A stretch of DNA of 64,000 bases from Thermodesulfobacteriota bacterium (GTDB lineage Bacteria > Desulfobacterota > UBA8473). Below are positions 1-64,000 of the stretch, in pieces. The stretch lies in the NCBI GenBank assembly GCA_040757775.1, contig JBFLWQ010000006.1, forward strand, positions 1 through 64,000, in the 5' to 3' direction. The position numbers and the translations under genes were made by a program. The number at the start of each line of letters is the position of its first letter. Position 1 is the first letter of the stretch. The notes below the pieces were generated by a model. It was given only the letters and a program-made list of their open reading frames with translations. It had not been told where the DNA came from and searched no databases.

Positions 1-390
1 ACGGTAGTTTTTCCAACACAACTTTACTAAAAACCGCCAAGCTATATTCTCAGTCTTTACGGTATGTTCGAATGATTTTATGTCCATGACACCATTATAT
101 TATGGTGCCAAATCTTTTACAATCACCAATAAATAAGTATAGTGTTCCTGCAATTTTTGGTATGAATTATCTACTACAGTAATTCAACCTTATGAAATCG
201 AATCGGATGGTGCTATAATGATAAAGAGATTACAGTTAATATACTCTGAGAACATTATCAAAATCATTAGTGACAATCCAAAATATGAAACAATATAGGT
301 CTCTCCCGACTATATTAATAAATGGCAAGGTTATCTCGTTTGGCAGGGAGATTGAATGGTAAAATTAAAAACATAAATGAGGGGGTAAAA
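1..390. other. AT-rich stretch without a recognisable gene
   Basis: No convincing gene is seen. A plus-strand frame is open for about 50 codons and ends in TAG near 299, but it has no start with a ribosome-binding site and no family resemblance that I recognise; it may be the eroded tail of a lost gene. The base composition matches the accessory patch to its right rather than the metabolic core. Confidence 0.4.
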
Positions 391-1176
391 ATGGCTATTT
401 CAAAGAAAGTTACAGAACGCATAATTACTCAACTTAAAAAGTACCGATCAATTCTTGTGGAAGCAAAAGACCGGGACATAAATGAGTCTGATACTGTAGT
501 AATTATTGCCGACATGCTAGCAGATATACTGGGATATAAGAAATACCTTGAGATAACGACAGAATTCGCTATCAGAGGAACATATGTGGATTTAGCTGTA
601 AAGGTAGGAAATGAAGTGCGGTTTTTGATCGAGGCAAAAGCAATTGATAGCCCCCTTAAAGACATCTATATCAAACAGGCAATTGATTATGGAGCTAATC
701 ATGGGATTGAATGGGTCATCTTAAGTAATGGTATCAATTGGCAAATATATAAAATTCACTTTAAACAACCGATTGATAAATCCCTTGTGTATGAGCTGGA
801 TGTATTACAGACGAACCCCAAAGATCCACAATTATTGGAGTGCTTAGGAAACCTGAGCAGAGAGGGATTTACACAGTCGTCAATGTCGGCTTTTTACCAA
901 CAAAAACAGGTTACAAGTAAGTTTTCTCTGGCAGCTATTTTACTCAGCCAACCGTTACTCCTATCACTTAAGAGAGAATTAAAAAAAATCAGCCCCACAG
1001 TTAAAGTAGATGAAGATTTTCTGAAAACAATTTTACAGAACGAAATATTAAAAAGAGAAGTTGTAGATAGTGACGAGGCTAAGCAGGCTTTAGACTATAT
1101 AAAACGAATAAGTAAGGTATCTTTAAAGGCTAAATCTAAAGCCGTAAAGATAAACAAAGACACTAACCAAGAATAA
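391..1176 (+). CDS. PD-(D/E)XK nuclease-like protein, HSDR_N-type
   Basis: 261 aa. Residues 35-125 resemble the N-terminal nuclease fold of type I restriction R subunits (HSDR_N): Asp67 in YVDLAV, then Glu81-Ala-Lys83 in FLIEAKA, then a helix (QAIDYG) and the strand WVILSNGINWQIY. These give the D...ExK signature. No helicase motor follows, so this is not a complete HsdR; stand-alone proteins of this type are common and mostly uncharacterised. I chose ATG 391, not the upstream frame opening at 322, because GAGGGGG lies 6 nt before it. The second half is helical and Lys-rich. It sits beside methyltransferase remnants, which suggests a former defence island. Function unknown; nuclease activity is inferred. 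Confidence 0.65.
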   Translation: MAISKKVTERIITQLKKYRSILVEAKDRDINESDTVVIIADMLADILGYKKYLEITTEFAIRGTYVDLAVKVGNEVRFLIEAKAIDSPLKDIYIKQAIDYGANHGIEWVILSNGINWQIYKIHFKQPIDKSLVYELDVLQTNPKDPQLLECLGNLSREGFTQSSMSAFYQQKQVTSKFSLAAILLSQPLLLSLKRELKKISPTVKVDEDFLKTILQNEILKREVVDSDEAKQALDYIKRISKVSLKAKSKAVKINKDTNQE

Positions 1177-1233
1177 GATGGGAAAGGTATCTACTAGAGG
1201 AGAAAAAAGCTAAAGAGGGAGGAAGTGAATAAG

Positions 1234-1854
1234 ATGAAGCTGAGAAAATTGTTTATCATAGCGGTTCTAATGTTTATTATTGTATTCTCTTCAATTCAAG
1301 TATTCGCAGAATCAGCCAAAGAAGCCGTCCGGGCATTGAAAAAATTAGAGGCGCATATTGAAACGGGAATTTCATTAAGGGATTATTCGCTAGCTCTAGG
1401 CGATGTAAAGTTTGAAGTTAATCTATTTTTGGAAAGTAAGGATGCTTCAAATAACTTACAGTTAACAGAATTGATAAAAAAAATAATGAGTGAATATGAA
1501 GATGGAAAAATTATTTTTAAGGCAAAACGGAGAGGGAATTATAGATATATAGATAGAATACCAGAGCCGTCATCGTCATATTCAAACCTTCCAGCTGGCT
1601 TGAAAAAATTGATGGAAGATCGAAGAAAATTAGAAGAGCAGGAGAATCAATACTATTTAACGTTACTTTCAAAATATCCTGTATCTAATAAGCCAATTAA
1701 TGAAGGTGGCGCCATAGGTCGGGATGTGTCTGATATTGGCAAGGAAAAAGCAAAGTATGGAAGAGTGCTTGAATTAGATAAACTCTTGTTGATTATTTTG
1801 AATCAAGCATCCTTAGACCTAAAAGAAGCAACTAAATTATTAGCATCTGAATAG
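1234..1854 (+). CDS. Secreted protein of unknown function
   Basis: 206 aa from ATG 1234; GTG 1225 is the alternative. ATG lies 11 nt after GAGGGAGG, GTG only 2 nt. Residues 1-25 form a signal peptide: a basic MKLRK start, a hydrophobic core, and VFA before a likely type I cleavage site. The mature part is highly charged and helical (repeated Lys/Glu), with no Cys and no motif that I recognise. The gene follows the PD-(D/E)XK gene by 57 nt and may share its transcript. I cannot name a family. Confidence 0.6.
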   Translation: MKLRKLFIIAVLMFIIVFSSIQVFAESAKEAVRALKKLEAHIETGISLRDYSLALGDVKFEVNLFLESKDASNNLQLTELIKKIMSEYEDGKIIFKAKRRGNYRYIDRIPEPSSSYSNLPAGLKKLMEDRRKLEEQENQYYLTLLSKYPVSNKPINEGGAIGRDVSDIGKEKAKYGRVLELDKLLLIILNQASLDLKEATKLLASE

Positions 1855-1927
1855 ATATTGACTATTAAAATCGTTTAAGTCTTGTTTAATATTACAAATA
1901 AGATATATATCTCAAAATTGGAGATAG

Positions 1928-2149
1928 GCTATAGCGCAGATTCAGTTTAAAGGCAAACCGTTCGTTCAAAACCATCATCTGTTGGTCAAATACCATGAGC
2001 TGATTCCGAAAAAAGATAAAGGTCTTACAGACAAAGTTAGTCTCCATGACAATCTCATTATCCACGGTGACAACTTAAATGCCCTCAAAGCGTTGCTTTC
2101 GCTTTATGCTGAATGGGAAGCAAAATTGAACGAAATGCTGAAGGGATAG
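1928..2149 (+). pseudogene. Remnant of a type III (Mod) DNA methyltransferase
   Basis: An open frame without a start codon, preceded by an in-frame TAG at 1925. It encodes GKPFVQNHHLLVKYHELIPK, then DNLIIHGDNLNALKALLSLY. This is the conserved stretch just before the catalytic (D/N)PPY motif of type III and related adenine methyltransferases (LIIHGDNLxALKALL). After LSLYA the sequence passes directly to EWEAKLNEMLKG and a stop, so the catalytic core is missing, apparently by internal deletion. Not functional. Family assignment is from motif recognition only. Confidence 0.7.
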
Positions 2150-2222
2150 AGGTTGGTGAGGGAGAAGGCTAGGAGTGTGTGATGGGAATACAGTATAATG
2201 AAAAAGTGAGGAGGTAATTGTT

Positions 2223-2438
2223 ATGAAATTCAATATAATACTTGAACCTGCTGAGGAAGGCGGATTCAATGTAACCGTGCCCGCATTGGACGGCTGTTTT
2301 ACACAGGGGGAGACTGAAGAAGAAGCTGTTGAGAATGCGAAAGAGGCAATACATACTTATCTCGAAGGGCTCGAAAAACTGAATCAGATAAAATCCAGAC
2401 CAAATGTTATTCTGAAAGAAGTGGAGATGACTCTTTGA
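2223..2438 (+). CDS. hicB: HicB-family antitoxin
   Basis: 71 aa, the small HicB form with a single partial RNase-H-like fold: an [20 protein letters not shown] strand pair, [19 protein letters not shown], then a helix. These features are typical of HicB antitoxins, which bind and neutralise HicA. No separate C-terminal DNA-binding domain is visible. ATG 2223 follows AGGAGG by about 8 nt. The stop overlaps the hicA start by 3 nt (TTGA), so translation is probably coupled. The order is antitoxin first. Confidence 0.85.
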
Positions 2439-2650
2439 GCAAAACATTTTCAGGCAAAGATGTTGTTAAAGCTTTGCGGAGGAAAGGCTTTATCGTTGAC
2501 CATCAGAGGGGAAGCCATATCTTCATGCACAATCTGGCGGGAAACATTTCGGTTGTCGTTCCATTGCATAAGGAAGTCAAAAAGGGCACACTTAATAATA
2601 TTATCAAAAAGGCAGCCATCACACTTGACGAACTTAAGGAACTGGTGTAA
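2435..2650 (+). CDS. hicA: HicA-family mRNA interferase toxin
   Basis: 71 aa, full length for HicA. It has the dsRBD-like fold with [20 protein letters not shown] followed by GSHIFM; His28 in this GSH motif is the catalytic residue of HicA toxins, which cleave mRNA. The C-terminal half ([20 protein letters not shown]) is also typical. The start is TTG 2435, inside the hicB stop. The pair looks intact although the surrounding DNA is full of broken genes. Confidence 0.87.
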
Positions 2651-2695
2651 AAGTTACCTCAACACTGCCCATCCCCCATCAGCAAGCAAAAGCCT

Positions 2696-2845
2696 AATCC
2701 CCTCCCTGACCGCAAAGCCCTAAACGACATAGTCTTCGACATCCTCGGCTTGACCTAGGGCGAGCGGGATGCGGTTTATAAGGTGGTGGTGGGGTTGGTA
2801 AGGAATCGGTTGGAGAAGGTAAAATCCATGTCATTTAAAATGTAG
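2696..2845 (+). pseudogene. Type IIG/Eco57I-like methylase tail, copy 1
   Basis: In frame this encodes DRKALNDIVFDILGLT, an in-frame TAG at 2756-2758 where related tails have Gln, then GERDAVYKVVVGLVRNRLEK. This is the C-terminal end seen in many Eco57I-type restriction-methylases (D..VFD.LGLT..ERDAVYEAV..LV..RL). The rest of the gene is absent. The frame ends at a TAG that belongs to the GTAG foot of the first REP hairpin. Two more decayed copies follow at 3170 and 3852. Confidence 0.6.
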
Positions 2846-2866
2846 GGGTAAGGCTTGTCCTTACCC
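2842..2866 (+). repeat. REP-like hairpin with GTAG foot (1)
   Basis: GTAG at 2842-2845, then a perfect 8-bp stem GGGTAAGG (2846-2853), a 5-nt loop and CCTTACCC (2859-2866). A GTAG tetranucleotide at the stem foot is the hallmark of REPs handled by E. coli RAYT. The TAG is also the stop of the decayed methylase frame. Confidence 0.7.
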
Positions 2867-2878
2867 AAGAGGGCAACC

Positions 2879-2904
2879 GTAGGGGCGACCCTGCGTGGTC
2901 GCCC
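2879..2904 (+). repeat. REP-like hairpin with GTAG foot (2)
   Basis: GTAG 2879-2882, stem GGGCGACC (2883-2890), 6-nt loop, GGTCGCCC (2897-2904): perfect. It lies inside the RAYT fragment frame and forms an opposed pair with the hairpin at 2936. Confidence 0.8.
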
Positions 2905-2935
2905 TGAAATAATAAATAAACCCCACCAACAATCA

Positions 2936-2961
2936 GGGCAACCACATAGGGTTGCCCCTAC
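2936..2961 (-). repeat. REP-like hairpin, inverted (3)
   Basis: Stem GGGCAACC (2936-2943), short loop, GGTTGCCC (2950-2957), then CTAC (2958-2961), so the GTAG foot is on the minus strand. It mirrors the hairpin at 2879, giving a BIME-like pair translated within the RAYT fragment. Confidence 0.8.
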
Positions 2962-3046
2962 AACAACATTGGGTCATATTATTGGTTCTTTTAAATCCTT
3001 GTGCATTTATAAACATAAAAATATTGGATTGAATGCTGGCAAATTA

Positions 3047-3205
3047 TGGCAACGCAATTACTACGAACACATAATCCGCAATGAAACGGAATTGAATAAA
3101 ATACGGGGATACATAATAACCAATCCTTTGAACTGGGAATCTGATGAAAATTACACGAATTAACAGGATGAAAACGACCGATATCTTCGGACTCACCCAG
3201 GGCGA
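3047..3205 (+). repeat. 159-bp direct repeat, copy A
   Basis: Matches 3730-3888 at a constant offset of 683 bp, with 6 mismatches by eye. It covers the end of the RAYT gene and the start of the methylase tail, so the unit [RAYT end + methylase tail] was duplicated. Confidence 0.9.
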
Positions 3206-3275
3206 CGGGATGCAGTCTATGAGGCGGTGGTGGGGTTGGTATGGAATCGGTTGGAGAAAGCGAGGTCGGTCTGAA
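3170..3275 (+). pseudogene. Methylase tail, copy 2 (frameshifted)
   Basis: Read in two frames this gives TDIFGLTQG, then RDAVYEAVVGLVWNRLEKAR and a TGA near 3273. A one-base deletion relative to copy 1 (GGCGACGGG against GGCGAGCGGG, about 3201-3209) separates the halves. It is the same methylase C-terminus as at 2696. The RAYT pseudogene begins at its end. Confidence 0.6.
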
Positions 3276-3547
3276 ATACAATTCTGACATCCACCAGCGT
3301 CGTTCAATCCGCTTGAAGGGATACAATTATTCACAGGCAGGAATATATTATGTAACGATATGCACGAAAGACAGGGAATGTTTATTTGGGGAAATTGCAG
3401 AAGGGAAGACCCACACAAATCTTTTGGGAGAAATGATTTAAAAATGGTGGGCGGAATTAATACATAGATTTAATAATATTGAATTGGATGAATTTATCAT
3501 CATGCCGAATCACATACACGGTATCATTTTCATCGCAGATGATTGTT

Positions 3548-3574
3548 GTAGGGGCGAGGTATCCTCGCCCTTAC
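3548..3574 (+). repeat. REP-like hairpin with GTAG foot (4)
   Basis: GTAG 3548-3551, stem GGGCGAGG (3552-3559), loop TAT, CCTCGCCC (3563-3570), all within the RAYT frame directly after the HUH motif region. Confidence 0.85.
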
Positions 3575-3602
3575 CAAAAACAGAGACCAAAACCATAAAA
3601 AA

Positions 3603-3625
3603 GGGCGGGGAAACCCCGCCCCTAC
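3603..3625 (-). repeat. REP-like hairpin, inverted (5)
   Basis: Stem GGGCGGGG (3603-3610), loop AAA, CCCCGCCC (3614-3621), CTAC ending at 3625. It is opposed to the hairpin at 3548 and lies within the RAYT frame. Confidence 0.85.
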
Positions 3626-3729
3626 ACAAGAACATACGAAAACATACATTGGGACAAATTGTTGCATTTTTTAAATACCAGACAACAAAGGATATTAACG
3701 AATCACGCCGCACATTCGGTATCCCCCTC

Positions 3730-3888
3730 TGGCAACGCAATTACTACGAACACATAATCCGCAATGAAACGGAATTGAATAAAATACGGGAATACATAAT
3801 AACCAATCCTTTGAACTGGGAATCTGATGAAAATTACACGAATTAACGGGATGAAAACGACCGACATCCTCGGCCTCACTCAGGGCGA
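3730..3888 (+). repeat. 159-bp direct repeat, copy B
   Basis: Partner of 3047-3205. It contains the intact RAYT C-terminus and the start of methylase tail copy 3. Confidence 0.9.
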
Positions 3889-3903
3889 AGGATTTTATGG
3901 CTA
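3852..3903 (+). pseudogene. Methylase tail, copy 3 (truncated)
   Basis: Encodes KTTDILGLTQGE and then leaves the family pattern (GFYG, stop at 3901-3903). It marks the right edge of the decayed patch; the DEAD-box gene ends 4 bp further on from the other strand. Confidence 0.55.
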
Positions 3904-3906
3904 ACC

Positions 3907-5403
3907 TTAACCATTAGCCGATTCGGGGGTTCCACCCATCTGGGTCGGGGATTTTTTTCTGCGGCGGCGTTTCCTTTTCTTACGAAGTTCGTTTTGGGCT
4001 GTCGGTGATTTGGAATCGGCAGTGGATTCTGGCACAGGCAGGCCGCCGGGTTGGAAACTGGTTTTACTCTTCTTTTGTATCTTTCGGTGGTCAGGTCGGG
4101 CAGGTCTCTTCATCTCCCGGTCTCTGCCACGGCTGTGTTCACGCGTGGGGCTTTTTCTCCGCCTTTCTCCCTCCATTGAAAATGGCCTGGATTTGTCTTT
4201 TATAAACCAATCGTCTTCGGGCCAGACTACAGGGATATTATAACCCAGCATCTCCTCAAGAGGCTTCAGGCGAAATACGTAATCTTCGCAGACGAGCGTC
4301 AGGGCTCGCCCGGTCTTGCCTGCCCTGGCAGTCCTGCCTATCCTGTGGAGATAGTTATCAACATCCTGGGGAAGGTCGTAATTAATGACGTGACTGATAT
4401 CCTCAACATGAATCCCTCGCGAGGCCACATCCGTAGCTACCAGAATCTTGATGTTGCCGTCCTTATATCGTTTCATGAGGCTGAGTCGTTTGCGCTGGGG
4501 CAAGTCACCGGTGATGCCCTCAGCCGGCCACCCATTGCCCTTGAGTTTACGGGTGAGCCACTCCACTCCGGCCTTGGTATTGACAAAGATAAGTACCTGG
4601 TTTAAGTCCTCCCTCTTTAGCAAACCCAGGAGTAAAGGGAGTTTTTCCTTTTTTCCAACGTGGAACAGCGATTGTTCAATCCCTTCCACAGTCACCTCCT
4701 CCGGCGTAACGGAGATAAACTCGGGCAGGTTCATGTAATCGTAGGTCAGTTCCATTACGCGGTAGGAGAGGGTGGCGGAGAAGAGCATGGACTGTCTCTT
4801 TTCATAATGGGGGAGGTTACGCAGGATGTAGCGCATATCTTTGGTAAAACCAAGGTCAAAGAGGCGGTCCGCCTCATCTATGACTACAACTTTAATGCCG
4901 GTGGTTTTGAAGATGCCCTGTTTTAAATAGTCTATGATACGGCCTGGAGTACATATGACGATATCTGCTCCTTGACGTAGGGTCTCAGCCTGTTTCTGAT
5001 AGTCAATGCCTCCGATTACCTGGGCTATGCTCAGACCTGTATGATGGCAAAAAACCTTTGCGTCTTCATATATCTGGATTGCCAATTCCCGGGTTGGAGC
5101 AACGATAAGGGCTGAAGGCAGGTTGGTTTTTCGCTTAGGCAAAGCCAAAAGCTTGGTGAAGATGGTTACCAGAAAGACTGCCGTTTTGCCGGTACCAGTC
5201 TGTGCCTGACCGGCTATATCTCTGCCAGTTAGAGATACGGGCAAGGCATGAGCTTGAATTGGGGTACAGTAAGTTAATCCTGAGTCCCTCAGTCCGGCAA
5301 GAACCTCTGGGGGAAGGTTGAGTTCATTGAACCTGGTCTGGGTCAGAAATTTGGGTTTTTCCGCCCGCTGGGTCGATAACTGCAATTCTTGTTCGTCGGG
5401 CAT
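3907..5403 (-). CDS. DEAD-box ATP-dependent RNA helicase (RhlB/RhlE-like)
   Basis: 498 aa from ATG 5403; an upstream extension to 5508 would overlap metF and is not family-like. Q motif FNELNLPPEV...CTPIQ (25-50), Walker A QTGTGKT (68-74), PTREL (103-107), DEAD box IDEADRLFD (175-183), SAT (209-211), and the C-terminal RecA motif HRIGRTARAG. The last roughly 75 residues are a basic low-complexity tail rich in Arg/Lys/Ser, as in helicases that bind rRNA or degradosome partners. It unwinds short RNA duplexes, with likely roles in ribosome assembly or mRNA decay. It is the last gene of the minus-strand array, 26 nt after metF; nothing ties it functionally to the pathway. Confidence 0.9.
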   Translation of the reverse strand: MPDEQELQLSTQRAEKPKFLTQTRFNELNLPPEVLAGLRDSGLTYCTPIQAHALPVSLTGRDIAGQAQTGTGKTAVFLVTIFTKLLALPKRKTNLPSALIVAPTRELAIQIYEDAKVFCHHTGLSIAQVIGGIDYQKQAETLRQGADIVICTPGRIIDYLKQGIFKTTGIKVVVIDEADRLFDLGFTKDMRYILRNLPHYEKRQSMLFSATLSYRVMELTYDYMNLPEFISVTPEEVTVEGIEQSLFHVGKKEKLPLLLGLLKREDLNQVLIFVNTKAGVEWLTRKLKGNGWPAEGITGDLPQRKRLSLMKRYKDGNIKILVATDVASRGIHVEDISHVINYDLPQDVDNYLHRIGRTARAGKTGRALTLVCEDYVFRLKPLEEMLGYNIPVVWPEDDWFIKDKSRPFSMEGERRRKSPTREHSRGRDREMKRPARPDHRKIQKKSKTSFQPGGLPVPESTADSKSPTAQNELRKKRKRRRRKKSPTQMGGTPESANG

Positions 5404-5429
5404 AATGCTCTCTCTAGTCCTACAATCTT

Positions 5430-6317
5430 TTAAAGAAGACCAGCAGCAGCCAGGATGTCGGGTACTTTTCCTTCTTTCCCTATAGCCATTATATGTACCC
5501 CATCGCAAATTTTTTCGTCCTTGAGGGTTTTAATCATACGTCCTGCTATTTCGATACCCTTTTCCAGTGCCTTACCCTTTTCAGCACCTGCCATTTCGTC
5601 TATTAAATCCTTGGGAACAAAAATCCCTGGCACGTTGGCATTCATGTATCTTGCCATACCTGCAGAGACGAGAAGGACTATACCAGCCATTATCTTCACA
5701 TCGAATTTACGGGCATATTTCATGAATTTCTTAAAATTGTCAAGATCATAAATAGCTTGGGTTTGTATAAACTCCGCACCTGCCTTGATTTTCTTCTCGA
5801 ACTTAATTAGCTGAGGTTCAATGGGGTTTGCCTCGGGGGTCACAATGGCCCCTTTGCAAAAAGTAGGGGATCCCTTTAACTCATTACCTCCAAAGTCTTT
5901 TCCCTGCTCTAATCCTCTAATTGCCTTTAGCAAAAGTACCGAATCAAGATCAAAGACCGGTTTTGCATCGACATGATCCCCGACCGTTACATAATCACCC
6001 GTCAAACAAAGAACATTTTTTATCCCAAGTATATACGCACCCAGAAGTTCCGCCTGAAGGGCAATACGATTTTTGTCCCTGCAAGTCATTTGCAGGATCG
6101 GCTCTCCCCCTGCTTCCTGAATAAGCCGACAGACCGGAAGGGTACTGATTCGCATAACAGAGCTTTGGTTGTCAGTTACATTGAGTCCATCAACCTTATC
6201 CTTGAGTATCTCGATATGGTGCTTCATCTCTTCTATGTCGACCCCTTTAGGGGGACCCACCTCTGCAGTAACAACAAATTTTCCAGAATCAAGGGCTTCT
6301 TTAAATGACTTTGCCAT
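5430..6317 (-). CDS. metF: 5,10-methylenetetrahydrofolate reductase
   Basis: 295 aa TIM-barrel flavoprotein interconverting methylene-THF and methyl-THF. Recognised by TAEVGPPKGVD near the N-terminus, the central NVLCLTGD, and the C-terminal region. AAAGGAG precedes ATG 6317. It follows metV by 3 nt. In acetogens MetF paired with MetV and Hdr/Mvh-like proteins does not simply use NAD(P)H; this arrangement strongly suggests the same type of complex here. It would run as reductase in acetyl-CoA synthesis or as methyl-THF dehydrogenase in acetyl-CoA oxidation. Confidence 0.95.
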   Translation of the reverse strand: MAKSFKEALDSGKFVVTAEVGPPKGVDIEEMKHHIEILKDKVDGLNVTDNQSSVMRISTLPVCRLIQEAGGEPILQMTCRDKNRIALQAELLGAYILGIKNVLCLTGDYVTVGDHVDAKPVFDLDSVLLLKAIRGLEQGKDFGGNELKGSPTFCKGAIVTPEANPIEPQLIKFEKKIKAGAEFIQTQAIYDLDNFKKFMKYARKFDVKIMAGIVLLVSAGMARYMNANVPGIFVPKDLIDEMAGAEKGKALEKGIEIAGRMIKTLKDEKICDGVHIMAIGKEGKVPDILAAAGLL

Positions 6318-6320
6318 GAA

Positions 6321-6989
6321 TTACTCCTTTTCTTTGAAAGCTTCGTGAACTCTCCGCCCAGGTCTAGTTTGAACACTGTATTTCTTTGCTGGAAAGATCT
6401 CTCGAATACTGTCTAACCTGCCAAGTTTGTTCAACCTGTTATATATGAGGGTCCATGCACAGTCTTTTCCTTTATCTACCTCACATTTCCCATCATTTGT
6501 ACCACCACAGGGCCCGTTTAAAAGACCCTTGGCGCATATGGTAACAGGGCAGATTCCACCTGTCTCAGCCAGTACACAATCGCTGCATGCCCTGCATCTT
6601 TCAGCCCACACCCCTTCCGCCTCTGTAACACCGATGAATCTGGTATTCGTTGCGGGAAGGACTACCTTATGGTCGTACATCTCAGCCAAAAATTGAACCC
6701 CGGCACCGCATGCCATAGACACAACCACATCATAATTGTCTATCCTGTCCTTCAGAAGTTCCAGGTATTCTCTATCGCACTGTCTTTCTAAGGTTGCTTC
6801 TCCAATCTCTATTTTCTTTCCTTCTTTTCCTGCCGCCATTCTCAGCTGAGAGGCAAGTATCTCAACCTCTTTCTCTCCCCCAACCATACAGACTGAAACA
6901 CATTCACCACAACCAACTATTAAAATCCTCTCAAAACCCTCAAGCATGGCCTTGATATCATCAAAAGGCTTTCTATCTGCAACTATCAT
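6321..6989 (-). CDS. metV: MetV-like zinc/Fe-S partner of methylene-THF reductase
   Basis: 222 aa from ATG 6989, chosen because GAGAGGTG lies just upstream; the frame opens at 7031. It begins IVADRKPFDDIKAMLEGFER and carries VGCGECVSVC (Cys cluster 1), SMACGAGVQF, then RCRACSDCVLAETGGICPVT and a C-terminal GPCGGTNDGKCEVDKGKDC, all Cys motifs of the MetV / MTHFR-C family. In Moorella-type systems MetV binds MetF and links it to HdrABC-MvhD. The neighbourhood (mvhD upstream, metF downstream) matches that complex. Cofactor content is inferred from the family. Confidence 0.9.
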   Translation of the reverse strand: MIVADRKPFDDIKAMLEGFERILIVGCGECVSVCMVGGEKEVEILASQLRMAAGKEGKKIEIGEATLERQCDREYLELLKDRIDNYDVVVSMACGAGVQFLAEMYDHKVVLPATNTRFIGVTEAEGVWAERCRACSDCVLAETGGICPVTICAKGLLNGPCGGTNDGKCEVDKGKDCAWTLIYNRLNKLGRLDSIREIFPAKKYSVQTRPGRRVHEAFKEKE

Positions 6990-7051
6990 CCCTTCACCTC
7001 TCAACTTCGTAAATCGTGAATCGCAAACCATTTATCATTCACGATTCATAA

Positions 7052-7075
7052 GCGAACACATAGGTTCGCCCCTAC
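7052..7075 (-). repeat. REP-like hairpin, inverted (6)
   Basis: Stem GCGAAC (7052-7057), 6-nt loop, GTTCGC (7064-7069), CCCTAC to 7075 (GTAG foot on the minus strand). It abuts the mvhD stop codon at 7076-7078. The opposite arm lacks the outer GGG, so it is a partly eroded copy. Just left of it are ATTCACGATTCA repeats. Confidence 0.6.
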
Positions 7076-7495
7076 TCATGGTTTTTTTGCCCTTATGGGA
7101 TTTGGGCCAAGTTCTCTTGCTCTTTCTGTCATTTCGTCTGCCGCACCTGTAAATTTTTGTGCATCTGATGCACCCATATTGAACATTTCTACCCTTCTAC
7201 TGTCAATGCCAATCTCATCCAGCAATTTTTTCGCGTACTTCACCTGTTTCTTTGCCCTCAGATTTCCTTCCAGGAAATGACATTCTCCTTCTTCTCACCC
7301 GGCAACAAAGACAGCATCTGCCCCACCTTCAAACGCCTTTAACAAATGTATTACATCTACCTTGCCGGTACACATGAGCTTTACAATCCTGACGTTTGGG
7401 GAGTACTGGAGCCTCATAGAACCTGCTAAATCTGCAGCAGAATAGGCACAGTACTGACAGCAAAAGGCAATTACTTTCGGTTCAAATTCATTCAT
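7076..7495 (-). CDS. mvhD: MvhD/FlpD-like Fe-S subunit, selenoprotein (UGA = Sec67)
   Basis: 139 aa if the in-frame TGA at 7295-7297 is read as selenocysteine. Residues 1-66 (CCQYCAYSAADLAGSMRLQY ... LKAFEGGADAVFVAG) and the sequence after the TGA (EEGECHFLEGNLRAKKQVKY ... FNMGASDAQKFTGAADEM) are both typical MvhD, in the same frame. Together they have the family's usual length of about 140. The TGA sits exactly at the first Cys of the conserved VAGC....CH motif, which is Sec in some methanogen VhuD proteins. A small hairpin (ATTTCC, 5-nt loop, GGAAAT) starts about 17 nt after the UGA, where a bacterial SECIS is expected. MvhD carries electrons into HdrA. Automated annotation would cut the gene to 66 aa. 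Confidence 0.88.
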
Positions 7496-7533
7496 ATAGC
7501 GTCTTCCTTTTATTATTAATCATAGATTAGCTG

Positions 7534-10500
7534 CTATGCAACAGACAAAACCGCACACTTTGCCACAACCTGATTGTCCTTGTAGTTCTGCAGGCTTATA
7601 GCCTTTCGTGGACATGCCGAGGCACATATGCCGCATCCCTGACAGGATGCCGCCTCTATCTCTGCAACACCTTCCTTATTTATAGACGGAACATCAAAGG
7701 GGCATACCCTGACGCAGGTAAGACATGCAGCACACCTGTCCTGATCAACCACTGATACCATCCCGCTCACATACATCTGATCCTGAGAGAGAACCGTACA
7801 GGCTCTGGCAACTGCTCCCCTGGCTTGAGATATGCTTTCCTCTATGAATTTCGGTGAATGGGCTAATCCACATAAGTATATTCCGTCATTAGAGAAATCC
7901 AATGGTCGCAACTTCATATGGGCTTCCAGGAAATAACCGTCCATATTGAGGGGCAGCTTAAATGTGGTGGCTAATTCCTCTGCATCAGGACGGGGATGGA
8001 TACCTGCACTTAAGACAAGACAATCTGGTTTTATGGTAATCTCTGCTCCCAGGGTTTCATCGAACACCTTCAGCTCAAGCTGGTCGTTAGAAGAGGTAAC
8101 ATCTGGTTTTTTGTCTGCATCATATCGGATAAATACCACACCAGCCTCTCTCGCCTTTTTATAGTAAAGTTCCTTGAAGGCATATGTCCTTATATCCCTG
8201 TAAAGCACATAAACATTAATATCCGGATTAATCTCCTTAAGCTTAATGGCATTCTTTACTGCCTCTCCGCAACACACCCTGCTACAGAACCTGTGTTCAT
8301 CGTCTCTGGAACCCACACATTGAATCATGACAACATCTTTTATATCTTTAAACTCCTCTTTGGATGCCACTATCTTTTTTTCCAGTTCCCGCTGGGTCAA
8401 TACCCTTTTATCCTGTCCGTACAGGTATTCTGTAGGTGTGTACTCAACCCCTCCTGTAGCAATTATCACCACACCATGTTCCAACTCTTTTAAGTCCCCG
8501 CCGGTAGAAACCCTGGTCTTAAAGTTTCCCACATGACCGGAGAATTCAACTATATGGGAATCCTTAAATATCTTTATCCTGTTCTGTTTCTCTACTTGCT
8601 GAATCAACTCCTCAACATACTTACTTGGTTCCATTTCATCCAGGGTGTAATGCAAATCCCTGGCATTACCACCAAGCTCACCGGTCTTTTCAACAAGGTA
8701 GGTCTCGTACCCCTGGGAAGCCAAAGAAAGAGCAGCAGTCATACCTGTTACCCCGCCTCCTACGACGAGGCCACGGGGGATAACGTTGAAAGGAAGTTCC
8801 TGCAGGGGTTCCAATGTATTCGCTCTGGATACTGCCATCCGGATTAAATCCTTTGCCTTTTCAGTAGCCTCTGCTGGGTAATTCGCATGAACCCAGGAAC
8901 ATTGATCCCTGATATTTGCCATTTCAAACAAGTACTTGTTAAGCCCTGCTTCTCTCAGGGTGTCCTGGAAAAGGGGTTCATGGGTTCTTGGAGTACATGA
9001 TGCTACAACCACTCTGTTTATACCCTTTTCCTTTATAATATTTATCATATTACTTGTAGTATCAGTGGAACATGTAAAGAGATTCTCTTCAGCGTGAACA
9101 ACTCCTGGGAGTGCCCTGGCGTATTCAGCTACTCCAGGTACATCTACAACCCTTGCTATGTTTGTACCGCATCTACAGACAAAGACTCCTACCCTCTCTT
9201 CCTCAGAAGCAATTTCTCTTTCAGGAGGATAGATTTTTTCTTTGATCATGCTCCCCCTTTCACTGGAAAGGAGTTCTGACGAAAGGTCTGCAGCGCTGCT
9301 AGCCGTCATTACCGATTCAGGAATATCCATAGGTGCTTCAAAGGCACCGGCAACATAGACCCCTGGTCTTGATGTGACATTAGGCGCAAGAGTATTAGTT
9401 TCGCAGAAACCATACTGATTCAGTTGTACTGAGAGTTTTTCAGCCAACTCTCTTGTCCCGGGTGACGGCACCAAACCAACAGACAAAACCACCATATCAA
9501 ACTCTTCTTCTTTAATCTGTTCGTTATCCGTGGTGTACTTCACCATAAGGTTGTTGGTCTTTTGAAACTCTTTTACATTTGAGACGATACTCTTTATATA
9601 TTTTACACCGTATTTATTCTTCGCTGTTTCATAGTAAGATTCAAAACCTTTCCCAAATGCCCTTATATCATTATAGAAAACAGTTGCTTCAAGACCTTCT
9701 ACATGGTCTATAGCCATTATTGCTTCCTTTGTTGCATACATACAGCAAACTGATGAACAGTACTCTTTGCCGCAAGAAGCATCACGAGAACCAACGCATT
9801 GAATCCATGCTACTCTCTTTGGGGTGGTTTGATCCGATGGACGTAAAACATGACCATGGTAGGGTCCTGATGCTGACAGTATTCTCTCAAACTCAAGGCT
9901 CGTAACCACATTCTTCATCCTGCCATAACCATATTCTCCTTTTATGTCTGCATGAAACTCTTCATACCCTGGAGTTAGTATTATGGAGCCCACATCTATA
10001 TCAACAAGCTCTTCCTTCATCTGGTGGTTTATTGCCTTTGCAGTGCATGCATCAACACAACGTAAACACTCACTGCAGATACCACAATTCAGGCATCTGT
10101 TTGCCTCTTCAAGGGTTTGGGACTCAGAAAACCCCAACTGAACTTCATTAAAACTGCCTATCCTCTCTTTCACGTCGAGTCTTGGCATTCTCTGGCGGGT
10201 TGATCTTTCGATTCCATGGGTATCTACCTCTATCTCCTCCAGGGCCTCGCCCCTGCCTTCGTGCAGATCCTCTCCCTTTAAATACCTGTCAATAGAGACA
10301 GCGGCTTCCTTACCAGCAGCTATAGCCTCGACAACAGTGGCTGGACCTGAAGCAGCGTCCCCTCCTGCAAATATCCCTGATATATTTGTAGCATACGTAA
10401 CAGGATCTATATCAATGGTATTACTTTTGCTTAGCTTTAGTTCAATCTCAGGCGACATAAATGCCGTATCAAGAGACTGCCCTATAGCAGGGATTACCGC

Positions 10501-11961
10501 ATCTACATCCATAACGAATCCTGAATCTTTGATAGGGACCGGCCTTCTTCTCCCGCTTTCATCTGGCTCTCCCAACTCCATTTTTATACATTCCAGCCCA
10601 ACTACCTTACCGTCCTTACCCAAAATTCTGACCGGGGCTACAAGGTAATGAATCTTTATACCCTCCTCTTCTGCCTCCTCTATCTCTTCATCATTGGCAG
10701 GCATTTCTTCTATAGACCTTCTATATATTATAAATGCCTCCTCGGCACCTAACCTTAAAGCCGTTCTGACAGAATCAATGGCAACATTGCCGCCACCTAT
10801 TACTGCAACTCTTTTCCCAAGAGAAACCTTTTCCCCAAGATTTATATCTCTTAGAAAGTGAACACCGTGAACAACCCCCTGCAGGTCTTCTCCCTCTATA
10901 CCTAACTTTCTGCTGACATGAGATCCAACCGCTAAAAATATGGCATTGTATCCATCTTTCTGCAGGTCCTGGATTGTAAGGTCTGCCCCTATCTTGATAT
11001 TTGTTCTTATCTCTACTCCAAGCTCTTTTATATAATCTATCTCTGCATTCAGTATGTCCTTTGGGAGCCGGTACTCCGGGATTCCCACAGCCAGCATACC
11101 GCCTGCCACTGGAAGTGACTCAAAGACCGTCACATTGTAACCTTTCAAAGCCAGGTAGTAGGCCGAACTTAACCCTGCCGGGCCTGAACCTATAATGGCT
11201 ATTCTCTCTTCCCTTTTTTCTTCAATCTCTGGCAGTTTTTTCTCTTTTGATTTAAGCTCTAAGTCTGCGACAAAGCGCTTCAGAAAATCGATGGCTACCG
11301 GTTCATCAACCTTACCCCTTGTACACTTTCCCTCACAGGGATGATGACACACTCTTCCGCAGATTGCCGGAAGGGGATTGTCCTTTTTGATGAGCGCCAG
11401 TGCCTCTTCATACCTGCCCTTTGCAATAAGGGCTATATATCCCTGAACATGTATATGAGCTGGACACGTAGCCTTGCATGGAGATGTCCCTTTTTTGTCT
11501 ATAGCGTAAGCACTGGGTATAGCCTGAGGAAAGTTTTTGTAAATGGCCTTTCGGTCTGTCAGCTCCTCTTCAAATGCGGCAAAAACATTTACCGGGCAAA
11601 CCTCTATGCAATCACCGCAGGCGTTACACTTTTCAACATCTATAAATCTGGGACGCTTCAACACTTTTATTTTAAAGTTACCTGCCTCCCCCTGGACATC
11701 TTCTACCCTGGCATTTGTTATTATATCTATATTGAGATGTTTATCACATTCAATAAGCTTGGGAGAAATTGTACACATGGAGCAGTCATTAGTGGGAAAT
11801 GTCTTGTCCAGTTGTGCCATTCTTCCACCAATAGACGTTGATTCATCCACCAGATATACCTTAAAACCAGAATTTGCCAGGTCCAGAGATGCCTGCATTC
11901 CGGCAATGCCGGCGCCAATGACCATTACTGAACCTATCTTTCGTTGATTACTATCCGACAT
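7534..11961 (-). CDS. hdrA: Giant HdrA: two HdrA modules with a GltD-like insertion
   Basis: 1475 aa, about twice a usual HdrA. Order: FAD site VIGAGIAGMQASLDLA (14-29); CNACGDCIEVCP (112-123); a glutamate-synthase-small-subunit/NfnB-like insertion (about 155-640) with CxxxC Fe-S motifs, IIGSGPAGLSSAYYLALKGY (256-275) and nucleotide site VIGGGNVAID; CLNCGICSECLRCVDAC; return to HdrA with QCVGSRD...CSSVCC (721-740); a second HdrA module from about 925 (CRCGTNIARVVDVPGV, VVASCTPRTHEP, VVGGGVTGMTAALSLA); C-terminal double ferredoxin (CAACLTCVRVCP, CQGCGICASACP). HdrA is the flavin electron-bifurcating subunit. Here it would link MvhD, HdrBC and MetVF, and the GltD part suggests an NAD(P)H site. 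No in-frame TGA occurs. Confidence 0.93.
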   Translation of the reverse strand: MSDSNQRKIGSVMVIGAGIAGMQASLDLANSGFKVYLVDESTSIGGRMAQLDKTFPTNDCSMCTISPKLIECDKHLNIDIITNARVEDVQGEAGNFKIKVLKRPRFIDVEKCNACGDCIEVCPVNVFAAFEEELTDRKAIYKNFPQAIPSAYAIDKKGTSPCKATCPAHIHVQGYIALIAKGRYEEALALIKKDNPLPAICGRVCHHPCEGKCTRGKVDEPVAIDFLKRFVADLELKSKEKKLPEIEEKREERIAIIGSGPAGLSSAYYLALKGYNVTVFESLPVAGGMLAVGIPEYRLPKDILNAEIDYIKELGVEIRTNIKIGADLTIQDLQKDGYNAIFLAVGSHVSRKLGIEGEDLQGVVHGVHFLRDINLGEKVSLGKRVAVIGGGNVAIDSVRTALRLGAEEAFIIYRRSIEEMPANDEEIEEAEEEGIKIHYLVAPVRILGKDGKVVGLECIKMELGEPDESGRRRPVPIKDSGFVMDVDAVIPAIGQSLDTAFMSPEIELKLSKSNTIDIDPVTYATNISGIFAGGDAASGPATVVEAIAAGKEAAVSIDRYLKGEDLHEGRGEALEEIEVDTHGIERSTRQRMPRLDVKERIGSFNEVQLGFSESQTLEEANRCLNCGICSECLRCVDACTAKAINHQMKEELVDIDVGSIILTPGYEEFHADIKGEYGYGRMKNVVTSLEFERILSASGPYHGHVLRPSDQTTPKRVAWIQCVGSRDASCGKEYCSSVCCMYATKEAIMAIDHVEGLEATVFYNDIRAFGKGFESYYETAKNKYGVKYIKSIVSNVKEFQKTNNLMVKYTTDNEQIKEEEFDMVVLSVGLVPSPGTRELAEKLSVQLNQYGFCETNTLAPNVTSRPGVYVAGAFEAPMDIPESVMTASSAADLSSELLSSERGSMIKEKIYPPEREIASEEERVGVFVCRCGTNIARVVDVPGVAEYARALPGVVHAEENLFTCSTDTTSNMINIIKEKGINRVVVASCTPRTHEPLFQDTLREAGLNKYLFEMANIRDQCSWVHANYPAEATEKAKDLIRMAVSRANTLEPLQELPFNVIPRGLVVGGGVTGMTAALSLASQGYETYLVEKTGELGGNARDLHYTLDEMEPSKYVEELIQQVEKQNRIKIFKDSHIVEFSGHVGNFKTRVSTGGDLKELEHGVVIIATGGVEYTPTEYLYGQDKRVLTQRELEKKIVASKEEFKDIKDVVMIQCVGSRDDEHRFCSRVCCGEAVKNAIKLKEINPDINVYVLYRDIRTYAFKELYYKKAREAGVVFIRYDADKKPDVTSSNDQLELKVFDETLGAEITIKPDCLVLSAGIHPRPDAEELATTFKLPLNMDGYFLEAHMKLRPLDFSNDGIYLCGLAHSPKFIEESISQARGAVARACTVLSQDQMYVSGMVSVVDQDRCAACLTCVRVCPFDVPSINKEGVAEIEAASCQGCGICASACPRKAISLQNYKDNQVVAKCAVLSVA

Positions 11962-12039
11962 CTAAACCACCTCTTTATTCGTGAATCGTGAGTCGTTAAT
12001 CGTAAAATAAAAAACGATTCGCCATTCACGATTCACGAC

Positions 12040-12891
12040 TTACATAAGCCCTACAGACCTTAACAACTCCATTGGATCGACCATGTGTCTTCGGAGCCAT
12101 TTCTCAGCGTCACCATGAGCCATAGATAATCCTATTAATTCAGTCATATAGAATACAGGCAGATAGTATCCCTTCCCATATTCATCAGATATCTCCTTCT
12201 GCCTTGTATCCAGGTTGGCATGGCACAGAGGACACGCCACCGCAATGCAATCAGCGCCAGCCTCAATTGCCATATCAAAAAGGTTATTGCCCAATCTCTT
12301 TACGATGTCAATCCTGGTCAATGCTAGATTGCCACCGCAGCAATCTGTCTTAAATGACCATGGTTTGCTTTCTGCCCCTAAAATATTTATCAATCTATCC
12401 ATACTCTTAGGGTCTTCATAATCAGCTACATCCGTAATCTTCGGAGGACGTGCATACAGACATCCGTAGAAAGATACAACCCTCAGATCTGTTAAAGGCT
12501 TTTTAACAAATCTTTCCATAAGGGCAAGGTTTTCATCCTCGCTTAAAAAGTCCAGAATATGTTTAATCTTTATCTTACCCTTATAGGATGTCTTCACATC
12601 CGTTTTTATTTCACCAATTGCCGCCTTTTCTGCGCTTTTTAACCTGTTAAAACAAGCCATGCAGGGAATTAGCAAATCATCATTCTCTTTTTCTGCAATT
12701 TCCAGATTTCTCATAGGCAATGCAATTGACAGAAAATCATCAGTTATATGGGCAGAGCTTGCCCCACAGCAATTCCAATCCTCCAGCTCCCTCAGTTCAA
12801 TGCCCAACACATCAAATACCCTTCTAAGGGATTCATCGTAATCCCGGGCACTGCCCTCTAGTGAGCAACCCGGATAATAGGAAACCCTCAT
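12040..12891 (-). CDS. hdrB: Heterodisulfide reductase subunit B-like (CCG domains)
   Basis: 283 aa. Starts RVSYYPGCSLEG and has two complete CCG motifs: NCCGASSAH...CMACFNRL and DCCGGNLALT...CPLCHANL. In HdrB these bind the two unusual [4Fe-4S] clusters that reduce a disulfide. Bacterial homologues without CoM/CoB act on other acceptors or as electron relays, here presumably between HdrA and MetVF. The ATG overlaps the hdrC stop by 3 nt (ATGA), so the two are co-translated. Confidence 0.93.
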   Translation of the reverse strand: MRVSYYPGCSLEGSARDYDESLRRVFDVLGIELRELEDWNCCGASSAHITDDFLSIALPMRNLEIAEKENDDLLIPCMACFNRLKSAEKAAIGEIKTDVKTSYKGKIKIKHILDFLSEDENLALMERFVKKPLTDLRVVSFYGCLYARPPKITDVADYEDPKSMDRLINILGAESKPWSFKTDCCGGNLALTRIDIVKRLGNNLFDMAIEAGADCIAVACPLCHANLDTRQKEISDEYGKGYYLPVFYMTELIGLSMAHGDAEKWLRRHMVDPMELLRSVGLM

Positions 12892-13454
12892 GATTTCTTT
12901 CTCCTTTGAGCTTCTTCAAAGATACCCCTAACCTCTTTTCTTCCCCTAATTCCGGAAGGCAGGATTTTCAACTTTCCTCTTTTGAACATTTCCCACCCCA
13001 GCATGGAATCCCTCATCAAGTCTCCGGTTTTTAATTTATATTCTCCTATCATACCCAATTCATGAATTCTTCCCCTCTTCTTAACTGATGAAAGAAAAGC
13101 TGCGTGGAATACAGGAACATCTTTTTGTGCCGTATCAAACTCTAAATCAGTGGCTATCTGCCTTAAGGCATCCATCAATTTAGCAATATCTATATTATTT
13201 GGGCATCTGGTAGTACACGTTTCGCATGAAGCGCATGCCCAGATGGTAGAACTCTTTAATACCTCATCCTTTAACCCTAGACGAATCATATGTATTATCT
13301 TATGAGGCATAATATCCATAGCAAAGTTTACCGGGCAACCATTGGAACACTTTTTACATTGAAAACAGGAAGAGATTTCAACCTCCCGTTTATCCTCTAT
13401 TTCTTGAAGAAAAGATGGCCCGTTATTTCTTTCTAACAGCACTTTAGCTTCCAT
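12888..13454 (-). CDS. hdrC: Heterodisulfide reductase subunit C-like (2x[4Fe-4S])
   Basis: 188 aa soluble ferredoxin-like subunit. Two clusters are visible: CFQCKKCSNGCP and CASCETCTTRCP. HdrC passes electrons from HdrA to HdrB. Length and motif spacing are normal. It is the first gene after the 159-nt gap behind acsE, and a terminator-like hairpin ends 18 nt before its ATG. Confidence 0.93.
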   Translation of the reverse strand: MEAKVLLERNNGPSFLQEIEDKREVEISSCFQCKKCSNGCPVNFAMDIMPHKIIHMIRLGLKDEVLKSSTIWACASCETCTTRCPNNIDIAKLMDALRQIATDLEFDTAQKDVPVFHAAFLSSVKKRGRIHELGMIGEYKLKTGDLMRDSMLGWEMFKRGKLKILPSGIRGRKEVRGIFEEAQRRKKS

Positions 13455-13471
13455 ATTTATTAACCCACGTT

Positions 13472-13518
13472 AAAAAAGGGCGTCCCGCGGTTAATCATGC
13501 TTCACGAGATTCGCCCTT
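13472..13518 (-). terminator. Terminator/attenuator-like hairpin between acsE and hdrC
   Basis: Read on the minus strand: AAGGGCG, an inner pairing TCTCG/CGGGA, then CGCCCTT followed by a run of T. It has the form of an intrinsic terminator, but only about 18 nt separate the T run from the hdrC ATG, too little for a new promoter. It is more likely a partial terminator setting the acs to hdr-met transcript ratio, or an element affecting hdrC translation. Confidence 0.55.
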
Positions 13519-13613
13519 CGATTAATTGATTTAGGCTTCTTCGATAATCCCGATCTTTGTATCAGGAAAGCTTTCTTAACAGGGAATAATTCTTTCAGTC
13601 GTTTAAAAACTAA

Positions 13614-14507
13614 TTAGAGTTCAAGCCACGAGTCCGAATATAAGGAATGTCCCAGAAGAACCTTCGCCGTTTTTACATAATCGAGTTCTTCCTTTGTCAA
13701 TGATGCCAGATTAGGTTCATTGCCATCACAAATATCCTCGATTATCTTCTTGATCTTCGGTCTCTCACCCTTGCAGAAGGCGGTCATTTCATCATCAAAG
13801 GCATCAACGATTGCTGAGTACATCCCATACTTTTCTAAAATTACTATAAATGTCTGATTCAGTATGGGACGCAAGTGTTCAGGTGCCCCATTGGAGACAT
13901 TCGATAGACCACAGGTGGATTTTAGCCCTGGTGCCAGGGCTTCTGCTATATCGGGAAACATCATCATAAAGTTTACCATGCTTTTTATCTGGTCTTGCTG
14001 GACGTTAACAGGCGTCATAATGGGATCCACGAATATATCCTCCGGGGCTATGCCGGCTTCAAGCATAGCAGAAACCAGAGTTACAGTAAGTTCTGACCTT
14101 TCATTTTCATCTCGTGGCATCCCCGAAGGCCCCCAGAGCAAGGCTATAGCCTGGGCATTGTATTTTGCAGCTAGGGGTATCATAGCATCCATCCTTTCCG
14201 GTCTTGCCATGATCGAGTTTATCATCGCTCTTCCCTTATGGACCTTCAACCCTGCCTCAATAGCCTCTATATTAGATGTGTCTAAAGCCAGAGGTATATC
14301 CGGCACTACCTCCTGAACGGTCTTTACAATCCACTCCATCAGTTCAGGTCCGCCTTTTCTTGCCGGCCCCAGATTAATGTCAATCCAGTTCACTCCTTTT
14401 TCCGCTTCTGCTTTTGCCAGTTCTCTGATTGGACCGGGATCTTTCTCCTTCATGGCAGTGCCAATCTTCGTTACCATTACATTTAAATTCTCTCCGATTC
14501 GTAACAT
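13614..14507 (-). CDS. acsE: Methyl-THF:corrinoid/Fe-S protein methyltransferase
   Basis: 297 aa, pterin-binding TIM barrel. Diagnostic stretches: GENLNVMVTKIGTAMK at the start, GVNWIDINLGPARK, IPLALDTSN, INSIMARPERMDAMIPLA, and FVDPIMTPVNV. It transfers the methyl group between methyl-THF and cob(I)amide of the AcsCD protein. It is slightly longer than the ~262-aa acetogen enzymes, mainly at the C-terminus (KKIIEDICDGNEP...). It lies 30 nt after acsC, its substrate protein. Confidence 0.95.
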   Translation of the reverse strand: MLRIGENLNVMVTKIGTAMKEKDPGPIRELAKAEAEKGVNWIDINLGPARKGGPELMEWIVKTVQEVVPDIPLALDTSNIEAIEAGLKVHKGRAMINSIMARPERMDAMIPLAAKYNAQAIALLWGPSGMPRDENERSELTVTLVSAMLEAGIAPEDIFVDPIMTPVNVQQDQIKSMVNFMMMFPDIAEALAPGLKSTCGLSNVSNGAPEHLRPILNQTFIVILEKYGMYSAIVDAFDDEMTAFCKGERPKIKKIIEDICDGNEPNLASLTKEELDYVKTAKVLLGHSLYSDSWLEL

Positions 14508-14537
14508 ACTTACCCCTCTCTTTTCCTATAAAGTTTC

Positions 14538-15884
14538 TTATGCAGACAGCTGTCGCAAGTAGGCAGGGAGATGGGCAGCTTCTCTTGGTCCGATTGCTAC
14601 TTCCCAGTCTCCCAACTCCTCTTCCAGGTCTCCACTGATAGACGCTGCATACCCTGGAATAATTATCTTTCTTGTCTTAGCCTTATCTATGATACCACAC
14701 TTCTTAACAAAGATCCCCAGTGCATCGCCTACGAATTTGCCTGCTGCCCATGCCGTCATAACTGAAAGTCCTTCGGTATCAATAATCAAAAGCCATGTAG
14801 GGACCTTGCTGCCTTCAATCTCTCCGGAAACGATAAAGTAAGTAAGGGCAAAATTAGATGTAATACAAATCGGCGAGTTTTCATCCGGATTATTGATTTC
14901 GTAGATCCCCTGTGTCACCACCATGGGACGCTGGGGATCGGTGTAAATATTCAAACGTTCCAGGAGAAGTGGGAAAAGGCTCGCTCCATCGAAATCTGAC
15001 ATCACTGCTATATTGCCATACTTTGCAATCAGCATCGAGGCGATAAGTGTTTCCTGTTCCAGGGTCTCTGCCATTTCAAAAGGGAGAGAAATTGTAGGGA
15101 ACCCCAGGGACTTGTTCTTGGCGAGAAGTGCCGCCCTCCTGATGGCAATCTGATCTTCATAAACCTGCTTTATCGATCTTGCCCCTGAGTCAAGCACCAG
15201 ATCTTTAAGCCCCAGGGCAGTTGCCTTATCTGACAATTCGATTAAGTTGTCAATGTTAGTACCTTTAATCGCCAGAGGGCATCTGCTTTCCTCAGCCAAT
15301 TTTGCCATCTTTTCAAAATTGTCATTGGTTGCAGCATATATGAGGGGGTTCGTTCCGCTCTTTGCCTTGATGCCTGCAGCCATAACATCGCTATCCTCAC
15401 TCATGAGAATATAGCTGAAATTGCTGGTATCTGCCACTTGCTTTGTCAGTGCCTCGAATTTCCCTGCATCGCCACTGGTATCTTTGACGGCTACAAGTTC
15501 TGGTCTAAGGTTTAGCCCTACCCTCTCATACTGGAAGGTATCCCATTTCCTTAGTTTCATATCAACAGTATCTGCATCCATATCGGTAGTTAATAGGGCA
15601 GCCAGCCCAGTTGGATTAAAAAAGGTCTTCTCGTGACGGTAAAGAACTGTCTCTCCTCCCACCTTTACCTGCCTGTCTCCGTATCCAACCGTGAGCTGCC
15701 TTATTGGAGGAGCGGAGGCTTCTGCAAGCTTTTCCTTTGCCTCTTCAGAAACATAGGGACAGGCGGAAAGCTCAGCCTTTCCCGCCGCCAGATTCATCGC
15801 AAAGGCAAGGCAGGTAGGAACACCACATTCCTTACAATTTGTTTTGGGAAGCAATTTAAAAATCTCTATACCTGTAAGAGCCAT
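14538..15884 (-). CDS. acsC: Corrinoid/iron-sulfur protein large subunit
   Basis: 448 aa. N-terminal [4Fe-4S] domain with Cys17, Cys20, Cys25 and Cys42 (NCKECGVPTC ... ACPY), then a TIM barrel and a C-terminal B12-binding region (GLSVMTAWAAGKFVGDALG). It carries the methyl-cobamide that AcsE loads and AcsB unloads. Length is normal for the family. It lies between acsB and acsE in the array. Confidence 0.95.
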   Translation of the reverse strand: MALTGIEIFKLLPKTNCKECGVPTCLAFAMNLAAGKAELSACPYVSEEAKEKLAEASAPPIRQLTVGYGDRQVKVGGETVLYRHEKTFFNPTGLAALLTTDMDADTVDMKLRKWDTFQYERVGLNLRPELVAVKDTSGDAGKFEALTKQVADTSNFSYILMSEDSDVMAAGIKAKSGTNPLIYAATNDNFEKMAKLAEESRCPLAIKGTNIDNLIELSDKATALGLKDLVLDSGARSIKQVYEDQIAIRRAALLAKNKSLGFPTISLPFEMAETLEQETLIASMLIAKYGNIAVMSDFDGASLFPLLLERLNIYTDPQRPMVVTQGIYEINNPDENSPICITSNFALTYFIVSGEIEGSKVPTWLLIIDTEGLSVMTAWAAGKFVGDALGIFVKKCGIIDKAKTRKIIIPGYAASISGDLEEELGDWEVAIGPREAAHLPAYLRQLSA

Positions 15885-15959
15885 AACGATCTTTCCTCCT
15901 CAACTTTTATACACAGAGAAATGCCCTCACACAGGGGGAGGGCCAAATCAAAACCGTGA

Positions 15960-18173
15960 TCAGCCTATAATAGGTTCCATCTTTAGCGCCGGATGATCTT
16001 TCTCCTTTAAGAACGGCATAATTTCATCCTCGGTGATACCCACCGTCTCGTCAGCTATCCTATCGATCAAGTCTGGGCATCCCAATTCCTTTCCCCGCCT
16101 TAATAATCCTTCTCTGAGTTCCTCTTTTAGCCCTTTGGGCATCCAGACCATCCGCAGCAGCCCGCCGTCTCCAGAAATGAACTTCCGCTGGCAAATATTG
16201 TATTTGCTGTGTCCTACGAACCCTGGTGAGGATGCCCCGCCCCCCATAACTCCGGCGAGAGTCGTAAATTTCATCCCCGACGGGGTCTCTCCAGTGTAGT
16301 CCCTACCCACTGTCATAATCCCGTTACATCCGGAAAGCACAGCTGCGATACATTCACAGCATCCGCAGGTAGTCATAGGGTCGTGGACAAGACTATAGAA
16401 ATTATAATGGGTTACATTCTGCCGTGATGCCTTATAGACAAAATCATTTACACCCTTCCACTGTCCTAATTTCGGATCGATACATTCTCCCTTTTCTACC
16501 GGCTGGTTTGGGCCGGTGGGGTTGATCTCGTAAGAAGCCTTGCAGTCCATCCAGTTATAAGCGCCGCAGAGACCTGTCCTCTCCGGGCTTACCATGCATA
16601 CATGGTTGGGAGCAAAAGACTGGCACAGAGTGCAAGAATAGTAGGTCTCCACACCTTCATCCGTCATCTGTTCTACCCTGGCATCGCGTTTCTTGTAATT
16701 TTCCCTGGCAGTAGCGGTCAGCTTGTCCACATCATCTTTCTTAGTATAAAGAGTGACCTGCACCTTATCCAGAATGGCGCCAAAATCCTGGTGTAGTTTG
16801 GCATGGAGGATTACCCCGATGTCCCTGAGGGTAAACCCTTTGTTCACAGCCTGTTCACCAACCCTGATCCATGCGATATCCCGCTGTCCAATGTGCATAA
16901 CACCCTGGGCATAATTGATAAGGTGATGTATCTGCCTTTCAAGGATGGGCTCAAAGTCTTCCTGCATCTGACGTCCTGCAACCTGGACAAAGATACCAAG
17001 GGGGAGTCTGTCGCCTTTTTTTATATCTTTAATATCAGGTCCTATTACTTCTATCTGGCCGTCTTCAATCTCCTTCATATCTGCCATACTGCAGAGCTCA
17101 ACCGCCTGGGTTTTTCCACCACCCATCTCCAGGTAAAGATCGTCTTTTCTTACCCGCTCCCCTTCGAATGCCGGACCATATGCCAACGGGATATCCACAC
17201 TAGCCACGGTTACCTTAAGCCCCCGAATCTCTATAGACTTTTGGGGCATTTCCCTGTGAGGAACATTAGCAACCACATGTTCGTACGTGCAGACTCCGGT
17301 AGGCAGAATTTCGGGTATGTCGGTATCGGCAATGGTGGGGAACCCCCAGTTGACACAACCGGCAGCATTGGCCGCCCATTCGGCATTCACCTCACCCAAT
17401 GCATTGACAAAAGCAAAGATTCTGTCCTTATTATAGAGAAGCACCCTCTTATAATCCCCTGGTTTGATCCCCCCAAATGCCATAGCCGCACGGTTGGCAA
17501 AACCTAGGGCAAACACCGCAGCGGAGATATCAGGTCCAAAGGGAACCAGACGGGTATTCCAGCCAATCTGTACCCCGGCTTCCAGAAGCTGCTCTGAAAA
17601 AGTGGTGCCATTTTGGTTGGCACACATGAAAACATAGAGGTTCTTTTTCTGGTATTCTTCCGCAATCCACTTGGCCGTCTCAGGATCAGGAGCAGCTCCG
17701 ACGATAGCCGCAAAACCCGGGGCGGTTCCATCCACAAATTCAACTCCTCGTTTACGGAAGACTGTATCTTCAGCGGCTCCAAGCCAGATTTTTCCCGAGG
17801 TCTCATCAACATCCTCACTGACCAGATAGAAACCAGGGTCTTCCAGATAACGAATAGCCTCTACCACCTCCTCTGCAAAAAGGGCAGCCATACCGGCGTC
17901 TAACAGAGGTCCCAAGTAGGGCAGGTGGTACATATTCTTCACATGAGCCGGCAGAAGTTTTCTGGCTACTTCCATAGGTTTTTGGGCATCCCCCAAGGTT
18001 TTTACCGGAATTCCAAGGATAGAATAGATAATAGGAAGATAATAAGCCGTATTGGGGAATTCAATCTTCTTATCCGGCCCGTGTTTTTCCAGTGCCTTTT
18101 TGAGAGTCCCCTCAGCTTTGGAAACGATATTGTATGCGCCTTGAATGGCGGCAAAAGCAACTAACTTGGACAT
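15960..18173 (-). CDS. acsB: Acetyl-CoA synthase (CODH/ACS beta subunit)
   Basis: 737 aa, full-length bacterial type. A-cluster ligands are all present with the spacing of the Moorella enzyme: Cys514, Cys517, Cys526, Cys536 for the [4Fe-4S] part, and Cys603 and Cys605 in CGC for the distal Ni. The N-terminal CODH-contact domain (residues 1-310) is present, unlike the shorter archaeal CdhC. It joins CO, methyl-CFeSP and CoA into acetyl-CoA, or cleaves acetyl-CoA. It is preceded by cooS 42 nt upstream, with which it forms the tunnel complex. Confidence 0.97.
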   Translation of the reverse strand: MSKLVAFAAIQGAYNIVSKAEGTLKKALEKHGPDKKIEFPNTAYYLPIIYSILGIPVKTLGDAQKPMEVARKLLPAHVKNMYHLPYLGPLLDAGMAALFAEEVVEAIRYLEDPGFYLVSEDVDETSGKIWLGAAEDTVFRKRGVEFVDGTAPGFAAIVGAAPDPETAKWIAEEYQKKNLYVFMCANQNGTTFSEQLLEAGVQIGWNTRLVPFGPDISAAVFALGFANRAAMAFGGIKPGDYKRVLLYNKDRIFAFVNALGEVNAEWAANAAGCVNWGFPTIADTDIPEILPTGVCTYEHVVANVPHREMPQKSIEIRGLKVTVASVDIPLAYGPAFEGERVRKDDLYLEMGGGKTQAVELCSMADMKEIEDGQIEVIGPDIKDIKKGDRLPLGIFVQVAGRQMQEDFEPILERQIHHLINYAQGVMHIGQRDIAWIRVGEQAVNKGFTLRDIGVILHAKLHQDFGAILDKVQVTLYTKKDDVDKLTATARENYKKRDARVEQMTDEGVETYYSCTLCQSFAPNHVCMVSPERTGLCGAYNWMDCKASYEINPTGPNQPVEKGECIDPKLGQWKGVNDFVYKASRQNVTHYNFYSLVHDPMTTCGCCECIAAVLSGCNGIMTVGRDYTGETPSGMKFTTLAGVMGGGASSPGFVGHSKYNICQRKFISGDGGLLRMVWMPKGLKEELREGLLRRGKELGCPDLIDRIADETVGITEDEIMPFLKEKDHPALKMEPIIG

Positions 18174-18215
18174 TGAGAAAAATCCTCCTTTCTTAAGAGG
18201 TCATTATAGTAAAGA

Positions 18216-20258
18216 TTAAGCTGCCTCCAGCTTCTGCCGGTCAGCCATATCCATGAGCACCCGCTCCCTAGCCTTATCAATACCCAGAGCCTTACGTTTG
18301 GCGTCTATATGGGCAATCATCTTGCGGGCCATTTCATAAGGGTCTTCGACCAGGTCCCATTTGCCGCCAAAGACCTTTTCCATCCCATTAAACAGGTAGT
18401 CCTTGAAAACTGGAGACCCTTCAACCTGGAGGTTGACCCCAAAGAGAGTATAGACCCCAGAAGCAACAAAGTATTGCCCGATAGAGATGGCTTTTTCACT
18501 CATCCATTCCGGGGCACATCCGGCGGCGGGGAGATCACTGATATCGTTTCCAAGCCCCCCGGCTTTAACCACTTCAGTAGCAGCCATTAGTATACGGCTA
18601 TTGTCCACGCAGGATCCCATATGTAAGACAGGGGGTAATCCCACAGTCTCACATACTTCAGCCAGGCCAGGCCCACAATAGACCTTGGCCGCTTCCGGGG
18701 TCAGGAGCCCGGCCTTCCCGCAGGCCATGGCGTTACAGCCCGTGGTCAGGACTATGACATCGTTTTTCAAAAGTTCCTTGACAACAATCAAATGAGCACT
18801 GTCATGCATGGTACGGGCATTGTTGCATCCCACCACGCCCCCAATCCCGCGTATACGGCCGTTAATAATATTATCATTCAATGGAACATAAGAGCCGCGG
18901 AATGTCCCGCCCAGATGGTAATTAATAGCCTCATAACTGAATCCGACTACCATCTTTTCTTTTTCCTTGGGAATCAGGACTTCTGCCTTACGGTTTGGAA
19001 AGTTATCGATTGCGGTTTTGACGATCCGTTTAGCATCTTCAAGGGCATGGTGTTCGTCAAATTGAATATGGATTGTATCTCCGGAAGCAATCTTGCACCG
19101 GGTATTGGTGGTTATCAGCTTGGTATGATAGCATTGAGCAATATTAGCCAGATTTTCCATGATGCACTGAACATCAACCACCATGGCATCCACGGCTCCT
19201 GTAATCAATGCCAGCTCCTGCTGAAGGTAGTTTCCGGCAATGGGCATACCGTGGCGGACCAGAATTTCGTTGGCAGTACAGCACATGCCTGCCAGAACAA
19301 TTCCTTTAGCCCCTTTGGTAGCTGCATACTGTAGCATCTCAGGGTCCTGAGATGCTACAACAATCATTTCTGAAAGAAGGGGCTCATGGCCATGGACAAT
19401 GATATTCACATGATCCTTTTTCAAAACCCCCAGGTTAATTTCCCCGTGAATCGGAAAGGGGGTACCAAACAGCACATCCTGCATGTCAGTAGCCATCATG
19501 GACCCTGCCCAGCCATCAGCCAATGCCGCCCGGGAGCCCTGTTTCATCAGGTTTTCATAATCCTGATCCACCCCCATGTGGGTCCGGTGCATGATCTCGA
19601 CAATCTCCCGGTCAATACCCCGAGGGATAACATCCAATTTTTTCCAGAGTTCATAACGGGTTTTGGGGGCGCGTTTGGCATAATAGATCTCGCCTTCCTG
19701 CTTACCCCACTCACCCAGTGCCTTTTCGCCTACTTCAACAGCTATATCATAAACATCCCGGTCTTTCTCTTCGCCGTCCACCACTACAGTGCTAGATACC
19801 CCAAAGTCTCCGGCTATTTCTTTGAGCTTGTTCTCGTCTTTTATTTTATAATCCTCTGACTCTTTACGGGCCGCGGCTAAAAAGACCTCGGCCACTCCTC
19901 TGCCGTGATCAGAGTGGGCAGCTGCCCCGGCAGCAATCATACGGACAAAATTACGGGCAGCAATAGTTTCTGGAGTAGCCCCGCAGAGTCCCATCCGGGT
20001 ATCCTTTCCTTCCAAATCCTTCTTGGTTAAAGGAAGACGGCAGGGACCCTGGGCACACATCTTACAACAGGTTCCCTGAATACCAATATTGCAGGGTTTC
20101 ATGGTTTCAGCCCGATCAAAGATTGTTTCCACTCCATCCTGTTGAGCCTTATGTAGCATCTGGATGGTGGCAGAATCTACACTCTTTTCTTCGGGTTTGA
20201 TCTTCTTTTTTTCTTTTTCTACAACCTTCAAGGTTTCTTTGGCTTCTTCTGATGCCAT
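18216..20258 (-). CDS. cooS: Carbon monoxide dehydrogenase catalytic subunit
   Basis: 680 aa Ni-Fe-S CODH of the AcsA/CooS type. Cys56, Cys64/65, Cys68 and Cys73 (PCNIGIQGTCCKMCAQGPCR) supply the B- and D-cluster ligands. Later motifs such as GMCCTANEIL, DVQCIMENLA, TTGCNAMACGKAG and GSCVDNSR supply the C-cluster region. It interconverts CO2 and CO. The first 30 residues are an unusually charged Lys/Glu leader. Placement between acsD and acsB marks it as the CODH of the ACS complex. Confidence 0.96.
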   Translation of the reverse strand: MASEEAKETLKVVEKEKKKIKPEEKSVDSATIQMLHKAQQDGVETIFDRAETMKPCNIGIQGTCCKMCAQGPCRLPLTKKDLEGKDTRMGLCGATPETIAARNFVRMIAAGAAAHSDHGRGVAEVFLAAARKESEDYKIKDENKLKEIAGDFGVSSTVVVDGEEKDRDVYDIAVEVGEKALGEWGKQEGEIYYAKRAPKTRYELWKKLDVIPRGIDREIVEIMHRTHMGVDQDYENLMKQGSRAALADGWAGSMMATDMQDVLFGTPFPIHGEINLGVLKKDHVNIIVHGHEPLLSEMIVVASQDPEMLQYAATKGAKGIVLAGMCCTANEILVRHGMPIAGNYLQQELALITGAVDAMVVDVQCIMENLANIAQCYHTKLITTNTRCKIASGDTIHIQFDEHHALEDAKRIVKTAIDNFPNRKAEVLIPKEKEKMVVGFSYEAINYHLGGTFRGSYVPLNDNIINGRIRGIGGVVGCNNARTMHDSAHLIVVKELLKNDVIVLTTGCNAMACGKAGLLTPEAAKVYCGPGLAEVCETVGLPPVLHMGSCVDNSRILMAATEVVKAGGLGNDISDLPAAGCAPEWMSEKAISIGQYFVASGVYTLFGVNLQVEGSPVFKDYLFNGMEKVFGGKWDLVEDPYEMARKMIAHIDAKRKALGIDKARERVLMDMADRQKLEAA

Positions 20259-20311
20259 TTCTCTTGCCTCCTTCTTTAACAGCCCTGAGGCTGCTTTCCC
20301 TTAAAGCATAA

Positions 20312-21895
20312 TTAGCTCCTTCTATTAACCCGATTAACCTGGGCTAACAATTTATCCACTGGAGAAAGTTGAACCTCTGCTACTTTCAAGACTCGGGGAC
20401 CTTCCACACGTGCTTCTTGCGATTTTTCCCTCTCTGCCTTTTCTTTCGCCCTGGATTGTTTCAATGCCTCTTCTTCATCTCTAACCTTAGCTTTGGCATC
20501 CTCTTTAGCTTTTTTCTCGGCTTCTTCCTTTGCCCTGGCGTCTGCTTTTGCCTTCTCTTCGGCATCGGCTATGGCTCTGGCTTCTGCTTCAGCCTTGGAT
20601 TTTGCCTCTTCTTCAGTCTTTTTCTTTGCTTCTTCTTCAGCCCTTGCCTTTGCCTCTACCTCTGCCCTGGCTTTTGCTTCAGCATCAGCTTCCGCCCTGG
20701 CCTTCGCTTCTTCCTCAACTTTGGGTTTAGCTTTTTCTTCAGCCTTGATATCTACTGACTTTGGTTTTTCCTCCACCTTCTTCTTTTCCGCTACCTTTTC
20801 CTTTGGAGGTACTTTTTGGGCATCTTCTTTCTTTTCCTCTTTAGGCTCTGCCTTGACTTCTATTTTTATTATCTTTGGAAAGTCACCTTCCGGCTTAATA
20901 TTTATGGCATTTAGTTTCCCGGTAATTTTGCCAGAACTCATTGCCATATCACCGGTCATCATCAGATTCATAAACTCTTTCACCCACTTAACACTCTCTG
21001 GATGTCTCAATACGAGAATATCCGAACCGGCCATGAGATAAGAAACAGCGCCTACACACTCCAGCATTACCCCCCTTTTTGCCGGATCGCCCAGAGTAGG
21101 TGCCTCTTCAAGGCTCAGTTTGACCTCTTTACACTTCCAGATTTCATTACCCAGATTGTTTATTATGGGACTCTGCAACTTCTCATCTTCCTGGGTCAGA
21201 GCAGCCATCCGAATCCTTTCCATAACCGAATAGGAATATTCCAGCCCGTATCCCAATCCCCCTGTGGTGGGATCTATAATAATCTTTTCCGGACTCACTC
21301 CCAGGTTGTCGAGAAGTACATTTAGCTGCTTGGCCAGATTTATGTCTATAGGAGAAGAAGAAATAACTGATTGGTGAAACCCCAGGGCGCTGGCGCCTAT
21401 CTGCTTATGGGTAGCCTCTTCTACCGGCCCCAAAAGCAAATTCTTTCCCTGGTTATCTTCAGCAACCTTCTTTAAAACTTCGACATCCTTTTCCTTGTCG
21501 CCACATCCCCAGACTATCACCGGGACGTCCACCGCTTCACATACCTTTTTTACCGTGGCAGAAGCTTCTCCAGGCCCCTTGTTCAACCCATTTGGGTCGG
21601 TACTTTTTAGCTGCACTATAACCATATCAGCACCGTATTCCTCTACACACTTCTTTGCCCATGCTGCCGGATCTTTTAATACGTCTTTGAAGGGCTCAAT
21701 AACAGCCTTAGGCCATTCCTCAGGCTCCATGTCCCAGATTTCCATGGCAATCCTGGGAGGATTGGGCATCTCCCCCTCAAATAGATAGAATGGATAGGAG
21801 GTTTCTCCGCCTACGGTTACTGTTCTTTTCCCGGCACCCAGAGTTACCTCTTTTATCTTTCCTGTATAATGTGATTTTGTAATTTCAAAGGCCAT
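20312..21895 (-). CDS. acsD: Corrinoid/iron-sulfur protein small subunit with long charged tail
   Basis: 527 aa. Residues 1-345 are a normal AcsD TIM barrel (FYLFEGEMPNPPRIAMEIWD; VIVWGCGDKEKDVEVLKKV; IIIDPTTGGLGYGLEYSYSV). Residues 350-527 are extra: a Lys/Pro/Glu linker (350-395), about 95 residues of imperfect Ala/Glu/Lys heptads of the AEAKARAE / EEEAKKKTEE kind, then a short conserved-looking end (VLKVAEVQLSPVDKLLAQVN). Family members usually stop near 310-350. The reading frame is uninterrupted. The tail probably forms a long single helix or coiled coil and may tether the mobile corrinoid protein to the complex; this is inference. Confidence 0.95.
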   Translation of the reverse strand: MAFEITKSHYTGKIKEVTLGAGKRTVTVGGETSYPFYLFEGEMPNPPRIAMEIWDMEPEEWPKAVIEPFKDVLKDPAAWAKKCVEEYGADMVIVQLKSTDPNGLNKGPGEASATVKKVCEAVDVPVIVWGCGDKEKDVEVLKKVAEDNQGKNLLLGPVEEATHKQIGASALGFHQSVISSSPIDINLAKQLNVLLDNLGVSPEKIIIDPTTGGLGYGLEYSYSVMERIRMAALTQEDEKLQSPIINNLGNEIWKCKEVKLSLEEAPTLGDPAKRGVMLECVGAVSYLMAGSDILVLRHPESVKWVKEFMNLMMTGDMAMSSGKITGKLNAINIKPEGDFPKIIKIEVKAEPKEEKKEDAQKVPPKEKVAEKKKVEEKPKSVDIKAEEKAKPKVEEEAKARAEADAEAKARAEVEAKARAEEEAKKKTEEEAKSKAEAEARAIADAEEKAKADARAKEEAEKKAKEDAKAKVRDEEEALKQSRAKEKAEREKSQEARVEGPRVLKVAEVQLSPVDKLLAQVNRVNRRS

Positions 21896-21942
21896 TAATT
21901 CTCTACCTCCCTCTACAGATTAATAAATAAGAAAGATATCCT

Positions 21943-22830
21943 TTAAACTAACCCTGCATGAACTTTAGCAGATTTTACCGTATTCATCATCAACATAGTG
22001 ATCGTCATTGGGCCAACCCCTCCTGGCACAGGCGTAATAGCACTTGCCTTTTCCTTAACAGCTTCGAAGTCTACATCTCCACAAAGGATCGCCTTTCCTG
22101 ATTCTGATTTTCCAATACGGTTCACACCCACATCGATAACAACGGCACCCTTTTTTACCATATCTGCTGTTATCGCTTTAGGTTTTCCTGCTGCAACTAT
22201 AAGAATATCGGCCCTCCTGGTATGAGATGCCATATCTTTAGTTCCTGTATGACATATTGTTACTGTTGCATTCGCACCTTTTTGCTTTTGCAAAAGAATA
22301 TTGGTCACAGGTTTGCCAACAATGTTGCTCCGGCCTACAACCACCACCTCTGCCCCACTGGTTTCAACACCACTCCTGATTAACAACTGTTGAACTCCAG
22401 AAGGGGTACAGGGCAGGTAATCCGCCTCACCTATCATCAATTTCCCAAGGTTGACCGGGTGGAAGGCATCCACGTCCTTCTTCGGATCTATAGCATAGAG
22501 CACTTTCGTTTCATTAATATGTTTAGGCAGCGGCAACTGTACCAGTATGCCATGAATTTTGGGATCCTTATTATATTTGTCAATCAACCCCAGTAAAGAT
22601 TCCTCTGTGATATTATCAGCCTGATTGTCCTGTAACGAATAAAATCCTAACTCCTTTGCGGTCTTCTGTTTACCGGTCACGTAACTTACTGATGCAGGAT
22701 TTTCTCCTACCAGAATGGTGACCAACCCTGGAATCACATTGTGTTTCTCTTTCAGTTCAGTCACTTCCTTCTTCAGTTCCTCCCTGATCTGTCCTGCCAC
22801 CTCTGTTCCACTAATGATCTTTGCTGCCAT
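21943..22830 (-). CDS. folD: Methylene-THF dehydrogenase / methenyl-THF cyclohydrolase
   Basis: 295 aa from ATG 22830 (GGGAGGGG 4-5 nt upstream; the frame opens at 22872). Motifs: VGENPASVSYVTGKQKTA with the catalytic Tyr/Lys region, GILVQLPLPKHI, PCTPSGVQQLL, VVGRSNIVGKPV (NAD(P) site) and the C-terminal PVPGGVGPMTITMLMMNT. It catalyses the two middle steps of the methyl branch, methenyl-THF to methylene-THF and back. It sits between cooC and acsD. Confidence 0.96.
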   Translation of the reverse strand: MAAKIISGTEVAGQIREELKKEVTELKEKHNVIPGLVTILVGENPASVSYVTGKQKTAKELGFYSLQDNQADNITEESLLGLIDKYNKDPKIHGILVQLPLPKHINETKVLYAIDPKKDVDAFHPVNLGKLMIGEADYLPCTPSGVQQLLIRSGVETSGAEVVVVGRSNIVGKPVTNILLQKQKGANATVTICHTGTKDMASHTRRADILIVAAGKPKAITADMVKKGAVVIDVGVNRIGKSESGKAILCGDVDFEAVKEKASAITPVPGGVGPMTITMLMMNTVKSAKVHAGLV

Positions 22831-22896
22831 TTTCCCCTCCCAAGGTTGATGGCTTCGTAAAAAATCCATCAAGGTTAATTATTTTACCCAAACAAC

Positions 22897-23652
22897 CTAA
22901 TTAATGATTTCGTCCAGAATTTTGTTAACTGCAATTACTGCAATAGATTCATCAGGCAAATCCATCAAAGGTTTTAAAGATATATCATAATCATAGATCA
23001 GTCTATCCATGGGGATACCGTAAAAAGAATTGAACCCCTGTTTCTCCATCTCAGTCTCAATAATAGGTTCCATCTCCCCCTGGATTCTGTTTATTATAAA
23101 GTAAGTGTCTTTTATTGATAACTCAAGTTCTTTGATAAGTTCCCTGATTCTCCCTGCTGTCCTGATACCTTTTGGCGTAGGATCTGAGACAATCAGCAAT
23201 GCATCGATTCTCTGCAAAATGCGCCTGCTCAAATGTTCCATCCCAGCTTCATTGTCTATTACCACAAAAGGATAGTTTTTACCAAGAATATCCAGGAACC
23301 TCCTGAGCATGTTATTTACAGGACAGTAACACCCAGGGCCTTCACCCCTCCCCATGGTTATAACATCCACCCCTTCTCCTTCTATCAATCCCTCGTTGAG
23401 TTTTAATTCCAGAAAGGTCTCTTTTGTCATTCCGGGTGGTATATTGGAGATCTCAGAGGAAAAATCTTCCCTCACAGCGCCAACTGTCTTCCCCTGCTTG
23501 AATCCTATTGTCTCCGCCAGATTTACATTAGAATCTGCATCAACAGCAAGTATGGGAACTTTACCCCTTCTTTTAAGGGCACGAATCATTAAGCCTGTTA
23601 TTGTTGTTTTGCCTATCCCTCCTTTTCCTGCCACTGCTATTACAAAACTCAA
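22897..23652 (-). CDS. cooC: CooC-type nickel-insertion ATPase
   Basis: 251 aa MinD-like ATPase with deviant P-loop GKGGIGKTT (9-17) and the Cys108-x-Cys110 pair (GCYCPVNN) by which CooC/AcsF proteins bind Ni. It matures the C-cluster of CODH and possibly the A-cluster of ACS. Located directly after fhs, within the array of its clients. Confidence 0.92.
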   Translation of the reverse strand: MSFVIAVAGKGGIGKTTITGLMIRALKRRGKVPILAVDADSNVNLAETIGFKQGKTVGAVREDFSSEISNIPPGMTKETFLELKLNEGLIEGEGVDVITMGRGEGPGCYCPVNNMLRRFLDILGKNYPFVVIDNEAGMEHLSRRILQRIDALLIVSDPTPKGIRTAGRIRELIKELELSIKDTYFIINRIQGEMEPIIETEMEKQGFNSFYGIPMDRLIYDYDISLKPLMDLPDESIAVIAVNKILDEIIN

Positions 23653-23678
23653 AAAAGTCCCCTCTCTATCAGCAAATA

Positions 23679-25442
23679 CTAGAAAAGTCCTTTCACCTTA
23701 CCGGTATCGACATCCACATCTACCCTTCTGAAAGCAGGGTTAGAGCTTGTTCCTGGCATAAGGCTAATGGTTCCTGCACAAGGGCAGAGGAACTTCGCAC
23801 CGGAATATATCAAAACGTCACGAACAGGCAGAGTCCATCCTTTGGGAACACCTTTAATAGTCGGATCATGCGTAAGGCTCAGATGGGTCTTTACCATCAT
23901 TGTAGCATAATCTGCATATTTAGGATCACCTTCCAGCATTTTGGCCTTTGCCTCAGCCTCCGGACTCCATGACACACCGTCAGCCCCATAAACCTCCTTG
24001 GCAATCAGGGCAACTCGGTCTCGCAGCTTCATCTCCAGTGGATAGAGAAATTTGAATTGGTTTTCTTCTTTGCATGCATCCATCACAGTATCAGCCAGTT
24101 CTAGAGCACCTTCTCCACCCATTTCCCAATGCCTGGATTCAGCACAACGTGCCCCGGCTGCCTCGGCTGCCTTTTTTACAATTGCAACCTCGGCATCAGT
24201 GTCGGTATAGAAACGGTTGATACAGACTACTGGATTAATACCAGACTTACGGATAGTGTTAATATGGTGAACCATATTCTCACATCCCTTTTCTACCAGC
24301 GTCAGATTCTCTTTTGTATACTCATCGGGAAGTGCCTTGCCGGCGACAACCTTTGGGCCTCCACCGTGCATCTTGAGGGCACGGATAGTAGCGGTCAAGA
24401 CGGAAACATGGGGTTTCAAGCCACTGAACCGACATTTCACGTTCCAGAATTTCTCAAACCCGATATCGGCTGCAAAGCCACTCTCTGTCACATGGTAGTC
24501 GAAGAGTTTCAATCCAACGCGGTCAGCGATGATGGAAGACTGGCCTACCGCAATGTTGGCAAATGGCCCGGCATGAACCATACAGGGCTGATATTCGGCA
24601 GTACACATAAGGGTTGGATTGATTGTGTTGCGCATGAAGGCGGTCATCGCTCCTCCCACCTCCAGGTCCCCGGTTGTAACTGGATTGCCGTTCTTATCAA
24701 ATGCCACGGTTATCTCATCAAGACGCTTCCTCAAATCTGCCAGGTCTCTGATAACAGCAAGAATAGCCATGCATTCGGAACCCACGGCTATACCGAACCT
24801 GGACTGCATGGTAAACCCATCCATGCGACCACCAAGACCGATAACTATATTCCTTAATGACTGGGCACAAAGGTCCATAATCCATCCCATCTCCACCCGG
24901 GTGGGATCGATACTGAGACGCCGCATTCCGGTAAGCCTCTGGAGTTGTTCGTCATTGTAATTCCGCTCGTGCTGCATTCGAGCGGTCAATGCCACCATGG
25001 CAAGGTTGTGGGCGTTCATGATATCGTTAATATCCCCTGTCAGTCCCAGTGAGAACTCGGTCATAGGGATGAGGAGGGCATTACCTCCACCGGCTGCGGT
25101 TCCCTTAACGTTCATGGTTGGACCGCCTGATGGTTGCCTGATACAGCCGCCTACGTTTACACCACGTTTCCCAAGTCCTTCGATCAGTCCCATTGAGGTG
25201 GTGCTTTTGCCCTCACCCAAGGGAGTGGGTGTAATAGCGGTAACCTCGATGTATTTCCCATCTGGTCTATCTTTCAAACGTTTAATGATTTTCAGAAAAT
25301 CTAATTTTGCCAGTCTGCCCATAGGAAGCATCTCATCTCTTTCAAGCCCCAGTTTTTCTCTCCACTCATCGGGCATTGGCATGTTTTTCTCTGCTGCTTC
25401 GGAAATCTGCCAGTCTGCCATCTTCACCGCATCGTATGCCAT
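23679..25442 (-). CDS. fhs: Formate-tetrahydrofolate ligase
   Basis: 587 aa. P-loop [13 protein letters not shown] (70-82), substrate-region [19 protein letters not shown], and the C-terminal [16 protein letters not shown] are diagnostic. It makes formyl-THF from formate and ATP, or regains ATP in the oxidative direction. It is the first gene of the 15-gene array; GGAGG lies 7-11 nt before ATG 25442. A promoter with an overlapping palindromic operator lies about 150 nt upstream. Confidence 0.97.
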
Positions 25443-25570
25443 TAATCACATCCTCCTTTTACTATAATTGGATACCCTTATAACAATAATTAAAGTATTG
25501 TTTTTTTATTTTTATATGATTAGTAAGACATGGAAGGTAAATCAAATATTTAATAGACCTCAAAGATCAG

Positions 25571-25590
25571 GTGAGTGAGCGCTCATTCAC
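25571..25590. promoter_or_regulatory. Palindromic operator, FadR(TetR)-like
   Basis: 20-bp palindrome with one mismatch: GTGAGTGAGC followed by GCTCATTCAC. The core TGAGTGA-GCGC-TCATTCA fits the TGAATGA-N4-TCATTCA pattern of Bacillus FadR and similar acyl-CoA-responsive TetR repressors. It lies at about +3 to +22 of the minus-strand fhs promoter, a position where binding would block transcription. The cognate regulator is not in the window. Confidence 0.65.
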
Positions 25591-25599
25591 GTCTGGCGA

Positions 25600-25628
25600 A
25601 GATTACCATAGGGTTATCATAATGTCAA
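25600..25628 (-). promoter_or_regulatory. Sigma-70 promoter of the fhs-acs-hdr-met array
   Basis: Minus strand: TTGACA (25623-25628), 17-nt spacer, TAATCT (25600-25605). The -35 is perfect and the -10 is weak. The operator begins about 10 nt downstream. Confidence 0.6.
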
Positions 25629-25671
25629 GAATTTTTCCGAAAAAAAATACCTTCTATATGGGTTTTTGCAC

Positions 25672-25700
25672 TTGACAATCTGGGGTTAATATCCTTAATA
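25672..25700 (+). promoter_or_regulatory. Sigma-70 promoter of lysC-cimA
   Basis: TTGACA (25672-25677), 17-18-nt spacer, then TTAATA/TAATAT (25695-25701). It diverges from the fhs promoter; the lysC ATG is 94 nt downstream. The leader contains a short palindrome (GGGGTCTGACCCC, near 25758). Confidence 0.55.
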
Positions 25701-25794
25701 TCAAGTCCAAGCCAGCTGCAAAGTCCCAAAGTTGATGGACTCCTAAAAAGTCAGTGGGGTCTGACCCCAAATCCAATGGAAAGAGGAAAGACGG

Positions 25795-27021
25795 ATGGCA
25801 TTGATTATCCAGAAATACGGGGGTACCTCGGTAGGTAATGTGGAAAAAATCAAGAATGTAGCCCGTCGAGTAAGAAGTACCCACCAGGATGGAAATGATG
25901 TTATTGCGGTTGTATCCGCTATGGGGGAAGAGACGGACAGGCTTCTGGACATGGCGAAGGATATCGCAGACCAGCCCGACGAAGGGGAACAGGATGCATT
26001 GATATCAACAGGAGAACAGGTAAGCAGTTCCCTGCTTGCCATGGCATTGAAGTCTTTAGGGGTAAATGCCAGGTCATTATTGGCTTATCAGATTAAGATA
26101 CAAACAGACAGTGCCTTTGGCAAGGCACGGATTTTAAAGATAGATTCAGAGAGGTTATTAAGAGAGCTTAAGGATGGAAATGTACTGGTAATTGCCGGAT
26201 TCCAGGGCGTTGATGAAAAAGACAACATAACTACCTTAGGCAGGGGAGGCTCCGATACCAGTGCAGTTGCAATAGCCGCCGCCCTCAAGGCTGATATTTG
26301 TGAAATCTATACCGATGTGGAAGGAATATTCACTGCTGACCCGAACATCTGCCCAGATGCCAGAAAGCTTAATAAAATATCCTATGATGAGATGCTGGAG
26401 ATGGCGAGTCTGGGGGCAAAGGTTCTTCAGACCAGGTCTGTTCAGTTTGCGAAGAAATATCAGGTGACGATCCATGTAAGGTCTACTTTTAAAAACGGTA
26501 CAGGTACTATTGTAACCAAGGAGGATCAGGATATGGAGAGTGTCATTGTTTCAGGTGTTACCTACGATAAAGATGAAGCTAAAATAACAGTCACAAAGGT
26601 ACCTGACATGCCAGGCATTGCATCTAAACTATTTACTCCCATTTCAGAAGCCAACATTGTTGTGGATATGATAATTCAGAATGTAAGCACAGATGGTCTT
26701 ACTGACCTGACCTTTACCGTTCCGCAGGCCGATTTTAAAAAAGCGATGGAATTGGTTATGGTTACGGCAAGAGAAATTAATGCTCAGGATGTATTGACCG
26801 ACACAAATATTTCAAAGGTTTCTATTGTTGGGATGGGTATGCGAAGTCACTCTGGAGTTGCCTCTAAGATGTTTACTGTCCTTGCCAGGGAAGGGATAAA
26901 TATTATGATGATAAGTACCTCTGAAATCAAGATATCCTGTGTAATCGAGTCTAAGTATACAGAATTGGCTGTAAGGGTACTGCACGAGGCATTTGGATTA
27001 GGAGAGAATAAGGAATTCTAG
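25795..27021 (+). CDS. lysC: Aspartate kinase
   Basis: 408 aa, normal for the monofunctional enzyme. KYGGTSVG (6-13) at the N-terminus, the kinase domain to about 245 ([13 protein letters not shown]), then two ACT domains ([39 protein letters not shown]) that bind Lys/Thr for feedback control. It phosphorylates aspartate at the entry to Lys/Met/Thr/Ile synthesis. AGAGGAAAG precedes the ATG. cimA follows 1 nt after the stop, so both feed isoleucine synthesis. Confidence 0.97.
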
Positions 27022-27022
27022 G

Positions 27023-28600
27023 ATGAGACTGGTTAAGTTATATGATACTACCCTTAGGGATGGAACCCAGGCGGAAGACATATCCTTTTCTGTCGAAGAT
27101 AAGATCAGGATTGTTGAAAAACTGGACGAACTTGGTATTCACTATATTGAGAGTGGATGGCCAGGCTCAAACCCTAAGGACATGCAGTTTTTCAAAAAGA
27201 TCCAGCATATACCTCTCCGCAATTCTAAAATCGTTGCCTTTGGCAGTACTGCCAGAGCAGGAACCTCTCCCGAAAATGACAGGAATATAAAAGCGTTACT
27301 CTATTCCCATACGTCTGCCGTCACTATAGTTGGCAAATCATGGGACCTCCATGTGAGGGACGCCTTGCGTATACCCCTGGAGGAAAATCTGAAAACTATC
27401 CACAACACGTTGAAATTTTTGAAATCGAATATCCCGGAGGTTCTTTATGATGCCGAGCATTTCTTCGACGGCTATAAGGCCAATCCAGAGTATGCCTTAA
27501 AGACCCTCCAGTCAGCAACCGATGCAGGAATTGATTGCATTGTTTTATGCGATACCAATGGGGGAACCATACCCTTTGAAATAGAGAAAATTATAAAAGA
27601 AGTTCGAAAGAACATTAAGATACCATTAGGGATTCATACCCATAACGACTCAGAGATGGCGGTAGCCAATTCTATAATTGCAGTCCAGTCTGGGGTTGAA
27701 CAGGTACATGGTACTATTAACGGATATGGCGAACGATGCGGAAATGCCAACCTCTGCTCGGTGATTCCCAATCTGAAATTGAAGTTGAACATGGACTGTA
27801 TATCCGATGAACAGATGAGAAAGATTAGAGAAGTATCGAGATTTGTCAATGAACTGGCCAACCTTCGGCACAATAAACACCAGGCATTCGTGGGAGATTC
27901 TGCCTTTGCCCATAAGGGCGGAATACATGTCAGTGCTGTCAAGAGGAATCCTGAGACCTATGAGCATATTAGACCAGAATTGGTGGGGAATAAACAACGG
28001 ATTCTGATCTCAGATCTTTCTGGCAAAAGCAATATCGTAGCCAAGGCTGCTGAATTTAATATCGACCTTAGAGACAACAACCCGATCACCCTTGAGATAT
28101 TACAAAATATGAAAGAGCTTGAAAGCCAGGGCTATCAGTTTGAAGGTGCTGAGGCATCTTTCGAAGTCCTCATAAAGAAGGCACTTGGAACCAAGAAAAA
28201 GTACTTTGACCTCATAGGCTTTAGGGTAATAGATGAAAAGGGAAAAGAGGATTCTCCTCCCCAGTCTGAAGCCACCATAATGGTCAAAGTAGGTGGCAAG
28301 ATTGAACATACAGCCGCTGTGGGAAATGGTCCTGTCAATGCCCTTGATAATGCCCTTAGAAAGGCATTAGAGAAATTCTATCCAGAACTTAAGGACATGG
28401 AGTTGATAGACTATAAGGTAAGGGTCCTATCCACGGGAGAAGGAACAGCCGCCAGGGTCAGGGTACTGATAGAATCAGGCGATAAAGAGGATAAATGGGG
28501 AACGGTAGGTGTCTCTCATAATATTATAGAAGCCAGCTGGCAGGCATTGGTAGACAGTATAGACTACAAGCTGCTGAAAAAAAATAAGAGTGGTGACTAA
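27023..28600 (+). CDS. cimA: (R)-citramalate synthase
   Basis: 525 aa. [20 protein letters not shown] at the N-terminus is diagnostic for CimA, as opposed to LeuA. The metal-site motif is [29 protein letters not shown] and the LeuA-type regulatory dimer domain (about 370-520) follow. It condenses pyruvate and acetyl-CoA to citramalate for threonine-independent isoleucine synthesis, fitting an anaerobe with abundant acetyl-CoA. The gene overlaps the next one by 11 nt. Confidence 0.95.
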
Positions 28601-29174
28601 AATCAATAGACATACCAAAAGAGAACAACGGCTGGTCATCTTTTTTGGTGCCTTGTTTTTGATCCTTTCTTATTTTATTCACAAAACTAACACCCTGGGA
28701 TCAGACAACAGCCTGATAGTCTATAAAGAGAACGGAGGAACCTATATTGAAGTTTTGGGTGAAGTAAGAGCCCCCGGTATTTATAATTTCAATGAAGGGG
28801 TTACTGTCTGTGACGCCGTTAAAAGGGCCGGTGGTCTAAGACACAGCTTGAGTATTGACACATCACTCCAATCTACCATATTAAAGAGAGGGGAAAAGGT
28901 AACCGTCCAGAGAATATCAGAAAGGAGGGGGAAGGTATTAATTGAAAGAATGGAACCCCAGAAGCTCATGGTCTTTTCCATCCCTCTGGACATAAATACT
29001 GCAAGCCAGCAAGAACTTTTAGCAGTACCTGGTATAGGTATAAAGACCGCTCTAAATATTATTGAGTATCGGGATAAAAATAACGGATTTTCTACCATAG
29101 AGGAACTCAAAAATGTGAAGGGGATAGGCAATGTCAGGTATGAAAGGATAAAGAGTTATCTGAGGGCAGGGTAA
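28590..29174 (+). CDS. ComEA-like SLBB / helix-hairpin-helix protein
   Basis: 194 aa. One membrane helix (about 16-32), an SLBB-type domain ([20 protein letters not shown]...) and a C-terminal double HhH ([18 protein letters not shown], then [14 protein letters not shown]). This is the ComEA architecture: membrane-anchored DNA binding outside the inner membrane, used in DNA uptake. The start is GTG 28590 or GTG 28593, within the cimA end. The SLBB part is shorter than usual. A role in natural transformation is inferred from the family. Confidence 0.85.
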
Positions 29175-29243
29175 ACAAATATCTTTGGTTAGTATTTATG
29201 AGACTACAGTCTATTGAGTGATTACAAAAAAGGGAGCAAAAAC

Positions 29244-30806
29244 ATGAGTGTGGAACTTTTAGTACATAGAGGAATTAAACTGAGTGTTCAAAAGTACCCT
29301 GAAAAGGTAGCAGTCATTTGCAAAGACAAAAGGATAACATACAGAGAACTTGACTCCAGAGCAAACAGAATAGCCAATGGTATAACCGCTATGGGTCTGA
29401 AGAAAGGGGATAAGGTTGGAATACTGCTCTACAACTGCAGTGAGTTTGTGGAAATATACTATGGTATGGCCAAGGCTGGTATAATCTCGGTTCCGATAAA
29501 CTTCCGTCTTGCAGCACCTGAAATAGAGTACATTGCAAGAAATTCAGATTCAAAGGCATTAATAATGGGGGAGGACTTCATAGACAGGGTCGATACCATA
29601 CGCCCCAATCTTGGAATGATTGCGAAAAAAAACTATGTTGTTCTGGGAGACCGTATTCCAGATTATGCTATCAGATATGAGGACTTTTTAAAAAAAGCCC
29701 CGAATATAGAACCCGATGTTGAGGTCAGAGAAACAGATCCCTATTTCATAGGTTACACCTCTGGAACTACCGGATTCCCCAAGGGAGCAGTTATGCCCCA
29801 CCGGTCTATTTACAACATAGTCATATCACATCTTATAGGAAGGGGGGTTTCACCCGATGACAAATATCTGCTTATAATGCCACTTTTCCATTCAAACTCC
29901 GTATGGCATTCCAATCTCCTTCTGTTCGCAGGAGGTGCGGTTTACATATACCCATCGGGCGGATTCAACCCAAGAGAAATACTAGAGATAATCCATGGAG
30001 AAAAGATTACCTGCACCAATATGGTTCCCACCATGTCAAACCTCATGCTCAGCCTTCCGGATAAGGATAAATACGATGTATCATCCATGCGATGGTTAGT
30101 ATCGTCATCTGCCCCACTTCTTACAAAGACAAAAGAAGACCTGTTCAGTTTCTTTAAACACAGTAAACTTTACGAGGGCTACGGTTCCACAGAGACAGGA
30201 GCAGTTACAAGCCTGTCTCCAGAGGATCAATTACGGAAAGTCAGGAGTATTGGCAAGCCGTATTTTGGTCAGGAAGTAAGGCTTCTTGATGAAGATGGTA
30301 ACGATGTACCCATAGGGGAAGTAGGTGAACTCTATTCCAGGGGACCTACCCTGATGAAAGAATACTATAGGGATCCAGAAAAGACCAGGAATGCCTTCAG
30401 GGACGAATGGCTTTCAGCAGGGGACATGGCAAGAATGGATGAGGAAGGGTACCTTTATCTGGTGGACAGAAAGCAGGATATGATAATAAGCGGGGGAGAG
30501 AATATCTATCCTACGGAGGTAGAGGAGGTACTGTCGAAGCATCCGAAAGTCCATGAGATTGCTGTAATAGGGGTCCCAGATGACAAATGGGGGGAGGCAG
30601 TGAAGGCTCTGGTTGTTTTGAAACCGGGTGAAGAGGCAACTGGCGAAGAGATAATCAAATTCTGTGAAGGGAAGCTTGCCGGCTATAAGAAACCAAAATC
30701 GGTAGATTTCATACCGGCATCAGAAATGCCTAAGACCCCTACTGGAAAAATCTTGAGGAGACCACTGAAGGAAATTTACTGGAAAGGTAAAGATGCAAAG
30801 ATATAA
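29244..30806 (+). CDS. Acyl-CoA ligase (AMP-forming)
   Basis: 520 aa from ATG 29244 (GGGAG 8 nt upstream; the frame also opens at TTG 29214). P-loop YTSGTTGFPKGAVMPH, YGSTETGAV, GDMARMDEEGYLYLVDRKQD, MIISGGENIYPTEVE, and the intact catalytic lysine motif PKTPTGKILRRPLKE. It activates a carboxylic acid to its CoA thioester via acyl-AMP; the substrate (fatty, aromatic or other) cannot be read from sequence. The crotonase gene 120 nt downstream suggests shared acyl-CoA metabolism. Confidence 0.92.
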   Translation: MSVELLVHRGIKLSVQKYPEKVAVICKDKRITYRELDSRANRIANGITAMGLKKGDKVGILLYNCSEFVEIYYGMAKAGIISVPINFRLAAPEIEYIARNSDSKALIMGEDFIDRVDTIRPNLGMIAKKNYVVLGDRIPDYAIRYEDFLKKAPNIEPDVEVRETDPYFIGYTSGTTGFPKGAVMPHRSIYNIVISHLIGRGVSPDDKYLLIMPLFHSNSVWHSNLLLFAGGAVYIYPSGGFNPREILEIIHGEKITCTNMVPTMSNLMLSLPDKDKYDVSSMRWLVSSSAPLLTKTKEDLFSFFKHSKLYEGYGSTETGAVTSLSPEDQLRKVRSIGKPYFGQEVRLLDEDGNDVPIGEVGELYSRGPTLMKEYYRDPEKTRNAFRDEWLSAGDMARMDEEGYLYLVDRKQDMIISGGENIYPTEVEEVLSKHPKVHEIAVIGVPDDKWGEAVKALVVLKPGEEATGEEIIKFCEGKLAGYKKPKSVDFIPASEMPKTPTGKILRRPLKEIYWKGKDAKI

Positions 30807-30843
30807 TCTAAATTTTGCAATCCTTCGGTATGCAAAATTTAGA
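30807..30843 (+). terminator. Hairpin after the acyl-CoA ligase
   Basis: Perfect 13-bp stem (30807-30819 with 30831-30843), 11-nt loop, starting at the ligase stop. It lacks a T run and is followed by ATTCACGATTCACGA-type repeat DNA (30887-30904), so it may be a transcript end or stabiliser rather than a strong terminator. Confidence 0.45.
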
Positions 30844-30926
30844 GGGGTCAGAAGTCGCAAATAGGATAAAACCCATTTCCGATTCATAATTCACGATTCA
30901 CGAATTAAAGGAGGGAGTTAATAAAG

Positions 30927-31847
30927 ATGAATATTCAATTAGACACTGTTGTTTACGAAGCAAAGGACATGGTAGCAAGGATCACTATAAATAGGCCAGA
31001 GGCAAGAAATAGCTTAAACATGCAGCTTATGAAGGACTTATGTACCGCATTAGAGGAGGCAGAGAAAGACCCAGGAGTAGGGGTAGTAGTGATTACGGGT
31101 GGTGGTGATAAATTTTTCTGTCCCGGTCTTGATCTGAATTGGGCAAAGGGACTATTCAACAACACCCATGAGGTCTGGGTAATGAACAATCAATACGCCC
31201 GAATAATTTATAACTTAAGGTATATCGGAAAGCCGGTTATTGCCAGGGTAAACGGGATAACCGCAGGTGGGGGTTGTGAAATTACCATTGCCAGTGACCT
31301 TGTTATTGCTGCCGATCATGCCAAGTTTCAACAGGGGGAAGGAGGTGTTGGGGCAGTAGCCAGCTATGCGACCCAATCCCTTACTCCTATTATGGGAGAT
31401 AGAAGAACCCGATGGTTTCTATTTACAGATGAGGTTATAGATGCCAAAACAGCTCTGGAATACGGGCTAGTGAACAAAGTAGTTCCATATGAAGATCTGG
31501 ATAAAGAAGTAGATAAGCTGTGTCAAACTCTATTAAGTAAAGCCCCGTGGTCTTTAAGGTTTACCAAAGACCAGATTAATGTCTGGTTTGATATGGTCTA
31601 TCATACTTTACGGCAGGGAAATGATTTCTGGACACTACAGTCAACAACCCCAGAGCCCCTTGAGGGCATTAATGCCTTTTTGGAAAAGAGGGTTCCTGAA
31701 CATACAAAGCTACGGGAAAAAACCGCCAGGGGTAAATCTCACACCTTTCTTTGGGGGCCCCCAACAAAAACTTGCCCTAAATGCAATACCAGATGGTTGC
31801 CTGAGGAATTCACCTTTTGTGGCAAATGTGGAGCAGAGTTAAAATAG
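30927..31847 (+). CDS. Enoyl-CoA hydratase/isomerase family protein with C-terminal zinc ribbon
   Basis: 306 aa. Residues 1-270 are a crotonase: NRPEARNSLN, FCPGLDLNW, oxyanion-hole segment GITAGGGCEITIASDLVIA with Glu118, and FQQGEGGVG with Glu138. Both Glu positions used by hydratases are thus present. Residues 283-306 form a zinc ribbon (Cys283-x2-Cys286 ... Cys298-x2-Cys301), which ordinary crotonases lack. The ATG follows GGAGGG. A hydratase acting with the upstream ligase is likely; the substrate is unknown. Confidence 0.9.
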   Translation: MNIQLDTVVYEAKDMVARITINRPEARNSLNMQLMKDLCTALEEAEKDPGVGVVVITGGGDKFFCPGLDLNWAKGLFNNTHEVWVMNNQYARIIYNLRYIGKPVIARVNGITAGGGCEITIASDLVIAADHAKFQQGEGGVGAVASYATQSLTPIMGDRRTRWFLFTDEVIDAKTALEYGLVNKVVPYEDLDKEVDKLCQTLLSKAPWSLRFTKDQINVWFDMVYHTLRQGNDFWTLQSTTPEPLEGINAFLEKRVPEHTKLREKTARGKSHTFLWGPPTKTCPKCNTRWLPEEFTFCGKCGAELK

Positions 31848-31864
31848 GTGTGAAAGTAGACTTA

Positions 31865-32854
31865 CTATCCCCCAATAGCCGACATGTTACGGGAGCATTT
31901 CTTGAGGTTTTTTTCTTCCAAGTGATGTTTCTCAGGCTTATTAGAAATGGCTAGATCGATAAGCCTTTCTAATCCAGAGTTATCACAACTCTCCCTAAGA
32001 AAGGGCTTCAAATCTACTTCTTCGTTGGAGAAAAGACATGCCCTAAGCTTCCCATTGGCTGTTAACCTCAATCTGTTACAGGAAGAGCAAAAATGGGCAC
32101 TCATGGGACTAATAAAACCAATCTCTCCCATTGCTCCTTCAAATCTAAACATTCGAGCAGTCGCCCTTTCCCCTTTTTTATGGATGGGATAGAGCTTTTT
32201 AAAACTTTCTATCTTCTCTTTTGCTTCCTGTGATGATATGTATCTATCTTTACTCCACTTGCTATTAGAACCAATAGGCATTAATTCAATAAATCTTATA
32301 TGGTAAGGATTATCGATTGAAAGCTTGGCAAAGTCAATCACCTCGTCATCATTGAAACCCTGTATAATAACAGTATTTATCTTTATAGGTGAGAATCCCA
32401 CTCGCTGCGCTTCCTCTATTCCCTCATAAACCTTTTCAAGGTTTCCTCCCCTGGTAATTTTTTGAAATTTCATATGATTAAGAGAATCCATACTAACATT
32501 TACCCGATGAAGCCCAGCGTCAAACAGATCACTGGCAAAACCCTTTAGTAACATCCCATTGGTAGTTAAACTAAGATCCTTAACTCCATGGACTATTGAT
32601 AGGGAACGCACAAAGTCTATAACTCCTTTTCTTACCAGGGGTTCTCCCCCTGTAATCCTGACTTTTGTTATACCATTTTTAACGGCTACTTCAACAATAC
32701 GGAGGATTTCCTCGTAAGTGAGAATCTCTTCCTGGTTGACTTTAGACACCCCCTCAATGGGCATGCAATAAACACATCTAAGGTTGCAGCGATCGGTAAT
32801 CGACACCCGTAAATAATTAATTTTCCTGTTAAATGTATCAATCAAATCTTTCAT
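31865..32854 (-). CDS. moaA: GTP 3',8-cyclase (molybdenum cofactor)
   Basis: 329 aa from ATG 32854; the upstream frame to 33046 is repeat DNA. Radical-SAM motif RCNLRCVYCMP, KVRITGGEPLVRKG, the C-terminal second cluster (CSSCNRLRLTANGKLRACLF) and the conserved terminal Gly-Gly (MSAIGG). It starts molybdopterin synthesis from GTP, needed for formate dehydrogenases and other Mo/W enzymes. Convergent with the crotonase gene, 17 nt apart. Confidence 0.96.
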   Translation of the reverse strand: MKDLIDTFNRKINYLRVSITDRCNLRCVYCMPIEGVSKVNQEEILTYEEILRIVEVAVKNGITKVRITGGEPLVRKGVIDFVRSLSIVHGVKDLSLTTNGMLLKGFASDLFDAGLHRVNVSMDSLNHMKFQKITRGGNLEKVYEGIEEAQRVGFSPIKINTVIIQGFNDDEVIDFAKLSIDNPYHIRFIELMPIGSNSKWSKDRYISSQEAKEKIESFKKLYPIHKKGERATARMFRFEGAMGEIGFISPMSAHFCSSCNRLRLTANGKLRACLFSNEEVDLKPFLRESCDNSGLERLIDLAISNKPEKHHLEEKNLKKCSRNMSAIGG

Positions 32855-32919
32855 TCTATTCTCATAGGGAAAAGGGCAGTTTGTCTCTTTAATTAGTCCA
32901 TCCTGAAAAATGAAAAATT

Positions 32920-33065
32920 TCCTTTGGAGCGAACATGAGCAGGATTTTTGGGGAACCCACCTTGACAAAGCTGAATATAAGTCCACCTTTGGCGGATTTG
33001 ATCTGCCGTAGGCGGAGAGTTCCTGAAAATGCCTGAAGCAAGTCATAGATGGGTCAAAAAACCTG
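32920..33065. repeat. Diverged dispersed repeat upstream of moaA
   Basis: Contains GGAGCGAACATGAGC, TTTTTGGGGAACC, a degenerate CCGCC-AGAGGCGG-type palindrome and GATGGGTCAAAAAA. The same blocks recur at 53430-53570, so this is a second copy of one interspersed element. Confidence 0.5.
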
Positions 33066-33193
33066 CACTAGAAAGTGGAAAAGGGAATTTTTCAGTGTGA
33101 ACTTAGTTACATATGATATTCTAAAAGGGTTGTCAAGCTTTTGATATGGTTGCACAAGTTAAGGAAATTCTATACTAAAGTTGTATTTTTTAC

Positions 33194-33223
33194 TTGACAA
33201 GCTTCAATCCTCTGTGCTATATG
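33194..33223 (+). promoter_or_regulatory. Putative sigma-70 promoter upstream of HU
   Basis: TTGACA (33194-33199), 18-nt spacer, TGC-TATATG (extended -10, 33218-33223). The HU start is about 280 nt further on. The leader (33224-33504) has no gene that I can support. Confidence 0.4.
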
Positions 33224-33504
33224 GGCAGAAATTCCCACTGATTATAGTTTTATGGGGAAAGTTGTTGAAGTTCAAGTTGCATACTTGTTGATGAAAATCA
33301 TGGTAGATTTGGGCCAGTTAACAAATTAGACGCTTTTTAATCTTAAAGGAAGGGGGGGGTAAGTTAATACAATTTTTCAGCCTGAATTCAAGGCACAATA
33401 TCCGATTGCAAGTTTACAGGGAGAGAACAGGTCAAGTAAGTTGATGTTTTTGATGAAAAAAAACACTTTAAAAGAAATAACTAAAAAGAGAGGAGGAATA
33501 AAAA

Positions 33505-33777
33505 GTGACAAAGGCAGAATTAGTAAGCAAAATAGCAAAAGATGCAAAGATAAGTAAAACAAGTGCTGAAAAGGCTTTAAATTCATTTACAACCAATGTT
33601 ACTACTGCCTTAAAAAAAGGCGGAAAGATGACTCTGACTGGTTTTGGTACATTCTCTGTAGTTCAAAGAAAAGCCAGAAAGGGTAGGAACCCTCAAACAG
33701 GAAAAGACATAAAGATTCCTGCTACGAAGGTAGCCAAATTTAAAGCAGGGAAGAAATTAAAAGAATCAGTTAAATAG
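33505..33777 (+). CDS. hup: HU-family DNA-binding protein
   Basis: 90 aa. Typical HU: TKAELVSKIAKDAKISKTSA, a FGTFSVVQRKARKGRNPQTG beta-arm with the conserved Arg-Asn-Pro tip, KIPATKVAKFKAGKKLKE. A histone-like dimer that bends DNA. GTG start 33505, preceded by GAGGAGG. Which HU subtype it is cannot be told from sequence alone. Confidence 0.96.
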   Translation: MTKAELVSKIAKDAKISKTSAEKALNSFTTNVTTALKKGGKMTLTGFGTFSVVQRKARKGRNPQTGKDIKIPATKVAKFKAGKKLKESVK

Positions 33778-33807
33778 ATTAGGATTGCAGAGTTAAAAAA
33801 ACCGGGG

Positions 33808-33854
33808 ATAACCAAAAGGCAAGCATAGAACATAAATGCTTGCCTTTTGGTTAT
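33808..33854 (+). terminator. Strong hairpin after the HU gene
   Basis: Perfect 19-bp stem (33808-33826 with 33836-33854) and a 9-nt loop, 30 nt after the stop. It is T-poor after the stem, so it may act as an RNA stabiliser or bidirectional terminator. Confidence 0.6.
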
Positions 33855-33991
33855 ATAGAATCCCTCTATACGTCCCCTATCATGTCCTCACTATCTGCTC
33901 TCGTCACTCTGCCCCAAGCCGAACAATTGGGGTAAATCAGTATTACACTCTAGAATATTTTGAGATCGCCTATCTTTTCTCCTGATCATTG

Positions 33992-34007
33992 TGCTCGAAT
34001 CTGAGCA
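33992..34007 (+). promoter_or_regulatory. Possible activator site upstream of amtB
   Basis: Inverted repeat TGCTC-N6-GAGCA about 120 nt before the sigma-54 promoter, the usual distance for an NtrC-type enhancer. The half-sites are short and do not match the NtrC consensus well. Confidence 0.3.
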
Positions 34008-34127
34008 GCCATTCCTTTTTTAAAATAGCTCCTTCATATCAAAGTTGAAAATCAAAACCCTTAAAATGCCTTATAACTCAGCTAGTTAGAGATTTTATAG
34101 GTGGCATATCTGTTTCAAGAGTAAACC

Positions 34128-34144
34128 TGGCACAGTGGTTGCTA
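34128..34144 (+). promoter_or_regulatory. Sigma-54 promoter of amtB
   Basis: TGGCAC-N5-TTGCTA, a near-perfect -24/-12 element; the ATG of amtB is 47 nt downstream. It implies nitrogen-limitation control by an NtrC-like activator. Confidence 0.85.
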
Positions 34145-35380
34145 ACTATAATCTCAACTGAGAGTTCATCCACAAAATATGGAGGTATGAAATGATAACA
34201 CCAAAGGTAGACACCGGGGATACTGCATGGATATTAATATCTACAGCCCTTGTTATGCTGATGACACCCGGGCTTGCGCTCTTTTACGGAGGTATGGTCA
34301 GACGAAAGAATGTCCTCGGCACCATCATGCAAAGCTTCATCGCCCTCGGTGTGATGACTGTTCTCTGGGTCATTTACGGATACAGCCTTTCATTCGGCCC
34401 TGATGTCGGACATATCATAGGAAATCTTGACTGGGTTGGGCTTAAGGGCGTGGGCCCCGAACCTAATCCTGATTACGCGGCTACAATACCTCATCAGGCA
34501 TTCATGATCTTTCAGATGATGTTTGCTGTAATTACACCCGCTTTGATAACAGGTGCACTGGCTGAGAGGTTCAAGTTTAAAACCTATCTTGCATTCCTTG
34601 TACTATGGGCAACACTTGTGTATTTTCCGCTTGCCCACTGGGTTTGGGGAGTTGGCGGCTGGATAAGAGAGCTTGGTGCACTTGATTTTGCGGGAGGGTT
34701 AGTAGTACATATAAGCTCCGGAGTTTCTGCCCTGGCTGCTGCTATTGTTGTCGGTAGAAGAAAAGGCTACAGGATTGAACAGATGGCTCCTCATGATGTT
34801 ACTATGACACTTCTTGGTGCCGCACTTCTGTGGTTTGGGTGGTTTGGTTTTAATGGAGGAAGCGCTGTTGCATCCGGTGCATTGGCAACCTCTGCCTTTG
34901 TTGCTACACACATCGCAACTGCAGGGGCAGCACTTTCATGGATGATAGTTGAATGGGCACACAGAAGCAAACCAACAGTACTCGGAGCAGCATCAGGTGC
35001 AGTTGCAGGGCTTGTGGCAATTACACCTGCATCAGGCTTTGTTGATCCTATGTCTGCCCTGATTATCGGGTTTGTTGCAGGAGTTATATGCTATATGGCA
35101 GTAAATCTAAAAACAAAGCTCGGATACGATGATTCACTGGATGTAGTTGGTGTCCATGGGATAGGCGGCACATGGGGCGCAATAGCAACAGGGTTGTTCG
35201 CATCAAAGATAGTAAATAGTGCAGGAAATAACGGATTACTATTCGGCAATCCATCGCTCTTATGGGATCAGATGATAAGCGTTGGTGCTGCGTGGGTCTA
35301 CTCCTTTATTGTAACATTTGCCATATTGAAGATCCTTGACTGGACTCTCGGTTTAAGGATAAGCGAGGAAGAGGAATCTG

Positions 35381-38448
<3,068 letters not shown>

Positions 38449-38466
38449 GTGAAGGGGTATTCCCGT

Positions 38467-38517
38467 TGTCAGTGTCGGTTGTCCGTGTCGGACCGACACT
38501 GATCACCGCCACTGACA
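38467..38517 (+). repeat. Inverted repeat between glnB and glnA
   Basis: CAGTGTCGGT (38470-38479) pairs with ACCGACACTG (38492-38501), and an outer TGTCAGTG/CACTGACA pair (38467-38474, 38510-38517) can form an alternative. It has no T run. The rest of the 265-nt gap is AT-rich and shows nothing more that I can support. Confidence 0.5.
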
Positions 38518-38713
38518 CGATTTAGTGCTTCAGATTTCGGATTTGGTATATGCGCATATAATTTCACATAGAAGAAAGGGGGTGAAAAAGGTTGTATTAA
38601 CAACCAAAAAATGTTAATATGTACTTTATAAAATAAGCAAAAAAAATTCACCTTAGAAAAAAACAAATTTAAAACTTTTGACAATATGCTATAAAACCTA
38701 AAGGAGGAGATAT

Positions 38714-40042
38714 ATGCTTTGCAGCACAAAAGAAGATGTGAAGAAAATCGTTAAGGAAAGAGACGTAAGTTTTATCCAATTATGGTTTACCGACGTACTC
38801 GGGTACCTTAAGAGCTTTGCTATAACACCCCCCGAGATCGATGAAGCCCTGGATGAGGGAATGGGTTTTGATGGTTCTTCTATCGAGGGTTTTGCCCGCA
38901 TAGAAGAAAGCGACATGATCGCCAAGCCGGATCCCACTACCCTGGAGTTTTTACCCTGGAGGGATGAGGAAAAACCTGTGGTCAGGATGTTTTGCGACAT
39001 CCTCGAACCTGATGGAAGTCACTACAAGGGCGATCCCCGGTATGTATTCAAGAGGCTTTTACAAAAGGCAAAAGACCAGGGGTATACTTTTTATCTGGGA
39101 CCGGAGCTGGAATTCTTCTATTTTACCGAAAATAAGAACCCAATGCCCCTGGATGAGGGTGGTTATTTTGACACTACACCGCTGGATACGGCCGGGCAGC
39201 TCCGAAGAGAAAGCATCTTTGCCCTGCAGAAGATAGGCATAGATATAGAATACAGCCACCACGAAGTAGCCCCAAGCCAGCACGAGATTGACATGAGGTA
39301 TGACGAGGGTTTAAGGATGGCTGATAAGACTATGACCCTGAAGATTATAGTGAAAGAGATAGCAAGACGCAACGGGGTTTACGCCACATTTATGCCAAAG
39401 CCCATCTTCGGGATAAACGGAAGTGGTATGCATACCCACCAGTCCTTGTTCAAATCTGACCAAAATGCCTTTTACAACCCCAAAGATAAATATAACCTTT
39501 CAGATATCGGCAAAAGCTATGTTGCCGGCCTCCTGAAACATGCAAGAGAGTTCACAGCAGTAACCAATCAGTGGGTAAATTCCTATAAAAGGCTTGTTCC
39601 AGGCTACGAGGCACCTGTCTATATTTGCTGGGCAAGACGCAACAGATCCACTATGATAAGGATTCCTATGTATAAACCCGGCAAGGAGAAGGCTACACGT
39701 ATCGAGTTTCGCTCTCCTGACCCGGCCTGCAATCCCTATCTTGCCTTTGCTGTAATGCTGGCCGCAGGCCTCAAGGGCATAGAAAAAGGCTATCCTTTAC
39801 CAGACCCTATAGAAGAGGATCTCTATCACTTCAGTCCTGAAAAGAGGAAAGAGATGAATATCCATGAACTGCCGGGTAATCTCTATGAATCCATACTGGA
39901 AGTTGAAAAGAGTGAGCTTGTGAGAGAGGCACTGGGCGACCACATATTCTACAAGTTCATCGAAAATAAGAAAATTGAATGGGACAGGTACAGGACCCAT
40001 GTGAGCCAATATGAGCTTGATACGTATCTGCCTAAATTGTAA
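38714..40042 (+). CDS. glnA: Glutamine synthetase, type I
   Basis: 442 aa. GFDGSSIEGF near residue 57, GPELEFF, the substrate loop NGSGMHTHQS, YKRLVPGYEAPVYICW, and ATRIEFRSPDPACNPYLAFA. At 442 aa it is of the shorter GSI-alpha length. The region corresponding to the adenylylation Tyr reads NLYES (Tyr391), so control by GlnE cannot be excluded, though GSI-alpha enzymes are usually feedback-controlled. AAAGGAGGAG precedes the ATG. It assimilates ammonium brought in by AmtB. Confidence 0.96.
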   Translation: MLCSTKEDVKKIVKERDVSFIQLWFTDVLGYLKSFAITPPEIDEALDEGMGFDGSSIEGFARIEESDMIAKPDPTTLEFLPWRDEEKPVVRMFCDILEPDGSHYKGDPRYVFKRLLQKAKDQGYTFYLGPELEFFYFTENKNPMPLDEGGYFDTTPLDTAGQLRRESIFALQKIGIDIEYSHHEVAPSQHEIDMRYDEGLRMADKTMTLKIIVKEIARRNGVYATFMPKPIFGINGSGMHTHQSLFKSDQNAFYNPKDKYNLSDIGKSYVAGLLKHAREFTAVTNQWVNSYKRLVPGYEAPVYICWARRNRSTMIRIPMYKPGKEKATRIEFRSPDPACNPYLAFAVMLAAGLKGIEKGYPLPDPIEEDLYHFSPEKRKEMNIHELPGNLYESILEVEKSELVREALGDHIFYKFIENKKIEWDRYRTHVSQYELDTYLPKL

Positions 40043-40045
40043 TTA

Positions 40046-40073
40046 GTAGGGGCGCGGCTATTCTCGCCCCTAC
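40046..40073 (+). repeat. REP-like hairpin with GTAG foot (7)
   Basis: GTAG 40046-40049; GGGGCG pairs with CGCCCC (40065-40070), with a weaker inner stem; ends in TAC. It lies 3 nt after the glnA stop, and the nadE ribosome-binding site follows directly. Confidence 0.7.
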
Positions 40074-40090
40074 TCGGAGGATTTGGAATA

Positions 40091-41836
40091 TTGCCTTTAC
40101 TTCGTGTTGCGTTAGCCCAGATCAATACAACCGTTGGCGATCTCTCAGGAAATGCAGATAAGATAATCCACTATACAGGGATGGCAAGGGAGAAAGGTGT
40201 AGATCTCATCACCTTTCCCGAGCTTTCCCTCTGTGGCTATCCCCCGGAAGATCTCCTCCTCAAGCGGCAGTTCCTTGATGACTGCCGAAAGACCCTTGGG
40301 GAGATCATAACCAAAACTTCCGGGATTACCTGTATCGTCGGTTTTCCTGAGGCGTGCGGGGCATCTCTCTACAATGCTGCTGCCCTGGTCCACGATGGCA
40401 AATTAACAGGTATCTATCGCAAGGTACTTCTTCCCAATTACGGGGTTTTTGATGAAAAGAGGTACTTTGAGCCAGGTAAAGAGGGCGTTGTCCTTGTCTT
40501 AAACGGTGTGGCAATCGGAATAAATATCTGCGAAGACTCCTGGTTTTCTGAGGGGCCAGCGAAAGTGGAGATTCAAAAAGGTGGCGCCAGGGTGATAGCC
40601 AATATCTCTGCCTCTCCTTACTATGCAGGAAAGCTGGAAGTAAGGGAGGACGTGTTGAGAAAGCTTGCACTGGAGGATGGATGTTTCATCTTCTATAACA
40701 ATCTGGTAGGGGGGCAGGACGAACTTATATTTGATGGCGGGAGCTTTATCCTCGACCCTAAGGGGGAACTCCTTGCCAATTCCAAACAGTTCGATGAAGA
40801 TATGCTGGTGTTTGACCTTGAGATTATGCAAGATGAGCCTCCACGTTTAGAGAATTCAACGATGCCTTCAGACAAGTCTTCATCAGGAGAGGTTCAAAGG
40901 TTCTATATCTCTTCGGTTGCCCCCACACAAAAACAGAAAATTCCTGAAGTCAGAATCCGTTGGCTTGACTATCCGGAAGAGGTCTATTCAGCCCTGGTTC
41001 TTGGAGTAAGGGATTACGTTATAAAGAATGGATTTCCAAAGGTGCTTATTGGCATCAGCGGGGGGATAGACTCTGCATTAACCGCTGCTATTGCTGTTGA
41101 TGCCCTTGGGGCTGAGGCAGTGGTTGGAGTGACCATGCCGTCACGGTTCAGCTCCGAAGGGACAAGGGGAGATGCCTGTATTCTATCAGACAATCTTGGA
41201 ACCCGACTTATATCCATCCCCATTGAACAGGTCTTTAACTCCTATCTTGACATACTCAAGCCCATATTCGAGGGGATGGCACCGGATGTAACAGAGGAAA
41301 ATATCCAGGCAAGAATTCGGGGGAATATCCTGATGTCCCTTTCCAATAAATTCGGGTGGCTGGTGTTGACTACAGGCAATAAAAGTGAAACTGCTGTGGG
41401 GTACTGTACCCTATACGGGGATATGGCTGGTGGATTTGCTGTAATAAAAGATGTACCCAAGACCCTGGTCTATGAACTGGCTGAATTTAAGAACAGGCAA
41501 TCAGGAAGACCCGTAATCCCAAAGAGTATTATAGAAAGGGAACCATCCGCTGAACTAAGACTTGACCAGAAAGACCAGGATTCCCTGCCGCCTTACGACA
41601 AACTCGATGCCATCCTCCGGGCATATATAGAGCAAGACATGGCTTACACCGAGATACTAAAGATGGGATTTGATGAAGGTATGGTCAGGAAGGTGATTCA
41701 GATGGTGGATAGAAACGAGTATAAACGCAGACAGGCCCCCCCGGGTATAAAGATTACACCAAAGGCATTTGGCAAAGACTGGAGGCTTCCGATTTCCAAC
41801 CAATACACCAAACTGTACCTGAACAGTTCGCTGTGA
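40091..41836 (+). CDS. nadE: NAD+ synthase (glutamine-hydrolysing)
   Basis: 581 aa two-domain enzyme. N-terminal nitrilase-type amidase (ITFPELSLCGYPPEDLL; Lys-region YRKVLLPNYGVFDEKRYF; the Cys region NICEDSW), then the synthetase with PP-loop ISGGIDSALTAAIA near residue 320 and TTGNKSETAVGYCTLYGD. It converts deamido-NAD to NAD. TTG start with CGGAGG about 9 nt upstream. Its position after glnA fits the use of glutamine as amide donor. Confidence 0.96.
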   Translation: MPLLRVALAQINTTVGDLSGNADKIIHYTGMAREKGVDLITFPELSLCGYPPEDLLLKRQFLDDCRKTLGEIITKTSGITCIVGFPEACGASLYNAAALVHDGKLTGIYRKVLLPNYGVFDEKRYFEPGKEGVVLVLNGVAIGINICEDSWFSEGPAKVEIQKGGARVIANISASPYYAGKLEVREDVLRKLALEDGCFIFYNNLVGGQDELIFDGGSFILDPKGELLANSKQFDEDMLVFDLEIMQDEPPRLENSTMPSDKSSSGEVQRFYISSVAPTQKQKIPEVRIRWLDYPEEVYSALVLGVRDYVIKNGFPKVLIGISGGIDSALTAAIAVDALGAEAVVGVTMPSRFSSEGTRGDACILSDNLGTRLISIPIEQVFNSYLDILKPIFEGMAPDVTEENIQARIRGNILMSLSNKFGWLVLTTGNKSETAVGYCTLYGDMAGGFAVIKDVPKTLVYELAEFKNRQSGRPVIPKSIIEREPSAELRLDQKDQDSLPPYDKLDAILRAYIEQDMAYTEILKMGFDEGMVRKVIQMVDRNEYKRRQAPPGIKITPKAFGKDWRLPISNQYTKLYLNSSL

Positions 41837-41856
41837 AAAAGTAACTATTCAGCCAT

Positions 41857-41879
41857 GACAGGCGAGACGCCTGTCCTAC
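41857..41879 (-). repeat. REP-like hairpin, inverted (8)
   Basis: GACAGGCG (41857-41864), loop AGA, CGCCTGTC (41868-41875), CTAC to 41879. Located 21 nt after the nadE stop. A CCGCCAGAGGCGG palindrome follows near 41908. Confidence 0.8.
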
Positions 41880-41977
41880 TGTGTTCTATAACCACCTACG
41901 ACGGTAGTCCGCCAGAGGCGGATCGGCTGTCTAAAATACAGGGCTTTAGACAAAAGCTGAATAGTCGCGTGAAAAAT

Positions 41978-42334
41978 TCATTTATCCAGCACCTCCCTCT
42001 CTTTCCCTGCCAATTTTTCCACGGTAAAAGGCTTCTGAATAAACTCTATTCCTTCATCCAGCACACCATGATGGAGTATCGCATTATCGGTGTAACCGGA
42101 CGCATTAATCACAGAATCAACATCTAACGGTTCAATTCTAATATTATGTTCCCTTAAAAAGGAATATAGAAGTTTAGTGTCTCCTTTAAATTGAGGCATA
42201 AGCTCCGCAAACACAACAGATGGAGCGACAAGGTCTTCGCGCCTGGTCAAAGCCATATACAACTTCTCTTGATGGCTTCTAAATTCATCTTTTAAAATAT
42301 CAATTAGAATGGTAGTATCAACACAGATTTTCAA
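41978..42334 (-). CDS. vapC: VapC-like PIN toxin fused to a receiver-domain tail (chimera)
   Basis: 118 aa. Residues 1-76 are the first half of a PIN-domain RNase: [11 protein letters not shown] with Asp6, and VVFAEL with Glu44. From about residue 77 the sequence switches to [13 protein letters not shown]...[21 protein letters not shown], the familiar C-terminal end of response-regulator/hybrid-kinase receiver domains. The PIN half that should supply the third and fourth acidic residues is therefore missing, so the toxin is probably inactive. The join is in frame, so the gene still looks intact to a gene finder. It overlaps vapB by 4 nt. Confidence 0.75.
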
Positions 42335-42552
42335 TTTGCCTTACCCCTGATATCATCTATATAATCATCAGTCGTCGTTCCGTTTTTAAATTTTCCACGC
42401 CATTTTTTCTTAATTTCATTAATTGGATTCACAACCAGAGTATATTTATCCCCTTCCTTAGTTATATCTACTTCGCCCCCTGGCACTATACCAAGCTCTT
42501 TTCTAATTTTCACAGGTATTGTAATTTGGTACTTTGCAGTAACCTTAGACAT
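42331..42552 (-). CDS. vapB: VapB/AbrB-type antitoxin
   Basis: 73 aa from ATG 42552 (GGGAGGTG 6 nt upstream; the frame opens at 42588). N-terminal AbrB/MazE swapped-hairpin domain [20 protein letters not shown], which binds DNA, and a C-terminal toxin-binding tail. It represses its own operon. Being first in the operon is typical. Confidence 0.85.
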
Positions 42553-42571
42553 TTTAATCACCTCCCAAAAC

Positions 42572-42602
42572 AGTATACCTTTAAACAAAAAATAGTATAC
42601 CT
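42572..42602 (-). promoter_or_regulatory. vapBC operator: two AGTATACCT repeats
   Basis: AGTATACCT at 42572-42580 and again at 42594-42602, start to start 22 nt, two turns of helix, just upstream of vapB. On the minus strand each holds a -10-like TATACT. Probable autoregulatory site. Confidence 0.5.
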
Positions 42603-42666
42603 CCGCTGCTGTTTTGTGTCAACCCCTTTTTCAGAAGAGGAGAGACTTGAAGATACTATACGAAGT

Positions 42667-42876
42667 GTCATTGCGAAGAGCGAGTGAGCCGAAGCCCCGA
42701 GCGAAGTGAAAGGGACGTGGCAAGCTTTATTACTTATGACAAAGAGACTGTGTCGTAATGCTCTTTTTGTCATTGCGAACGACCGAAGGGAGTGTGGCAA
42801 TCTTTGTATAATCAATGACATATGAGATTGCTTCAGTCGTTTCACTCCTTCGCAATGACATTGTGACACAGCCTCT
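42667..42876. repeat. MITE-like repeat cluster, GTCATTGCGAA inverted ends
   Basis: GTCATTGCGAA at 42769-42779 and its exact complement TTCGCAATGAC at 42849-42859 bound a 91-bp segment with further internal pairing. A nested outer pair lies at about 42734-42750 / 42859-42875, and one more GTCATTGCGAA at 42667. No gene lies in 42553-42958. Confidence 0.7.
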
Positions 42877-42958
42877 TGCTCGGAATGACAAGCGAGGGGG
42901 CCGAAATGACAAAGTTGGCGTTTTTCAAGCCCTCAAGAGAAGAAATAGCCTGGAACAG

Positions 42959-43957
42959 TTAAAGGAAAATTTTCAACGTAGCATAAATGGCAGCCGATAT
43001 TAGTGCCGCCATGGGAATCGTCAGTATCCACGCCCAGATGATACTGCCAGCCACTCCCCAGCGGACAGCACTTACTCGTTTGGCTGTACCAACCCCAACG
43101 ATAGCACCGGTAATGGTATGGGTCGTGCTGACGGGGATACCTGCGACGGAAGCTCCAATGATGGTGATAGCCGCCGCGGTTTCAGCACAAAAGCCCCCGC
43201 TGGGTCGCAGCCTTGTAATCCTCGTGCCCATTGTCTTGACGATACGCCATCCTCCAGCCATGGTTCCCATGGCGATGACAGTGTAACAGAGGATGATAAC
43301 CCAGAAAGGGACATGAAAGGTTGTCCCCAAAAGCCCCCTGTTGTAAAGAATAATGGTGATTATCCCCATGGTTTTCTGGGCATCGTTCATACCATGACCC
43401 AGGCTGTATACTGCCGCAGATACAAGCTGCAACTTGCGGAATATCCTGTTTGACCGGGCAGTTCTGGAATTGCGGTTGATACTGACCACCACGACCATTA
43501 TGGCAACTCCAAGTATCATCCCGATTGCTGGAGAGAGAACGATAAAAAGGGCTGTTTTTGTTACACCACTTAAAACAAGTGCCGAGATACCCCCCTTTAC
43601 AATGCCCGCACCGATGAGGCCACCTATGAGGGCATGAGAAGAACTGCTGGGCAACCCGAAATACCACGTGATGATGTTCCAGGCAATTGCCCCTCCCAGA
43701 GCAGAGAGGATGATAAGATTTTCGACAATGTCAGGGTTGATAATACCGGTGCCAATGGTGTGAGCAACCTGGACGCCTATCAAAAAGGCAGCCGCAAAGT
43801 TGAAGAAAGCTGCCCATATGACGGCATATTGAGGCGAAAGAACCCTGGTGGAAACAACGGTGGAAATCGAATTGGCAGCGTCATGAAAACCGTTTAAAAA
43901 GTCGAAAACAAGGGCTACAAGAACAAGAAAAATAATAAAAGATAGAGAATCAAGCAT
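42959..43957 (-). CDS. pit: Low-affinity inorganic phosphate transporter, Pit family
   Basis: 332 aa, about 10 membrane helices. Two signature repeats: DFLNGFHDAANSISTVVSTR near the N-terminus and GHGMNDAQKTMGIIT in the second half, plus FGLPSSSSHALIGGLIGAG and VSTTHTITGAIVG. It imports metal-phosphate with protons. It overlaps the upstream PhoU-like gene by 8 nt, the usual Pit-accessory pairing. Confidence 0.95.
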   Translation of the reverse strand: MLDSLSFIIFLVLVALVFDFLNGFHDAANSISTVVSTRVLSPQYAVIWAAFFNFAAAFLIGVQVAHTIGTGIINPDIVENLIILSALGGAIAWNIITWYFGLPSSSSHALIGGLIGAGIVKGGISALVLSGVTKTALFIVLSPAIGMILGVAIMVVVVSINRNSRTARSNRIFRKLQLVSAAVYSLGHGMNDAQKTMGIITIILYNRGLLGTTFHVPFWVIILCYTVIAMGTMAGGWRIVKTMGTRITRLRPSGGFCAETAAAITIIGASVAGIPVSTTHTITGAIVGVGTAKRVSAVRWGVAGSIIWAWILTIPMAALISAAIYATLKIFL

Positions 43958-44570
43958 TTTTCAGGACGATACCTTCTACAATATTAGAGACATCCTCACA
44001 TATATCCAAAGCTTCTTCGATTATTTCAAATATTTCTTTCCATTTAATCAGTTCAAAGACATCTTTTTCATGTTCAAACAGAGAAGCCATTGTTGTTCTC
44101 ATGATATGGTCAGCTTCATTTTCAAGGGTATTGATCTCTATACATGCCTCCAGGATCATTTTGGCATTCTTCATGTCTCTGAGACTGTGAACGCTCTTTT
44201 TTATTAGTGTAATGGCTTTATTTAAAAGCTTGGCCTGAGCCACAATCTCCCTTGCCGGTTTTTTAACCTTATAAAGGAACATCCTTGAAGCTGCGGCCTC
44301 AATCATATCGAGGACGCTGTCCATTTTATTGACCAGGTTATAGATGTCTTCACGGTCTAAAGGGGTAATGAAGGTCTTGTGCATCTTCTCATACGTCTTA
44401 TGAGTTATATTGTCTGCCTCGTTTTCGATTACCTTCAATTTTGCAATCTTTGGTTCAGCATACTCATAGCTTTCAACCATTTCCAGAAAGAGCACTCCCC
44501 CTTCTTCGATCTTCTCCGCGAGTTCTTCAAAACAGTCAAAAAATTTTCCTTCTCTAGGTATGAATCGCAT
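43950..44570 (-). CDS. PhoU-like Pit accessory protein (DUF47)
   Basis: 206 aa, all-helical. FIPREGKFFDCFEELAEKIE start, ENEADNITHKTYEKMHKTFI, TPLDREDIYNLVNKMDSVLD, ENEADHIMRTTMASLF: the DUF47 pattern with ExxxD metal-binding repeats. It modulates the Pit transporter encoded downstream. Confidence 0.93.
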   Translation of the reverse strand: MRFIPREGKFFDCFEELAEKIEEGGVLFLEMVESYEYAEPKIAKLKVIENEADNITHKTYEKMHKTFITPLDREDIYNLVNKMDSVLDMIEAAASRMFLYKVKKPAREIVAQAKLLNKAITLIKKSVHSLRDMKNAKMILEACIEINTLENEADHIMRTTMASLFEHEKDVFELIKWKEIFEIIEEALDICEDVSNIVEGIVLKNA

Positions 44571-44690
44571 TAGCCAGCTCCTTCATTTTTATACCTTTCT
44601 TTTAGCGAATTATCTCGAAAAAAGCAATACTTTTTATCAACCTGAATCCATCAACTAATTACCCACCTGTATCTGACCAGTTAATCTGTT

Positions 44691-45746
44691 TCAGGCTGTA
44701 AACACCTCTTTGAGTTGAAAAGCCACCGTTTCAGGTAATTCAAACCACTCCTCATTACGCAGAAGCAGTTTCTGTCTCCATGTGATATCACTTGTGTAGT
44801 ATGGAGGGAAATACCCTCTCTTAACAATCCTTAAGCCAGGCCACAAGTGTTCCTGTTTTTCTCCCAGAGTACCTGAATATACAATAAGGTTGAAGGAGGT
44901 TACATTCTGGCTTCGATAGTATCTTAAAACCCTGGACAGCCCTTCTGACAGGTTTTCTATGTCTTTCTTTTCAAACTCGATAAAGTTCGATTTGCCTTCT
45001 ATCAATCCCTGTACTTCTTTTGTACCACCTGGTGCATACGGGACAAGCCAGTGGGTATTACCAACCGTGCCAATGTACCTCTTGCCCTCTTCCTTCTCTG
45101 TCTTAACAAGATCAGCCCAGTAGCTAGTGGAATTTTCATTGAAATAGCGCCTGCTCTCTGCAGCCAATCTCTTTATGGAATCAAAGGGAAAGGCAGTTAC
45201 AAAGAGGTGAAAGTGGGAATGGACGGTAGACGACCCGGCAGGAAAGAGATAATTACAGCCAAAAGCAGCATGTTTTGCCTCTTTATCTTTATCGTATACC
45301 CTTTTTATGAATTCCAATGCACATGTAAAGGTGTCAATCAGGACTTCCGGGGTATATTCATCCAGACTGAAAAAGTGGTTGTCGGGATAGGTTAGCACAG
45401 CAGAATACCTTGCCAGACCAAATATATTGGGAAATAAGATAGTCTGTCCGACAGTAAGCCTGCCCTCAGGTAAGATATTCTCCAGATACTTTGGCGTGGT
45501 CTTTCTCACCGTATCCCCGCACATGAAACAGCCTTCTCTGGATATCTCTATGGTCCGGGAAAGTTCTTCCTTATCCATTTCTATAGACCACTTTGCCCCT
45601 GCTTCCAGTGCAGTAATATTAAGGTAGCTACTATCTTTGGTTAAAGGATCCAGTCGGTATTCGATGATATGTGTGTCAGGTTCAAAGTTCTTCATCGGGT
45701 TTAAAAACTTGCACTCTTCTGTGAACTTTTCAAAGGTTATGGGCAT
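44691..45746 (-). CDS. GalT/HIT-superfamily nucleotidyltransferase-like protein
   Basis: 351 aa from ATG 45746 (GGAGGT 7 nt upstream; the frame opens at 45827). A Cys pair GCFMCG near residue 72 and a histidine motif STVHSHFHLF near 175, spaced as in GalT-like members of the HIT superfamily, where the motif binds the nucleotide and the Cys pair holds zinc. The central HxH-x-H site is intact. Ordinary GalT features such as the HPHGQ motif are not seen, so it is not plain galactose-1-P uridylyltransferase. The substrate is unknown. Stands alone between repeat DNA and the pit genes. Confidence 0.6.
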   Translation of the reverse strand: MPITFEKFTEECKFLNPMKNFEPDTHIIEYRLDPLTKDSSYLNITALEAGAKWSIEMDKEELSRTIEISREGCFMCGDTVRKTTPKYLENILPEGRLTVGQTILFPNIFGLARYSAVLTYPDNHFFSLDEYTPEVLIDTFTCALEFIKRVYDKDKEAKHAAFGCNYLFPAGSSTVHSHFHLFVTAFPFDSIKRLAAESRRYFNENSTSYWADLVKTEKEEGKRYIGTVGNTHWLVPYAPGGTKEVQGLIEGKSNFIEFEKKDIENLSEGLSRVLRYYRSQNVTSFNLIVYSGTLGEKQEHLWPGLRIVKRGYFPPYYTSDITWRQKLLLRNEEWFELPETVAFQLKEVFTA

Positions 45747-46028
45747 CTTTCCTACCTCCAGCATATTGTTTTGGTTCTGTTTCACACCTACTACTTGTTT
45801 CCTCCGAATCCCAGAGTGAAACGACAAATAACACTGTCATAATTCCAGCAAAATGTCAATTTTAATGTCCGATTATTTCAAGGTTAAGTGTGTTGGAAAA
45901 GCTCTTCTTCTCTCCTGATTACGATAGGGGAGTGGAATAAGATTCTTATCTTGACACATTTCCTGGTGGTTGATATTATTTAACATAAATAATTATTAAT
46001 TAATATTACTCCTGCATTTCTTTGTCTT

Positions 46029-46155
46029 GTCATTCTGAACGACCGTAGGGAGTGAAGAATTTGACACGAAGTGTCATCCTGAACGAAGTGAAGAATCTCG
46101 TAAGTTCCTTCGCTATGCTCAGGACAAGCCTTGTCGTCTTGCTCCTCGGAATGAC
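46029..46155. repeat. MITE-like repeat, GTCATTCTGAA ... GGAATGAC
   Basis: Begins GTCATTCTGAA (46029-46039) and ends CGGAATGAC (46147-46155), with inner repeats (GACACGAAGTGTC, GAACGAAGTGAAGAATCTCG). Same family as the segments at 42667 and 61010. It accounts for most of the gene-free stretch 45828-46201; the remainder is AT-rich. Confidence 0.65.
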
Positions 46156-46201
46156 CATTTGTCGGAGTAGGATTATAAAATGACTGAAAGGTGGTGAAAT
46201 T

Positions 46202-46318
46202 ATGAAGGTAAAATGTGATATCTGCAAGACAGAGATAGAAGAAGATGAAGCCATGAAGGAAGGAGAGGCTGTCTTTTGCGAGGAGTGCTACATGGAGAAG
46301 ACAAAAAAGAGGTGTTAA
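46202..46318 (+). CDS. 38-aa zinc-ribbon microprotein
   Basis: Starts KVKCDICKTEIEEDEAMKEG and ends EECYMEKTKKRC. Two Cys pairs (CDIC and C-E-E-C), plus a terminal Cys, give a treble-clef or rubredoxin-like zinc site. GGTGGTG lies 5 nt before ATG 46202. It is 76 nt before the CBS gene on the same strand and may be its operon leader. Short proteins of this type (CxxC...CxxC) are common but unnamed. Confidence 0.65.
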   Translation: MKVKCDICKTEIEEDEAMKEGEAVFCEECYMEKTKKRC

Positions 46319-46394
46319 AAGGAACTCTGTCCCTCCCTCTGAAGGAGACCTGAAAATCTTTCAGGGGAGAGGGAGAGGAAAGGGGAACTTCTAC

Positions 46395-47078
46395 ATGCTG
46401 GTAAAAAATTGGATGTCCAAGGATGTCATTACAGTTGACATTGATGATTCAATGAAGACTGCCACAAAGTTAATGGAAGATTACAATATTCGCCGCATCC
46501 CTGTTCTGAAGAAGGATAGATTAAAGGGGATAGTATCATACCTTGACATTAACCGCGAATCTGCTTCCCAGGCTAACGCCCTGGCAGTCAGTGAACTGAA
46601 TTACCTTATTGAAAAGATTAAAGTGAAGGATATCATGAGTCCCAACCCAAAGACTATCTCACCCCATGATACGGTTGAAGAGGCGGCAGTGGTCATGTTA
46701 GAACAGAAGATCGGCAGCCTTCCGGTGATTGATTCTAATGGAAAACTGATAGGCATAATTACCGAATCCGATATATTCAAAGTCCTTATCAGTATGACCG
46801 GGATTAAGCAGGGCGGTATTCAGTTTGCCTTTAATCTTCACGATAAGTCTGGTTCTATTAAGGAGGTAGCCGATGTATTCCGGTTCTATGGGGGAAGTAT
46901 GCTTAGCATCATGACCTCCTATGAACATGCTGAGGAAGGCTATCGGCAGGTTTATATCCGCATGAAGAATATTGATAGGGGAGAACTCGACAAGTTAATA
47001 AATGAACTAAAAAGATTCGACCTTCTGTATATTGTGGACAACCAGGAAAAAACCAGAAAGATATTTTATGAGTTCTGA
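46395..47078 (+). CDS. Tandem CBS-domain protein with C-terminal ACT-like domain
   Basis: 227 aa. Two CBS motifs (VKNWMSKDVITVDIDDSMKT, 3-60; VKDIMSPNPKTISPHDTVEE, 75-130) form a Bateman module that binds adenosine nucleotides. Residues 140-227 (GGIQFAFNLHDKSGSIKEVA) look like an ACT domain. Architecture as in AcuB-like proteins. A regulatory sensor; the target is unknown. It lies 23 nt before priA. Confidence 0.85.
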   Translation: MLVKNWMSKDVITVDIDDSMKTATKLMEDYNIRRIPVLKKDRLKGIVSYLDINRESASQANALAVSELNYLIEKIKVKDIMSPNPKTISPHDTVEEAAVVMLEQKIGSLPVIDSNGKLIGIITESDIFKVLISMTGIKQGGIQFAFNLHDKSGSIKEVADVFRFYGGSMLSIMTSYEHAEEGYRQVYIRMKNIDRGELDKLINELKRFDLLYIVDNQEKTRKIFYEF

Positions 47079-47101
47079 GATACCCCAATGATGCACCATC
47101 C

Positions 47102-49648
47102 TTGACAAAAGTTCTGGCAGTAAAAACACAACCTATGGAAGATAAAGGATTTGTTGAAGTAGCTCCAAGTCTGCCCCTTTCAAAGACCTTTTATTATCAG
47201 GTACCGGAAAACTTAAGGGACAGCCTGGAGATAGGCAAAAGGGTGCTGGTTCCTTTTGGCAAAAGGAGGATAACCGGTTATGCACTGGGATTCCCTTCAG
47301 AGATCGAGATCGAAGATACGAAAGATGTCCTTGATGTCCTTGATGATTCCCCTCTGTTTAGCAGAGACGAGTTGAACTTTTACCGCTGGGTCTCAACCTA
47401 CTACTTTTCTCCTCTGGGGGAAGTGATAAAGACTGCCCTTCCAAAGGGTATTAATATCGAGACATTACAAACACTTTCCCTTACTGAAAAAGGCACAGGC
47501 ATTCTCGCCTCATCCAATGGCAACTCTCCTGTTTATCCCGCTGGAGATGCTTTTCCTGGTGAGACTTACCGGATATTAAAGGAAATTTCAGGGAAAAAAG
47601 GTGTTACATTGAGGCACCTTATAAAGAGGTTCTTTATAAACAACCTCCGTTCTCTTTTGTTTAATTTAAGGGATGAGGGGCTGGTTAATATAGAATTCAA
47701 ACAGAAAGTGAGGCAGATCAAGCCTAAAACCGAGAGCTTCGTAAGGTATCAGGGGAATAGCCTGTCCAGAGAAGACTTTGCCTCCTCTGTGGATATATTG
47801 GAAAAAAAGGCACCCAAACAGGCTACCATATTGAGATTTGTGCAGGACAAAGAGAAGGTCTCTTTTCGAATGCTTAAAAAAGAGTTCGGCAATCCATCCG
47901 TCAGTGTTAAAAGGCTTAAGGAGAAGGGATTAATCTCTGTGTCCCGGGAAGAGGTGTATCGTGATCCCTTCGCAGAGTATCCTTATAGCCAGGATACTCC
48001 ACCAGGGTTGATGAAGAGGCAGCAGGAAGTCCTAGGCAAAATTATTAAAGGAATCAATTCAGGCAAGTTTTCTCCTTTTCTCCTCCATGGTGTGACAGGA
48101 AGTGGCAAAACCGAGGTTTATCTGAGGTCTATTGAAGAGGCGATGAGATTGGGCAAAGAAGCAATCGTCATGGTTCCCGAGATATCTCTGACACCTCAGT
48201 TGGTGAACCGCTTCAGGTGGCGATTCGGCAACAACATAGCCCTCTTACATAGCGGGCTATCGGAAGGGGAGAGATACGATGAATGGAGACGAATAAAGAA
48301 AGGGGAGGTTAAGATAGCCGTAGGGGTTCGCTCTGCCATCTTCGCCCCTTTTGAAAATCCTGGGATAATTATCGTAGACGAAGAACATGAGACTTCCTAC
48401 AAACAGGAAGATAAACTACGATACAGTGCAAGAGATCTGGCAATGGTAAGAGGTAAGCTGGCAAAGGCAGCAGTAATTATGGGTTCAGCCACACCCTCTC
48501 TGGAATCTTATTATAATTCAAAAACTGGCAAGATGACCCCCTTGAGTCTGCCCGAGAGGATCGAGAATAGGCCCCTCCCATTGGTAGAAGTGGTAGACAT
48601 GAGAGATGAGGTTAAAGAGAGTCCCCGGGAGGGTCTGATATTTTCAAAGAGATTGAAAGACGCTGTCGAAGAGGCTCTGACAAAAGAAGAGCAGATCATT
48701 TTATTTCTAAACCGACGAGGGTTTGCAACCTTTGCCATCTGTGAAGAGTGTGGATTAATTATTAAATGCCCTAACTGCAGTGTTTCCCTTGTCCATCATC
48801 TCAAAGGGGATGCCCTCCATTGCCATTACTGTAATTATTCCAGACAAATACCAAACCTCTGTTCAGGATGCAGAAAGCCGGGGGTTCGATCGTTTGGGCT
48901 GGGTACCCAGGGGGTAGAGGAAGAAGTAAAGAGGCTTTTCCCTGATGCCAGGGTTGCAAGAATGGACAGAGATACTACTACCAGAAAGAGATCTCACCAC
49001 AGGATATTAGAGAAGTTCGAAGCAGGAGAGATAGATATACTCATTGGCACCCAGATGATCGCCAAGGGACATGATCTGCCAAAAATAACTCTGGTAGGGG
49101 TTATCTCTGCCGACACATCTCTGGGTTTCCCTGATTTTCGGGCAGGTGAAAGAACCTTTCAGCTGTTGACTCAGGTAGCCGGCAGGGCTGGAAGGGGGAC
49201 ACTCCCGGGAAAGGTTATTATCCAGACCTTCAATCCCGAGCATTACAGCATACAACAGGCAAGACTCCATAATTTCACAAATTTTTACAAAGAAGAGGTT
49301 GTTTTTCGGAGAGAATTGAACTATCCCCCTTTTTGCCGTCTTATTAACTTCAGGATTTCAGGTAACAGCAAAAAAGGTGTGGCAGAATACGCCGGGGATC
49401 TGGGAAGGCTTTGTGATGACCTGTTAGGGAAAAACAGTGCCTACCATAAGTATATCGAAATACTCGGGCCGGTTGTTGCTCCCCTTGAAAAGTTAAAAGG
49501 TAGGTATCGATGGCAGATGTTAATCAAGGGCAAAAAATCAAATCTGCTCCATTCTTTTGCAAGACAGGTAATGGAAGAAGCACCTTTGAGGATAAAGGCG
49601 AAGGGGGTTGCATTGTCAGTGGATGTTGACCCGGTTAATATGTTGTGA
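47102..49648 (+). CDS. priA: Primosomal protein N' (replication restart helicase)
   Basis: 848 aa. N-terminal 3'-DNA-binding domain, Walker A LHGVTGSGKTEVYLR near residue 330, DEEHE Walker B, and the zinc-binding insert with paired Cys (CEECGLIIKCPNC ... CHYC ... CSGC). GTQMIAKGHDLP and QVAGRAGRG complete superfamily 2 motifs. It reloads the replisome at stalled forks. The start is TTG 47102 or ATG 47135; neither has a clear ribosome-binding site. Confidence 0.96.
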   Translation: MTKVLAVKTQPMEDKGFVEVAPSLPLSKTFYYQVPENLRDSLEIGKRVLVPFGKRRITGYALGFPSEIEIEDTKDVLDVLDDSPLFSRDELNFYRWVSTYYFSPLGEVIKTALPKGINIETLQTLSLTEKGTGILASSNGNSPVYPAGDAFPGETYRILKEISGKKGVTLRHLIKRFFINNLRSLLFNLRDEGLVNIEFKQKVRQIKPKTESFVRYQGNSLSREDFASSVDILEKKAPKQATILRFVQDKEKVSFRMLKKEFGNPSVSVKRLKEKGLISVSREEVYRDPFAEYPYSQDTPPGLMKRQQEVLGKIIKGINSGKFSPFLLHGVTGSGKTEVYLRSIEEAMRLGKEAIVMVPEISLTPQLVNRFRWRFGNNIALLHSGLSEGERYDEWRRIKKGEVKIAVGVRSAIFAPFENPGIIIVDEEHETSYKQEDKLRYSARDLAMVRGKLAKAAVIMGSATPSLESYYNSKTGKMTPLSLPERIENRPLPLVEVVDMRDEVKESPREGLIFSKRLKDAVEEALTKEEQIILFLNRRGFATFAICEECGLIIKCPNCSVSLVHHLKGDALHCHYCNYSRQIPNLCSGCRKPGVRSFGLGTQGVEEEVKRLFPDARVARMDRDTTTRKRSHHRILEKFEAGEIDILIGTQMIAKGHDLPKITLVGVISADTSLGFPDFRAGERTFQLLTQVAGRAGRGTLPGKVIIQTFNPEHYSIQQARLHNFTNFYKEEVVFRRELNYPPFCRLINFRISGNSKKGVAEYAGDLGRLCDDLLGKNSAYHKYIEILGPVVAPLEKLKGRYRWQMLIKGKKSNLLHSFARQVMEEAPLRIKAKGVALSVDVDPVNML

Positions 49649-49730
49649 TTATTTTTAATAGTAGTTTTTCGAAGATCCTTTCTTGAACATAAAAAATAAC
49701 CTGAAACTTGTATAAAAAGGGAACTGTAAG

Positions 49731-50225
49731 ATGTCTATCTTAAAAATCCTGACATATCCTGATCCTGTCCTGAAAAAGAAGGCAAAGCAAGTTGAAATTA
49801 TAGATGAAAAGATAAAAAAGCTGGCAGAGGATATGGTCGAAACTATGTATGCCGCTCCGGGGATAGGTTTAGCGGCTCCTCAGGTTGGCGAGTCTCTTAG
49901 GGTGATCATCGTTGATGTAACTCGCAAAGGAGAGGATCTCGTAGTATTGGTTAACCCGGAGATAATCTCGGGAGAAGGTGAGTGTGCAGAGGAAGAGGGC
50001 TGTTTAAGCGTACCAGACTTTAAAGAGACTGTCTCGAGAAAGAAGAAGGTGATAGTTAAAGGGTTAGATATTAAAGGAAGGGAAATACAGATACCTGCAG
50101 AGGGTTTACTCGCAATTGCCTTTCAACACGAGATAGATCATTTAGACGGGATTCTTATAATAGATAGAGTTAGCTGGCTGAAAAGGGATATTTTCAAAAA
50201 GAAGCTAAAGAAAAAAAAGAAATAG
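49731..50225 (+). CDS. def: Peptide deformylase
   Basis: 164 aa. All three motifs are present: GIGLAAPQVG, EEGCLSVP and QHEIDHLDG with the HExxH-type metal ligands. It removes the N-formyl group from new proteins. The tail is very Lys-rich (KKKLKKKKK). First of def-fmt-DUF116-rsmB, 82 nt after priA. Confidence 0.97.
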   Translation: MSILKILTYPDPVLKKKAKQVEIIDEKIKKLAEDMVETMYAAPGIGLAAPQVGESLRVIIVDVTRKGEDLVVLVNPEIISGEGECAEEEGCLSVPDFKETVSRKKKVIVKGLDIKGREIQIPAEGLLAIAFQHEIDHLDGILIIDRVSWLKRDIFKKKLKKKKK

Positions 50226-50238
50226 TATTCCTGGAAAA

Positions 50239-51177
50239 ATGAAGATTGTATTCATGGGGACACCAGATTTTGCTATCCCTGCACTGGATCTCCTTATAGA
50301 AAGCGGGGAAAATATAGTTGGTGCATTAACAATGCCTGATCGCCCTAAAGGGAGAGGAAGAAAGCTAAAAGCTCCGCCGGTTAAAGAAACGGCAGAGCGT
50401 CATTGTATCACCGTATTTCAGCCTGAAAAAATAATAGACGATCCCTTTATTTCAAAATTGAAAGAATTAAACCCGGATGTAATTGTTGTGGTAGCATTTG
50501 GGCAGATTCTATCAAAAGAAATCCTTAAAATCCCGCGATTTGGTTGTGTCAATCTACATGCATCTCTCCTTCCCAGATACAGGGGAGCCGCCCCCATTAA
50601 CTGGGCTGTTATAAACGGGGAAAAGGTGACAGGTGTAACTACCATGCTTATGGATGAGGGATTAGACACAGGAGACATCTTGCTTCAACAGGAAGTGGGG
50701 GTAGAGGAGGAGGATACTGCCGAGAACCTCCATGATAAATTGGCAAAAACAGGGGCAAAATTGTTACTGGAAACCCTCCACAGGTTAAAAGAAGGTAGCA
50801 TAACTCCCGTTCCCCAGAATCATTCCAAGGCAACCATAGCTCCCATGTTAAAAAAGGGAGATGGGTTAATAGATTGGGGAAAGGAGGCAGTTCGGATATC
50901 GAACCTGATAAAAGGTCTCACCCCCTGGCCTGGTGCCTTTACCCATCTCCAGGATAAGATACTCAAGATCTTTAAGGGTATTGCACTGGGAGAAGATTCA
51001 GAGGATAATACCCCGGGAACCATTACAGAGATGAATGAAAAAGGAATAAAGGTTTCTACTGGTAAAGGGGTTCTTTTAATAACAGAGGTACAGCTGCAGG
51101 GTCATAAAAAAATGGGGATAGCTGATTTTCTCAGAGGGCACAAATACAAAATCAGCATGGGTACTACCTTAAGGTGA
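50239..51177 (+). CDS. fmt: Methionyl-tRNA formyltransferase
   Basis: 312 aa. IVFMGTPDFAIPALDLLI start, NLHASLLPRYRGAAPINWAV with the formyl-THF site, DEGLDTGDILLQ, and a C-terminal tRNA-binding barrel. It uses 10-formyl-THF, the product of Fhs elsewhere in the window. Lies 13 nt after def; the stop overlaps the next gene by 4 nt. Confidence 0.97.
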   Translation: MKIVFMGTPDFAIPALDLLIESGENIVGALTMPDRPKGRGRKLKAPPVKETAERHCITVFQPEKIIDDPFISKLKELNPDVIVVVAFGQILSKEILKIPRFGCVNLHASLLPRYRGAAPINWAVINGEKVTGVTTMLMDEGLDTGDILLQQEVGVEEEDTAENLHDKLAKTGAKLLLETLHRLKEGSITPVPQNHSKATIAPMLKKGDGLIDWGKEAVRISNLIKGLTPWPGAFTHLQDKILKIFKGIALGEDSEDNTPGTITEMNEKGIKVSTGKGVLLITEVQLQGHKKMGIADFLRGHKYKISMGTTLR

Positions 51178-51962
51178 AGATGGATTCAAACTTATCACAG
51201 GATGTTAAAAAGGCAGTCAAGTCTCAGAAACCGATATTTGTAGGTCTACTGGCATTTTCCTGCCTGATTGTGCTTGCCGTAGCCTTTTTTCTTTGGTGGG
51301 TGCCGTATATAGGGCTGGTCAATATCTACCACGGTTTGCCTTTGATTTATGGAGGTATTTTGGCAGGTATCGTCCTGGTAATAATAGCCGGTATAGTGCT
51401 CTTAATCTCAACTGTGGTCATGGAGAAAGAAATATTTCTTTCTCATGAATTAAGAGGGGCGGTAGTACATATAGTATTTCCATTAATGGTATTTCTGGGC
51501 AGACTTTTAGGAATACCAAAGGAAAGGATTCAGCAGTCTTTTGTTGAGATAAATAATCAACTTGTTCTCTCCATGCCCTTTAAGGTAAAACCGGAAAGGT
51601 TGCTGCTATTGATGCCACATTGTCTTCAGGACAATGAATGTAAGGTAAGGATTACAGGAAATGTAAGAAACTGTGAAAGGTGTGGAAGGTGTGAAATCAA
51701 GGAGTTAGTGGAATTGGCTGATGAGAATGATGTAAAACTCTCTGTAGCCACGGGAGGAACCATTGCCAGAAGGATTGTAGTAGAAAACAAACCAGAATTA
51801 ATTATTGCTACAGCCTGCGAGAGAGATCTTACCAGTGGTATTCAAGACAGTTACCCTATACCGGTTTATGGTATACTAAACAAACGACCTTATGGGCCCT
51901 GTTTCAACACTCAGGTGGACATGGATGAGGTTAAACAGGCAATGAGGTTATTTTTAAGGTAA
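51174..51962 (+). CDS. DUF116 membrane protein
   Basis: 262 aa. Two N-terminal membrane helices (about 20-45 and 58-82), then a cytosolic domain with PHCLQDNECKVRITGNVRNC, ERCGRCEIKELVELAD and VATGGTIARRIV, whose clustered Cys could bind metal or an Fe-S centre. This is the DUF116 family, commonly found between fmt and rsmB in Desulfobacterota. Function unknown; the placement suggests a link to translation start or rRNA modification. Confidence 0.85.
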   Translation: MKMDSNLSQDVKKAVKSQKPIFVGLLAFSCLIVLAVAFFLWWVPYIGLVNIYHGLPLIYGGILAGIVLVIIAGIVLLISTVVMEKEIFLSHELRGAVVHIVFPLMVFLGRLLGIPKERIQQSFVEINNQLVLSMPFKVKPERLLLLMPHCLQDNECKVRITGNVRNCERCGRCEIKELVELADENDVKLSVATGGTIARRIVVENKPELIIATACERDLTSGIQDSYPIPVYGILNKRPYGPCFNTQVDMDEVKQAMRLFLR

Positions 51963-52006
51963 ATCATTTACAGGGGGAAAAGATAAAGTCAGCCCGGCAG
52001 ATAGCA

Positions 52007-53338
52007 TTGGAGATATTGGAGAAGGTGGACACCCAGGGGGCATACGCGGATATCTCCCTGGATATTGTAGTTAGAAAGAATAATCTCCTCACCACTTTAG
52101 ACAAAGCCTTCATTACGGAACTGGTGTACGGCACCCTTCGATGGCAAGGAAAGATTGACTGGATTATAAACCGGTTTTCTAATATCCCCCTCAATAAACT
52201 GGATTCCCGGATATTAAATATAATGAGGCTTGGGGTTTATCAGCTACTTTTTTTAACCAAAGTGCCCCCTTTTGCAGCAGTTAATGAATCGGCTAACCTG
52301 ACAGAACTTTACGGGCATAAGGGTAAAGTAGGATTTGTAAATGCCAATCTTCGAGCAGTTGACAGGGAACGGGATAAAATAGAGTACCCTGATATTGAAA
52401 GAGGTCCCGAATTCCACATATCTGTGGTATATTCCCATCCCCTCTGGATTGTGAAGAGGTGGGTAAAGACCTTTGGGGTAGAAGCTACTATCGATCTCTG
52501 CCAGAGCAATAATGAGACCCCGCCCCTTACGATCAGAACCAACACATTAAAGACATCAAGACAAGAACTGTTCCATGCGCTGGAAATGAATGTAAAAGAG
52601 GTATCTTTAACCCCATGCTCCTCTGAAGGGCTACAGGTTAGAGGCGCTTCTGACATTACAGCAATTTCTTCCTTTGAAAAGGGTTTGTTTCAGGTTCAGG
52701 ATGAGGCATCCCAGTTGGTGGCTTATATCATAGCTCCCAAACCAGAAGAGAGGGTGCTCGATGCCTGCTCCGCACCGGGTGGCAAGACCACCCATATGGC
52801 ACAACTGATGGAAAACAGAGGTGAGATATTTGCCCTTGATATCAACTCCTCCAGGCTTGCCCTTCTTGAGGAGAACTGTAAAAGGCTGGGGATTACCAAT
52901 GTGAAAGCCTTCAAAAAAGATGCCTTGCTCCCACTGGGATTTTCAGAGAAATTTGATAGAATCCTGGTTGATGCTCCATGTTCTGGTATGGGAGTGTTTA
53001 GAAGGAACCCTGACAGCAAATGGAAGAAAAGAGAAGAAGAGATTGCCCCTCTTAAAAGGCTTCAATCAGGCATTTTGAATAATCTGGCATATTACCTGAA
53101 GGAAGATGGCTTAATGGTTTACAGCACTTGTACTGTTACTCCTGAAGAGAACGAGGAGGTTATTGATGATTTTCTTGCAAATCACCCAGAGTTTGCTTTG
53201 GACAGCATTTCAGAGGTTCTTCCAGCCAGTTGTTGTTCTCTGGTCGACAATCGGGGGTTCTTTAAATCCTATCCTCACCTCCACGACATGGACGGCTTCT
53301 TTGCTGCCAGATTAAGAAAAAAGGGAATTAAATCTTGA
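52007..53338 (+). CDS. rsmB: 16S rRNA m5C967 methyltransferase
   Basis: 443 aa. N-terminal NusB-like domain (YGTLRWQGKIDWIINRF, LRLGVYQLLFL), then the methyltransferase with SAM motif DACSAPGGKTTHMAQLM, DAPCSGMGVFRRNPD (TCD/PC motif) and YSTCTVTPEENEEV. It methylates C967 of 16S rRNA. TTG 52007 has no ribosome-binding site. The family-like sequence SARQIALEIL begins about 8 codons earlier after AGGGGG, so the true start may be a rare codon upstream, giving tight coupling with DUF116. Confidence 0.94.
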   Translation: MEILEKVDTQGAYADISLDIVVRKNNLLTTLDKAFITELVYGTLRWQGKIDWIINRFSNIPLNKLDSRILNIMRLGVYQLLFLTKVPPFAAVNESANLTELYGHKGKVGFVNANLRAVDRERDKIEYPDIERGPEFHISVVYSHPLWIVKRWVKTFGVEATIDLCQSNNETPPLTIRTNTLKTSRQELFHALEMNVKEVSLTPCSSEGLQVRGASDITAISSFEKGLFQVQDEASQLVAYIIAPKPEERVLDACSAPGGKTTHMAQLMENRGEIFALDINSSRLALLEENCKRLGITNVKAFKKDALLPLGFSEKFDRILVDAPCSGMGVFRRNPDSKWKKREEEIAPLKRLQSGILNNLAYYLKEDGLMVYSTCTVTPEENEEVIDDFLANHPEFALDSISEVLPASCCSLVDNRGFFKSYPHLHDMDGFFAARLRKKGIKS

Positions 53339-53400
53339 CAAACGTCTTCAGGATTATGTTAAGATGCATAGGATTGCGATTTCTCAATTAATTTGTTTAT

Positions 53401-53632
53401 ACTGAGAGAGCTTTGAAGAAGTCCCCTGAGAGCGAATTCATAGATTTTTTGGGGAACCTTTCTTAGTCCGCCAGAGGCAGATAGAAAATTCACATGTTTG
53501 ACCCGCCAGAGGCGGGGAGTTTGTAAATTTTCAATGGAGCGAGCTTAGATGGGTCAAAAAATGCCTGCCTGTGCGATGCACACAGACAGGTATACTGAAG
53601 AGAAAGGGGGTACTTCTTCAAAGCTCTCACTG
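53401..53632. repeat. Inverted-repeat-bounded element upstream of tRNA-Pro
   Basis: GAGAGCTTTGAAGAAGT (53406-53422) and its exact complement (53612-53628), extended by C4/G5 after one bulge, bound about 230 bp. Inside are two CCGCCAGAGGCGG-like palindromes, a CCTGCCTGTGC/GCACACAGACAGG hairpin (53563-53590) and GATGGGTCAAAAAA blocks shared with 32920-33065. It fills the gene-free stretch between rsmB and the tRNA. Confidence 0.6.
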
Positions 53633-53644
53633 AAATAACAAGGA

Positions 53645-53721
53645 CGGGACATGGCTCAGCCCGGTAGAGCACTGCGTTCGGGACGCAGGGGTCGGGGGTT
53701 CAAATCCCCCTGTCCCGACCA
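53645..53721 (+). tRNA. tRNA-Pro (anticodon CGG)
   Basis: 77 nt including an encoded CCA. Acceptor CGGGACA pairs with TGTCCCG; D stem GCTC/GAGC; anticodon stem CTGCG/CGCAG with loop TTCGGGA, so anticodon CGG at positions 34-36; 5-nt variable loop; T stem GGGGG/CCCCC with loop TTCAAAT; discriminator A. All stems pair perfectly. Starts 13 nt after the inverted-repeat element. Confidence 0.95.
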
Positions 53722-53741
53722 TTAAAAATCAGGAGGTTTAA

Positions 53742-54686
53742 ATGAAGACGAGGGTCACAGAACTCTTGGGAATAAAATATCCTATAATCCAGGGGGCAAT
53801 GGCGTGGGTTTCTCTCCCTCCACTTGTAGCTGCGGTTTCCAATGCAGGGGGACTTGGGATACTGGGATCATCCTTTATGCAGCCCGAGGAACTCAAAGAA
53901 AACATAAGAGAGACAAAAAAGCTTACCCGGAAGCCCTTTGGTGTTAATTTTATGCCGGAGAACCCCGCACTGGAAGATCTCCTAGACATCATAATAGAAG
54001 AAAAGGTGCCGGTAGTCAGTTATGGCAAGGGAAATCCAAAGAGGATTATAGAAAAGACAAAACCCCATAATATAATAAACCTTCCCACTATGGGGGCAGT
54101 CAGACATGCTATTAAAGCGGAGCAAGATGGTGCCGACATCGTTATTGTTCAGGGAACCGAAGGGGGTGGTCATACAGGCTTTGTTGCCAGTTCCGTATTA
54201 GTGAGAATGGTTGCGGAAAGGGTCAAGATACCTGTAATAGCCGCTGGCGGATTTGGCGATGGAAAAGGGCTTATTGCCGCTATGGCACTGGGAGCTGAAG
54301 GAATTTCTATGGGAAGCAGATTCATAGCTACCCAGGAATGCCCTATCCCCCAGCATGTTAAGGAATGGATAACCCGTTCCGGGGAAGAAGATACCGTAGT
54401 TACAGATAACCTGACCGGTATACGCTGCAGGGTACTGAAGAACAAGTTTTCCCAGAGTCTTCTGGAGATGAAAGAAAGTAATGTCTCTCCCTGGGAGATG
54501 ATGCAGCACGCCAGAGGCAGATTCAGAAAGGCTTTTTATGAAGGTGACTTAGAGTGGGGATCCATTGCCTGTGGGCAAGTCGCCGGGGTTATCAACGATA
54601 TCCCGACCTGTAAGGAACTCATTAACCGTATCGTTAAACAGGCAGAGGAGATAGTAGTTCCCCTTAAGGAAAAGGTATTATCTTAA
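53742..54686 (+). CDS. FabK / nitronate monooxygenase-family flavoprotein
   Basis: 314 aa FMN TIM barrel. YPIIQGAMAWVSLPPLVAAV start, SNAGGLGILGS, QGTEGGGHTG, and IPVIAAGGFGDGKGLIAAMA with ALGAEGISMGSRF (phosphate site). The family holds enoyl-ACP reductase II (FabK) and nitronate monooxygenases, which are hard to separate by eye; length and GGHTG fit FabK. No fab genes are nearby, so its role is open. AGGAGG precedes the ATG. Confidence 0.85.
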   Translation: MKTRVTELLGIKYPIIQGAMAWVSLPPLVAAVSNAGGLGILGSSFMQPEELKENIRETKKLTRKPFGVNFMPENPALEDLLDIIIEEKVPVVSYGKGNPKRIIEKTKPHNIINLPTMGAVRHAIKAEQDGADIVIVQGTEGGGHTGFVASSVLVRMVAERVKIPVIAAGGFGDGKGLIAAMALGAEGISMGSRFIATQECPIPQHVKEWITRSGEEDTVVTDNLTGIRCRVLKNKFSQSLLEMKESNVSPWEMMQHARGRFRKAFYEGDLEWGSIACGQVAGVINDIPTCKELINRIVKQAEEIVVPLKEKVLS

Positions 54687-54702
54687 AAACTATCTGGTCT
54701 TC

Positions 54703-55233
54703 CTAGAGTTTTTTGATCTTTATCATAGCTCTGCGCTGTGTCTTGGGAAGCTTTTTTGATGGCCCTTTCTTTTGAGTGTGAATAGCCTCATTAACGGGTT
54801 CATCATCAAGCTCGTCATTGTACCCCTTCTCTCTGGCAAAGACCGCCATCTCCATCCTCATCTCAAATTCGCCAGAAGGTATAACAGCGGCACCTCGCCT
54901 TTCAGAAAAATCGACTATCTGACGGTCAGAGGTTACCACAACCACCTTTTCCCTTGCAACCTTAACAACCCTCTTTATCACTTCATCTGCTTCTTCGCCT
55001 TTTTTGGAAAATATAATATTTATCCCTCTGTCCCTGGTTCTCTCCTGTTTAATACCACCCCCCTTACAGCCGTCAAAAACCACGGTAATCCCGTGGTTCT
55101 TTACCTTCTTATAGGCAACCAGTCTGCTGATTAACTCATTCCGCCCCTTCTCTATATCCATGTGGTCCAATCTGCTCAAGACCGGGGACCGCTTAATCAA
55201 ATTGTATCCGTCGATAATTATATGAACAGCCAT
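54703..55233 (-). CDS. NYN/PIN-domain RNase, YacP (Rae1)-like
   Basis: 176 aa. HIIIDGYNLIKRSP with the first Asp, ITVVFDGCKGGG, IIFSKKGEEADEVIKRVV, VVTSDRQIVDFSERRGA: the NYN fold with its acidic active site. Bacillus Rae1/YacP cleaves mRNA on the ribosome. The C-terminus is basic (KKGPSKKLPKTQRRAMIKIK), suited to RNA binding. Convergent with the FabK-like gene. Confidence 0.85.
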   Translation of the reverse strand: MAVHIIIDGYNLIKRSPVLSRLDHMDIEKGRNELISRLVAYKKVKNHGITVVFDGCKGGGIKQERTRDRGINIIFSKKGEEADEVIKRVVKVAREKVVVVTSDRQIVDFSERRGAAVIPSGEFEMRMEMAVFAREKGYNDELDDEPVNEAIHTQKKGPSKKLPKTQRRAMIKIKKL

Positions 55234-55369
55234 TTAGAACTCCTGAGAACCAAGCAGAGGGTTGGTTTGTGATATAGTAGCAAAATAACTGAGGTTCATC
55301 AATATATATTAACAGGTACCCAACCTGATTCCTATATTCTGCATCCCTTTCATCACAAATATAAATTTC

Positions 55370-55398
55370 TTGACATGACAACAGGGCGTTGATATTCT
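55370..55398 (+). promoter_or_regulatory. Sigma-70 promoter of the his operon
   Basis: TTGACA (55370-55375), exactly 17 nt, TATTCT (55393-55398). hisB starts 89 nt downstream. Confidence 0.6.
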
Positions 55399-55486
55399 AA
55401 CTTAAAGACTCTAGAAAAACCATATAAACGTGCTGTTGCTCAAAGGAATTCCCTTTTAAACAATGGCACTTAAATAGAGGGCAGCT

Positions 55487-56074
55487 ATGAAAAGAAAAGC
55501 CAAGATTCAAAGAAAAACTTCCGAGACTGATATTAAGGTAGATCTCAATATCGATGGTTCGGGGCGATATGATGTAGATACCTCTGTCCCCTTTATGGAT
55601 CACATGTTGTCTTTGATGGCTAAACATGGTTTCTTTGATTTAAAGATTAATGCCAGGGGCGACACCTCTGTAGATTTACATCACACCGTAGAGGATGTGG
55701 GTATATGCCTGGGTGAAGGATTTAAGCAGGCATTGGGGAAAAAGGATGGAATTGTAAGATACGGTGAGGCATCGGTACCCATGGTTGAGGCTATGGCATC
55801 AGTTGTGCTGGATATCTCGGACAGGCCTTTTCTGGTCTATAACAGTAAACTGAAGAAAGGTAAAACAGGTGAATTTGACGCAGAATTGATATGGGAATTT
55901 TTCAGGGCATTCAGCAGCAGCGCCGGAATAACCTTACATATCAATGTTATGTACGGTAAGGACACCCATCATACAATTGAAGCTGTCTTTAAGGCATTTG
56001 GCAGAGCATTAGATAAAGCCACCGCAATTGACAGGAGAATAGAAGGGGTGATGTCCACGAAAGGCAAGTTATAA
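55487..56074 (+). CDS. hisB: Imidazoleglycerol-phosphate dehydratase
   Basis: 195 aa monofunctional form. [34 protein letters not shown] and the repeat [17 protein letters not shown] supply the His/Glu ligands of the two Mn sites. Sixth step of histidine synthesis. Followed immediately by hisH with no gap. Confidence 0.97.
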
Positions 56075-56731
56075 ATGGCGAAGGGTTTTACTGCTGTAGT
56101 AGATTATGGGATGGGAAACCTGAGAAGTGTCCAAAAGGCATTGGAAAAGATTGGCAGCAGGGCAATCATAGCCAATACTCCAGGGCAGATTTCAGATGCC
56201 TCTTCAGTCATATTGCCGGGTGTGGGAGCGTTTGCAAAATGCATGAACAATCTGGAAAAGCTGAGTCTTGTGGATTCCATATACAGAGCTATCGAAGCAG
56301 GCAAACCTTTTCTGGGAATATGTCTGGGGCTGCAGATTTTATTCACAGAAAGCGAAGAGTTTGGTAACCCAGGGGGGCTGGACATCATTAAAGGAAGGGT
56401 AATACGGCTTCCCGCCAATCTTCCAGTAGAGGACAGTAATAACCCGGAGCAAAGGGCACGATTAAAGGTCCCTCATATGGGATGGAATTCTTTGAAATTC
56501 AGGAAAAGGGCTCCTGTGTACGAACACATAGACAACGCCTCATATTTTTATTTTGTCCACTCGTTCTACGTTGTTCCCGAAGATGAGAATATAATATCAA
56601 CCACAACAACTCATGGAATCGAGTTCACATCCAGCATCTGGAAGGATAACATCATTGCCATGCAGTTCCACCCGGAAAAGAGCCAAAAATTGGGGTTACA
56701 GATTTTGAAAAACTTCAGTAAATTAAAATAG
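56075..56731 (+). CDS. hisH: Imidazole glycerol phosphate synthase, glutaminase subunit
   Basis: 218 aa class I amidotransferase. DYGMGNLRSVQKALEKIG start, oxyanion PGVGAFAKCM, nucleophile elbow GICLGLQILF, and the His/Glu pair in MQFHPEKSQ. It feeds ammonia to HisF, encoded three genes on. Confidence 0.97.
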   Translation: MAKGFTAVVDYGMGNLRSVQKALEKIGSRAIIANTPGQISDASSVILPGVGAFAKCMNNLEKLSLVDSIYRAIEAGKPFLGICLGLQILFTESEEFGNPGGLDIIKGRVIRLPANLPVEDSNNPEQRARLKVPHMGWNSLKFRKRAPVYEHIDNASYFYFVHSFYVVPEDENIISTTTTHGIEFTSSIWKDNIIAMQFHPEKSQKLGLQILKNFSKLK

Positions 56732-56764
56732 ATGGGACTCCCGTGTGAAACGGGCATGATAGAC

Positions 56765-57463
56765 ATGAACAAAAGGTGTATATTGCCTTTCATAAAATTA
56801 ATGATTATCTGGATAAGCCTTATAATGATGGGGTGTGCACAATTGAAAGCTGCAAGGGCACCTCAACCTGCTGTTGAAAAGATCGCTGGCATTAATACAA
56901 TTGCCATAATACCATTTCAAACAATAGTGAAAGAAACAAAAAATAGGGGGGTTGTCAGCTGCCCGATATGTGGAAACCTATTCAGAAGCGGGGAGATTCT
57001 GCCAAATGCTGAAAAAAGGCTTGCCAACCTTTTCTATCAGAGGCTAAATGCCTTAGAGGTCTATAGAGTGTTACCCATGGATCAGGCAGGGGGGGCTATT
57101 TCCAAGGCGTTATATGATGATTTAAAAGCATCCCATCTTAAAATGGCGGTCCAGGTTGGAAAAGAGCTCAATGCAGATGCAGTTTTAGCAGGTTTTGTAT
57201 TTCGTTACCAGGAGCGTGAAGGATATGCTTATTCAGTCAGCAGGCCGGCATCAATAGCATTCGAAGTGCACCTCATCAGCCTAAAAGAGGATAAAAGTAT
57301 CTGGGAAGGTTCCTTTGACGAAACCCAAAAATCTCTCAGTGAAAATGTACTCAAATTGTATGCATTTCTCAAAATAGGAAGCAAGTGGTTAACTGCGGAT
57401 GAGCTGGCAGAACAGGCAGTTGAAGATGTATTAAAAAAATTCCCCGGATTAAGAAGAAAATAG
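56765..57463 (+). CDS. Lipoprotein of unknown function within the his operon
   Basis: 232 aa from ATG 56765 (the frame opens at 56732; no strong ribosome-binding site for either). N-terminal signal ending in lipobox-like MMGC (lipid Cys24). The body resembles outer-membrane lipoproteins of the GNA1162/LPP20-like type (KRLANLFYQRLNALEVYRVL; AVQVGKELNADAVLAGFVFR; SIWEGSFDETQKSLSEN). A Cys-Pro-Ile-Cys pair near residue 66 sits in an insertion (VVSCPICGNLFRSG), unusual for this class. Its place between hisH and hisA may only reflect a shared transcript. Confidence 0.7.
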   Translation: MNKRCILPFIKLMIIWISLIMMGCAQLKAARAPQPAVEKIAGINTIAIIPFQTIVKETKNRGVVSCPICGNLFRSGEILPNAEKRLANLFYQRLNALEVYRVLPMDQAGGAISKALYDDLKASHLKMAVQVGKELNADAVLAGFVFRYQEREGYAYSVSRPASIAFEVHLISLKEDKSIWEGSFDETQKSLSENVLKLYAFLKIGSKWLTADELAEQAVEDVLKKFPGLRRK

Positions 57464-57479
57464 CATGGGTTAAATTTTT

Positions 57480-58205
57480 ATGATTATTATACCTGCCATT
57501 GATTTAAAAGAGGGAAAATGCGTTCGCCTTATGCAGGGTCAGATGGATAAAGTCACTGTCTTTTCCAATGATCCTTCTGAGATAGCTATGAGATGGGAAG
57601 ATAAGGGAGCTGAATTAATACATGTTGTAGATCTGGATGGATCCATTGCAGGCACTCCAAAGAACAGAGAGGTCATAGGTAAGATAGTTAAATCAATAAA
57701 CATTCCCATCCAGCTTGGTGGTGGAATAAGAGACCTGGCTGCCATTAATCAGTACATCTCAGTTGGTGTGAACAGGGTTATCATGGGGACGATAGCACTT
57801 GAAGCCCCGGATTTGATAAAACAGGCCTGTCAACTGTACCCTGGGAAAATCCTGGTGGGCATTGATGCAAAGGACGGAAGGGTCGCTATCAGGGGTTGGA
57901 CAGAGGTTACTGAAAAGAAGGCAGTAGATGCAGCAAAAGAAGTTGAAGGTTTTGGCGTTGCAGCATTTATTTTCACTGATATTAAAAGGGACGGAATGCA
58001 GACAGGTCCAAATATAGAAAGCACAAAGAAGCTGGCTCAATCTGTTGCCATTCCCGTTATAGCTTCAGGTGGAGTGAATACTATCAGTGATATTGACGAG
58101 CTTATGAAGATAGAAAAATATGGGGTTTCCGGGGTTATAGTTGGAAGGGCAATATATACGAACTCACTCAGATTGGAAGATGCGATAAGATTAACCCGTG
58201 AGTAG
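57480..58205 (+). CDS. hisA: ProFAR isomerase
   Basis: 241 aa TIM barrel. [18 protein letters not shown] with catalytic Asp8, [23 protein letters not shown], and the second Asp in [15 protein letters not shown]. Fourth step of histidine synthesis. Its TAG stop (58203-58205) is part of the GTAG foot of a REP-like hairpin. Confidence 0.97.
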
Positions 58206-58230
58206 GGGTGATCCGACGGATCACCCCTAC
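58202..58230 (+). repeat. REP-like hairpin at the hisA stop (9)
   Basis: Perfect 13-bp stem: 58202-58214 (GTAGGGGTGATCC) with 58218-58230, loop GAC. Because GTAG pairs with CTAC, both strands carry the foot. It occupies the hisA-hisF gap. Confidence 0.85.
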
Positions 58231-58263
58231 TATATTTACGGCTTACGGTATAAGAGGTTACTG

Positions 58264-59022
58264 ATGTTAGCTAAAAGGATAATACCCTGTCTGGACGTCA
58301 AGGATGGACGCGTAGTTAAGGGGATAAACTTCATTAGTCTCAGAGATGCAGGCGATCCTGTGGAAAATGCCAGGGTGTATGACCAGCAGGGAGCAGATGA
58401 ACTCACCTTTCTGGATATCACCGCCTCTCATGAGAAGCGGGATATAATACTCACTGTAGTTGAGAGGACAGCAGAAGAGATATTTATGCCCCTTACCGTT
58501 GGTGGTGGAATCCGTGACATTGAGGATATACGTAACCTGCTCAATGCCGGTGCAGACAAGGTCTCTATAAATACCGCTGCCGTGAATAACCCTGACTTTG
58601 TTGGAGAGGCAGCTGAAATGTTCGGAAGCCAGTGCATTGTTGTGGCAGTAGATGCAAAGAGGACAGGAAACGGGGGATGGGAGGTATACACACATGGCGG
58701 CAGAAGGCCAACAGGCATAGATGCACTGGAATGGGCAAAAAAAATGGAGGAGATGGGGGCAGGGGAAATACTGCTTACCAGCATGGACTGTGATGGCACC
58801 AAAAATGGTTATGATATTGAACTAACAAGAGCTGTCTCTGACCTTACAGGCATCCCGATAATAGCCTCTGGAGGGGCTGGCACACTGGAACACCTATTTG
58901 AGGCACTTATGGGTGGGAATGCTGACGCAGTCTTGGCCGCTTCCATCTTCCATTACAGAGAATATACTATTCGTGAGGCAAAGGAATATCTGAGAGAAAA
59001 GGGTATCTGTGTGAGATTGTAG
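58264..59022 (+). CDS. hisF: Imidazole glycerol phosphate synthase, cyclase subunit
   Basis: 252 aa from ATG 58264 (AAGAGGT upstream; the frame opens inside hisA). [19 protein letters not shown] with Asp11, [24 protein letters not shown], and the Asp in [15 protein letters not shown]. It closes the imidazole ring with ammonia from HisH. Confidence 0.97.
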
Positions 59023-59051
59023 CCTCCTACTTTTTCGAGGCTCTTGGATGT

Positions 59052-59459
59052 TCAATCGAAAACAGTGCAGGCATCCTTCCAGGGGCACCTGGTTCGACAA
59101 AAATCCAACGGTGCTTTCTGTTTTATCAGAGAACGAAACTCCCGGGCAGTCCTCTTCTCTCCATAAGATACCCCCAACCCTTTAAGAACTATAGTATCCC
59201 ACTTTCTAACTGCATCCTCGTCACCATTGGGGCTCTGGCAGCGATTGTTGTTGCAGAGGGGACACGTTTGGCACAGTTCATCAACACCCTCGATAATCTC
59301 TATTATCGTATCAGTACCCGATTGCATAGTCTCTCTAATTTTGTTCCCGATTCGGTCAAATCTCTCTCCTCTGTCAGGGAAGCTACCAGCCATAAATGGC
59401 TCACAATAGATGTGGTGTGGCCTCCATCTTGATACTTCATCGCTTTTATCATCAGCCAT
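59052..59459 (-). CDS. DUF1284-family cysteine-rich protein
   Basis: 135 aa from ATG 59459 (GAGGAGG upstream). RPHHIYCEPFM is the DUF1284 start motif; later CQTCPLCNNNRC and CRTRCPWKDAC give enough Cys for an Fe-S cluster, as proposed for the family. Function unknown. Convergent with hisF. The end of the protein (WKDACTVFD) is normal. Confidence 0.8.
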   Translation of the reverse strand: MADDKSDEVSRWRPHHIYCEPFMAGSFPDRGERFDRIGNKIRETMQSGTDTIIEIIEGVDELCQTCPLCNNNRCQSPNGDEDAVRKWDTIVLKGLGVSYGEKRTAREFRSLIKQKAPLDFCRTRCPWKDACTVFD

Positions 59460-59616
59460 ATTTTTTCCTCCTCTTCTCAGGGAGCATATTGTCAATACAA
59501 GAAAAGACTATTAAAAAAAGATGAATTTGTCAAGTTTAACTCTGAAAATCCATACTTACCTCTCCTGTCCTGACATCTAAACGAGAGCATCTTCTCGTAA
59601 CTGAAGTCACATCATA

Positions 59617-60867
59617 CTATTGGTGGACGTTTGGATGGAGTTCCCTGATAGCCTGGATTCGTTCAAGAACAGGGGGATGACTGTAACTCAGGAATACCTT
59701 GAGGGGGTGGGGGGTCAGGTTTGAGAGATTTTCAACACTCAGTTTTTTTAAGGCTGTAATAGTAGATTGAGGTCTGTTATAGGTTTTCACGGCATATGCA
59801 TCTGCCTGGTATTCGTGGATTCGGGACAGCATGTTCCCGAAAATGGAGAGAATCATCTCTATAGGGTGATAGAGAAAGCCGAAAAAGAAGATACTCCCAT
59901 AGATTGAAACCCCCTGCATCTTAAACGCTGCAAATAGTTCTCTGTTATTGATAAACAGAGATAGAATAAAGAACATCAGGGCAGTTGTCAGGATAGAAAT
60001 ACCGATAGACTTCAGTATGTGTCTCTTCTTGTAATGACCGATTTCATGAGCTAGAATGGAAACAAGCTCTTCTACCGTATGCTTTTCAACAAGGGTATCA
60101 AACAGAACGACCCTGCGAAATCTTCCAAAACCGGTAAAAAAGGCATTTGATTTGGCAGAGCGTTTTGATGCATCCATCGTAAAAACACCTTTGATTCTGA
60201 AGTGTTGTGATCTGGCATATTCTTCAATCGCGTTTTTGAGTGGGCTATCCTCCAGCAGGATAAATTTGTTGAAAAGAGGCATAATAGTAACTGGCGCAAT
60301 AAAAATGAGAAATATCTGGAATACCGTTACAGCAATCCAGCAATAGAACCAGGCAGGTGGTCCTGCCTTTTCAAAAAGCCACAAAACAGATGAGAAAATT
60401 ATTCCGCCAATCATTGCAACCAAAAGCCAGCTTTTCAGGATATCCAGAATAAATGTTTTCGGCGTTGTTCTGTTGAAACCGTACTTTTCTTCAATGACAA
60501 AGGTACCATAGATGGAAAAAGGGATGAAGAGTATCTGGGAAGCTAACAAAAGTGTCCCCGTAAAAATCAAGCCTGTTAGGATACTCCCCAGCCTGAAGCC
60601 TCGCGCGAACTGATCAACAATATCGAACCCTCCAAGGAGTATAAAGGCAATGCTAATCGGCGTAACAATGGTATTACTGATTATTCCAAACCGGGTATTT
60701 TCTCTGAGATATTCCTGGGATTTCTTGTACTCCCCGGCATCATAATAGCCGTTAAACTCTTCAGGTAAATCTGTTCTCACGTGCCGCACATTCAATGTAT
60801 CAACGATCAAACCCAAAAGGTAGTTGCCAACTAAAATGGCAAGAATTATCACCAGAAAAAAATTCAT
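59617..60867 (-). CDS. M48-family membrane metalloprotease (Ste24-like)
   Basis: 416 aa with about seven membrane helices. Zinc motif ILAHEIGHYKKRH near residue 273 and the third ligand in YQADAYAVKTYN. Length and topology match CAAX-protease Ste24 homologues rather than the shorter HtpX. Bacterial members act in membrane-protein quality control. A promoter (TTGACA, 17 nt, TAGTGT at 60933-60905) lies about 35-65 nt upstream. Confidence 0.92.
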   Translation of the reverse strand: MNFFLVIILAILVGNYLLGLIVDTLNVRHVRTDLPEEFNGYYDAGEYKKSQEYLRENTRFGIISNTIVTPISIAFILLGGFDIVDQFARGFRLGSILTGLIFTGTLLLASQILFIPFSIYGTFVIEEKYGFNRTTPKTFILDILKSWLLVAMIGGIIFSSVLWLFEKAGPPAWFYCWIAVTVFQIFLIFIAPVTIMPLFNKFILLEDSPLKNAIEEYARSQHFRIKGVFTMDASKRSAKSNAFFTGFGRFRRVVLFDTLVEKHTVEELVSILAHEIGHYKKRHILKSIGISILTTALMFFILSLFINNRELFAAFKMQGVSIYGSIFFFGFLYHPIEMILSIFGNMLSRIHEYQADAYAVKTYNRPQSTITALKKLSVENLSNLTPHPLKVFLSYSHPPVLERIQAIRELHPNVHQ

Positions 60868-61009
60868 ACCAGCCTCTACTCACCGCCTCTCGCTGAGTAA
60901 AATAACACTATTTCAAGAAGGTAGAATTGTCAAGTATCTCTTTCCTTGACTTTTCAGGGCTACTTTTGGTAAAAAGCTAATAGATTAGCTTTGAAAAACT
61001 GCCAACAGT

Positions 61010-61155
61010 GTCATTTCGAACCCCTCGCTTGTCATTCCGAATCCGCCTCTGGCGGATGAGGAATCTTGTTACTTTGCTCGGGGCAGGTTCGGGGAGAAAT
61101 CTTGAACAGATTAAAAGCATTAAGACTTCTCGTCGCTGTCGCTCTTCGAAATGAC
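61010..61155. repeat. MITE-like repeat, GTCATTTCGAA inverted ends
   Basis: Exact 11-bp terminal inverted repeat: GTCATTTCGAA (61010-61020) and TTCGAAATGAC (61145-61155), 146 bp in all, with a CCGCC-AGAGGCGG palindrome inside (near 61047). It fills much of the gene-free stretch 60868-61317. Confidence 0.75.
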
Positions 61156-61250
61156 AAAATTGAAAATTCTCATCTATTATATAATGTCAGGGAATAATTC
61201 CGTACCCTTTTCAAATAAAAGAGGGTATAAAAATGATTTAGGTGAGATGC

Positions 61251-61286
61251 AAACCCCGTTTCTAAAAATGAGCGCGGGTTTTTTGT
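61251..61286 (+). terminator. Terminator-like hairpin before the coiled-coil gene
   Basis: AAACCC(CG) pairs with (CG)GGGTTT, followed by T residues and GTTCGC. It stands about 35 nt before ATG 61318, so it may end leader transcripts. No riboswitch core that I recognise is attached. Confidence 0.45.
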
Positions 61287-61317
61287 TCGCAAAATTGGAG
61301 TAAAAGGAGGCACAGAG

Positions 61318-61671
61318 ATGAAAAAAGAACAAAAACAAACAGATGAAATATTCGACAGGATTAATAACCTGTCAATGGAACAGAGGAAAGAAATTGAAAA
61401 TCTGCCTTATCAGATTAAAGAAAGAATCGATAAACTTGACGAAAGGTCAAGGGAAGAAATTGAAAAAAAAATTACCGGGCTCTGCAACCTGGACGATGCA
61501 ACGAATTTTGAAAAATTTCCCAGGACAGTCAGGGAATGGCTTGAAAAAGATATTGAGAGGATACTGGGAATAACATGGAAGGATTTAACATCGAGTGTTT
61601 ATGGCGAGAGGTTTTTATCCAACACACTTAGATTCTTTGTCTTTAAACTAAACACAGTTATTCAACTTTGA
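61318..61671 (+). CDS. Coiled-coil protein of unknown function
   Basis: 117 aa. Residues 1-58 are a highly charged helix (EQKQTDEIFDRINNLSMEQR...EEIEKKITGL), the rest a compact helical part (FEKFPRTVREWLEKDIERIL). One Cys, no signal or membrane segment. AAAGGAGG precedes the ATG. No family recognised. It lies 24 nt before the transglutaminase-like gene, same strand. Confidence 0.65.
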   Translation: MKKEQKQTDEIFDRINNLSMEQRKEIENLPYQIKERIDKLDERSREEIEKKITGLCNLDDATNFEKFPRTVREWLEKDIERILGITWKDLTSSVYGERFLSNTLRFFVFKLNTVIQL

Positions 61672-61695
61672 CAACACGTTAATAAGGGGGTAAGC

Positions 61696-62400
61696 ATGAT
61701 GGATCATATGGATGAAAAGTATCTTTCTCCAACGGCCATTATTGACAGTGACCATAAAGAAATTATCGGATATGCAATGCATATAGTAGGCAGTGAGGAT
61801 AAAGACCCGGTATCGAAGGCCGTAAAACTCTACTACAGAGTTCGAGACGGTATCTGGTATGATCCATATGTTCCTTTTTTTCTTCCAGAGTATTACCAGG
61901 CAAGCAATGTACTGAAGAACGGACGTGGATATTGTGTCAGTAAGGCGTCGCTCCTCTGTGCTCTCGGCAGGGCATGCGGTATCCCCTCCCGGATTGGGTT
62001 TGCTACCGTCAGAAATCACCTTGCCACCAAACAGCTTATTGAATATATGGGTTGTGACCTTTTTGTCTATCATGGATTTACAGAATTTTATCTGGAAGGT
62101 AAATGGGTAAAGGCAACGCCGGCGTTTAATATTGAGCTTTGCAGGAGACACAAGGTTATCCCCCTTGAATTCAACGGTCGGGAAGATTCAATTTTCCACC
62201 CCTATAATATGGAGAAGAAACAGTTCATGGAGTATTTGGAATTCCACGGGGCATATCCGGATATACCTGTGGATATCATTCATGCCGCATGGGAAAAGGC
62301 CTATGGCAAAGATCGAGTCATGAAATGGATTGAGGATTTTGAAAAATCAGGGGGCAAGTCGACGCGCAATTTTGACACAGAAGAGATTGTTAAATATTAA
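61696..62400 (+). CDS. Transglutaminase-like protein
   Basis: 234 aa. The papain-fold core is clear: Cys80 in GRGYCVSKASLLCALGRACG, then IPSRIGFA, and His126 in VYHGFTEFYLEGKWVKATPA. The usual Asp of the Cys-His-Asp triad (normally VDPTF) is replaced by Ala-Thr-Pro; Asn145 in PAFN could stand in. It may be a protease, amidase or a binding domain. It is 53 nt before the acyl-CoA ligase; the pair may cooperate. Confidence 0.8.
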   Translation: MMDHMDEKYLSPTAIIDSDHKEIIGYAMHIVGSEDKDPVSKAVKLYYRVRDGIWYDPYVPFFLPEYYQASNVLKNGRGYCVSKASLLCALGRACGIPSRIGFATVRNHLATKQLIEYMGCDLFVYHGFTEFYLEGKWVKATPAFNIELCRRHKVIPLEFNGREDSIFHPYNMEKKQFMEYLEFHGAYPDIPVDIIHAAWEKAYGKDRVMKWIEDFEKSGGKSTRNFDTEEIVKY

Positions 62401-62453
62401 ATTGGGGAAATAAAGCACCTGATACACATAGCGCAACTACAGGAGGGAAAATC

Positions 62454-64000
62454 ATGATAGCAGGGATACTCAAGAGCAACGCTAAAAGGCATCCTGATAA
62501 GACTGCGGTAATTTTTGGAGACACAAGGTATACCTACAAGGAATTTAATGACCGTGCTAACAGCCTTGCAAACGCCTTGATCAATATGGGGTTAAGGAAG
62601 GGGGATTGGGTAGCTATGATTGCTGATGATTGCATTCAGCAGATGGAGATGTTTTGGGCAGGAGCAAAGGCAGGGATAGCCACATCTGCATTAAATACAA
62701 CTTTTTCCCAGAGAGATTTTTCTCATCTCATCGGCAATGGCAAGGCAAAAGTCGTACTCTGCAGTCATAAATATCGTAATCTGGTAGAATCACTGCGTCC
62801 TGCGCTCAAGAGTGTAAAAGAGTATATTATCCTTGGCCCATCAGACAAGGGTTTCGTGGGTTATGAGGATCTCATATCCACATCTTCCTCTCCTGAGCCA
62901 GACATTGAGATTAATGAAAACGATTTGCTCTACTTTGCCAATACGAGTGGGACCACCGGCCTGTCGAAACAGGCGATGCACACGTATAAAAGCCTATTTG
63001 CTACAGCCCTGATGGATTTAGATGTACTGAACTATGATATGAGTGCCGGAGGCGTTTTCCTTGCTGCTACTCCTCTTTTTGTAGCTTACATGATTCCGAG
63101 GGTATCCATTCTCTCCTTCCATATGCGGTGTCCCCTGGTCATACCACCCAATCTCTCTCCACAGACTCTGCTCGAGATCATTGAGAAAGAACGGGTAACT
63201 AACATTTTTGGGGCTACAGCGTTTTTTCAACCGATTATAGATTACCCTGACCTCGGTAAATATAATTACTCAAGCTTGCGCCATATATTTATCTTTGGAT
63301 ATTATCCTCCAGAGGTGTGGCGAAGAGCGGTAGAGCTATTTGGGAATATCTTCATAGTAGGGTATGGTCTCAGTGAAATAGGGTTTATCTCTTTTCTCCC
63401 CCCTGAGGACTTTGTCTTCGAAGGTCCCCCAGAGAAAGTAAACAGGGTAAGGTCTTGTGGTCGTGAACCCTTATGGGTTGAGGCAAGGGTGATAGATGAT
63501 CAGGGAATGGATGTTCAACCAGGTCAGGTTGGGGAGATTATTGTTAAGGGTCATAATATGATGAAAGGTTATTGGAATGCGCCTGAGGCTACAGAACAAA
63601 CTATAAAAGGAGGCTATATTTACACTGGTGATCTGGCCTCGGTAGATGAAGAGGGATATATCTATCTTGCTGGCAGAAAGAAGGATAGCATTACTACGCA
63701 GGGGAAGGTGGTCCTGCCTTTAGAAATAGAAGAAATCATCTTGCAACACCCACAGGTTCTTGAAGTGGCAGTGATCGGTGTACCGGATGAAGAACTGGGA
63801 GAGGCAGTCAAGGCGGTAGTGATAAAAAAGGATGGGGATGTCACTGAAGAAGAGATTATTGCCCTTTGCCGGGAAAACCTTCCCGACCATGCTGTCCCGC
63901 AATCGGTAGATTTTACCGAAAGCTTACCGAAAACTGCAGGAACAGGTAGGATACAAAGATACCAGTTACGTCAAAAGTATCTTCGAACCTCTTCAGGTGG
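62454..64000 (+). CDS. Acyl-CoA synthetase-like AMP-binding protein, partial at window end
   Basis: At least 515 aa, no stop before 64000; ATG 62454 follows AGGAGGG. N-terminal KRHPDKTAVIFGDTRYTYKE, P-loop FANTSGTTGLSKQAMHTY (usual form GLPKGV), VGYGLSEIGFIS, GDLASVDEEGYIYLAGRKKD, then SITTQGKVVLPLEIEE where most members read MIISGGENVYP. The catalytic lysine near the C-terminus is Arg499 (KTAGTGRIQRYQLR instead of TGKI). Thus it either does only part of the reaction or has a changed role. Confidence 0.88.
   Translation, partial: MIAGILKSNAKRHPDKTAVIFGDTRYTYKEFNDRANSLANALINMGLRKGDWVAMIADDCIQQMEMFWAGAKAGIATSALNTTFSQRDFSHLIGNGKAKVVLCSHKYRNLVESLRPALKSVKEYIILGPSDKGFVGYEDLISTSSSPEPDIEINENDLLYFANTSGTTGLSKQAMHTYKSLFATALMDLDVLNYDMSAGGVFLAATPLFVAYMIPRVSILSFHMRCPLVIPPNLSPQTLLEIIEKERVTNIFGATAFFQPIIDYPDLGKYNYSSLRHIFIFGYYPPEVWRRAVELFGNIFIVGYGLSEIGFISFLPPEDFVFEGPPEKVNRVRSCGREPLWVEARVIDDQGMDVQPGQVGEIIVKGHNMMKGYWNAPEATEQTIKGGYIYTGDLASVDEEGYIYLAGRKKDSITTQGKVVLPLEIEEIILQHPQVLEVAVIGVPDEELGEAVKAVVIKKDGDVTEEEIIALCRENLPDHAVPQSVDFTESLPKTAGTGRIQRYQLRQKYLRTSSG

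Follow-up and report, generated by a model that had tools for sequence, protein, structure and literature searches.

A probable selenocysteine at residue 67 of MvhD in a methylenetetrahydrofolate reductase gene cluster of a Thermodesulfobacteriota bacterium

In a 64,000-nucleotide stretch of a Thermodesulfobacteriota genome (hereafter the window), the mvhD gene very probably encodes a selenoprotein in which selenocysteine (Sec) is inserted at an in-frame UGA, codon 67, and which would work in an HdrCBA-MvhD-MetVF complex. The reading of UGA as Sec is supported by the Sec machinery of the genome, conservation of the UGA, selection on the codons downstream of it and a co-varying SECIS hairpin. 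The genes hdrC, hdrB, hdrA, mvhD, metV and metF all lie in one cluster, next to Wood-Ljungdahl genes:

5430-6317, minus strand: metF, methylenetetrahydrofolate reductase (PF02219)
6321-7031, minus strand: metV (PF12225), true start probably about 6989
7076-7495, minus strand: mvhD with putative Sec67, terminal TGA at 7078-7076 (PF02662, PDB MvhD chains, AlphaFold, 5odc_D)
7262-7278, minus strand: bacterial SECIS hairpin AUUUCC-UGGAA-GGAAAU, predicted from covariation, 17-33 nt past the UGA, loop at 7272-7268
7295-7297, minus strand: in-frame UGA (putative Sec67), occupying an invariant Cys column
7534-11961, minus strand: hdrA, 1475 aa, with an inserted GltD/NfnB-like Fer4_20 + Pyr_redox_2 block at residues about 159-550
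12040-12891, minus strand: hdrB (CCG domains)
12888-13454, minus strand: hdrC
13614-18173, minus strand: three Wood-Ljungdahl genes, namely
13614-14507, minus strand: acsE-like methyltransferase gene
14538-15884, minus strand: gene for an acsC-like CdhD-domain protein
15960-18173, minus strand: acsB

Read on the minus strand from 7495 to 7076 through the TGA at 7297-7295, mvhD encodes a 139-aa MvhD/FlpD protein with 66 residues before the UGA and 72 beyond it. The product reads MNEFEPKVIAFCCQYCAY...VFVAG-U-EEGECHFLEGN...RAKKP or, more fully, MNEFEPKVIAFCCQYCAYSAADLAGSMRLQYSPNVRIVKLMCTGKVDVIHLLKAFEGGADAVFVAG-U-EEGECHFLEGNLRAKKQ...IRAKKP, and is followed by the terminal TGA. The read-through product matched the FlpD profile PF02662 over positions 1-123 of 123 (E 4.2e-48, 162.9 bits), and PDB MvhD chains aligned to it end to end. 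An AlphaFold2 model based on 39 relatives, in which C was put in place of U, reached a pLDDT of 91.7 over the read-through length and superposed on Methanothermococcus MvhD (5odc_D) with a TM score of 0.92 and an rmsd of 1.1. A preliminary description of the locus had placed the gene at 7076-7495, had followed its frame past the TGA as MvhD for 72 more residues, and had assigned the TGA to the first Cys of a VAGC....CH motif. The coordinates were right, the gene lying on the minus strand (translation of the plus strand at 7076-7515 gave no protein); the profile and PDB matches bear out the frame; and homologues do carry Cys at the UGA, which falls in the column of the first Cys of their [A/V]GC-x4-CH motif.

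In an alignment of 39 homologues, C13, C16, C42, U67 and C72 correspond to five invariant Cys columns; C12 is variable. MvhD is described as binding a [2Fe-2S] cluster and connecting electron donors to HdrA (PMC12350162, PMC6019823), and the cluster is known for MvhD homologues (PMC12350162). Because residue 67 directly follows the β-strand formed by residues 61-66 in the model and occupies one of the five invariant Cys columns, Sec67 probably ligates the cluster or lies against it.

The TGA stands at the same place in the genomes of four congeners and in two genomes from a sister genus of the same family. Between congeners, the codons after the TGA show dN of 0.018-0.048 against dS of 0.30-0.52, and therefore the downstream part is under strong purifying selection at the protein level. 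The relatives thus keep the UGA and also the frame that follows it; a stop in close relatives with nothing conserved behind it, which the preliminary description had named as the finding that would overturn its reading, was not what we saw. It is accordingly very unlikely that translation really ends at this UGA, leaving mvhD as a pseudogene or yielding a 66-residue fragment. The genome does use UGA as an ordinary stop, and mvhD itself ends with one, but the selection on downstream codons, the retention of UGA, frame and hairpin across families and phyla, and the confident folding of the full-length product as MvhD all speak against termination at codon 67.

At minus-strand 7278-7262, downstream of the UGA, a 6-bp stem encloses a GG-containing loop that begins 23 nt after the UGA, and G occupies the first loop positions, as expected of a SECIS. 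In a minimum-free-energy test, the window hairpin was not exceptional (z = 0.41), and since plain folding energy does not single it out, the proof rests on comparison. All six pairs were present in 35 of 35 homologous genes with UGA67. Among distinct sequences, they were kept in 30/30 with UGA67 and in 12/140 with Cys67 (about 9%; Fisher p = 5e-24, a value that is indicative only because related sequences are not independent). Nucleotides 17-33 after UGA67 took three forms, ATTTCCTGGAAGGAAAT in 26 genes, ATTACCTGGAAGGTAAT in five and ATTTCCTGGAGGGAAAT in four. The ATTACCTGGAAGGTAAT form carries a compensatory swap of a T-A pair to A-T, in which TTC to TAC on the 5' side is matched by GGA to GGT on the 3' side. 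The 5' change replaces Phe with Tyr and the 3' change is silent in a Gly codon, so the silent change tracks the pairing. Ten Cys67 genes share the local peptide, and only one of them kept the stem. A loose hairpin scan separated the two classes partially (100% of UGA67 and 37% of Cys67 genes), and the fixed columns separated them much better. On this comparative evidence the 7278-7262 element is, in practice, a bacterial SECIS, and the preliminary description, which had reported a 6-bp hairpin with a GG-containing loop at SECIS distance, had identified the correct structure. Co-varying SECIS elements were present in relatives of several phyla.

The single Cys67 gene that kept the stem with the same local peptide comes from a Chloroflexi MAG (locus L045, match 6001-6396). 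It has the exact SECIS hairpin and was placed within the Sec67 group in a quick tree; it is likely a recent Sec-to-Cys change that left a fossil hairpin.

The genome also encodes a complete set of Sec machinery: SelA (E 1e-168), SelB (357 bits, above cut-off), SelD (E 1e-117) and a tRNA-Sec (77 bits against a gathering score of 47), which ARAGORN found as the same gene with anticodon TCA. A search for these components had been proposed as a check that could refute the Sec reading, and all were found. SelD is itself a selenoprotein, with an in-frame TGA encoding the U of its AGUASKLG motif; UxxK is the motif listed for Sec-containing SelD (PMC13188914). Across the phylum, the presence of SelA did not separate Sec67 from Cys genomes; nearly all have SelA. 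One SelA match in another genome (G029:C84:10391-11488) has an in-frame TAG, perhaps reflecting pyrrolysine use or an error.

The Cys found at residue 67 of homologues would also fit decoding of the UGA as Cys, or as Trp, by an altered code or a suppressor with no Sec involved. We consider this even less probable than a true stop: inside these conserved genes UGA occurs only at Cys sites followed by a SECIS-type hairpin, the Sec system is complete, and UGA67 was the only site in the window to pass a read-through scan requiring a SECIS hairpin with a good coding half on each side (no other convincing site was found when the window was scanned for further Sec genes). That a sequencing or assembly error made TGA out of TGC or TGT is hardly credible, for although the genome is a draft of 50 contigs, the same TGA appears in many separately assembled genomes.

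Taken together, these observations favor Sec insertion at UGA67, for which we infer the following mechanism. SelB with Sec-tRNA would bind the hairpin that occupies nt 17-33 after UGA67, and the ribosome would put in selenocysteine rather than stopping, yielding a 139-residue [2Fe-2S] protein. This protein would act in the Wood-Ljungdahl pathway, as part of the HdrCBA-MvhD-MetVF methylenetetrahydrofolate reductase complex. Sec67 would replace one of the five invariant Cys at the C-terminal ends of β-strands, where the cluster must be, and, ligating or touching it, would probably change the potential or reactivity of the [2Fe-2S] cluster. Sec may tune electron entry to the Hdr-MetVF complex, as had been proposed for this gene.

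The gene neighborhood indicates that MvhD is most likely the link in such a complex. The Moorella/Sporomusa-type HdrCBA-MvhD-MetVF (PMC9430772, PMC5736913) has the same gene set with adjoining Wood-Ljungdahl genes, the assignment here being made from genes; in Sporomusa, HdrA, HdrB and MetF are recovered by pull-down with tagged MvhD (PMC9430772). The window system differs from that type in the Sec67 of its MvhD and in its 1475-aa HdrA with a GltD-like insert. No hydrogenase or formate dehydrogenase genes were found within the cluster (5430-18173), and the insert resembles GltD/NfnB-type NAD(P)H oxidoreductases, which makes it a candidate entry point. Electrons may thus enter at this NAD(P)H-type insert of HdrA, with MvhD passing them towards MetVF and not itself forming the entry. 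The Fer4_20 and Pyr_redox_2 domains suggest that NAD(P)H feeds the complex directly.

Between mvhD and metV, the spacer at 6985-7078 contains many inverted repeats (GTGAATCG/CGATTCAC, GCGAAC/GTTCGC), shows short matches to other places in the genome, and resembles a small REP-type element. Read from its ORF start at 7031, metV extends into this repeat-rich spacer, and 6989 is the likelier start.

To place the gene among its homologues, we compared eighty named loci from genome contigs together with loci from 247 sampled genomes of the phylum, reading TGA as Sec. The 180 distinct FlpD sequences comprised 85 with TGA at residue 16 (CxxU), 35 with TGA at residue 67 and 60 without TGA at either position; none had it at both. 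These counts are not frequencies because many regions were fetched for bearing a TGA. Only one other alignable TGA was seen, at residue 137 and close to the end of the gene concerned. The patterns used to scan the contig loci were unable to detect genes with both TGA; two whole-genome searches, one with a methanogen VhuD query, were able to do so, and no double-TGA gene was among the matches listed. metV, metF and hdrA adjoin most of the surveyed mvhD homologues. The residue-16 genes have another conserved hairpin, GGACC-TGGCA-GGTTC, at nt 15-29, and an apical CCUGG[A/C]AGG is common to both types. RNAalifold gave no good consensus on the residue-16 genes; the columns GGACC-UGGCA-GGUUC nonetheless pair in nearly all of them.

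Ten MvhD homologues are encoded in the genome, three of them with a TGA: the window mvhD at residue 67, and the genes at C24:13534 (CHYU) and C16:33489 (CTWU) at residue 16. The C24 gene belongs to a second hdrC-hdrB-hdrA-mvhD-metV-metF cluster, which has a plain 1020-aa HdrA and its own MetVF. A further MetF-like gene precedes that cluster (L238, G000:C24:7000-22000), and an NfnB/GltD-like fusion gene lies downstream. On C16 (L239), the HdrA of another Hdr cluster (5437-6768) likewise contains an in-frame TGA, within the CxxU motif CAIU; CxxU HdrA is a known selenoprotein type, and a Sec16 FlpD protein is encoded downstream of it.

It is possible, though we hold this tentatively, that Sec67 and Sec16 MvhD are two tuned isoforms, one per Hdr-MvhD-MetVF complex, whose clusters would differ in properties to serve different electron donors or directions. 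This reading adds to the Sec67 explanation and is no alternative to Sec itself. It is consistent with the pairing of Sec67 with the insert-bearing HdrA and of the C24 Sec16 protein with the plain HdrA and its own MetVF, with the occurrence of both types in at least ten sampled genomes, and with the finding of no surveyed gene carrying both TGA. In a quick tree, the residue-16 genes fell nearly into one group and most residue-67 genes into another, and each group contained nested Cys genes. The split could, however, reflect history and not tuning, and the supporting tree is a quick one.

Sec MvhD as a kind is already known from Deltaproteobacteria and Clostridia since 2006, in agreement with the preliminary description, which had noted earlier reports in Desulfobacterota. 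A 2006 count gave 19 Sec FrhD proteins, eight of them from Syntrophobacter and four from Syntrophus, the rest from Desulfotalea, Geobacter metallireducens, Moorella and other organisms, with several FrhD selenoproteins per genome (PMC1794560). A methyl-viologen-reducing hydrogenase selenoprotein was listed in a marine deltaproteobacterium in 2021 (PMC8318568). These proteins share with the window MvhD the family, the bacterial Sec system and the link to Hdr (PMC1794560, PMC8318568). The openly readable texts consulted give no Sec position for bacterial FrhD/MvhD and no residue-67 hairpin; the motif in a later review is CxxU (PMC13188914). A bacterial line with a single Sec67 and its own SECIS, in an either-or pattern, was likewise not found in openly readable texts (subscription papers lay outside the search). 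Residue 67 is thus the less described of the two possible Sec places in MvhD.

The likeness to methanogen VhuD that had been pointed out also stood. In PDB 9sfi_K a modified residue, X, stands at both the residue-67 and the CxxU position, and we infer from molecule names and the literature, rather than from coordinates, that X is the Sec of VhuD. A 2026 review describes CxxU with two Sec, and multiple Sec in some archaeal FrhD/VhuD (PMC13188914). Methanococcales VhuD (9sfi_K; PMC13188914) resembles the window MvhD in having Sec at the residue-67 position and in serving as an electron connector to Hdr. Both positions are X/Sec in VhuD, whereas the window gene has one UGA only and Cys at residue 16, and the archaeal SECIS lies in the 3' UTR, whereas that of the window mvhD lies inside the gene. 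Against the NCBIfam VhuD model NF045873, the window MvhD scored 180.7 bits, below the cut-off of 215.

In an ancient carbon-fixation complex, the product of mvhD would serve as electron connector. Standard gene calling splits the gene in two, so that across several phyla MvhD is easily overlooked in a genome or taken for a broken gene. The residue-67 SECIS provides a clean covarying bacterial example with a traceable Sec-to-Cys loss. We further suggest, as a conjecture less likely true than false, that bacterial MvhD comprises two lines, each with a single Sec at residue 16 or 67 and its own SECIS, never combined, and that the two, working in separate Hdr-MvhD-MetVF reductases of one cell, set different electron-transfer properties. 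If so, the difference would be set at the step for which the path by which electrons leave the [2Fe-2S] cluster and reach the bifurcating flavin still lacks an explanation; transfer from MvhD to HdrA spans about 25-30 angstroms, and its mechanism continues to be described as unknown (PMC12350162, PMC6019823). The Sec/Cys exchanges that occur naturally at two defined cluster positions offer a ready experiment on the handover of electrons from MvhD to HdrA.
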